Shown here piece after piece: positions 1 through 36,001 of a DNA stretch of 36,001 bases; within the stretch, counting starts at the first letter, position 1; every line of letters begins with the position of its first letter. The DNA comes from Candidatus Nitrosopumilus sp. Its GTDB lineage: Archaea > Thermoproteota > Nitrososphaeria > Nitrososphaerales > Nitrosopumilaceae. The stretch is from assembly GCA_029863275.1 (NCBI GenBank), contig JAOTVS010000013.1, forward strand, positions 1 to 36,001, given 5' to 3'. The position numbers were made by a program, and so were the translations under genes. The notes under the pieces were generated by a model. That model saw only the letters and a program-made list of their open reading frames with translations. It did no database searches and was not told the origin of the DNA.

Positions 1-210
1 TTTTAGTCGATAATGAACAAATAATCCAGATGAACCTAATCCAACAAGTGCTATAGATACTGCCACAAAGGCAAAATGATACCAAATTGCTGCTGAAAAA
101 ATTCTAGTAATAGCAATCTCTAACAATAAGCCAGCCAAAGAAATCAAAAAAACCCCTACAAACAGAAATCTTTTGTTGATTTGTACTGTAGATAGTCCAT
201 GTCCTGACAA
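1..210 (-). CDS. N-terminus of a membrane protein resembling spermidine-synthase-like proteins (cut by window edge)
   Basis: The minus strand is open from position 210 off the left edge, with 70 codons visible. The segment LLLEIAITRIFSAAIWYHFA, followed by a second hydrophobic stretch with GLGSSGLF, matches what I know of the first two membrane helices of polytopic proteins that carry a C-terminal spermidine-synthase-like domain. That catalytic domain is outside the window, so its presence is inferred. The only usable start in this frame is TTG at 210; an in-frame TGA lies just upstream near 252. No Shine-Dalgarno site is visible. The gene diverges from the small gene at 330. Confidence 0.6.
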   Translation of the reverse strand, partial: MSGHGLSTVQINKRFLFVGVFLISLAGLLLEIAITRIFSAAIWYHFAFVAVSIALVGLGSSGLFVHYRLK

Positions 211-329
211 TTTGTTTTCAACTAGTTTGGAGGGTATATTATGCTTTGAAAATCAAGAGTGGTTTTAGAAAGTATAATTCAAATTAAAATTTAAAATTAT
301 TAAATTTTACAAATTTTGATATACTAAAG

Positions 330-554
330 ATGCAAATAAAATTTATGATAATTGGTAAAATTCAAAAAGATGAAAAAACAATTAGATTAAACACAGATAT
401 TAATTGTTCATTTTGTGGAAAAAGTGTTCCAGGTGGAATTAAAGCCTCCATGAAATATTTCAAAACAAAGGAATTTAAAAAAGAGCTAAAAGAATTTAAG
501 AAAAATTATTTGTGTGGTATTTGTCGGGACAAAAAAAGAGTGGGTAAACCTTGA
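330..554 (+). CDS. small zinc-ribbon-like protein, unknown function
   Basis: This 74-residue basic protein has two CX2C pairs, at C26/C29 and C62/C65, which should bind one zinc ion. The linker is lysine-rich and helical, with KEFKKELKEFKK-like residues. ATG 330 gives the full frame; a second ATG at 345 is possible. An AT-rich stretch about 28 bases upstream could serve as the TATA box. The stop TGA overlaps the TTG start of the next gene, so the two are probably co-translated. I do not recognise the family. A nucleic-acid-associated role is only an inference from charge and zinc motif. Confidence 0.6.
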   Translation: MQIKFMIIGKIQKDEKTIRLNTDINCSFCGKSVPGGIKASMKYFKTKEFKKELKEFKKNYLCGICRDKKRVGKP

Positions 555-859
555 ATCCATTATTTCAGCTAAGTACCAGAAATTATAATGATGAAATACT
601 GCTAGTAAAAAAGGCACTAATTGATTTACAGACAGAATGTAATGTACAAAATGGATTCACAATAAAAGAACCATTTGAAAAGTTTGGGTGGACATTTTTT
701 AATATTCAAATTAGTGAAGAAATGGCAAACCTTATTGAAAAATCAGGTATGATGGAAGGAGCATTAGGATACAAAATTGGAGAGCAACTTACAAATTTTA
801 TTGGACATTTCCTGGAAACTAAAGGAAGTAACGTAAGGATTAAGAAAATTAATTATTGA
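551..859 (+). CDS. hypothetical protein, coupled to upstream zinc protein
   Basis: This 102-residue soluble protein starts at a TTG that overlaps the TGA of the preceding gene (TTGA junction). It has no signal peptide or membrane segment. The middle reads as an amphipathic alpha/beta domain, with a central KFGWTFFNIQ segment and a helical ISEEMANLIEKSGMMEG region, and a basic tail. I recognise no family. Its overlap with the CX2C protein suggests a two-gene unit whose products may act together. Confidence 0.55.
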   Translation: MNPLFQLSTRNYNDEILLVKKALIDLQTECNVQNGFTIKEPFEKFGWTFFNIQISEEMANLIEKSGMMEGALGYKIGEQLTNFIGHFLETKGSNVRIKKINY

Positions 860-933
860 TAATATTATAATATAAAAATAATTTTCGAATTTAAATTAAT
901 TTTCTTTGCAAAAAATAAAAAACGTAACGAGGT

Positions 934-954
934 TTTTGAAAACCGTTTTCAAAA
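934..954 (-). terminator. near-perfect palindrome directly after a minus-strand stop
   Basis: TTTTGAAAA, a 3-base centre CCG, then TTTTCAAAA form a 21-base inverted repeat. It starts right after the TAA of the tiny minus-strand frame at 955-1026. Position and form fit a 3'-end hairpin or an operator. It also lies inside a spurious plus-strand frame, which I do not accept as a gene. Confidence 0.35.
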
Positions 955-1026
955 TTAAGATGCTTCCATCTTTTTTGTGGTTTTCTTTTTATCTATCATG
1001 CTCCCTTTCCAAAGATCAGTCTTCAA
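955..1026 (-). CDS. possible 23-residue basic micro-protein
   Basis: From TTG 1026 the minus strand encodes a short basic peptide containing LWKGSMIDKKKTTKKMEAS and a TAA stop. The frame stays open further upstream, with residues such as LRRGLSNKLRLKTD, back to a TAG, but without a canonical start. A TTTAAATAA box lies near 1080. The hairpin directly downstream makes expression plausible. I do not recognise a family. It could instead be the worn 3' end of an older gene. Confidence 0.3.
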   Translation of the reverse strand: MKTDLWKGSMIDKKKTTKKMEAS

Positions 1027-1130
1027 GCGGAGTTTATTTGATAGACCTCGTCGTAATTTTATCAGAAAAATATTATTTAAAGGAATCTAACAAAATTCTT
1101 AATATTTATTAATTTTATTAATAAAATTTT

Positions 1131-1328
1131 TTACAAATGTATATTTTTTTGGGTCATTGTGAAATATTTAAACTCTATTTTCCACCTCTTTCTAAGTTTA
1201 TAATTTGTTGTTGTTTGGGCCAATTCCTCTTCAGTAGTAGTTTTTCCATTAACTAATTGAGAAAGTGTACGTTCCTTTCTTTTTGTTTTTCTTTTTAAAT
1301 CATTGAGAGGATTATCTGATTTTTTAAT
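1131..1328 (-). pseudogene. 65-codon open frame without a standard start codon, downstream of aspS
   Basis: The minus strand downstream of aspS is open for 65 codons and reads as protein-like, with a basic helix (NDLKRKTKRKERTLSQLV), a KTTTEEELAQ segment and a basic C-terminus (YKLRKRWKIEFKYF). No ATG, GTG or TTG lies near its beginning; the first codon after the upstream TAA is ATT at 1328, and the first TTG falls in the middle. The composition looks coding, so it is either a gene with an ATT start or a remnant that lost its start. I do not know the family. Confidence 0.35.
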
Positions 1329-1359
1329 TTAGTCTTTAGTTTGAATTAGGCTTATGATT

Positions 1360-2670
1360 TTAAGGGGTCAACCTATCAACATCTCGTGGATAAAATGTTA
1401 CATCACGAATATTTTCTGTGCCTGTAAGTGCCATAATTAACCTCTCAAGACCTATTCCACAACCAGCATGAGGAGGTACACCATAATCAAATGCACCAAG
1501 ATGATAATCAAATGCATCAGTTTTCATTCCTTTATTTTTCATCCTATCCTCAAGTTCGTCTCTCTTTTCAATTCTGGTGCTTCCTGATGATAACTCTAAA
1601 TCCCCAAACATTAAATCAAATGATTCAGATATTTTTGGATTTGATTTACTATCTTTAACATAAAATGGCTTTGGTCCTAGTGGCCAATCTTTAATAAAAT
1701 AAAATCCATCCAATCCGATTTTTTTTAAATTGGATGGATAAAGGTCATCCCCCCACTCCGTTTTTGCACCTGCCTTTTTCATTTTATCTACCAACTCATC
1801 ATAAGAATATCTTGGAATTGTTTCCTGAGTTGGCGGAATAACAAACTCTGTATCCGGATTTTCTTTTACATACTCCGTGACAGTTTTTATAGATATTTTG
1901 ATTATCTCTTCAATCCTACTCATAATGTCATTGTAATCTACAAAGGCCTCTTCCAAGTCAATTGAAATTGCCTCAGCTAAATGTCGATTTGTTCTTGATG
2001 GCTCTGCTCTAAAAATGGGTGCAATTTCAAATACTTTTTCAAAACTCATTGTAAGCTGTTCTTTGTACAATTGCGGGCTCTGAGCCAAAAAGGCTTCTTT
2101 GTTATAATAAAAAATTGGAAATAATGCAGCGCCTCCTTCTGTTGCAGTTGCAATCATTTTTGGGGTGTTAATTTCTAAAAATTCCTGTTTATCAAAATAA
2201 TTTCTAATAGATGATAACACCTGACTTCGTACCTTGAAGATATCTTGTAATACTTTACGTCTCAAGTCAATAGGTCTAACCTCGAGTCTAGTATCGATGT
2301 TTTTTACAGTTTTAGCCAATGGCTCAAAAGGAGGAATTTTTTGTACTTCAGAAAAAACTCTCACTTCAGAGGGTACTATTTCAAATCCATTTGGGGATTT
2401 TTCAGATGCTTTTACCTTTCCATTAATGGCAATAGATGAATGACTCTTTAGAGAAGAAAGTTTTTCCCGGACTTCGTCAGGACAATCTCCTTTTTTTGCA
2501 ATAATTGAGATAGGTCCATTTTTATCTTGTAGAGTTAAAAAACTAATATTTCCATGACCTCTAACAGTCAAAACCCATCCCATGACAGTTACATCCACTC
2601 CATCCATAGAAGCATCTAATTCATTAGAATAATGAGATCTACGTAAATTTCCAAGTTCAGTTTTAATCAT
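1360..2670 (-). CDS. aspS: aspartyl-tRNA synthetase, archaeal type
   Basis: This class II synthetase of 436 residues charges tRNA with aspartate. It has an N-terminal OB-fold anticodon-binding domain (about 1-105), then the catalytic domain. Motif 2 is FRAEPSRTNRHLAEA at 220-234 and motif 3 is GCGIGLERL at 403-411. The short length without the large bacterial insertion domain marks the archaeal/eukaryotic type. Whether it also charges tRNA-Asn (non-discriminating, feeding GatCAB) cannot be decided from this window. Translation starts at ATG 2670. The region upstream is shared with a divergent small membrane protein gene at 2756. Confidence 0.96.
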   Translation of the reverse strand: MIKTELGNLRRSHYSNELDASMDGVDVTVMGWVLTVRGHGNISFLTLQDKNGPISIIAKKGDCPDEVREKLSSLKSHSSIAINGKVKASEKSPNGFEIVPSEVRVFSEVQKIPPFEPLAKTVKNIDTRLEVRPIDLRRKVLQDIFKVRSQVLSSIRNYFDKQEFLEINTPKMIATATEGGAALFPIFYYNKEAFLAQSPQLYKEQLTMSFEKVFEIAPIFRAEPSRTNRHLAEAISIDLEEAFVDYNDIMSRIEEIIKISIKTVTEYVKENPDTEFVIPPTQETIPRYSYDELVDKMKKAGAKTEWGDDLYPSNLKKIGLDGFYFIKDWPLGPKPFYVKDSKSNPKISESFDLMFGDLELSSGSTRIEKRDELEDRMKNKGMKTDAFDYHLGAFDYGVPPHAGCGIGLERLIMALTGTENIRDVTFYPRDVDRLTP

Positions 2671-2755
2671 AATTTAATTAATTTGGCTATCTTTTGGTGT
2701 AATTAATTTTCCTCCAAAACATTTATCATTCCAAAGAATTTGATATCAAATCAAG

Positions 2756-2953
2756 TTGAGCATTCTGATTTTATTAGTAATTGCAACTATCATAATTACC
2801 GGGGTTTTTGTGGGATATCATGCATGGGAGTCCTCACTTCATGAGGAAGTAGAAAAACACTCAGAATCAACACAATTTGAAATTTTTCATGAGGGCAAGT
2901 CTAGTCAATCCGCCTATTTTTTCCAGTCCAATCAAAATTTCCTAATAAAGTAA
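2756..2953 (+). CDS. small single-pass membrane protein
   Basis: This 65-residue protein begins at TTG 2756. Residues 2-22 form one membrane helix (ILILLVIATIIITGVFVGYH), followed by an acidic, hydrophilic tail. It could be a small membrane subunit or anchor; no family is recognised. It diverges from aspS, with about 85 bases between the two starts. The TTG start and short length keep confidence moderate. Confidence 0.45.
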   Translation: MSILILLVIATIIITGVFVGYHAWESSLHEEVEKHSESTQFEIFHEGKSSQSAYFFQSNQNFLIK

Positions 2954-2965
2954 ACTATAGTGATC

Positions 2966-3049
2966 TCAAGAATAAACTTTACCAGCAAGTATTCTCTCTA
3001 CCTCTTTTCTATGGTTAGTACAATACAATCCTGAGTCTTTGCACTCAGG
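2966..3049 (-). pseudogene. fragment of a small Cys/His protein
   Basis: A 27-codon minus-strand stretch encodes PECKDSGLYCTNHRKEV, then ERILAGKVYS and a stop. C, C and H in this spacing look like the end of a treble-clef or zinc-binding protein. A TGA sits directly before the proline codon and no start codon exists in the frame, so it is probably a gene remnant. Confidence 0.3.
3030..3049. repeat. perfect 7-bp hairpin
   Basis: CCTGAGT and ACTCAGG are perfect inverted copies separated by CTTTGC. They lie in the intergenic region between two plus-strand genes and within the Cys/His fragment. It could act as a transcript 3' hairpin for the gene ending at 2953, although it is 77 bases away. Confidence 0.4.
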
Positions 3050-3236
3050 TCATGCCAGATACTTGTAAAAGTCAATCACATAGTAAAACATCGCTCTTCC
3101 ATTAAAAGATCTTTCTATCAAATCCTACCCACGAAAGGTATGTTCTGTTAAATGTCATGATAGAAATGAACATAGCATTTTTTAAAACAAATTTAGTATG
3201 AGGATAGAATAAATTAGTATTACATACACACAAAAT

Positions 3237-3446
3237 ATGGTATTAACTGATAAAGAAAAAACAATTTCTTTGATCTCAAATGGAATTGCAGTATATTCCC
3301 TTTATCAAAAACAAGGTAAACTTCCAGAAAACACTACAATGTTTGATTTTATTTTAAAGGTTATTCCAGATGAGATCAAGGCAGAATTAAATCCAGATCT
3401 TATAGATGAGGTATTTGAATATGTTTCATCCGCACACAGTTCATAA
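3237..3446 (+). CDS. hypothetical small protein upstream of purP
   Basis: This 69-residue mostly helical protein starts at ATG 3237. An AT-rich promoter-like region (TTTAAAAC... AATAAATTAGTATT) lies 25-55 bases before it. It has no membrane segment, cysteine or recognisable motif. It ends 27 bases before the TTG start of purP, so the two are likely co-transcribed. The link with purine synthesis is positional only. Confidence 0.6.
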   Translation: MVLTDKEKTISLISNGIAVYSLYQKQGKLPENTTMFDFILKVIPDEIKAELNPDLIDEVFEYVSSAHSS

Positions 3447-3473
3447 AGTCCAAAAATCAAGAAAACATACACA

Positions 3474-4499
3474 TTGACTTCAATTGCAACATTAGGTTCA
3501 CATTGCGCTTTACAAGTTCTAAAAGGAGCCAAGGATGAGGGTCTTAAGACCATACTTGTGTGTGAGAAAAAAAGAGAAAAACTTTACAAGAGATTTTCAT
3601 TTATTGATGAATATATTTTAGTGGATTCTTTTGTTGAAGTTTTGGAAAAACAATGTCAACAAACCTTAGAAAAAAATAATGCGATAATTATTCCTCATGG
3701 AACATTAATTGCCCAAATGAGTTCTGAGCAAATTGAATCAATAAAGAGCCCAATTTTTGGAAATAAATGGATTCTACGATGGGAATCAGACAGAGAGAGA
3801 AAAGAAAAATTAATGAGAGAAGCGCATCTCCCAGTACCAAAACAAGTTAAAAGTCCCAGTGAAATAGACAAACTTGTAATTGTAAAAAGACAGGGCGCAG
3901 CAGGAGGTAAGGGATACTTTATGACAGCCAGTGAAGAAGACTATAATAAAAAAAGAAATGAGTTAATTCAGCAAGGAATACTTTCTGAAGATGAAATACT
4001 TTACATCCAAGAATATGCTGCAGGGGTTTTGGCATACTTACAATTTTTTTATTCTCCACTTAAAGGTGAACTGGAATTTTTCGGAGTAGACCAACGTCAT
4101 GAATCAGATATTGAAGGACTGGCAAGAATACCCTCAGAGCAGCAACTCAAACACAACAAAGTCCCTTCATTTAACGTAATTGGTAATAGTCCTTTAGTTC
4201 TTAGAGAATCACTTTTAGATGAAGTATACAAGATGGGTGATAATTTTGTCGAAGCTGCAAAACGAATAGTTTCACCTGGTATGAATGGGCCCTTTTGTAT
4301 TGAAGGAGTGTATGACGAGAATGCTAAATTTACATCTTTTGAGTTTTCGGCCCGTATAGTTGCAGGTACAAATATCTATATGGATGGATCTCCATACTAT
4401 TCGCTTTTGTTTGATGAACCTATGAGTATGGGCAAAAGAATAGCTCGTGAAATAAAAAATGCAAAAGAATCCAATCAGCTGGATAAAATTACAACCTGA
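3474..4499 (+). CDS. purP: FAICAR synthetase (formate-dependent AICAR formylation)
   Basis: PurP is the archaeal ATP-grasp enzyme that converts AICAR, ATP and formate to FAICAR, the penultimate step to IMP; it replaces the transformylase half of PurH. The N-terminal IATLGSH motif lies at residues 4-10, the ATP-grasp glycine-rich loop VKRQGAAGGKGYF at 137-149, and late acidic metal-binding residues around FCIEGVYDE and FEFSARIVAGTN. The 341-residue length fits the family (about 340-360). The start is TTG 3474, which places the IATLGSH motif at the expected distance from the N-terminus. Confidence 0.92.
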   Translation: MTSIATLGSHCALQVLKGAKDEGLKTILVCEKKREKLYKRFSFIDEYILVDSFVEVLEKQCQQTLEKNNAIIIPHGTLIAQMSSEQIESIKSPIFGNKWILRWESDRERKEKLMREAHLPVPKQVKSPSEIDKLVIVKRQGAAGGKGYFMTASEEDYNKKRNELIQQGILSEDEILYIQEYAAGVLAYLQFFYSPLKGELEFFGVDQRHESDIEGLARIPSEQQLKHNKVPSFNVIGNSPLVLRESLLDEVYKMGDNFVEAAKRIVSPGMNGPFCIEGVYDENAKFTSFEFSARIVAGTNIYMDGSPYYSLLFDEPMSMGKRIAREIKNAKESNQLDKITT

Positions 4500-4551
4500 A
4501 AATATTAAATTTAAGAAAAATCTAAAACATTTAGTGAAATGTTCCCGAAAA

Positions 4552-5337
4552 TTAATTTGCGTTAACTTCCATTCCGTGTTGAGATTTAATTATGTATTTG
4601 TCTCGAATTTTCACACTTGCCCAATCAAAAATTAAAACCGTAATTAATACTACTATCATAAACACAGCAGCCTTTCCGTATTCAAAGAATTTAATATAAT
4701 TTATAATGTAAAATCCAATTCCGCCAGCTCCAACTAAACCCAAAATACTAGTCTGTCTAATATTATAATCAAACATGTACAACATCTGGCTTAAAAGATG
4801 AGGGGCAGATTCAGGTAAAACCACATATCGTATCATTTGCCATTTTGATACGCCAATTGAACTCACAGCATCCATTGGATCCGAATCTATAGTTTCAATA
4901 GATTCGTATTGTAATTTGGTTACAAACCCTACAGTGTACATTATAATTGCCAGAACACCTGCAAAGGGTCCTAATCCCACCATTATTACAAACAAAATCG
5001 CCCATAAAATAGATGGAAATGTACGGATGGCCGCAAGAATAGCTCGAACTGGCCCATAAACAAATTTACTGTTTAAATTACGAGCAGCAATCATGCTAAG
5101 GGGTAATGAGATTACTACTCCAACCATTGTTCCAATAAATGCCATTTGAATAGTTTCAAGCATCGACCAAAATGCAGTTCCAAAAAGTTCAGCATCTACT
5201 TGAGTCATCTCTTCTGCAACGATTGCAAGATTTGGAAGACCTTCAACAAAATCTAAAGGATTTGCATCAACATTGTAGGATGCTACAACAACGAGTGCAA
5301 TAATAATTCCAACTATGAGATTATTTTTTTGATTCAT
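4552..5337 (-). CDS. phnE: phosphonate-type ABC transporter permease
   Basis: This is an integral membrane permease of the PhnE type, about 261 residues with five or six hydrophobic segments. The EAA-loop region (VSSIGVSKWQMIRYVVLPES) that contacts the ATPase is clear, as is the conserved IRQTSILGLVGAGGIGF segment. I place the start at ATG 5337 (MNQKNNL), preceded by GGAG about ten bases upstream and overlapping the end of phnC by 17 bases. An upstream in-frame extension to 5415 would add 26 residues that lie wholly inside phnC and are not membrane-like. It is the last gene of the phnD-phnC-phnE unit. The substrate (phosphonate, phosphite or phosphate ester) is not shown by sequence. Confidence 0.9.
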   Translation of the reverse strand: MNQKNNLIVGIIIALVVVASYNVDANPLDFVEGLPNLAIVAEEMTQVDAELFGTAFWSMLETIQMAFIGTMVGVVISLPLSMIAARNLNSKFVYGPVRAILAAIRTFPSILWAILFVIMVGLGPFAGVLAIIMYTVGFVTKLQYESIETIDSDPMDAVSSIGVSKWQMIRYVVLPESAPHLLSQMLYMFDYNIRQTSILGLVGAGGIGFYIINYIKFFEYGKAAVFMIVVLITVLIFDWASVKIRDKYIIKSQHGMEVNAN

Positions 5338-6151
5338 CTGAATACATCTCCAAAATTTCTTGACTAGTAAGATCCCCTGTTTGAAAATCAATAATTTTTT
5401 CCCCTTCAACCCCAATTTCTAGAATTTTTTTGCCTTCCTTGATAACTGCGACTCTATTTGCATATTCCAAAGCCAATTGCATATCGTGATGAACCATTAT
5501 GGCAGTAAGATTCATCCGTTTTTGTGCATCTAAAATCAAATTCATTATATCGCGTGCAGTAACGTGATCTAATTCAGAAACAATTTCATCTGCAAGTAAT
5601 ATTGTGGGTTTCTGCATAAGAGCTCTTGCAATAGCGACTCTTCTTTTTTCACCACCGCTAAGCATGTAGGCTTTTCGTTCTTCTTTTCCAGACAAGCCAA
5701 CAAGTTTTAAAATATTTTTTGCTTCTTGAATTTCCTCTTCAGGGAAAATTTTAAACATTGATTGAATTTTCCCTAATCTAGGCAAAGCCCCAATCAAAAT
5801 ATTTTCTAGGACAGTAATATTTTTAATCAAACCCAAACTTTGAGGAATATAACCAATCTTATGCATTAATAATTTGAATTTTTTGTCATTCATGTTTGGA
5901 GTCTGATAATCAATTTTAATAGTGCCCTTGCTTGGAGTCATCATTCCATTCATCAATTTAAGCAATGTAGATTTACCAGAACCTGATTTTCCTACTATTG
6001 CATAATTTGTTCCTTTATCTATTGAGAGGTTGATTCCCTCCAAAGCGTAACTTTTTGAATCGTATGATGTCCAAACATTATTCATTTGAATAATCTTTTT
6101 TGTAGAAATTACTGATAAAGTGGATGGGTCGTTCATTTGGAGCAGTTCCAT
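5321..6151 (-). CDS. phnC: phosphonate-type ABC transporter ATPase
   Basis: This 276-residue ABC ATPase energises the PhnE permease from the cytoplasmic side. Walker A is GKSGSGKST at 54-62, the Q-loop is near residue 104, the ABC signature LSGGEKRR is at 164-171, Walker B ILLADE is at 184-189 and the switch histidine is around 221. The ATG start at 6151 leaves 17 bases to the upstream binding-protein gene, and the end overlaps phnE, so the three are one operon. All ATPase motifs are intact. Confidence 0.92.
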   Translation of the reverse strand: MELLQMNDPSTLSVISTKKIIQMNNVWTSYDSKSYALEGINLSIDKGTNYAIVGKSGSGKSTLLKLMNGMMTPSKGTIKIDYQTPNMNDKKFKLLMHKIGYIPQSLGLIKNITVLENILIGALPRLGKIQSMFKIFPEEEIQEAKNILKLVGLSGKEERKAYMLSGGEKRRVAIARALMQKPTILLADEIVSELDHVTARDIMNLILDAQKRMNLTAIMVHHDMQLALEYANRVAVIKEGKKILEIGVEGEKIIDFQTGDLTSQEILEMYSDESKK

Positions 6152-6168
6152 TTTAAGAATAACCGCTT

Positions 6169-7257
6169 TTATTTGCTCTTGTTATAACTATCTAAGATTT
6201 TTTGGTCTAAACCTGTTAATGCATCAATAAATGTTCCAAATTCTCCAATATGCATAGTAGTTGTTGTTGGAACCAATGCCTCTGCACCATAGAGGTTTGT
6301 CAAAATCTCATTATTCTCATCATAATTTAGTTCAATTAATGAATCAACAAGGGCATTCTTTGTATTTTCTGACATGTCAGCATTCACCATGAAGACATGA
6401 GATGGTACAGGTCCAATTGTAGTTACTGGTCTTAATTTTACTTGATCTTCAAGCTCCAAATATTTTTGTGGTGCAATATCAGAACCAAATGCCACATCAA
6501 CATTTTCATTTAGAAGTAGCTGTAAAGCTGCTTTGTAACCACCTGCAAATGTGTAACTCTCAAAGTTTTTTGCCAGTGCAGATTCTAAGGCAACAATATC
6601 ATTTCCTTCAATTTTGATATGACCATCGGTAACTAATGTTCCCATTGGTCTCACAAAACCAGATGAACCAGTTATGCTCGTAAAAGCAACTCGTTTGCCT
6701 ACTGTATCTTCAAGGGTATGAATAGAGTCGTTCTTTGCAAGAGTCCATACAGTGGCTTGATAGTTCACCTTTCCTGCAACTAGTTCTGCTAATACAGCCT
6801 CGGCCCCAGTTCTTTGATGAGTAATCCATGCAGGACCTGTATCCATAAAGGCAGCATCAACATGACCGAATCTCATCCCTTCAATTATGGTCTCATAATT
6901 TGTAGGAATTACAATTTCAACTTCTACACCAAGCTTATTTTCTAGGAATTCCTCAAGGACCTTTGCTTTTGAGGTTAACTCATCTGCTTTTTCAACTGGA
7001 ATAAACCCAATAGTTAATTTATCAACATCAATTGTTTGACTTTCGGATGGAACATCAATGATTCTGTTTTCAATTAGGAATTTTATTCCATCAAGAAATG
7101 TCTTATCGTCAATCTCGCCATTTGCCCACCAACCAGCATTGTTTTTTATCCACTCAGGTACCAAACTTTGAGCATCGACATTTTGAGTAAATGTAAAAGT
7201 TGTCACACTAAATATCATCATTATTGTGATAATTGAGAAAAAAATCTTTTGTTTCAT
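6169..7257 (-). CDS. phnD: PhnD-type substrate-binding protein with an N-terminal AGWW domain
   Basis: This 362-residue secreted protein has a signal peptide with cleavage expected after VDA near residue 29. Residues about 33-70 form the segment WIKNNAGWWANGEIDDKTF, known from many exported thaumarchaeal proteins. The rest is a PhnD-type periplasmic binding domain, seen in TIGFIPVEKADEL, DAAFMDTGPAW and GSDIAPQKY. It should capture the solute and deliver it to PhnE. There is no lipobox cysteine and no membrane anchor, so the AGWW segment may hold it at the cell surface; that is inference. A TTTAAATAA box lies 30-40 bases before the start, with repeated CATTCTATGT elements behind it. Confidence 0.88.
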   Translation of the reverse strand: MKQKIFFSIITIMMIFSVTTFTFTQNVDAQSLVPEWIKNNAGWWANGEIDDKTFLDGIKFLIENRIIDVPSESQTIDVDKLTIGFIPVEKADELTSKAKVLEEFLENKLGVEVEIVIPTNYETIIEGMRFGHVDAAFMDTGPAWITHQRTGAEAVLAELVAGKVNYQATVWTLAKNDSIHTLEDTVGKRVAFTSITGSSGFVRPMGTLVTDGHIKIEGNDIVALESALAKNFESYTFAGGYKAALQLLLNENVDVAFGSDIAPQKYLELEDQVKLRPVTTIGPVPSHVFMVNADMSENTKNALVDSLIELNYDENNEILTNLYGAEALVPTTTTMHIGEFGTFIDALTGLDQKILDSYNKSK

Positions 7258-7285
7258 TTTATACTGAATTTCTTAGGATTAGCTA

Positions 7286-7350
7286 AGTTATTTAAACTAG
7301 ATTTTCATTCTATGTTCTCATTCTATGTAATTAGAATTAGAATCTAGAAC
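7286..7350 (-). promoter_or_regulatory. phnD promoter with upstream direct repeats
   Basis: On the minus strand TTTAAATAAC at about 7288-7297 is a good archaeal TATA box for phnD. Immediately upstream CATTCTATGT occurs twice (7306-7315 and 7319-7328, 13-base spacing), followed by TTAGAATTAGAATCTAGAA. The ten bases TTCTCATTCT at 7315-7324 recur upstream of the regulator promoter at 8092-8101. Position behind the TATA box fits an activator or repressor site. Confidence 0.55.
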
Positions 7351-7372
7351 ATGAAAATAACAGTGTATAAAT

Positions 7373-7708
7373 TTAGACTTTTTTGTTTGGATGAAGATGT
7401 AAAACTGGTTCGGTGTTATCAAGTGTTATCTCAACCTTTCTGATTCTACTGCGGTATTTTTTTATTTTTTTGCCTTCACTTGAAAAAATAAATTTCTGAA
7501 CTTCAATCAAACCAAGATCTTCCAATGCAGATAGAGTTTTGTAAACAGTTGAAATAGATAATTTTAATTCCTCAGCAATTTGGGTTGCGTCTTTAGATTC
7601 TTTTTTTACTGAAAATAAAACTGCTCTAGTGCACACATTGCTTAAGGATTCAATTATTTTCTGAGTGACATCAAACTCACTGAGTTGGATAATGTTAGAT
7701 AGAGCCAT
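7373..7708 (-). CDS. winged-helix transcription regulator (second of a tandem pair)
   Basis: This 111-residue protein has an ArsR/TrmB-like winged helix: helices at about 12-45, recognition helix in QIAEELKLSISTVYKTLSAL and a beta wing in IEVQKFIFSSEGKK. A short basic C-terminal extension follows. It is a paralogue of the gene four bases upstream (about the same length, same layout VTQKIIESL, ILFS, STVYK). It lies directly before phnD on the same strand, so control of the transporter is likely. No metal-binding cysteine cluster is seen, so the signal is unknown. Confidence 0.75.
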   Translation of the reverse strand: MALSNIIQLSEFDVTQKIIESLSNVCTRAVLFSVKKESKDATQIAEELKLSISTVYKTLSALEDLGLIEVQKFIFSSEGKKIKKYRSRIRKVEITLDNTEPVLHLHPNKKV

Positions 7709-7712
7709 GATT

Positions 7713-8045
7713 TTACTTATTTGACACCAAGTTGAGAACAGGTTCTGGTTTTTTAATTGATATGTCTGCTTTGCTAATTCTACTTTTAAAGACCTTGTAT
7801 TTTCGTCCCTTATCAGATATAGACCATTTTTCTATCTCAATTAAAGTTAGCTCTTCAAGGTCACTTAATTTTTTATAAACACTGCTAAGAGGTATTTTGA
7901 GTTTTTCTGAAAGTTCAGTAGCTGTTTTTCCTTTTTTAATAATTGAAAACAAGATTGCTCTAGATTCAGCATCAGCGAGAGCTTCTATCACTTTTTGAGT
8001 TATGTCATATTTTTTTAATTGAGGTAATGTTATTCTTCTTGCCAA
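7713..8045 (-). CDS. winged-helix transcription regulator (first of a tandem pair)
   Basis: This 110-residue winged-helix protein starts at TTG 8045. The recognition helix lies in ELSEKLKIPLSSVYKKLSDL and the wing in IEIEKWSISDKGRKYK. It is homologous to its downstream neighbour, with a 4-base gap between them, so they are co-expressed and could form a heterodimer. The TATA box TTTAAATAAC at 8070-8078 is placed for a leaderless transcript. The TTCTCATTCT element behind it is shared with phnD, which suggests self-regulation and control of phnDCE. Confidence 0.75.
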   Translation of the reverse strand: MARRITLPQLKKYDITQKVIEALADAESRAILFSIIKKGKTATELSEKLKIPLSSVYKKLSDLEELTLIEIEKWSISDKGRKYKVFKSRISKADISIKKPEPVLNLVSNK

Positions 8046-8067
8046 GTAAATTTAAAAATCTGTCTAG

Positions 8068-8112
8068 AGTTATTTAAACGAGATGATTTGATTCTCATTC
8101 TAGAGATTAAGA
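8068..8112 (-). promoter_or_regulatory. regulator-pair promoter and shared operator element
   Basis: TTTAAATAAC (minus strand, 8070-8078) lies about 28 bases from the TTG start at 8045. Behind it TTCTCATTCT at 8092-8101 is identical to the element behind the phnD TATA box and is flanked by TAGAGATTAAGAATC. The shared ten bases at similar places in both promoters are the evidence for a common binding site. Confidence 0.5.
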
Positions 8113-8116
8113 ATCA

Positions 8117-8845
8117 CTAGGTAAAAGAAGACACTTCCTTGTTTGGTTTAAAATAATTCCATAAAATCCCAAGAATCAGTCCTAATGCAATCCAATAAGT
8201 GGAAACGGTCAAAGCAGACATAATTCTAAATCCATTTACCAAATCCATTGGAGCAGAAACAAAATCAGGGTTTTCTGGCATTCCGAAAAAAAGGACAGAA
8301 ATAAAAACGATATATCCTATTAAAGAAATTATTTTCTTTTTTCCATTTAATCTCTTTGAGATTTTATAAAAAATTAGAGCCCCAAATCCAGAAATTGCAA
8401 TGAATGAGAGATACAAAATTGACCTCAAAACTACAGTATCTGCCTCCCCAACTGTAGGAGGATTGGCAGGATATTTTAAAAATGGAATAAAGTAAATTGT
8501 AAACCACATCAATCCTGCCAAAATTAGAGCTTTTTTGATATTGTCATTTCCAGGTAATGAATTTCTTGAGAGCGCAAACACAATTCCAAACAATGAACCA
8601 ATGGAGGTTCCTAAAATTATTCCAGCTAATATTTGGCCACTTTTTTGCCATGATCTATATCCTTCATATTCAATCCAAAATTCTAAGGTGTCATCTGCTT
8701 CTCCAGAATCAAAAAGATTTTGATTTTCTATTCCAATTGCCTCATCAAGGTATGGCTCAACCAAAAAAAGATTCGCAGATCCCCAAACTAATCCGGCAAG
8801 CGCACCTGAAATTAACACTATTATTAGAAAAATGGATGTGTTCAT
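8117..8845 (-). CDS. cbtA: CbtA-family cobalt transporter subunit
   Basis: This polytopic membrane protein of about 242 residues has six or seven hydrophobic segments and matches the CbtA family. The conserved beginning (LISGALAGLVWGSANLF, then EPYLDEAIGIE) and the FWIEYEGYRSWQKSGQ segment are the clearest marks. CbtA works with CbtB in predicted cobalt uptake, which supplies cobalamin synthesis. I choose ATG 8845, which has AGGGGAT eight bases upstream; a TTG at 8866 would overlap cbtB. The gene follows cbtB by 11 bases. Confidence 0.85.
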   Translation of the reverse strand: MNTSIFLIIVLISGALAGLVWGSANLFLVEPYLDEAIGIENQNLFDSGEADDTLEFWIEYEGYRSWQKSGQILAGIILGTSIGSLFGIVFALSRNSLPGNDNIKKALILAGLMWFTIYFIPFLKYPANPPTVGEADTVVLRSILYLSFIAISGFGALIFYKISKRLNGKKKIISLIGYIVFISVLFFGMPENPDFVSAPMDLVNGFRIMSALTVSTYWIALGLILGILWNYFKPNKEVSSFT

Positions 8846-8856
8846 GGAACTATCCC

Positions 8857-9072
8857 CTAATGACAAGGAAACCCGGCTGCGTGTCGCATATCATGGGTTA
8901 GTTCGTGAATGAATAAATCCTCAAATGCTTGTTCACCATAAGCAATGCTGAAGATATGTCCTTGGTCAAATGCAACTAGAAATAGTCCACCTGCAAAAAT
9001 TAAAGCTAAGGCAACAATTGCAATAATTGGAACACCTCTTTTTGACCGGTTTATTTGTCTTGATTGAGACAT
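8857..9072 (-). CDS. cbtB: CbtB-family cobalt transporter subunit
   Basis: This 71-residue protein has one membrane helix (about 14-35) and a short histidine-rich C-terminus with H39, H56, H60, H64 and the closing PCH at 69-71. This layout is typical of CbtB, whose outer histidines are thought to bind cobalt for CbtA. ATG 9072 has a TATA box ATGTATTTAAG (plus-strand view, 9091-9101) 24-26 bases upstream, so the transcript should be leaderless. In bacteria this pair is often controlled by a B12 riboswitch; here no leader exists to hold one. Confidence 0.87.
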   Translation of the reverse strand: MSQSRQINRSKRGVPIIAIVALALIFAGGLFLVAFDQGHIFSIAYGEQAFEDLFIHELTHDMRHAAGFPCH

Positions 9073-9090
9073 GACGGTGTTCTTGAAAAA

Positions 9091-9131
9091 ATGTATTTAA
9101 GTTCTTGGATGATTTATCCAATTTAAATACC
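9091..9131. promoter_or_regulatory. divergent promoters flanking a perfect inverted repeat
   Basis: The cbtB TATA box (9091-9101, minus) and the regulator TATA box AATTTAAATACC (9120-9131, plus) face away from each other. Between them TTGGAT, GATTT, ATCCAA (9105-9121) is a perfect 6-6 inverted repeat. It covers the BRE positions of both promoters, where a bound regulator would block TFB. The neighbouring regulator at 9151 is the natural candidate to bind it. Confidence 0.6.
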
Positions 9132-9150
9132 CTAGAGGCTGAAAATCAAC

Positions 9151-9780
9151 TTGCGTCAACAAATTAAACTCTTACAAAACATAGTCTCTAGAAAGGGATC
9201 AAGTAAAGTTTTGACTTTTAGTATTCCTCATGTATTCAAAGCATTACAATTACTTTATTCTGATAAATTCGTAAGTAGATCAACATTTTGTAAAAATTTG
9301 CATCTAGGAGAAGGTGCAATAAAGACCTTGATTTTGCATCTCAAAGATGCAAAAATGGTAGATACAACCAAATCAGGAACTTATCTTACATTAAAAGGTA
9401 AAAAGTTTTCAGAAAATCTAAACAAAGTTATAAAAAATGAATGTAAATTAAATAAATCCAAAATAGTTCAAGGTAAATACAACCATGCAATAATTTTAAA
9501 AAATTATGAATATGCCATAAAGACAGGAATAGAGCAGAGAGATTTTGCAATTTTGTATGGATCTTCAGGATGTATCACCTTGTTGTACAAAAATTCTCAC
9601 TTTATTTTTCCAGGTGAGGATCGAGATTGTTTAGAAGATGATCCAAATACTAGAAAAAAATTATATGATAATCTTTGTCCTGAGAATGGAGATGTAATAA
9701 TAATTTCATCTTCAGATGATTCTTTTGTAGCTGAAGTGTCAGCAAAAAATTCAGCACTTTGGACACTTGGTACAAATTAG
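9151..9780 (+). CDS. winged-helix regulator with DUF4443-like C-terminal domain
   Basis: This 209-residue protein has a winged helix in about residues 25-95 (SRSTFCKNLHLGEGAIKTLILHL, read in two parts) and a C-terminal alpha/beta domain with DFAILYGSSGCITLLYKN, like the archaeal DUF4443 ligand-binding family. The start is TTG 9151, exactly about 26 bases after a TATA box. It diverges from cbtBA across an inverted repeat, so I infer that it controls cobalt uptake and its own synthesis. Cysteines at several sites could bind metal, but no firm motif is seen. Confidence 0.7.
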   Translation: MRQQIKLLQNIVSRKGSSKVLTFSIPHVFKALQLLYSDKFVSRSTFCKNLHLGEGAIKTLILHLKDAKMVDTTKSGTYLTLKGKKFSENLNKVIKNECKLNKSKIVQGKYNHAIILKNYEYAIKTGIEQRDFAILYGSSGCITLLYKNSHFIFPGEDRDCLEDDPNTRKKLYDNLCPENGDVIIISSSDDSFVAEVSAKNSALWTLGTN

Positions 9781-9816
9781 ATAAGATATTTACTTGTTCT
9801 AGTTTATCTCAAAATA

Positions 9817-10461
9817 ATGAAACAAATTTACCTGTTAATAATTCCAGTAATTATTGGAATCATTGCAGGCTCCTTTATGGCATTTTATCCAGAGTCTGAA
9901 AAAAATTCTGAAATATTAACAAAAACAAAATTGATTCAAAATGGTTCACCTATTTTAGGAGACCCATCAGCGACAATCACGATTTTAGAGTGGGGAGATT
10001 ATCAATGTACATTTTGTTTTAGATTTCACGATACAACTCTTAAAACCATAGAGAGAGATTTTATTAAAACAGGGAAGGTGAATATGGTCTTCAAAGACTT
10101 TCCATTAAATGGTCCAGATTCATTACTTGCCGCAGAGGCATCATACTGTGCAGAGGATCAAGGAAAATATTGGGAATACCACGATGAATTGTACAAAAAT
10201 TGGGGCGGTGAAAATACTGGATGGATTACTAGGTGGTCCCTTAACGCATTTGGAACAACTGTAGGTTTGAATTTAGATAAATTCAATCAATGCCTGGATG
10301 ATCACAAATACCAAGACAAAGTGAATTTACTTTATCAATTTGGAAAAGATCTTGGGATTGATGCTACTCCATCTTTTTTAATTTTCACTGGTGAGAAAAT
10401 TATTAAAATTCGAGGAAATCAACCGTTGGAAGCATTTCTAAAAACATTTGATGAATTGTAA
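9817..10461 (+). CDS. membrane-anchored DsbA-like thiol-disulfide oxidoreductase
   Basis: This 214-residue protein has an N-terminal membrane anchor (about 4-23) and an extracytoplasmic thioredoxin/DsbA-like domain. The active site CTFC is at 64-67 in GDYQCTFCFRF, and the cis-proline loop is TPSF near residue 189. The helical insertion between these parts is typical of DsbA and DsbG-like proteins. It should form or isomerise disulfides in exported proteins. It follows the regulator by 36 bases but a connection is not shown. Confidence 0.88.
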   Translation: MKQIYLLIIPVIIGIIAGSFMAFYPESEKNSEILTKTKLIQNGSPILGDPSATITILEWGDYQCTFCFRFHDTTLKTIERDFIKTGKVNMVFKDFPLNGPDSLLAAEASYCAEDQGKYWEYHDELYKNWGGENTGWITRWSLNAFGTTVGLNLDKFNQCLDDHKYQDKVNLLYQFGKDLGIDATPSFLIFTGEKIIKIRGNQPLEAFLKTFDEL

Positions 10462-10525
10462 AACCAGTATTGAGAAATTAATAATCAACCAAACTTAATA
10501 TTCGCACAGTCATAAAAAGTCATAG

Positions 10526-11806
10526 ATGGGCAAGATCAATATTGAAAAACAAGATTCAGTCAAGATGTATAAAATTCGAAAGACACTTGATGAGTTAACT
10601 GAAAAATCAGGTCACGGAACAGAGTTAATTACAGTTTACATTCCAAAGGGAAAACAACTTCATGAGATTATTAGCACATTAAAAGAGGAACAGGGAACTG
10701 CTGACAACATTAAATCAGATTTAACTCGAGGGCATGTTGTAGACTCCCTTGGAAAAGTAATTCAAAGATTGAAACTCTATAAAAAAACACCAGAAAGAGG
10801 ACTGGTAATTTTTTGTGGTGCTTTTCCTCCAGAACAAGGAGCAGCTTTAGGAAATGAAGTGGTAGAAATTTACGAGTTGGATCCCCCCAAGGATTTGAAA
10901 CAATATCTTTACAGATGTGATGATCATTTTCATGTAGATATTCTAAAAAATATGCTAAAAGATGACAACCTAATTGGTTTTATCGCAATTGATGCAAAAG
11001 ATTGTGGATGGGGACTTTTACATGGAGATAAAATTGAAGTTTTGTCTCAAACAGGATCTGGAGTTGCAGGAAAACATAGACAAGGGGGACAGTCGGCAAA
11101 AAGATTTCAAAAATTAAGGGAAATGGAGTTGACTTATTTTTACAATAGAGTTGCAGAGACCTCAAGAGAATATTTTATTGATATTTATCCTGTCAAGGGG
11201 TTAATAATTTCGGGGCCAGGCCCCACTAAAGAGGACTTTATTAACGGAAATTATTTAGAATACAGACTTCAAAATATGATAATATCCACAATTGATTCCT
11301 CATATGCGGGGGCTGAAGGAATTAGAGAAGCCTTTGCAAAATCTGCAGATATATTATCAAATTTTAGAATGGTAGAGGAAAAAATACTTGTTGAAAAATT
11401 ATTCAGGCATATTAATTCACATTCTGGATTAGGAGTCTATGGATTAAGAGACATAATTGAATTGTTGCAAAATAACGTAGTAGAAACTCTGATAATAACT
11501 GATGACACAAACTTGCATAGAGTGGAAGGAAAATGCAAAAGATGTCAACACATACAAGAGGAGATCATCGAGAGACCTGAAGTAATTCCCAAAAAAACTC
11601 AGTTTGCAAATAATCCATGTCCTAGCTGCAAAGCAATGGAAGTAGAAGTAAGTGAAAGAGATATTGTAGATTATTTGGCTCTTATTGCTGCCAAAACAGG
11701 AAGTAAAATAGAAGTGATTTCAGGAAGTGCTGAATATGGAAACATGTTAACTAGTCTTGGAAAGGTTGGAGCAATTTTGCGATATAATCCCGGACATTCT
11801 AAGTAA
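10526..11806 (+). CDS. prf1: peptide chain release factor aRF1
   Basis: This 426-residue factor reads all three stop codons and triggers release of the finished peptide. The stop-recognition loop is TADNIKS at 58-64 (usual form TASNIKS) and the catalytic GGQ is at 187-189 within AGKHRQGGQS. The C-terminal domain has cysteine pairs CKRC and CPSC that can form the minidomain zinc site. A TATA-like CTTAATATT about 28 bases upstream predicts a leaderless mRNA starting at ATG 10526. The gene overlaps the convergent HIT gene by 8 bases. Confidence 0.96.
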   Translation: MGKINIEKQDSVKMYKIRKTLDELTEKSGHGTELITVYIPKGKQLHEIISTLKEEQGTADNIKSDLTRGHVVDSLGKVIQRLKLYKKTPERGLVIFCGAFPPEQGAALGNEVVEIYELDPPKDLKQYLYRCDDHFHVDILKNMLKDDNLIGFIAIDAKDCGWGLLHGDKIEVLSQTGSGVAGKHRQGGQSAKRFQKLREMELTYFYNRVAETSREYFIDIYPVKGLIISGPGPTKEDFINGNYLEYRLQNMIISTIDSSYAGAEGIREAFAKSADILSNFRMVEEKILVEKLFRHINSHSGLGVYGLRDIIELLQNNVVETLIITDDTNLHRVEGKCKRCQHIQEEIIERPEVIPKKTQFANNPCPSCKAMEVEVSERDIVDYLALIAAKTGSKIEVISGSAEYGNMLTSLGKVGAILRYNPGHSK

Positions 11807-12206
11807 TAGATTTTTTTATTTTTTCTGCAAGTTTTAATAACTCAGAATCATCTTTAATTGCACGTTTGGTCCATACAGTCCCTTTGTGATTATATCTTGG
11901 AATGATGTGAATATGTACATGAGGGATTATTTGTTTTGCAGCTCTTCCATTATTTTGTCCAAGACTAAAGGCGTTTGCTCCTGTGGCATCTAAAATCCCT
12001 CTTGCTATTTTTGGAACAATTGAAAACATTTCACCTACTGCGTTAGAGTCCATATCTGTAATTTTTTCATGATGTTCTCTTGGGATTACCAGACTATGAC
12101 CAGTATCAATAGGATATTTGTCTAGAAAAACAATATGGAGTTTGTCTTCATAAATTATGTGTCCCTCCCTTTTACCTGATAAAATATCACAAAAAATACA
12201 ATTCAT
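11799..12206 (-). CDS. HIT-family nucleotide hydrolase or transferase
   Basis: This 135-residue histidine-triad protein has HVHIHIIPR at 96-104, the catalytic triad of HINT-like nucleoside phosphoramidases. An N-terminal CIFC (3-6) and a pair of histidines near 45-46 are typical of zinc-binding HIT members. It probably hydrolyses adenylylated metabolites. It is convergent with prf1, overlapping by 8 bases, and divergent from the gene at 12287. Confidence 0.93.
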   Translation of the reverse strand: MNCIFCDILSGKREGHIIYEDKLHIVFLDKYPIDTGHSLVIPREHHEKITDMDSNAVGEMFSIVPKIARGILDATGANAFSLGQNNGRAAKQIIPHVHIHIIPRYNHKGTVWTKRAIKDDSELLKLAEKIKKSIT

Positions 12207-12286
12207 AATAAATTGACTTTTTTTGATTTTATTTATTGTTTAATCGTCGAACATTTAATAGGGTAATTTTTAGAAATTTAACATTC

Positions 12287-12883
12287 ATGGGCAGAAAAGA
12301 ACGAAGAGAGCGAGAGGCAAAGCGAGAAAATTATGCCTCTCAAAGATCTTCTGAAAAACGAAGAAATACTCTAATAGCAGTCGCAGTTTTGGCAGTTATT
12401 GCCTTAATTGTAGGATATGCTGCTTTTCAATTTGCCACTATGACTGAAACTGCGCCAGGAGGTCCTGAAAATGCTGGGGCCCTAGGTAGCGAGCACTCTC
12501 ATACTGGAATACTAGTTAAAATTTTTGGAGATACCTTTGATTTTTCATCTCCATCATATCAACTGAAAAACAGATGGATTCACTTTGAAGGTAACGACGG
12601 TACTACAATTCACAAGCATGCCACCGGAGTAAAACTAGGTTATCTATTTGAGTCATTATCAATTGGATTAGATAATGAATGCTTTGTGTTCCCAAATGAA
12701 AAAGAGTATTGTAACACCGATAAATATTCATTAAAATTCTTCATTAATGGGGAACAGGTAGATAATATAGTCGACTATGAACCAATGGATGACGATAAAG
12801 TTCTTATTTCATTTGGAGATGAGACACCTGAAGAAATTGAAGGTCAATTATTAGAATTGCAAGCACAGCAACTCGTAAAATAA
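12287..12883 (+). CDS. anchored extracytoplasmic protein, conserved in type, function unknown
   Basis: About 198 residues: a very basic cytoplasmic start (MGRKERREREAKR), one membrane helix at about 28-50, then an outer domain with histidine-containing segments EHSHTGILVKIFG, IHFEGNDGTTIHKHATG and two cysteines (NECFVF, EYCNTD) that may form a disulfide. I choose ATG 12287, because AACATTTAATAGG about 26-33 bases upstream fits a TATA box for a leaderless message; a TTG at 12236 would put that box inside the gene. The histidines could bind metal. A DsbA-like gene lies 2 kb away, which fits a disulfide-bearing product. Confidence 0.7.
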   Translation: MGRKERREREAKRENYASQRSSEKRRNTLIAVAVLAVIALIVGYAAFQFATMTETAPGGPENAGALGSEHSHTGILVKIFGDTFDFSSPSYQLKNRWIHFEGNDGTTIHKHATGVKLGYLFESLSIGLDNECFVFPNEKEYCNTDKYSLKFFINGEQVDNIVDYEPMDDDKVLISFGDETPEEIEGQLLELQAQQLVK

Positions 12884-12913
12884 AAAAAATATTTCTATTT
12901 TAAATAATTTAGT

Positions 12914-13108
12914 TTATTTTTCTTCTGCTGTAAATTGCGCGGTATTATCAAAGAACATGTAATAACCACACATGACGCATCGTAAAACAGTTAATTCAGT
13001 AGTAAGAAACTCTTTATTCTCAAATTGACCGCTTAATTTTACATTCTCTCCAGCAATCTCAGCCTTGTTGTTTTGGCAAACTGGGCAAGAAAGAGATTTT
13101 TTTTCCAT
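12914..13108 (-). CDS. small zinc-ribbon protein
   Basis: This 64-residue protein has CX2C pairs at C8/C11 and C44/C47, the layout of a zinc ribbon, joined by a basic beta-rich linker. The remainder is short and hydrophobic (GYYMFF). It lacks other domains. Its neighbour 24 bases upstream on the same strand is a small helical protein, so they may be expressed together. Role unknown. Confidence 0.65.
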   Translation of the reverse strand: MEKKSLSCPVCQNNKAEIAGENVKLSGQFENKEFLTTELTVLRCVMCGYYMFFDNTAQFTAEEK

Positions 13109-13132
13109 AATTTGTTTCTAAATGTTTAGAAT

Positions 13133-13333
13133 TTAGTCGTTTTCAATTTTTTTGTTATATTCATCTATTTTGCGATTGTATTCATCAATCCATTTGTTTT
13201 CTTTATCAATATCATCCTCAAAAATTTCTGGGTATTCTTCATAAGCTTTTTTCAAGAGTCTCTTAAAGACTACAGGATCATCTTTTTGTAGATCTAATAG
13301 TATTTTTCCTATAGAATCATCTAAATTATTCAT
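13133..13333 (-). CDS. small acidic helical protein
   Basis: This 66-residue protein is highly charged, ending in a heptad-like NRKIDEYNKKIEND that may form a coiled coil. ATG 13333 has the box AGTAAAAATA (minus strand, within 13359-13371) 26-35 bases upstream; the same 13 bases recur twice near 23.4 kb. It has no cysteines or membrane segment and no recognised family. Confidence 0.6.
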   Translation of the reverse strand: MNNLDDSIGKILLDLQKDDPVVFKRLLKKAYEEYPEIFEDDIDKENKWIDEYNRKIDEYNKKIEND

Positions 13334-13447
13334 ACTGATGGGAGTTTTACCGATAGGGTATTTTTACTAATCTAATTCATAGAAAATAAAAAATATGTGA
13401 TTATCAAATAAGATACAGTCTAATCTATTAAATTCAAAACTTTATCA

Positions 13448-13572
13448 ATGAAAACAATACACAAGAAAAAATCTATGGCATTAGGGGCCTCTCCATGAAT
13501 CTAATTGACCTTATCAAAATTGGCTTTGTATTAGAACACATAGATGTTGATAGCATAAAAATTACAAATTAA
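13448..13572 (+). other. two overlapping micro-frames (16 and 25 codons)
   Basis: ATG 13448 opens a 16-codon frame ending at TGA 13496-13498. An ATG inside that stop (ATGA overlap) opens a 25-codon frame, MNLIDLIKIGFVLEHIDVDS and five more residues, to 13572. A TATTAAAT box lies about 17 bases before the first ATG. The stop/start overlap is typical of coupled genes, but frames this short occur by chance. No other gene is visible in 13334-13612. Confidence 0.2.
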
Positions 13573-13612
13573 TAGTGGGGGAAAATTAGGCCGAAAACCT
13601 GTATAGGGAAAC

Positions 13613-13720
13613 CTAAGTTAAATCCTCAGCCCCGTCATCAAGTTCAATTGATTCTTCGAGTTCTTCAATAGTTAAAGGTTCAAAATATTCCAACCTCCAA
13701 ATTCCTTTGTTATTATTCAT
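13613..13720 (-). CDS. 35-residue acidic micro-protein
   Basis: ATG 13720 opens a minus-strand frame with a strongly acidic, helical C-terminal half (PLTIEELEESIELDDGAEDL) after NNNKGIWRLEYFE. The residue make-up is far from random for such AT-rich DNA, which is the main evidence. It stands alone between a helical protein and ilvD. No family is recognised. Confidence 0.45.
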   Translation of the reverse strand: MNNNKGIWRLEYFEPLTIEELEESIELDDGAEDLT

Positions 13721-14018
13721 ACTCTATGGACACCTTAATTGTACAAAAATAGAATATGTTCTCGTTCGAAGTTATCCTTATTTTTATTTGTAATAACATC
13801 GAAGAAATAATTTAAAATAATTTGGATTAACACTACAGATGTTCACTAATCTTTGTATTAAAATCAAGGGTGTTCATTTTGAACAAGTCATTTCTTGAAA
13901 AGATGATTTTAAGGACTATTCTAATTTTGATTCGACCTGACTAATTCTTTTTAATCTCAAAGAATAATCAATTTTTTTCAAAAAGGTCTAAATTATAGCC
14001 ATTTAGAATTTGTTTATT

Positions 14019-15692
14019 ATGGAGATTTCAAGTAGAAATGTTGTAGCAGGAACAGCTCGAGCTCCCCATAGAGCAATGTACAAAGCTATGGGATTAACAG
14101 ACAGTGATTTGGATAAACCATTTGTCGGAGTCTGTCATACTGGAAATGAAGCTACTCCTTGTAATATCCACCTTCCTCAATTAGCACTAAAGGCAAAGGA
14201 GGGAGTAACTGATGCAGGAGCCACACCCAGAGAATTTTCAACTATTGCAGTTAGTGACGGGATTGCAATGGGTCATGAAGGTATGAAATCATCGCTCGTT
14301 TCAAGGGAAGTTATTGCAGATTCTATTGAATTAATGGTACGTGCTCATCAATATGATGCCCTAGTAGGAATTGCAGGTTGTGACAAAAGCCTCCCCGGAA
14401 CCATGATGGCAATGGCACGTTTAGATTTACCTTCAGTTTTTGTGTATGGAGGAACAATTATGCCTGGAATGCTAAATGGTAAAGAATTGACGATTGTTGA
14501 TGTTTATGAGGCAGTAGGAGCATATGATGCAGGTAATTTATCATTAGAAGGACTAAAAGATATTGAAAACACAGCATGCCCTAATTCTGGATCTTGTGGA
14601 GGGATGTTTACAGCAAATACAATGGCGTCAATTTCAGAAGCAATTGGACTTGCCTTACCTGGTAGTGCTAGTCCACCAGCTGAAGATGACCGACGTGGGA
14701 AAATGGTTTATGATACTGGAAGAGCATGTGTAGATTTACTTGAGCAAAATATCAAGCCAAGTCAAATTTTAACATTTGAAGCATTTGAAAATGCCATTAC
14801 TATGCTAAATGCAGTAGGAGGTTCTACCAACGGAATATTGCATTTATTGGCATTGTCAAACGAAGTTGGAATAAAATTAACTTATGATGATTTTGAGAGA
14901 GTTAGAAGGAAAACACCACATTTAGCAGACATGAAACCAGGGGGAAATTATGTAATGAATTCGCTTGATAAAATAGGAGGTATTCCATTTGTTTTAAAAA
15001 AATTATTAGATAAGGACTTGATCCATGGTAATTGTATTACAGCTACTGGCAAAACCATTAAAGAAAATTTAGCATCAATGAATATTCCAGAACCAGAACA
15101 ACAAATAGTAAGACCAATAGATAATCCAATACACCGTGTTGGAACTGCAGTTATCTTGAAGGGAAGTTTAGCACCTGATGGGGCAGTCATTAAGACTGCA
15201 GGTGTTGAGATGACAAAATTTACAGGAAAAGCTCAGGTTTTTGATAGAGAAGAGTATGCATTTGATGCAGTGGCCAAAGGCGAAATTGATGAGGGACATG
15301 TGATTGTAATACGATATGAAGGGCCAAAAGGCGGGCCTGGAATGAGAGAGATGCTTGCTACAACAGCTGCTCTGGTTGGTCAAGGATTGGGCAAAAAAGT
15401 AGCAATGGTAACTGATGGAAGATTTTCAGGAGGTACAAGGGGATTTATGGTAGGACATGTTGCACCAGAAGCATATGTTGGAGGACCTATTGCACTTGTA
15501 AAAAACAACGATGAAATTACAATTGATACAGAAACCAACATAATTGATCTTCACGTATCAGAAGAAGAATTACAAAAAAGAAGACAAGAATGGTCACCTC
15601 CAAAACCAAATTACACCAAAGGTGCTTTGGCAAAATATGCCTCACTTGTAGGCTCTGCTGCTCAGGGGGCAATTACAACCCCAATTTTATAA
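14019..15692 (+). CDS. ilvD: dihydroxy-acid dehydratase
   Basis: IlvD removes water from dihydroxy-isovalerate and dihydroxy-methylvalerate in branched-chain amino acid synthesis. The 557-residue protein has the iron-sulfur cysteines in [14 protein letters not shown] and [16 protein letters not shown], plus the C-terminal GRFSGGTRG segment. ATG 14019 gives the usual [18 protein letters not shown] beginning; a TTG nine bases earlier would add only MFI. It overlaps the convergent gene at 15687 by 6 bases. All key residues are intact. Confidence 0.96.
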
Positions 15693-16247
15693 TTTTAATT
15701 TTGGTACCAGTTCATTCCAATTGATTTTTTCTTGTTCTGTAGAATAAATGTCCAACAAGTTCTTCCATGCTTTTATCATGTCTTTTTTGAATAAATTAAA
15801 TCCCTTTGTTTCGGATAAAACATTTTTTTTATTTGGAATGTATTCAACATCATCTAAGGAGACACTTTGTGTAGTTTTGTTTCTCACTAAAAATAATCTT
15901 GACATGTCTCTTGCAAATTCAGCTGAAAATAATTTCCAATCCAAAAATATTCTGATTTTTCTATTGGTAGGGATTAAATTCAATAAATACATCAATTCAA
16001 TGCTATTTTGATTATGAGTATACCCTACAATTCTTAGACGTATAATTTCATCAAAAATAAATCTCATTTTAGAAAAGGCTGAAAGGATACTATCTCTATT
16101 ATTATCAAGTGTTAAATTTGAATCAAATCCATTTTTTAAAAATCCATCATTTACAAAATACTGATTTTTTGAAACAAGGTATAATCGAATGTTTTTTGGG
16201 AATTGCTTTTGTTTTTGAGCCAATTTTATAAAATTAGCAATGTTCAT
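15687..16247 (-). CDS. hypothetical protein
   Basis: This 186-residue soluble protein from ATG 16247 has a basic N-terminus ([20 protein letters not shown]), alternating strands and helices, no cysteine and no membrane segment. A conserved-looking core lies in [20 protein letters not shown] do not recognise a family. It is convergent with ilvD and is followed upstream by a 260-base interval without a gene. Confidence 0.6.
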
Positions 16248-16510
16248 GATGCATAAATTTAGAGATAATCAATTAAGCATTTGTATAAATTTCATAAAAG
16301 GTAACGATGAACAAATTATCCACAACCTTTATAGATCATCGATCAATGATTTAATTAGAGATAACAGGAATGAGAATAAAATCACAATAAAATCTGCTAT
16401 CTACTAAAGATCTTAAAATTAACTAGTAAAATTTCTCGAATCACGACTAAAATTCCATTAAAATTAATTTAAGGCTTGTTTGAATAAAGATTTCTGAGTA
16501 CTGTTAATAT

Positions 16511-16885
16511 TTATTGAATTTGCTCTACCTGCCATTGGTCGTTAATCCATGCACCTATGACTTTAACTGGATAATTCCATGACTCTATTATTTTGATGGA
16601 ATTTCTAATTTGTACAACATGTTCTTCTTTTGATACTGGATTGCCTGCGCAGTCATGATGCCCTGAAACAATTATTGTCTCAGATTTGTGCTTATAGATT
16701 GAAATTTCAGTCTTTGATTTGATTTGCTCCAAATCAATATTTCCAGTAATTTTTTTCTCAACTCCTGGCTCAGTTATGGTATCAACATAATCAACATTAT
16801 ATTTTTTTTTGATCCAATCATTTAAAGGAATTTGAATTCTGCCATCCATGCAACTAATAGATGTTGCAAATGCTCCAGTTGCCAT
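16511..16885 (-). CDS. minimal beta-carbonic-anhydrase-like protein
   Basis: This 124-residue protein carries the two signature motifs of beta-class carbonic anhydrases: CXDXR as C12-D14-R16 in ISCMDGR, and HXXC as H76-C79 in GHHDCAGNP. C12, H76 and C79 would hold the zinc; D14 and R16 form the gating pair. It is shorter than normal enzymes (about 170-220 residues) and lacks the usual N-terminal arm and large helical insertion. It could hydrate CO2 or be a relative with a different substrate. The family assignment is firm; catalysis is inferred. Confidence 0.75.
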   Translation of the reverse strand: MATGAFATSISCMDGRIQIPLNDWIKKKYNVDYVDTITEPGVEKKITGNIDLEQIKSKTEISIYKHKSETIIVSGHHDCAGNPVSKEEHVVQIRNSIKIIESWNYPVKVIGAWINDQWQVEQIQ

Positions 16886-16985
16886 GCATAATAAATTGTA
16901 TGTGGATATAAAAAGTTGACAATCTCAAGATAGAACGGTATCTATTTCAAAGAATTTACCTTATTGAAAAAGACAAACTAAAAAA

Positions 16986-17396
16986 CTAATATCCATCTTC
17001 GCCTGGGAAAAGAAGACACCAATAATTTGAACTAGTTTTAGAAGACTTCTTTTGTCCTACCTTGCATGGTCCAAAAATTTTACCTGAGGCAAGTTCAGAC
17101 TGATAGTTAGGAACACGCTGAATTTGCTTTACTATTGAAGAGGTTATAAAAAAAGAACTTGTTTGCTGACCACTGACATCAAATGATTCCGTTGTATCAA
17201 TTATATTATAATCAGTCAATCCATCATCACCAATTGCCTCTTTCGGGGTATATTGGGAAGGTTTGCCTCGATTTGTATGAAAATTTTTAATGTTAATAAT
17301 ACATCCTGAAATTTTTCCAATTCCTATGGCTTTTGTGTGCTCTTGTGGTTTGTTGTAATCCCCCAAGTTGATTTGAGTCTGTTTGGTTTCATTCAT
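16986..17396 (-). CDS. hypothetical protein, beta-rich
   Basis: This 136-residue protein from ATG 17396 has no signal or membrane segment. It contains GKISGCIINIKNFH, a threonine/serine-rich middle (QQTSSFFITSSIVKQ) and ends in WCLLFPGEDGY, with three cysteines in all. No family is recognised. It is separated by about 100 bases from the carbonic-anhydrase-like gene on the same strand. Confidence 0.55.
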   Translation of the reverse strand: MNETKQTQINLGDYNKPQEHTKAIGIGKISGCIINIKNFHTNRGKPSQYTPKEAIGDDGLTDYNIIDTTESFDVSGQQTSSFFITSSIVKQIQRVPNYQSELASGKIFGPCKVGQKKSSKTSSNYWCLLFPGEDGY

Positions 17397-17565
17397 TTGT
17401 TATCTTGTCTTATTGTACAAATTAATTCTAAATGAGTTCTTTCTTATGTAGAATAATGACCAACAGTCAACAGAGAATTGTGTCAAGAAAGTTAATTTGA
17501 AATGAGATTTTAGTCAGCTCTTAGTTAATCAGTAATTTTATGTAAATCCATACTAAGCAGTATTA

Positions 17566-17922
17566 TTGAACCGTAGATTAGCATATTTAGATAAGGTAAA
17601 TCCAGATGTTGCCCAAATTAGAAAAAAAGCACCCACAAACATCGAGCAAGGATGGCAATATATTCAGTTACTATTGCAAAAAACTAATTTAGAAAACTCA
17701 ACTATGGAAACATGGTTAAACAGCAAATATCATATTTTAGAGGAAAATCAATACTTACAATTCATAGACACTAGACCCATAGCAGGAGGGCTGGTCTATA
17801 TTGCTGGGTTGTTTAACGGAGAAGATATTTCCAAAGATATGATCAGACAAATAATGAAGCCGTTGACTGAGAATTTGTTAAATGACCGAATCAACGATTT
17901 GAAGGCATGGCTGGATCTTTGA
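17566..17922 (+). CDS. hypothetical protein with a TFB-cyclin-like C-terminal part
   Basis: This 118-residue protein starts at TTG 17566, with TTTTATGTAAAT as TATA box 23-34 bases upstream. The C-terminal part (IAGGLVYIAGLFNGEDISKD, then a helix and NDRINDLK) lines up by eye with the end of the second cyclin repeat of the TFB in this window (AAALYLSCVKNGEDITQRDI, then NRYKGL). It has no zinc ribbon. It may be a cyclin-fold relative; the similarity is weak and needs a profile search. Confidence 0.55.
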   Translation: MNRRLAYLDKVNPDVAQIRKKAPTNIEQGWQYIQLLLQKTNLENSTMETWLNSKYHILEENQYLQFIDTRPIAGGLVYIAGLFNGEDISKDMIRQIMKPLTENLLNDRINDLKAWLDL

Positions 17923-18063
17923 AAAATGATTTTAGGGAATAATTGGGCTTTTTAGATTTGATTGATTATAGTAATTATTGGAAATAGGCAAGAAAATCTT
18001 TGTTTTTGACATATCATAAGTGCCGAAATGAACATACAGTGGTGAATTTCACTACTAGATGAA

Positions 18064-18360
18064 ATGATTTCATTTGAACATCGAATCCTAAGCGAATACA
18101 AAATAAAATCTGCAAAACTAGACACATTGGTAAAATCCATCCTGACTCATCGCGATCCAAAAGGCTTAGAGGCTATGGAGGCCACTGATTTTCTAGATGT
18201 TCTTGTTAATGAGACAGATCAGTTCTATGAAAAACATAGTGAAATTTTATCAAATAACGGAAAAAGTCCACATGTTCGCTCTCACTTGCCAGAAACTAAA
18301 TTATGGAATGACAATATAGAACGATATTTTGAAAAACACCCACGTCGTAGACGTAAATAA
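18064..18360 (+). CDS. hypothetical helical protein with basic tail
   Basis: This 98-residue all-helical protein starts at ATG 18064 and ends in RRRRK, which suggests nucleic-acid or membrane-surface contact. It has no cysteine and no membrane segment. A near-palindrome AGTGGTGAATTTCACTACT lies just before the start. Family not recognised. It is convergent with the helicase gene. Confidence 0.55.
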   Translation: MISFEHRILSEYKIKSAKLDTLVKSILTHRDPKGLEAMEATDFLDVLVNETDQFYEKHSEILSNNGKSPHVRSHLPETKLWNDNIERYFEKHPRRRRK

Positions 18361-18405
18361 TAGTATTTTTCCCTACATAGGTTATGCGGTTTGAATAATT
18401 GTTTT

Positions 18406-19983
18406 TTAGATGTCATCCATTCCTAAAACATCATAGTATGCTCGCGGAATCATACTTTGGGCCTTAAAAAAGACGTTATTTATGGCAGTGTCTAAAACAT
18501 AAGTTTTAGCCCAATCATTCTCACTTCTAATAGAACGACCAAAACCTTGTAAAATTTTTGTTAATGTTTGGGAAGTATACCAAAGAGGAAATTTTTGCAT
18601 TTTTGCTTTAACTCTTTTTTCTGTATAATTTGGATATGGCACTTTTGCAATAATTTGAAATCTCGAGAGATCATCTTTCAAATCAACACCTTCCCAAAGA
18701 GATGATGAAAGTAAAACACCATTTGGATCTTTGGAATGTTCCGCTATCACTTCGTCTTGAGTTTTTCCGTCTTTATTCATGCTATGACAAATTCTAACTC
18801 GCTTCATATTATTTGGGGAAAGATTTCTAAGAATTTTATTACAACGGGAAATAGAAGAAGTAAGGATTAGCCCTCGCTCTTTAGAGTGTTCGTTCAAAAT
18901 TCGATCAATAGTTTGAATCACCTCTAGTTCATCCGATTCTGTAGATCCATAACTTAAACGCTTTATGTTTAGAAAATCCACTGTTCTATTTTTCATAGGA
19001 AATGGGGATTTTTCTGTATCGATAAATGCAACATTATCTTTTTCAAAACCCATGTTCTCACAGAAACTTTTATGATCAATGGTAGCAGACATGAAAATTT
19101 GAAATTCGGTTGTAAAAAGAGATTTAGAGAATTTAGATACATCTATTGGTTTTAAAGAAATATTTCTAAAATTTCCATTAATGTCTGTAGTCGGTTCATT
19201 TACTATAAAGTTTTTTTTGTCTGCAATAATGTCTATTTTTGCCTGAGCAGCCTTTTCATATCTCCTTTCTAATCGAGTGATCAATTCATAGTCCGGGTTG
19301 TTTTGATACTCATTATTCTCTTTGATTTCTTTGATTTGTTTTGCATAAGAATAAGCAATATCATCTGTTAGTTGAATCATTGAATCTAAATCTGAAAAAT
19401 CATATCTTTCTGTGTTTAAATTACACTCAGTTATTTGCCCACTAAAAATATCAAATCCTACAAATTGTATAATTTGGTCTTCAATTTTATGAGCTTCATC
19501 AAAAACAGAGACTTTTCTGTCCAAATAATCCTCAAATAATTTTTTGTTGTAGGTCATAATTTGAAAGTAGGCATGATAATTCCAAAGAGAGTGTTTTGAG
19601 ACTAGGGCATCATATTTTTGGAGATAGTAATGACATGAATTTTTATCCTGTGTGTTTTCTTCTACTTGTTTTATTGTGGGTTTAAATTTGCAAATTTCAG
19701 TTATTTCCTTCCCGTTTTTGATAATTTTTTCTTGGCATTGTCCTTTATCACAAGTTAATCCCCAACGCATTGCTCGTCTAGCGTTATCCATTTTTTCAGA
19801 TTGCATTAACTTTAAGCATGGGAAATTTTGTTTGCCCTTTACAGGTTTAAGGAATGGAATATCTTTGATATACTGATCCTGTAGTTGTTTTGATGCCGTA
19901 ACTGTAAAAGAACTATCAAAATAACTAGAAACAGTTGCACCAATTAACGATTTTCCAACTCCAGTTGGTGCACATAAGATCAA
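18406..19983 (-). CDS. XPD/DinG-type iron-sulfur DNA helicase (5' end uncertain)
   Basis: This is a superfamily 2 helicase of the Rad3/XPD/DinG group. From TTG 19983 (525 residues) it has Walker A APTGVGKS at 5-12, cysteines C56, C78, C83, C98 and C117 that can hold the 4Fe-4S cluster, DEAH at 162-165, motif III-like FMSATI and motif VI LQGFGRSIR. It unwinds DNA 5' to 3' in repair. This start is too late: the preceding 35 codons, without a stop, encode FPRQFSPRDIQ and other residues typical of the family's first motif. See the separate entry on the 5' end. Confidence 0.85.
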   Translation of the reverse strand: MILCAPTGVGKSLIGATVSSYFDSSFTVTASKQLQDQYIKDIPFLKPVKGKQNFPCLKLMQSEKMDNARRAMRWGLTCDKGQCQEKIIKNGKEITEICKFKPTIKQVEENTQDKNSCHYYLQKYDALVSKHSLWNYHAYFQIMTYNKKLFEDYLDRKVSVFDEAHKIEDQIIQFVGFDIFSGQITECNLNTERYDFSDLDSMIQLTDDIAYSYAKQIKEIKENNEYQNNPDYELITRLERRYEKAAQAKIDIIADKKNFIVNEPTTDINGNFRNISLKPIDVSKFSKSLFTTEFQIFMSATIDHKSFCENMGFEKDNVAFIDTEKSPFPMKNRTVDFLNIKRLSYGSTESDELEVIQTIDRILNEHSKERGLILTSSISRCNKILRNLSPNNMKRVRICHSMNKDGKTQDEVIAEHSKDPNGVLLSSSLWEGVDLKDDLSRFQIIAKVPYPNYTEKRVKAKMQKFPLWYTSQTLTKILQGFGRSIRSENDWAKTYVLDTAINNVFFKAQSMIPRAYYDVLGMDDI

Positions 19984-20098
19984 TTTCTTGTATCCGGATT
20001 TGAAACTATCCTCAATGTCTAAAAGAATTTTTTTTTGGATATCTCGGGGAGAGAATTGTCTTGGAAAATATTTTAAAAGAGACAGGATTTAGATTCAT
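19984..20098 (-). other. helicase 5' end in two frames (probable frameshift)
   Basis: Upstream of TTG 19983 the helicase frame stays open to 20088, just after a TAA at 20089-20091, and encodes LLKYFPRQFSPRDIQKKI and more, but it has no ATG, GTG or TTG. An ATG at 20098 lies in a different frame and begins MNLNPVSF. Adding two bases to the CTCT run near 20074-20081 would join the two as MNLNPVSLLKYFPRQ. So a two-base deletion, a sequencing error or a non-standard start explains the break. A TTTAATA box lies ahead of the ATG. Confidence 0.55.
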
Positions 20099-20154
20099 TT
20101 CTAAGGCTATTAAAGTCATGAAGATCTTAAAGATCAGAAAGAAGGTAAATGTAG

Positions 20155-20565
20155 TTATTGCTCATGGAATTTTTTTAATCCTTGGCCGATCATAGAAAAG
20201 ATTGTTTGTGCAGCACCTGCTGCATCAGGATTTCCTACATCTGTACTTATGGTAAAATTAGATTTTCCATCTCCAGTTGATTTTACAGTAAATGTAAATT
20301 TCATTCCTCGTATTTGGATTGGTCCCTCATCTAGGCAAACAGTTAAAATTTTATTTTTTTCATCTAAAAATTCAAGCGTTTCTAGAGTTTGAAAATCTTG
20401 ATGTCCCAGGTTTACATCACATGTTCTTTTAGATCCTTTTTGATTTCCAGTAATAACTGATTTAGTTACTATGGATAAATATTTCTCAACCCCATCAAAG
20501 GATCTAAGAGTATTCCAAAGTTTATCACTTGACTCATTGATTTGAGTATCATGAATAACTTTCAT
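20155..20565 (-). CDS. SRPBCC (START-like) lipid/ligand-binding fold protein
   Basis: This 136-residue protein has the start of the helix-grip fold (KVIHDTQINESSDKLWNTLR), a beta sheet in the middle and a long C-terminal helix (AAQTIFSMIGQGLKKFHEQ). This fits the polyketide-cyclase/START superfamily, which binds hydrophobic ligands. No catalytic residue is obvious. The gene starts 57 bases from the end of the next upstream AT-rich interval and stands alone. Confidence 0.72.
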   Translation of the reverse strand: MKVIHDTQINESSDKLWNTLRSFDGVEKYLSIVTKSVITGNQKGSKRTCDVNLGHQDFQTLETLEFLDEKNKILTVCLDEGPIQIRGMKFTFTVKSTGDGKSNFTISTDVGNPDAAGAAQTIFSMIGQGLKKFHEQ

Positions 20566-20736
20566 GATTGAAAATTTTAAGAATAGTATTTTAAAATCTG
20601 TTCAAAAGTTTTAGGATACAATATTTAAATAATAGCATATGAGGTTATACAAATTATTTTGTATTCAAATTTATTCAAGGTCTAATCACAAAATTGATAA
20701 AAATTATAGAATGATTTACTCCTCCCAAGTAAAGTA

Positions 20737-20895
20737 ATGACATGCATTGACGCATTATTGCTAGTAGTAGCAACCATAAGCGCATTATTTTATCTAATAA
20801 TAAACAAGGAGTATCTTATTTTAGAGGAATCAATTTTGTCTCTTGTAATTGGACATGGATTTATCCCGTCAGATATTGGATTAGAGACAAAATAA
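20737..20895 (+). CDS. small membrane protein, 52 residues
   Basis: ATG 20737 opens a frame with one membrane helix (IDALLLVVATISALFYLIIN) and a mixed outer part ending in GFIPSDIGLETK. The clear hydrophobic block and normal codon use support a real gene. CTCCTCCC-like sequence precedes it but no strong Shine-Dalgarno is seen. Function unknown. Confidence 0.5.
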   Translation: MTCIDALLLVVATISALFYLIINKEYLILEESILSLVIGHGFIPSDIGLETK

Positions 20896-21061
20896 AAAAT
20901 AGACACAGATTGTGAGGTATCTTGAAATGGTAGTCAAAAATTTCTAAAAGAAGACAATTAGTCTTCCAAATATCAAATAAGTTCTATTTTAGTACCGTTA
21001 ATCCTAATTTTAGCTGCCTTTCAAGAAAAAATAATAAATTCCAGAGAGATTAACAAACAAA

Positions 21062-21196
21062 ATGCATCAATGTTATTACTGTGAGCAAATTTTTGACTCA
21101 AAAGAGGCTCTTTATGAACATGTAGAGGTTCACTCTGATGTTGAAAGAAATCGAGAAATCACTGAAAGGCGAAAAAAATCTCAAAAATCAAAGTAA
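21062..21196 (+). CDS. C2H2 zinc-finger micro-protein, 44 residues
   Basis: ATG 21062 encodes one canonical TFIIIA-type finger: C4-X2-C7-X3-F11-X5-L17-X2-H20-X3-H24, all positions present (CYYCEQIFDSKEALYEHVEV). A highly charged tail of 20 residues follows, ending in RRKKSQKSK. It probably binds DNA, RNA or a protein partner. The exact match to the C2H2 pattern makes a chance frame unlikely. Confidence 0.75.
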   Translation: MHQCYYCEQIFDSKEALYEHVEVHSDVERNREITERRKKSQKSK

Positions 21197-21338
21197 TAAT
21201 TTAAATTTAGTAAAATTTCAAATCAGACAAATTTGAATATTAATTATTTTCTAAAGTGAATTGAGACTAAAAAAATAGAGTAAATGAATGAAAATTTCAC
21301 ATTGAGGAAATGAAATAATTACTTTTCGTTGAATTCTT

Positions 21339-21584
21339 ATGGATTGGATTGAGACTTTACTTAAAAAATCACGTGAGAAGACTCTGACAAAAGCCGAAGT
21401 CCTTCATAGTTTATTTCACATGATTGAGGTTAATGAGAATACATTAAATCAAATTCAAATGGATAAAAGAGATTTTGGACCAGAACTAGCAGAATTTAAG
21501 AAATCAGAAATTGACGATATTAATTTTCATATTAAATATTATAGAGGACTAGTAAACTTCATAAACAATATTTCTGAAAATTAA
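21339..21584 (+). CDS. small helical protein, unknown
   Basis: This 81-residue protein from ATG 21339 is entirely helical and charged (MDWIETLLKKSREKTLTKAE, later KKSEIDDINFHIKYYRGL). It has no cysteine or membrane segment. It is convergent with the DUF922-like gene, with 38 bases between them. No family recognised. Confidence 0.6.
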   Translation: MDWIETLLKKSREKTLTKAEVLHSLFHMIEVNENTLNQIQMDKRDFGPELAEFKKSEIDDINFHIKYYRGLVNFINNISEN

Positions 21585-21622
21585 AATTTCAAGTAGAAAT
21601 AGCAAAATTCAAAAATTACAAT

Positions 21623-22162
21623 TTACTTTTTTCTGAAACTATCAAATTTTAGGTCATATTCATTTTGAATAATTTTATTATGACCAAATTCAGTATCTTC
21701 ATCATATTTTTTTCTTTTTTGGATTAAATCCAGAAATAGTTTTTCCAACTCTTTTGCAATCATAATACCTGATTGTTCTCGGGCAAATTGTTTTTGTTGT
21801 TCTTCATTTTGTCCTATAGTAGGGAATTTACGCGCATGAAATTTTTTTTGGATTTTTTCAGTAATTGAAGATCGTTCCATTTCAGTAAGATCAAAATGAC
21901 CTTGCTCATGTTTTAAGAGGTCCATGGAAGATTGACCTTTCCGTACCCATGAAAGATGTCGAAGAAATTGAGTATGTAATTTTATATCATAGATTTCAAA
22001 ATAAATTTTATCCTCATGTACTGTTGAATTTACCATCCATGTATAATGAAATTTAATACAACTAGAAGAATCTTCAAATGCTGATGGATTTGAGCTTGCT
22101 TTAAAATCAGACCATTTAAGAAAATAATCTTTTGACCACAAGAGAATATCATCATTTTCCAT
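21623..22162 (-). CDS. DUF922-like putative zinc-dependent protein
   Basis: This 179-residue protein from ATG 22162 has LLKHEQGHFDLTE at about 83-95; HEXXH-like HEQGH plus the following FD is typical of the DUF922 family, whose members are predicted zinc peptidases. The N-terminal LKWSDFKA and the SWVRKGQSS segment also match. There is no signal peptide, so it acts in the cytoplasm. The C-terminus is long, charged and helical. Catalysis is inferred only from the motif. Confidence 0.65.
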   Translation of the reverse strand: MENDDILLWSKDYFLKWSDFKASSNPSAFEDSSSCIKFHYTWMVNSTVHEDKIYFEIYDIKLHTQFLRHLSWVRKGQSSMDLLKHEQGHFDLTEMERSSITEKIQKKFHARKFPTIGQNEEQQKQFAREQSGIMIAKELEKLFLDLIQKRKKYDEDTEFGHNKIIQNEYDLKFDSFRKK

Positions 22163-22271
22163 TAATCATTACAGAATCACTTGGAATAAAATTTTTAAGA
22201 TTTTTGTATCGGGTTTTTAGGCATGGAGGATTTTAAATTTCATTTTGAGGATTTGGATTTTTTCAAAAAAT

Positions 22272-22604
22272 TTAATGGATTTTATCAAATGCATCTTTTA
22301 GAATTTTTTTTATTTCATTTAAATTCTGGTTTAATTGAATTTCGTGGATTTGTGGCTCTTCTTTACGATTTTTTTGGATTTTAATTATTACCGCGTCTTC
22401 GTTAGGTGAGACATCTGCGAACCATCTAAAACTTATGGATTTTCCAAAAACAATTCTATGCATACGTATATCTTCAACAACGGTTTCTCCCAAAGAAAAA
22501 CAATAGTCTCTAATTGAATCAAAAAGAGGACGACATTGTATTGGTACTTGTTTTATAAAATCTTCATAAGTTCTTTTATTCCCAAAGGATACAAGTTTAT
22601 TCAT
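22272..22604 (-). CDS. DUF5655-like hypothetical protein
   Basis: This 110-residue protein starts at ATG 22604. Its layout (a helix with DFIKQVPIQCRPLFDSIRDY, then VEDIRMHRIVFGKSISFRWF) resembles the small DUF5655 domain by eye. No catalytic motif can be named. It lies on the same strand as the DUF922-like gene, 109 bases upstream of it, and may share its transcript. Confidence 0.5.
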   Translation of the reverse strand: MNKLVSFGNKRTYEDFIKQVPIQCRPLFDSIRDYCFSLGETVVEDIRMHRIVFGKSISFRWFADVSPNEDAVIIKIQKNRKEEPQIHEIQLNQNLNEIKKILKDAFDKIH

Positions 22605-22742
22605 ACCAATATTAGATTTTAGAAATTAAATATACCTTATGAATACAATTTTGGGGATTTTTAATAAGTAAAATTAAAAAATTAATTTAAGAAATTTTAA
22701 AAAAATAAAAACACATTCATATTGAAAATTGAGTGTGTAGGA

Positions 22743-22759
22743 ATAAATGTTGCATTTAT
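22743..22759. terminator. 7-bp hairpin beyond the end of a minus-strand frame
   Basis: ATAAATG and CATTTAT are perfect inverted copies around TTG. The hairpin lies 13 bases after the stop of the minus-strand frame 22772-22975, where a 3'-end signal would be expected. Confidence 0.3.
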
Positions 22760-22771
22760 AGTTTAATAAAA

Positions 22772-22975
22772 TTAAGAATGTTTTCCATCTCTTCCACTTG
22801 ATTTTCCATACTGCACAGAAATATCAAAACCCAGCCAAAAGATATCTTTTGTCTGAAAAGATTCATGATAAGTTTCATGAGATACTAAATCCTCATCACC
22901 CCAATTACCATTATAGAAAAAAGAACATTTTTCGATTTTATTGTTTTTCTTTGTTCCTTTACAAGTTATTATCAA
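22772..22975 (-). CDS. possible small protein, 67 residues
   Basis: The frame from ATG 22975 encodes two cysteines (IITCKGTKK, IEKCSFFYNGNWGDEDL) and a C-terminus FDISVQYGKSSGRDGKHS that looks protein-like. The opposite strand also has a frame over the same bases, but that one is rich in F, Y, K and H as expected from antisense AT-rich DNA. No family is recognised. Confidence 0.4.
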   Translation of the reverse strand: MIITCKGTKKNNKIEKCSFFYNGNWGDEDLVSHETYHESFQTKDIFWLGFDISVQYGKSSGRDGKHS

Positions 22976-23036
22976 AGATTTTTAGTTTCTCAACATAATT
23001 GAAAAATATTGTGGTATTTTGGTTTCTTTATTAATT

Positions 23037-23088
23037 GTTTGACGGCAGGAAATTCTAGGGTATGGCAAATACAACAATGCCGTCAAAC
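23037..23088. repeat. perfect 11-bp inverted repeat, 30-base loop
   Basis: GTTTGACGGCA (23037-23047) and TGCCGTCAAAC (23078-23088) are exact inverted copies. The stem is GC-richer than the surrounding DNA. No gene overlaps it. It could be an RNA hairpin, a termination element or the ends of a small mobile element; no target duplication is visible. Confidence 0.6.
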
Positions 23089-23274
23089 TTGATGACTCAA
23101 AATACATTCTCAGAAGATATTAAAAGAAATTGGATGTTCAATTTGAACAGATTTCAAAATCTTACGAATATGATTTTATTTCTAGGCAGATAAGATCAAT
23201 TTTTTGATCCATTTTGATTAAATAAAAAAACTCTGTGAATTTTAACAATTTTTGAAAGTAATAATTAATACCAA

Positions 23275-23373
23275 AAATAGGAAGCAAGACTGTTTGCTGG
23301 TTTGATGTCTTCAATGTATCCCCCAAAGGGACTGAGGCTAAAGGAGCATCAAACTTGCTTGCTTTCCTAATTG
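23275..23373 (-). ncRNA. candidate structured small RNA
   Basis: The minus-strand RNA would begin near 23370 with GGAAAGCAAG pairing to CTTGCTTCC at the other end (23280-23288), one base bulged. An inner perfect 8-bp stem is GTTTGATG (minus strand, 23347-23354) with CATCAAAC (23300-23307). Inside it TCCCTTTGGGGGA can form a small hairpin. A run TATTTTT follows the closing stem, as in archaeal termination, and a TATA-like AGTAAAAATA lies 20-26 bases before the start. I do not recognise a known RNA family. The strand is inferred from the box and the U run. Confidence 0.5.
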
Positions 23374-23392
23374 GTCAATTTAACTTGCCATA

Positions 23393-23456
23393 CTATTTTT
23401 ACTAATACCGATAAATTCCTTAATACTTGAGGGTGAAAATATCTATTTTTACTAAT
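23393..23456 (-). promoter_or_regulatory. two copies of a 14-base promoter-like element
   Basis: CTATTTTTACTAAT occurs at 23393-23406 and 23443-23456. Thirteen of these bases also occur at 13359-13371, at TATA distance before a minus-strand gene. On the minus strand each reads ATTAGTAAAAATAG, a plausible TATA box. The first copy would place transcription at about 23372, the start of the candidate RNA. Confidence 0.4.
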
Positions 23457-23546
23457 TATATCTTAAGAAAATAGGCATATCATAAGTGGTAAAACCATAG
23501 TATGCATAGTACTTATAACCATAAAAACTAGTTATTCCTGAAGTTC

Positions 23547-24467
23547 ATGGTTAGATCAAATTCAAAAGTCGGTGAATCCTGTTCCCGTTGCGGTAAAAAT
23601 GAAATGGTTACAGATACCACGACTGGAGAAAAATTCTGTAGTAAATGTGGATATGTAGTATCAGAAAAATCACAAGAGTCAGGTCCTGAGTGGCGTGCCT
23701 TCACCCAAGATGAAAGTGGAAATAGAGCACGAACAGGTGCGCCAACATCCCTTACCATGCATGATATGGGTTTGGCCACAATAATCAACCCCATTAACAA
23801 AGATGCCTCAGGAAAACCCCTAACTGCATCCATGAAAAGCACAATTGAGAGATTAAGAACATGGGATAGTAGAAGTCAGGTCCATGAACCAGTAGATAGG
23901 AACTTTAGACAAGCATTCAGCGAATTAAATAGATTAAAAGACAAACTTGCGATTTCAGATTCCGTAATGGAGAAAGCTGCATACATTTATCGCAAGGCCT
24001 TAGAAAAAGGACTAGTTAGAGGAAGATCAATATCTGCGTTAATTGCAGCCGCTCTTTATGCTGCATGTAGAGATACTGAAACACCAAGAACACTAAAAGA
24101 TGTGGGTGAGGCTGGCAACATTAAAAGAAAAGATATTGCAAGATGTTATAGATTATTAGTTAAAGAATTAGAACTAGTTATGCCAGTAGTTGATTCTGTT
24201 CAGTGTGTTGCAAGAATTGCAAGTAGACTTGGAATTACAGAGAAAACTAAGCGTTATGCAACCAAAGTTCTAAAAGTAGCACAAGAACATGAAGAATCAG
24301 CTGGTAAAGACCCAATGGGTTTGGCTGCTGCTGCATTGTACTTGTCATGTGTAAAAAATGGCGAAGACATTACTCAAAGAGATATTGCAGAGGCTGCAAA
24401 TGTTACCGAAGTAACCATAAGAAATAGATACAAAGGTCTTAAAATAGATCAAAACATGGATTTGTAA
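23547..24467 (+). CDS. tfb: transcription initiation factor TFB
   Basis: This 306-residue archaeal TFIIB homologue recruits RNA polymerase to TBP-bound promoters. It has the N-terminal zinc ribbon (C12, C15, C31, C34), the B-reader/linker region (EWRAFTQDESGNRARTGAP) and two cyclin repeats ending in TEVTIRNRYKGL, the helix-turn-helix that reads the BRE. ATG 23547 follows TTATAA at 23513-23518 by about 30 bases. It lies convergently to tbp, about 100 bases apart, so both basal factors are neighbours. Confidence 0.97.
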   Translation: MVRSNSKVGESCSRCGKNEMVTDTTTGEKFCSKCGYVVSEKSQESGPEWRAFTQDESGNRARTGAPTSLTMHDMGLATIINPINKDASGKPLTASMKSTIERLRTWDSRSQVHEPVDRNFRQAFSELNRLKDKLAISDSVMEKAAYIYRKALEKGLVRGRSISALIAAALYAACRDTETPRTLKDVGEAGNIKRKDIARCYRLLVKELELVMPVVDSVQCVARIASRLGITEKTKRYATKVLKVAQEHEESAGKDPMGLAAAALYLSCVKNGEDITQRDIAEAANVTEVTIRNRYKGLKIDQNMDL

Positions 24468-24565
24468 ATTAACCTTTAATGAATTCTTTATGAAAAACAA
24501 TATTTAAAATATTTAATCCTAAAAAGAGTGGTATTGATTATTAAATAATTTGTAGATATTATGAT

Positions 24566-25126
24566 TTAATCATAAATCATAAGATCTTTTTCTTCAAGCA
24601 AGCTATGAAGTAAATTAACTGAACGGTAAACATCTTTTTCTGTTTTACCTCCAGTACAAACAAGTTTTCCTGATGAGAATACAAGAATTACTGTTTTAGG
24701 ATCAAGCATTCTATGAATCAACCCTGGGAATTGTTCTGGTTCATACATACTTCTAGGTAGTGTTCTGGCAGCTTTTTCTAGATGTACTTTGCCACCAAGA
24801 TTAATCGATGAGACTATATTTTGCACGGTGACAACTGCATTTTTTTTAATTTTGATTCCACCTTTTCTCAATTTCTGAACTACAGTATTTACTGCTTTTA
24901 CTGCCATTTCTTCTGATTTTGAACCAGTGCAAACCATCTTTCCAGAGGTGAAAAGAAGAGTTGCAGTCTTAGGGGTTTTTAGTCTAAATACGGCTCCTGG
25001 AAATTGTTCAGGATGATATTCCACATCGGGGAATTTTTTAGTAATATCATTAAGATCTAATTTTTGGTCAATAGTTGCAGAGGCCACAACATTGACAATA
25101 TCTACTAAAGGTTTGGTTTGAGTCAT
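24566..25126 (-). CDS. tbp: TATA-box binding protein
   Basis: This 186-residue protein has the two direct repeats of the TBP saddle: first IVNVVASATIDQKLDL with FPGAVFRLKTPK and FTSGKMVCTGSKSEE, second VQNIVSSINLGGKVHL with FPGLIHRMLDPK and FSSGKLVCTGGKTEKD. It binds the TATA box and recruits TFB. ATG 25126 gives a normal length. It is convergent with tfb. Confidence 0.97.
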   Translation of the reverse strand: MTQTKPLVDIVNVVASATIDQKLDLNDITKKFPDVEYHPEQFPGAVFRLKTPKTATLLFTSGKMVCTGSKSEEMAVKAVNTVVQKLRKGGIKIKKNAVVTVQNIVSSINLGGKVHLEKAARTLPRSMYEPEQFPGLIHRMLDPKTVILVFSSGKLVCTGGKTEKDVYRSVNLLHSLLEEKDLMIYD

Positions 25127-25250
25127 GATTTTTCTCTGGTAAACTCATGTAATTTATAACAATCACTTGGTTTTAGGCACAAAAGAGGTTTATTAGACAG
25201 AAACTAACTATAAGTGAATTTTTATAGGATTAATTTAGGCAAAGTAACCA

Positions 25251-25733
25251 CTAGGCATAAAAACTAGAATCAGTTTGTACAACTTCATTTGTGGATAAAT
25301 TACCATGTTTTCTTATGAGGGCTAAAACCAACCCAACGGTTTCGAGGATCTTATTTGCTGAATCAAGGAGCTGTTGTGGAGTAATATCTCCGTATAATTT
25401 TTTAATAATAGATATCGATTTCATCGATTTTAAATTTGGAGAAATCATTACTGAGACATGCGGTAATGCTTTAGTCACAATATCAAATTCATTCATAAAT
25501 TCATTATGAAAATTATTTTTCATAAAGGCTTGTTTGACATCTTCTCCTAGATTCATGTGTAAAAATAATTCAATAGTATCGAGGCCTTTAAGATGTGCGA
25601 TTCCAACACCTAATTTAGTACCATTAAATTTTTCGCATATTAAAATCCAATCTAATTGAGGGTTAGGAGGAATTACTTTAGATGATATAGCATTATCGTC
25701 TAAAATTTTTCTAATTTCCTCTAGACTAGGCAT
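25251..25733 (-). CDS. hypothetical protein
   Basis: This 160-residue soluble protein from ATG 25733 begins PSLEEIRKILDDNAISSKVI and has an alpha/beta layout (DWILICEKFNGTKLGVGIAH; HVSVMISPNLKSMKSISII). A C-terminal helix (LLDSANKILETVGLVLALIR) follows. No catalytic motif or family is recognised. It lies upstream of tbp on the same strand, 124 bases away. Confidence 0.6.
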   Translation of the reverse strand: MPSLEEIRKILDDNAISSKVIPPNPQLDWILICEKFNGTKLGVGIAHLKGLDTIELFLHMNLGEDVKQAFMKNNFHNEFMNEFDIVTKALPHVSVMISPNLKSMKSISIIKKLYGDITPQQLLDSANKILETVGLVLALIRKHGNLSTNEVVQTDSSFYA

Positions 25734-26429
25734 ATTTATTTGGATAGTTGTTTAGATTTAAAATATACGATTCATGATTTGTCGTATTAATATGGATGCA
25801 AAAAGGCTTGTGTTATTCTAAAAATCATAGATTTGATTACATGAATTTATGCAAAAATTAATTTGGATATCCTTGTTATGAAGCACAATTTGGGTTTGAG
25901 GTTTACGTTAGTTAGAATTTTAATTTAGAATAAATTTTTACATATTATCTCCAGATTTAATTGATTAAAATAAAATCGAACTCTATTCAAATTTTAAATT
26001 CAAGATTTTTGATAAAGTTTCTGGAAAAAAATCGGACGCGACAAAACTACACACAATAACGAATTTCGCCCGATTTTCCAGTGTTTCCAATGTGTAAACA
26101 TTGAATTTAAAATGTTTCAATTGTATGAATATTGTATTACAGTTCAATCAAAACTATTTAAAATTCAAAGAAAATAATTTCATTAATTTTTTTAAAATCA
26201 AAGCGTGAAAATATTTTAAAAATCATTGTAAAAAAGTCAAGTTCCAGAATCTCTTTAATCTGTAACCAGAGTTTAAGACCAAAACCTATTCAGTTTTTGA
26301 TGAGAACTCGTTTGACTTTTCTGATTATTAGTATGGCACAAAAATACTTAAGGATATTTCTTTGTCAAGAATGCCTATTACAAATTAGAATGACACTCCT
26401 AAAATACCAGGGTATTAAAAACAAAACAA
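25734..26429. other. gene-free interval of about 700 bases
   Basis: Neither strand has a convincing frame here. A 35-codon plus-strand frame from ATG 26333 with a CX2C-like LCQEC segment overlaps the next gene and is weak. The main content is the inverted-repeat region at 26021-26103. Confidence 0.5.
26021..26103. other. intergenic stem-loop region
   Basis: CTGGAAAAAAATCGG (26021-26035) pairs with CCGATTTTCCAG (26070-26081) over 12 base pairs with an AAA bulge. The loop is relatively GC-rich and contains the small hairpin CGAATTTCG. Directly after it CAATGT-GTAA-ACATTG (26088-26103) forms a second hairpin with a GNRA-type loop. Two adjacent stems in gene-free DNA suggest an RNA element or a regulatory site. 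Confidence 0.4.
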
Positions 26430-26783
26430 TTGTCATTTAACAAAAAACCATTTAGGAAATTTCAAAGAAAGGCAAAATCTCAAACTACAGAAGAAAAAAT
26501 TAAGGAGTTTGTTATACGTAATTCAAAAAATGGTTATTTTACAAAGGTCTCAACCCTATCGTATAAATTTGAAATTTCATCAGGTAGATCTTGGGAAATT
26601 GTAGGAGATTTGCTAGATGAAGGATCTATTGAATCGGTTCATGATCAAAATAGTGGAGAAATGAAACTATGTGAAACTGGAAAAACTTACCTTATCTTAG
26701 ATTTAGAATTAAAAAGAAAACGAGAAAAATTCAAAGAGTTGAAAAAAATCAAAAAAAAATCTAAAAATAAGGAAATAAAATAG
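26430..26783 (+). CDS. basic winged-helix-like protein
   Basis: This 117-residue protein starts at TTG 26430. Residues about 20-80 read as a winged helix (EEKIKEFVIRNSKNGYFTKV, then SSGRSWEIVGDLLDEGSIES), and the last 30 residues are almost all lysine, arginine and glutamate in a helix. Such a tail suggests DNA or RNA binding. No named family is recognised. Confidence 0.6.
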   Translation: MSFNKKPFRKFQRKAKSQTTEEKIKEFVIRNSKNGYFTKVSTLSYKFEISSGRSWEIVGDLLDEGSIESVHDQNSGEMKLCETGKTYLILDLELKRKREKFKELKKIKKKSKNKEIK

Positions 26784-26970
26784 TTACTAATCAATAAAAA
26801 TATTTTTAAAAATCCATCATTTGAATCAAAAATAAGTAAAGAAATCTAAAAAAGTCCTGACAGGTTACATTTACTAATTTAGAAATCTGAGCTTTTTCAT
26901 TTTCTAAAAATTTATCTTGAGTATTGACATTATTAGATAATTTTATTTTCATAGAAATAACAAAAGGTAC

Positions 26971-27294
26971 ATGATTAAATTATCAAATGAAGATAAAATT
27001 GAAATTAATAGAATCATAAAATCCATTCAAGGAAGACTAGATGAAAAGTTGATTAAATTAATTATGAATTTAATTTTTAAAACTAGGATTAAAATTAAAA
27101 AAGAAGACTTTCAATTATATTCATCTAATGTCGATGAAATACCTGATAAATCATTAATTTCATTTTCAGTAGGGAGTTCTTTTGGACAAATATTTCAAAT
27201 TTCTTTAGATTTAGCAAAGAAAATGAATTTAAATTTAGATAATAGACAGAAAAGAATTTTGCGCGAATTTGTTTTTTTTTCTAGTTTTGTTTAA
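26971..27294 (+). CDS. hypothetical helical protein
   Basis: This 107-residue protein starts at ATG 26971 and is helical and charged, with a middle strand region (SLISFSVGSSFGQIF). A C-terminal LDNRQKRILREFVFF segment is basic. It has no cysteine. No family is recognised. It is convergent with the pentapeptide-repeat gene, 40 bases away. Confidence 0.5.
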   Translation: MIKLSNEDKIEINRIIKSIQGRLDEKLIKLIMNLIFKTRIKIKKEDFQLYSSNVDEIPDKSLISFSVGSSFGQIFQISLDLAKKMNLNLDNRQKRILREFVFFSSFV

Positions 27295-27334
27295 ATTTGG
27301 AAAAGAGGTAGTACAGAAATAACAGGACTAGGAT

Positions 27335-27835
27335 TTACCAGAAAATACCATACTTCTTTAAATTCAATTTAGCGTTATTGTCTGATATTGTATCAATTGT
27401 GTTTTTATCATAGTAAGTGTTTGAAAATACAGTATTTTCCATCAGAGAACCCTCAAAATTATTATTTTTTAAATATGCTCCACTAAGGTCTACGTTGCTC
27501 AAATCACTGCTTCTCAGATCAGTATTAAATAAATCAGCTCCTTTCAAATCTGCACCCTGCAAATCTACTCCATACATATCAGCATCCCAAATTTTTGCTT
27601 CTCTTAAGTCTGCTCCACGTAAATCAGATCCACGAAATTTAACATTAAATAAAATTCCATTTCTAAGTTTGGATTTACTCAAATCTGCCCCACTAAGGTC
27701 AGCATTGTGGATATCTGCACCATTAAGGTCTGCCCCACTCAAAAAAGCGTCAGAAAGGTCTTTACCAACCAAATCTTCGTATTTAAAATCAATATTCTTG
27801 AAATTTCGTTTTTTAAAGACATCTGATACATCCAT
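27335..27835 (-). CDS. pentapeptide-repeat protein
   Basis: This 166-residue protein is built mostly of A(D/N)LXX pentapeptides from about residue 25 to 135 (for example LSGADLNGADIHNADLSGAD). These form a right-handed beta helix. In bacteria some members mimic DNA and protect gyrase, while the role here is unknown. It has no signal peptide. The long plus-strand frame over the same bases is a shadow of the repeat. Confidence 0.9.
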   Translation of the reverse strand: MDVSDVFKKRNFKNIDFKYEDLVGKDLSDAFLSGADLNGADIHNADLSGADLSKSKLRNGILFNVKFRGSDLRGADLREAKIWDADMYGVDLQGADLKGADLFNTDLRSSDLSNVDLSGAYLKNNNFEGSLMENTVFSNTYYDKNTIDTISDNNAKLNLKKYGIFW

Positions 27836-27965
27836 CTTAATTTATCTAGTAAAACCCAGATAAAATATTCATAGTTTTGAAAATTTTAGCTTAAATTGAG
27901 AATAAATTTTCAATAAAACTGATTTTCTAAGGGTATTTTAAGATCCTAGAGAAAAACAATATGAT

Positions 27966-28322
27966 TTGTCTGATGTAAAATTACATGGTTCGGGTGGCTA
28001 CATTGTAGCAGAAATAACTCAGGAGCAAACAAAAAAAGCTGATTTAGGAGTTGGTAAATTATTTCTTGCACCCTTAGGAAAACTTGAAGAGCAACAAATG
28101 AAAAAGCATTATTGTAAAATTTGTGAGGAGGAATTTAGCAATCCACCAAAAATCCAACTTGAAGAAAATAACCGTGAAGAAGTGGCCGATAATTTAGTGT
28201 TAGTGGAGAGAGGGCAATACACATGTCAAAAGTGTAATGGCGTTATTGGTGAATATAGGGTGTTTGAAAAGCAAGAGGAGTCTGGCGAAATAGGACAGGC
28301 CAAAGCTCAAGAAAAATCCTAA
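27966..28322 (+). CDS. zinc-ribbon-like protein, unknown
   Basis: This 118-residue protein starts at TTG 27966. CX2C pairs at C50/C53 and C87/C90 should bind one zinc, with a long glutamate-rich insertion between them. The N-terminal part (GGYIVAEITQEQTKKADLG) is glycine- and strand-rich and the tail is acidic. It may be a conserved lineage protein; I cannot name a function. Confidence 0.6.
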   Translation: MSDVKLHGSGGYIVAEITQEQTKKADLGVGKLFLAPLGKLEEQQMKKHYCKICEEEFSNPPKIQLEENNREEVADNLVLVERGQYTCQKCNGVIGEYRVFEKQEESGEIGQAKAQEKS

Positions 28323-28393
28323 TTTTTATTTAATTAATTTTTTTGGTATTGATGATATAGTATAAAACCAATAATTTACCATTAAAATAGAAT

Positions 28394-28912
28394 TTATCTT
28401 TTCTTTGAACCTTTAAGGATTAATTTGAAAATCCAGATAATTGATTCATTTCCAAGATAATTAGTAAATTTGTGTAATCGAGTATCAAATTCATCTTCGT
28501 TGCAATCTTTATTTTTTGCAAAAAATTCTTTAATTAATTTCTTTAATTCCCCATCTCCCACAGAATCATCAATTATTGTATTTAACATGGATTCATCTTT
28601 AGAGGTATGAAATAAAGATGAGAGTTGTTTTCTGAATTCCATTATTCCTGATTCAGTAATAAAAAGATGATATTTTGTGCCTGCCCTATATGTTCCAAAA
28701 GCCTCTTTAAAATATCCTGCCCGAATAAATCTAGTCACCATATAATGAAGATGTGTCTGTGTCGGAAGTGTCCTTAGAAGAGTTTGGGGGATGTCTTCTA
28801 GTAATTCACTGGCAACTACTGACTGGTCGCGTCGGTGATAATAGAGATAGGTAAGTAACCAAATCTCCATTTCTGGATTTTCATATTCCATGGGATCTAC
28901 ACTCATCAACAT
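28394..28912 (-). CDS. winged-helix protein, PadR-like in layout
   Basis: This 172-residue protein has a helical N-terminal domain with a likely winged helix (LLTYLYYHRRDQSVVASELL, then THLHYMVTRFIRAGYFKEAF and YHLFITESG). The rest is a charged helical domain. ATG 28912 is used; ATG at 28891 is an alternative. The wing-like YRAGTKYHLFITESG supports DNA binding. The target is unknown. Confidence 0.6.
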   Translation of the reverse strand: MLMSVDPMEYENPEMEIWLLTYLYYHRRDQSVVASELLEDIPQTLLRTLPTQTHLHYMVTRFIRAGYFKEAFGTYRAGTKYHLFITESGIMEFRKQLSSLFHTSKDESMLNTIIDDSVGDGELKKLIKEFFAKNKDCNEDEFDTRLHKFTNYLGNESIIWIFKLILKGSKKR

Positions 28913-29024
28913 TTTGGAGATATATCTAAAATATAGATGTGCCAGTGTGGCAAGAGGTGCTCACTTGACATTTTTTTAAAAAAAGATTATTGAGATTAAA
29001 TTAATCTATAATTATGTCGAGAGG

Positions 29025-29120
29025 TCAAACCTCTTTAGACCATTCTCGTTTTTTACACTCTATGCAAAAAAGATTCAGGTTTGACTGTTTTTTGCCACAA
29101 TACATGCAACGACTTAACAA
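29025..29120 (-). CDS. zinc-ribbon micro-protein, 31 residues
   Basis: From TTG 29120 the minus strand encodes C5-X2-C8-X10-C19-X2-C22 in 31 residues, a compact zinc ribbon followed by a basic/aromatic tail (KKREWSKEV). A second TTG at 29132 would add four residues. The four-cysteine pattern is unlikely by chance. A plus-strand micro-frame (29120-29203) overlaps its start region. Confidence 0.55.
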   Translation of the reverse strand: MLSRCMYCGKKQSNLNLFCIECKKREWSKEV

Positions 29121-29229
29121 TGAATATGTCAATATTTACCCTCGATGAATCAAATTATAATGGATATGTAGTTCAATATGGAAAACATTGTGAAAAAATC
29201 TAGCATGTGAACTTTATTCGAAATAATAA

Positions 29230-29289
29230 CCACACCATACAAAAATGAAAATTTTATCGAGTTTTCTATAAATATTGAACTTGGTGTGG
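29230..29289. repeat. 8-bp inverted repeat with 44-base loop
   Basis: CCACACCA (29230-29237) and TGGTGTGG (29282-29289) are exact inverted copies in gene-free AT-rich DNA. They lie 54 bases before the gene at 29343 and may form an RNA stem or operator. Confidence 0.35.
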
Positions 29290-29342
29290 CTAGTAATACA
29301 ATAACCAATGCATTATAATCATTTTTCACCTATTTTCAAAAC

Positions 29343-29474
29343 ATGATAATTATATGCACACATTGTAAAAAGAATCTTAGATTTGATGTTGCAAGAATAA
29401 TTTATGAAAGATGGTATCATAAAAGATGTTTGTTTCATATTGCATATCTTGTCAAATTAGACAGATTTTTCTAA
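29343..29474 (+). CDS. Cys/His micro-protein, 43 residues
   Basis: ATG 29343 encodes C5-X2-C8 followed 17 residues later by H26-X2-C29 and a further H32. This C2HC pattern resembles half a LIM or PARP-type finger. The rest is basic and hydrophobic (YLVKLDRFF). It is followed 32 bases later by another zinc-finger gene on the same strand. Confidence 0.6.
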   Translation: MIIICTHCKKNLRFDVARIIYERWYHKRCLFHIAYLVKLDRFF

Positions 29475-29506
29475 AGGTTTAATTTTTCTAAAAGCAGATA
29501 AATTTA

Positions 29507-29653
29507 ATGATTCAATGTAAAATTTGTGGTACACCATTAGGAAAAGGGCCCAACACTCAAGATCTGGAAACTCATTGGAAAAAATATCATTTGTGGCATT
29601 GGGAAAAAAATCAAGATAAGACTCCAGAGGACGCATTACTCAAAAAAAGGTAA
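29507..29653 (+). CDS. C2H2-type zinc-finger micro-protein, 48 residues
   Basis: ATG 29507 encodes C4-X2-C7-X15-H23-X4-H28 (CKICGTPLGKGP, then LETHWKKYH). The spacing is a lengthened C2H2 finger. A tryptophan-rich helix and a basic tail follow. It lies 32 bases behind the previous Cys/His gene and may be co-expressed with it. Confidence 0.65.
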   Translation: MIQCKICGTPLGKGPNTQDLETHWKKYHLWHWEKNQDKTPEDALLKKR

Positions 29654-29804
29654 ATATTCTATCAATACCATATAAAGTTGCACAAGTATGAATAAAGTTG
29701 GTTTGATGATTGGAAAATGAAATTATTTTAGTCAACACATTTTATCAAAGTTTAGGTTTTAAAAAAAGTGAAACTCTAAATTTCAGTCTTTTTTAAGAAC
29801 AATT

Positions 29805-29885
29805 ATGAAATTAGGTTTTTACATTTCTATGGGAGTTGCAATTGCCGGTCTAGTTGTGGGTTTTATTTTATTATATGATATTTAG
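29805..29885 (+). CDS. 26-residue single-helix membrane peptide
   Basis: ATG 29805 encodes a short peptide whose residues 4-23 are one membrane helix (GFYISMGVAIAGLVVGFILL). It could be a small membrane-protein regulator or subunit. Only the clean hydrophobic segment supports it. Confidence 0.35.
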   Translation: MKLGFYISMGVAIAGLVVGFILLYDI

Positions 29886-30028
29886 AAAAATAAAAAATCC
29901 CCATTTTAGAACAATATGGAAATAAAAATCTTCGAACAGATATTATGAAATTCTAATAAAGGAAATAAATAAATAATTTTTTAGATTTATCATAAAATAC
30001 CCGTCTTGGATTTGCAGTCGTTTATAGC

Positions 30029-30070
30029 ATGTTTGGACTCCTAACCGAAGGCGTGTATCCCTACATGTAG
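30029..30070 (+). other. short protein-like frame, probable gene remnant
   Basis: A frame open from about 29999 reads LGFAVVYSMFGLLTEGVYPYM before TAG at 30068-30070, with its only ATG at 30029. It looks like the C-terminal end of a membrane protein. No start of usable length exists, so it may be a remnant. Confidence 0.15.
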
Positions 30071-30186
30071 AATTTCTATAAAACAATATCATCAAGAATT
30101 CTAAACAGTCGTTTAATCATCAACAATATTTTAAACGAATTTCAATTTATTAACAAAATTAAAATTCTTAGCCATAAATTAACATC

Positions 30187-30396
30187 ATGGTGAAATGTCC
30201 TACATGTAAATTATCAATGGATTCCCATTCAACTTTTGAGTTAATGGAATGCTGTATGAAGCAAGTAGGTGAGGATGTAAATATCGAGGATACTGAATAT
30301 TCATGCCCAAATTGCAAACATCAAATCAAAAAGCACTCAAATCAGGAACTAGCTGAGTGTACCATAGCATTTTTGAAATCAGGAATTCAAAAATAA
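30187..30396 (+). CDS. double CCHC zinc-finger protein
   Basis: This 69-residue protein contains two copies of C-X2-C-X6-H-X7-C: C4, C7, H14, C22 and C40, C43, H50, C58, exactly 36 residues apart. Each copy continues with a helix holding the last cysteine (FELMECC and QELAECT). An internal duplication is therefore clear. The pattern recalls a zinc knuckle, so nucleic-acid binding is possible. ATG 30187 is the first codon after an AT-rich promoter region. Confidence 0.75.
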   Translation: MVKCPTCKLSMDSHSTFELMECCMKQVGEDVNIEDTEYSCPNCKHQIKKHSNQELAECTIAFLKSGIQK

Positions 30397-30505
30397 TTCA
30401 AAAAATTTTTAACTTTTTGAATAAATTAAGTTCAAAAATATTAGATAAAATCTGTAACTCTATCTGGACATGATTTTATATTGATCAATGAAATGTCTTA
30501 GGGTA

Positions 30506-30712
30506 ATGTCTGAAGAAAATACTGAAAAGCCAAAAAATAAAATTGTTTTTGTAACACTAAAAATGCCAGATGGTAAAGAACATGAGATACCACTTCCAGC
30601 TAAAGTTTTTAGTTCTGGTAGAGAGGGGTTTTATGCTCAAATTCCAGCCCTAGTATATGATAACGAAGTATATGGGGGACAAATTCAAGTTTGGAAAAAA
30701 ACACCCAAATAA
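30506..30712 (+). CDS. small beta-rich protein, unknown
   Basis: I start this protein at ATG 30506 (68 residues), because the box TTTTATATTG at about 30474-30483 would put the transcript start near 30503; an in-frame ATG at 30488 would lie too close to the box. It has two strands, KIVFVTLKMPDGKEHEIPLP and FYAQIPALVYDNEVYGGQIQ, and a basic end. It is likely a small beta-barrel. No family is named. Confidence 0.6.
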   Translation: MSEENTEKPKNKIVFVTLKMPDGKEHEIPLPAKVFSSGREGFYAQIPALVYDNEVYGGQIQVWKKTPK

Positions 30713-31099
30713 AAAATTTATTCATATACATTACGTCAAAACGTTATCCTCTCAACAAAAATTCATTTTCAAAAAAATAATTGTTGTAAATTAAATAATA
30801 AGATCTAATTATCGGAAGGGTAAGAAAACAATACTCTTGTCTGTTAGGGAAGAAATTGGCGCAGGACTATCAAATAAAAATTTTAGATTTATCATGAAAG
30901 TGTTAATAGTGGATAACAAACAAAATATTTCCAATCCACTCTCAACATTTCTTAAAGTCAAGGGCTTTGAAAATGTAGTAACAAATGACGAAAAAAAGGA
31001 TTTGATTAGAGTAAAGGTGAGAAATTTGAAATCACTAGTTGAGGAAATTTATGAATTTAGGAAATTTTTGAATTTAAAAAAAATATCCCCTCAAAAATT

Positions 31100-31219
31100 T
31101 TATTTTTTTGAGGTTCTTTTTACACTGCTTTTCTTTGCTGCAGTCTTCTTTGCTGCAGTCTTCTTTGCTGCAGTCTTCTTTGCAGGTTTTTTAGATCCTG
31201 TAATTTTTTTTGCTGGCAT
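31100..31219 (-). CDS. lysine/alanine-rich histone-H1-like micro-protein
   Basis: ATG 31219 opens a 39-residue frame: PAKKITGSKKPA, then three KKTAA repeats, then KKSSVKRTSKK. Lysine/alanine repeats of this kind occur in H1-like DNA-compacting proteins and as tails of archaeal and bacterial DNA-binding proteins. It is wholly antisense to the hydrophobic end of the plus-strand frame at 30837-31256, which is explained by the repeat. Its role as a chromatin protein is inferred from composition. Confidence 0.6.
   Translation of the reverse strand: MPAKKITGSKKPAKKTAAKKTAAKKTAAKKSSVKRTSKK
31131..31184 (-). repeat. three 15-bp tandem repeats inside the H1-like gene
   Basis: The plus-strand unit TTCTTTGCTGCAGTC occurs three times exactly, followed by a partial copy. 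Each unit encodes one KKTAA block on the minus strand. Perfect repeats can gain or lose units by slippage without changing frame. Confidence 0.85.
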
Positions 31220-31323
31220 AATGAGCAAATTTAATTTCTTAGATTTCTATAGGTAAAATAAAAAAAATAAACAAAATGAGTATTTTTTAAAACATAAATT
31301 TTAAAAAATATTTTTAGAAATTT

Positions 31324-31929
31324 TTAGGAAAACCTGTTTTCAAAAACAATTTCCTCAATGGGTAACTGCCCACCTCTTTGACCGGGAGGCTCTAATGCCT
31401 TTCCAACGACAATCATCATTACGATCAAATGGTCATTTGGGAGATGTATTATTTTGGCTAGCTCATCATATTCAAATCCACTCATCGGACAAGAGTCAAG
31501 ACCCATTTGTTTTGCAGCAAGCATTATAGTCTGAGCAGCAAAACCACAAGATCTCATTGCCTCATCTCTTTTGTTTTGTGAGTTATCAGAATATTTTCTT
31601 TTGAGGGCATTTGCCACATATTCTTGTTTTTCTTTGGGGTAATTTTTCCAATATCTTTTTGGATTATCCATCCATGCGCTAGTATTTCCACATAAAATTA
31701 TGACCAAAGAACCATCAGAAGGTTGGGCTTGATTACGAGCGGCTTTACTGATTTCTTCTTTTATTTTTTGTTCAGAGATTGTAATGAATCTCCAATTTTG
31801 TTGATTGTAACTACTAGGAGACAAAATTGCCAATTCCATTAAAAATTTGATTTCATCAGTAGTCATTTTGTGATTTGGATCAAATTTTTTAATTGCTCGT
31901 CTATTGATTATGGCATCAAAAGTATTCAT
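31324..31929 (-). CDS. nitroreductase-family FMN-dependent oxidoreductase
   Basis: This 201-residue protein has the family layout: N-terminal INRRAIKKFDP (9-18), then LSPSSYNQQNWRF (36-48), which holds FMN, and the C-terminal GKALEPPGQRGG segment. It should reduce nitro-compounds, quinones or flavin using NAD(P)H, as a dimer. ATG 31929 gives the usual N-terminal helix. The physiological substrate is unknown. Confidence 0.92.
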   Translation of the reverse strand: MNTFDAIINRRAIKKFDPNHKMTTDEIKFLMELAILSPSSYNQQNWRFITISEQKIKEEISKAARNQAQPSDGSLVIILCGNTSAWMDNPKRYWKNYPKEKQEYVANALKRKYSDNSQNKRDEAMRSCGFAAQTIMLAAKQMGLDSCPMSGFEYDELAKIIHLPNDHLIVMMIVVGKALEPPGQRGGQLPIEEIVFENRFS

Positions 31930-32077
31930 TAGTTATCCAATTTGATCAGTTTATTTTCGTAATTTATTTGATTAAAGTACACATCTAACATGGAATTTAG
32001 AATTCATTCATATTTATCCAAAGCAAATCAATAAAACTAATCATTTCTACGAAAACAGATAAGATCAAGAAAATAAA

Positions 32078-32428
32078 ATGACTGAATTTAACCATAAACC
32101 CTACACAACAATAATTGTTAGAGATATCATCAAAATGAGTCTAGATGATTTACTCAATATGATGTCAACACTAGAGGCAGGTAATGGATATTGGGCCGAC
32201 GGAGTACTTTTTGCAAGTTTTTCTATGACTGATTCAGAAGAACTAGCTAAAAAGGAGATTCAGGGTGAAACATATCTGGATAAAATTATTTTTGCAAAAT
32301 ATGAAGAATATACAAAAACAGCAAAACTATCTACCAATCTTGAGATTAATATTTTAAATGTACAAAAAAGCCAATTGTATAGAGACCTAGTCGCATGGTT
32401 GAAAAAACAGTCCATATGGAATGAATAG
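32078..32428 (+). CDS. hypothetical protein
   Basis: This 116-residue soluble protein starts at ATG 32078. It has two strands (YTTIIVRDIIKMS, GYWADGVLFASFSMTD) and helices ending in YRDLVAWLKKQSIWNE. It has no cysteine and no membrane segment. It precedes another small gene by 67 bases and may be co-transcribed. No family is recognised. Confidence 0.6.
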   Translation: MTEFNHKPYTTIIVRDIIKMSLDDLLNMMSTLEAGNGYWADGVLFASFSMTDSEELAKKEIQGETYLDKIIFAKYEEYTKTAKLSTNLEINILNVQKSQLYRDLVAWLKKQSIWNE

Positions 32429-32495
32429 ATTAAATTCGGACAAACTGCATATGAACTCTTAATTTCATATAGGAGTTGATATAAAGGAATAACAG

Positions 32496-32804
32496 ATGGA
32501 AATAACTGAAGAAGATAGAAATGAATTAAAAAATCTATTGAGTATTGCAACCAGTCAGATTCCAAGATATTTCAATTTACTAAATTCAACTAAAGAAAAT
32601 TGGCAAATTAAAAATATCAATGAATGTGTTTTTGGAATGGTATTTGAAAAATACATTCACGATTCTGGACAATATATGTCAAACAAAAGCATAGATGAAA
32701 ACCAACCAAATTCAATTGAAAACACTATGGAGGCATATGATGCCGGAATTGACGTATTTGGGGATAACGTGGCTGAAATTAAGAGAAAAATCCAGGAAAA
32801 CTAG
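32496..32804 (+). CDS. hypothetical helical protein
   Basis: This 102-residue protein from ATG 32496 is mostly helical. It begins MEITEEDRNELKNLLSIATS, carries ECVFGMVFEKYIHDSG in the middle and ends with VAEIKRKIQEN. It lies 67 bases before the PAC2-family gene, in the same direction. No family is recognised. Confidence 0.6.
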   Translation: MEITEEDRNELKNLLSIATSQIPRYFNLLNSTKENWQIKNINECVFGMVFEKYIHDSGQYMSNKSIDENQPNSIENTMEAYDAGIDVFGDNVAEIKRKIQEN

Positions 32805-32871
32805 CACTTTCCAGCCCTAATATTCGCAAATAGACAGGCTACAGATTTTAATTAAGTAATTATAAAATTTA

Positions 32872-33552
32872 ATGATGGAGTATACCCAAACAAAAGAGCC
32901 AGACGTTGAAAAACCCATAGTTATTGCAGCTATGCAAGATATGGGGAATGTTGGGAGTATTGTAATTAATTTTATCAATGAGAGTTTGCATACCACTCAA
33001 TTTAGAATAGCAAAAAGCCAATTTCCAACATATGTTGTAGATAAAGGAGGTTACATTGATGTTCCAATTGAGAATTGGGAGTACAGATTTACAGATAGGT
33101 TAATTTTGTTTGGAGGTGGGACAGGTCAACCACAGAATAATCAAGAACTTAATTCATTATGCCAAGACGTAATTGATATTTCAAAAAAGTATTCTGCAAA
33201 ATTCATCTATACTTTGGGCGGGTTTCATACCAATAGAAATTTGAATAAAAATTCCAGGACCCTAGTCACTACAACCTCAAAAGAGTTAACAAAACAAATG
33301 TACGATATGGGAATGGAGACTACCCAAAAATCAATTATAACAGGCTTTAATGGATTGATTTTAGGATTTGCAAAACAAAATGGCATTCAGGGAATTGGAA
33401 TGTATGGAGAACTAAATGATCCAAAAATTCCACAGTATAGAGCAGCAATTAGCATAATTAAGACATTAGAAAAACTAACCTACAGGAAACTCGGAGATAC
33501 AAGCAGGTTAGAAATGATGGCTCAAGAAGTTGAAAAAAGTTTCGAGAATTAG
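32872..33552 (+). CDS. PAC2-family protein
   Basis: This 226-residue protein matches the PAC2 family (proteasome-assembly-chaperone-2-like), found widely in archaea. The N-terminal VIAAMQDMGNVGSIVINFI, the YTLGGFHTNR segment and GFNGLILGFA correspond to the phosphorylase-like alpha/beta core. In eukaryotes PAC2 helps to assemble the proteasome ring; in archaea the role is not settled. ATG 32872 is used; ATG 32875 follows at once. Confidence 0.82.
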   Translation: MMEYTQTKEPDVEKPIVIAAMQDMGNVGSIVINFINESLHTTQFRIAKSQFPTYVVDKGGYIDVPIENWEYRFTDRLILFGGGTGQPQNNQELNSLCQDVIDISKKYSAKFIYTLGGFHTNRNLNKNSRTLVTTTSKELTKQMYDMGMETTQKSIITGFNGLILGFAKQNGIQGIGMYGELNDPKIPQYRAAISIIKTLEKLTYRKLGDTSRLEMMAQEVEKSFEN

Positions 33553-33567
33553 TTTTTTAGTTTTTGA

Positions 33568-34572
33568 TTAACGGTATTCATCTCCACAATCTCCAATGCT
33601 CTCAAAAAGATCATTTGATTTTTGGGTAACTAATTGAATCTCAAAAATATCTTCAGAATCTAAATGCAATCCAAACGCCTTTAAATTATCTTCTCTGTGT
33701 TCAGATATCCCCAATCTTGTACCAATGATTACTCCTGCAACTGTAGCTTTTTCTAAAATAAAGGAGGTCGACACATTTGCAATAGTACAAGAGTGTTTTT
33801 TAGAAATTTGATGCAGAATTTGTAATAATTCTTGGAATAATTCCCAACCACCCCAAGCATTAATCATGTTGTAGTATTTCTGAAGACTTGCAGTAGAGAG
33901 ATCAGTCCTAGTAGGTTTTGGAGAATTTAGATATTTTTCTGACAAAAATCCTCCCAGCAAAGTTCCATATGATAACAGGAAAATATTGTGTTTACTACAA
34001 AATGGGATCATTATTTTTTCTGGCCTTTGATCTAAAATTGAAAATTGAACCTGATTAGATACAATATCAAATCCCTGATCTTTAACAATTTGTAATTGTG
34101 TTGTGTTAAAATTGGTCAATCCAATGTGTTTTATTTTTCCATCATCTCTAATGTCGGATAAATTAATCAGTCCATCGATGTAACTCGGGTTATTGTAATC
34201 CCACCAATGGAATTGGATTAAATCAATGGAATCAGTATTCATTCTTTCAAGAGACTTGTCAATGTAATGATTGACAATACTTTTAGTCATCGGGCCTGGA
34301 TTTGGGACAAATTTTGTTAAGGCTTGTGAATTTTTTAATTTATCCTTTCCTTTTAGGTCCTGAAGTTTTTTTCTAAATTTGCCAATAAACAACTCTGCAG
34401 GTCCGTAAATATCTGCTAAATCCCATGTCGTAAATCCTAAATTATGATACTCTATCATTTCACTGATTGCTTTTTCAGGATCAATATACCCGTGAGTTCC
34501 AGAAACCTGCCACATTCCGTTTAATATTCTACAAATGGATAAATTCTCAGCTATCTCTTTTGATTCAATCAT
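33568..34572 (-). CDS. aldo/keto reductase
   Basis: This 334-residue TIM-barrel oxidoreductase has the catalytic tetrad: D51 and Y56 in TWDLADIYG, K87 in LTKF and H122 in FHWWDY. The C-terminal part with IGTRLGISEHREDNLKAF binds NADP(H). It reduces aldehydes or ketones to alcohols. ATG 34572 gives a normal start. It is convergent with the PAC2 gene, 15 bases away. The substrate is unknown. Confidence 0.92.
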   Translation of the reverse strand: MIESKEIAENLSICRILNGMWQVSGTHGYIDPEKAISEMIEYHNLGFTTWDLADIYGPAELFIGKFRKKLQDLKGKDKLKNSQALTKFVPNPGPMTKSIVNHYIDKSLERMNTDSIDLIQFHWWDYNNPSYIDGLINLSDIRDDGKIKHIGLTNFNTTQLQIVKDQGFDIVSNQVQFSILDQRPEKIMIPFCSKHNIFLLSYGTLLGGFLSEKYLNSPKPTRTDLSTASLQKYYNMINAWGGWELFQELLQILHQISKKHSCTIANVSTSFILEKATVAGVIIGTRLGISEHREDNLKAFGLHLDSEDIFEIQLVTQKSNDLFESIGDCGDEYR

Positions 34573-34629
34573 GAATTATGTGGATGTAGGTTGTTAAAAA
34601 ATAATCTTCATTAAATTCCTTAAAAAAGA

Positions 34630-34866
34630 TTATTGTATTGGATAATGAACATCACAAAACAAGACAATCCCAGATGGAAGTGTTTTTGCTGTAATTGAGT
34701 GTCCCTCTTGTAAGCCCTTTCCACAAACATAACATTCTACTATGCAAGTAGAGGTTATGGTATTTTTGGCAGAATCAAAAATTCTATTTTGACTCGATCT
34801 TTGTTTTACCTCCTGCATTGCCATGGATGGTAATAATACCAGATCAGTAATAAAGGTACCGTACAC
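34630..34866 (-). CDS. small Cys/His zinc-binding protein
   Basis: The frame from GTG 34866 encodes 78 residues with C45-X2-C48 and C71-X2-H74 (ECYVCGKG, LFCDVHYP), a treble-clef-like zinc site. ATG 34824 is an alternative start, since TATA-like TTAAAATAGG near 34886 would start transcription around 34860. It has no membrane segment once the shorter start is taken. Function unknown. Confidence 0.6.
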   Translation of the reverse strand: MYGTFITDLVLLPSMAMQEVKQRSSQNRIFDSAKNTITSTCIVECYVCGKGLQEGHSITAKTLPSGIVLFCDVHYPIQ

Positions 34867-35029
34867 TATGGTATTTTACCTATTTTAAGTCAATATGAGA
34901 TTTTATCGCCTAAATTAACCAACTCTTAAATAATTTAATTAGACAAAAAACTAGACTTTATTTTGTATTTTCGTGCCTAAATGAAGTGGGGAGGTTATTC
35001 CCCTTGAAGAAAAACAAAGATGTATTTCT

Positions 35030-35239
35030 CTAGAAGTTGGAATATCTTTTAATTCGCCTTGTTTTCTTTTTTATTTCGTTATTTTTCATATGTTGGTATA
35101 CTGTGAATAGAATTACCAGGCTTGGTATAGTAATCATCCAAATAAAATCATTCCAATATCCATTTTGAAATATCATGACATGGGCTACTCCTTCAACCAG
35201 TAGTCCAAAAATTAAGAGGTTTGTGGATTTTATTTTCAC
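35030..35239 (-). CDS. small membrane protein with two helices
   Basis: This 69-residue protein starts at GTG 35239. It has two hydrophobic segments, NLLIFGLLVEGVAHVMIF and FIWMITIPSLVILFTVY, and a strongly basic end (KKKTRRIKR). The basic tail puts both ends on the cytoplasmic side. The next upstream gene on this strand is the interrupted surface-protein frame. No family is recognised. Confidence 0.55.
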   Translation of the reverse strand: MKIKSTNLLIFGLLVEGVAHVMIFQNGYWNDFIWMITIPSLVILFTVYQHMKNNEIKKKTRRIKRYSNF

Positions 35240-35536
35240 TGTAACAACTTAATAAAATATCCATATAATCTTGTGTTATCTTTTTTTATGACATATTTTG
35301 ATTTAATTATTTTAAATCAAAATATTTTAGACCTAGAAAATAATTTCATATCTTTCTCAAACCCTAAACTTTAACAAGTAAATTCCAGCACCTACAACAC
35401 TAGTTACTGCGGGGATTACCCACATCATACTTCCAAGTCCAACAATTACTAGTGCTGGTAAGTCAAGTTAGATGAGTTCTCCTGCTACTAGTGTTGGTTC
35501 TGGTACATTAATCCAAATTTCTTGATTTAAAAATAC

Positions 35537-35869
35537 TTAGTCGTGACTTGCAAATTCTATTTCGAAAGTCACAATACAGTGTTTTTTGGATGTATCACCT
35601 AAATTTTTTATCAATTCATCAAAGGTTTGTTCGTCAGTTTTATCAGGGGAAAAATCCTCAAATTCAATACTATTTGATGGACATACTACGGACATATCTT
35701 CAATGATAAAATCTTCATTACATGAATATTTTTTTGGAATGGTAGTTTCTTCAATTGCCTCAAGTTGCAAAGAAACTTCATCAGGATTTACAGTACAGTC
35801 AACTGGCACTTGATCTATGTCTTCCACAACACAATCTTCTGATGAAATTGTATTCGGAGCTGGGATCAA
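35537..35869 (-). CDS. longest open piece of the interrupted surface-protein frame
   Basis: Between the first and second in-frame TAA the frame from TTG 35869 encodes 110 acidic residues with cysteines at DCVVED, VDCTVN, YSCNED, VVCPSN and HCIVTF. On its own it has no signal peptide or anchor, which are supplied by the flanking parts of the same frame. It is therefore better seen as the central domain of a larger exported protein. Confidence 0.4.
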   Translation of the reverse strand: MIPAPNTISSEDCVVEDIDQVPVDCTVNPDEVSLQLEAIEETTIPKKYSCNEDFIIEDMSVVCPSNSIEFEDFSPDKTDEQTFDELIKNLGDTSKKHCIVTFEIEFASHD

Positions 35870-35986
35870 AGTGTCATCAATTAAAATATCACCATGACCT
35901 AAATGTCCATTTAATGCACCTTGTTATGAGAGAATAACGATGGTATTAGGATTTGGAGGGACATGACATACAGGTACCTTGACAAA

Positions 35987-35996
35987 CCCCCCCCCC
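35987..35996 (-). repeat. ten-base G tract at the start of the surface-protein frame
   Basis: Ten consecutive C on the plus strand are ten G on the coding strand, beginning within the ATG at 35998 and coding for glycines. In AT-rich DNA such a tract is exceptional. Slippage in it would move downstream codons in and out of frame. It lies five bases from the window end, so an assembly artefact is also possible. Confidence 0.6.
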
Positions 35997-36001
35997 ATCC
36001 A

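Follow-up and report, generated by a model that had tools for sequence, protein, structure and literature searches.

A surface-protein gene with three in-frame TAA codons in Candidatus Nitrosopumilus is very probably a pseudogene

The window analyzed here, a stretch of 36,001 bases, is the complete contig C76 of a draft genome that totals 1.76 Mb and comprises 103 contigs. Close to one end it carries the remnant of a surface-protein gene next to a small Cys-rich open reading frame (ORF) and an aldo/keto reductase gene (Table 1). The aldo/keto reductase is 69-77% identical in same-genus genomes, which places the DNA in the Nitrosopumilaceae, and in several genomes of this family it comes after the small Cys-rich ORF. 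In other Nitrosopumilaceae the trpE gene adjoins this locus directly beside the small ORF, with a gap of 23-75 bases in Nitrosarchaeum and a distance of about 600 bases in one same-genus genome. Here trpE is carried on another contig (C31), its distance to the small ORF is about 1.5 kb, and the remnant gene lies inside the extra stretch. In same-genus genomes the genes that occupy the equivalent position, upstream of the aldo/keto reductase, are unrelated, bar one anchor fragment at a contig end, and the genomes searched yielded no orthologue, either of the same species or of a sister species. A report of this type of locus was not found in the literature.

Table 1. Features at the end of contig C76.
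Feature	Position	Strand	Remark
Aldo/keto reductase, PF00248	33568..34572	-	conserved neighbour
Conserved small Cys-rich ORF (CYVCGKGL...)	34633..34875	-	syntenic neighbour placing the locus
Final in-frame stop, TGA	35359-35357	-	few residues earlier than in most paralogues
Remnant surface-protein reading frame, 214 codons, three internal TAA	35360..36001	-	5' end cut by contig end
C-terminal membrane anchor, VAGELL..DSSALVI..MWMIPAVAGIAGAG.YLVK.R type	35360..35506	-	common to about 20 intact paralogues
Third in-frame TAA, codon 178	35470-35468	-	inside anchor; column mostly Ser in intact paralogues
Second in-frame TAA, codon 155	35539-35537	-	
Middle region, 128 codons stop-free	35540..35923	-	acidic, several Cys
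CHVPP...HLGHGD motif region	35888..35968	-	broken by first TAA; relatives uninterrupted
First in-frame TAA, codon 26	35926-35924	-	
G10 run	35987..35996	-	with the next 11 bases also at the end of C31 (there G11)

The first-pass annotation had described one surface-protein frame interrupted by three TAA codons, and this description is borne out: between 36001 and 35360 there are exactly three internal stops, all of them TAA. The start given for the frame, 35998, has to be abandoned; since the window is the whole contig, the frame runs off its end. Over the same stretch the remaining two minus-strand frames contain 22 and 25 stops, and among 642-mers simulated with identical dinucleotide statistics, three or fewer stops in the best of six frames occurred in only 0.8%. 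Homology flanks the TAA sites, with the CHVPP...HLGHGD motif before and after the first stop and the anchor across the third, confirming that surface-protein parts on either side of the stops lie in one frame. The low number of stops compared to the simulation, together with the homology at both ends, argues that the frame shared by both sides is almost certainly ancestral coding sequence.

In relatives the motif reads CH(I/V)PPGNP..HTI..(A)HLGHGD without a stop, and it is likewise open in other proteins of the same genome and family. At its C-terminal end the frame encodes a hydrophobic anchor (VAGELLSLDSSALVI..MWMIPAVAGIAGAG.YLVKLRANRD type), which was matched by no NCBIfam or Pfam model; an intact paralogue tested against NCBIfam gave no anchor-type match either. 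The middle region has no Pfam match, no close homologue in the 100 relatives and 150 family genomes (weak, partial matches only) and no second copy elsewhere in its own genome. A paralogue of 349 aa on contig C43 contains a signal peptide, a CHIPP...HGD motif and the anchor in identical order. The ancestral gene would thus have combined a signal peptide, the CHVPP...HLGHGD domain, a lineage-specific acidic region and the family anchor, and its product is predicted to have been a Sec-exported, C-terminally anchored surface protein of a large paralogous family. C43 also carries an array of several anchored surface-protein genes with thrombospondin-3-like and SpaA-like contents (C43:18000-34000, L141), the anchor domain of which is outside Pfam and NCBIfam coverage.

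The G-run at the end of the window leads to the missing start of the gene. The end of C31 reads G11-TTTGTCAAGGT and the minus strand of C76 G10-TTTGTCAAGGT, so that the two have a 21-mer in common, and these are the only two G-runs of at least nine in the genome (4170-4180 in L136 for the one on C31). Upstream of the run C31 encodes a signal peptide, (V/M)RKYVLPKFFAILISSISVTGDAFA, with a GTG start; the run sits exactly between signal peptide and mature protein, and the assembly breaks there. The five bases preceding the run in C76 differ from those in C31. Because the 21-mer is common to the only such G-runs of the genome and the synteny of trpE agrees, C31 and C76 most likely hold one gene. 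The two contigs can be ordered through the G-runs and synteny. With neither of the assembled lengths (10 and 11 G, both from contig ends) does the signal peptide come into frame with the CHVPP part, and a frameshift lesion at the G-run near the gene start is therefore probable, but since the length is uncertain at two contig ends this frameshift could be an assembly error. The earlier statement that the frame is interrupted without a frameshift thus applies to the visible 642 bases, which contain no indel, but probably not to the G-run leading to the start on C31.

A long G-run at such a position could also belong to a phase-variable surface gene, in which slippage of the run length acts as an on/off switch and the TAA codons represent later damage or a locally dead allele. 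The location of the genome's only long G-runs at the boundary of signal peptide and mature protein, the assembly break and the different run lengths of the two contigs are in line with this, and phase-variable genes are mostly surface genes, with poly-G runs as a known device (PMC3711429). However, the homologous frame reaches a TAA after about 20 residues at any G length, so that no length yields the full protein. While a switch should give the full protein at some length of the run, here the only frame showing homology runs into a TAA beyond the CHVPP motif. Moreover, in other genomes of the family the G-runs at the loci sampled show no general association with surface genes, and run lengths that differ at contig ends may reflect noise in sequencing or assembly. 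We regard a phase-variable gene as unlikely, and it is improbable that the run is a slipping switch in living members of the population and the assembled allele has died since then; phase variation through this run is conceivable but has no support. In another Nitrosopumilaceae genome (L166) a G14 run divides an epimerase-like gene into two frames, for which phase variation or an assembly error may be responsible.

The state of the anchor was compared with that of its paralogues. A search of the genome yielded 21 other copies (about 20 paralogues), none with a stop inside. At the 24 anchor columns conserved in the intact paralogues the remnant is changed in seven, the third TAA included; intact copies are changed in 0-4 when each is left out in turn, and two truncated or orphan copies in 6 and 11. 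Pairwise dN/dS of the anchor against the paralogues is about 0.2-0.6 over 41 codons, a value that mixes change before and after inactivation and is no proof of neutrality. Contig C35 carries a truncated, anchor-only fragment (L137 649-1069). Over 421 bases it has 95% identity with the 3' end and flanking sequence of an intact surface gene that lies at one end of contig C85 (L138 1372-1791), which indicates a recent partial duplication. Broken copies of this kind are consistent with a repeated surface family undergoing gene birth and death. On C71 an intact anchored gene is followed immediately downstream by another anchor copy, which is partial (L014 1696-1774). A same-genus MAG contig (L047, 1-80) likewise ends within anchor sequence, upstream of the aldo/keto reductase; since that contig, too, ends in an anchor, this suggests that anchor sequences often break short-read assemblies.

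Three nonsense changes with no indel had been considered unusual for ordinary decay, an assessment that does not withstand the calculation. TAA is the commonest stop to arise by point mutation of the codons present (49-59%), and the probability that all three stops are TAA is 0.12-0.20 under simple mutation models. A stop-free run of at least 128 codons has a probability of 0.25 given three random stops in 214 codons, and to this the probable frameshift at the G-run has to be added. The missing indel within the 642 bases is mildly notable and is not evidence of function. With three nonsense changes, the 642 bases would have taken up roughly 50-100 point changes in all, and decay on this scale is not necessarily recent.

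Readthrough or recoding of TAA would give one full-length protein from the same frame. That a single frame spans three stops, all TAA, agrees with it, and in-frame stops under purifying selection, recognized by low dN/dS among orthologues, have been reported in bacteria (PMC7918605). Yet serial readthrough of three stops would give little product, and the internal stops have no counterpart in the about 20 paralogues. TAA terminates 15 of the 21 genes of the window and is therefore the normal stop here, the anchor has lost conserved residues, the start is probably out of frame and no Rfam element is located nearby (none at 30000-36001); readthrough is thus highly improbable. Reassignment of TAA was rejected since it is the usual terminator and the paralogues are without internal stops. 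Both readthrough and recent inactivation had been left open by the first-pass annotation: inactivation is supported, whereas readthrough is unsupported, and "recent" is doubtful with 50-100 implied changes.

The stops could also stem from assembly or sequencing errors or from a mixture of strains, as the gene lies at a contig end beside a homopolymer in an assembly of 103 contigs and the two contigs disagree before the G-run. Three substitutions hundreds of bases apart, together with missense changes at other conserved anchor sites, would however be atypical of short-read error, which makes this origin very unlikely. With its middle open for 128 codons and truncated anchor copies present elsewhere, the stretch might instead consist of separate short genes or of a silent cassette donating sequence to expressed paralogues. 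But the middle part is without an early ATG, a signal peptide or an anchor of its own, and a recipient is missing, as the genome has no other copy of the middle region; we consider this extremely improbable. Separate short genes were rejected on the grounds that the middle ORF lacks an early ATG and a signal peptide.

Taken together, the remnant is with a probability of roughly 0.87 a pseudogene, an ordinary dead copy of a surface-protein gene. In-frame stops that homologues do not have characterize a pseudogene, and three TAA are found here against none in the about 20 paralogous anchors. Given three stop codons and a probably shifted frame at the start, a working protein is most likely no longer made. 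The gene would have occupied the extra segment between trpE and the conserved small gene beside the aldo/keto reductase. Selection may have been lost first, the family being redundant and subject to gene birth and death; point mutations would then have created the three stops, and the G-run would have slipped. The result removes one candidate for stop-codon readthrough, which is of little importance in itself, and provides an example of how a lineage-specific family of anchored surface proteins turns over in the Nitrosopumilaceae. It also illustrates that a gene divided between two contigs can conceal a frameshift. Should the G-run prove variable among members of the population, it would offer a starting point for studying phase variation in ammonia-oxidising archaea.

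The locus can be compared with three known systems. Poly-G phase-variable surface genes, which switch by slipped-strand mispairing, share with it a long G-run near the 5' end, here of different length in the two contigs; in contrast to them, downstream stops block the protein at any G length and there is no evidence of switching. PEFG-CTERM or archaeosortase-type anchored proteins of Nitrosopumilus (for a mention of PEFG-CTERM proteins, PMC6593220) are alike in the signal peptide, the many paralogues and the short hydrophobic C-terminal anchor with basic residues at its end, but the anchor described here has no PEFG motif and no NCBIfam or Pfam match. Pseudogenes of multi-copy prokaryotic surface-protein families show the same in-frame stops and missense changes at conserved sites, and the same truncated sister copies beside intact paralogues in one genome. 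From these the remnant does not differ substantially, apart from the distribution of the gene over two contigs, with a G-run at the break.
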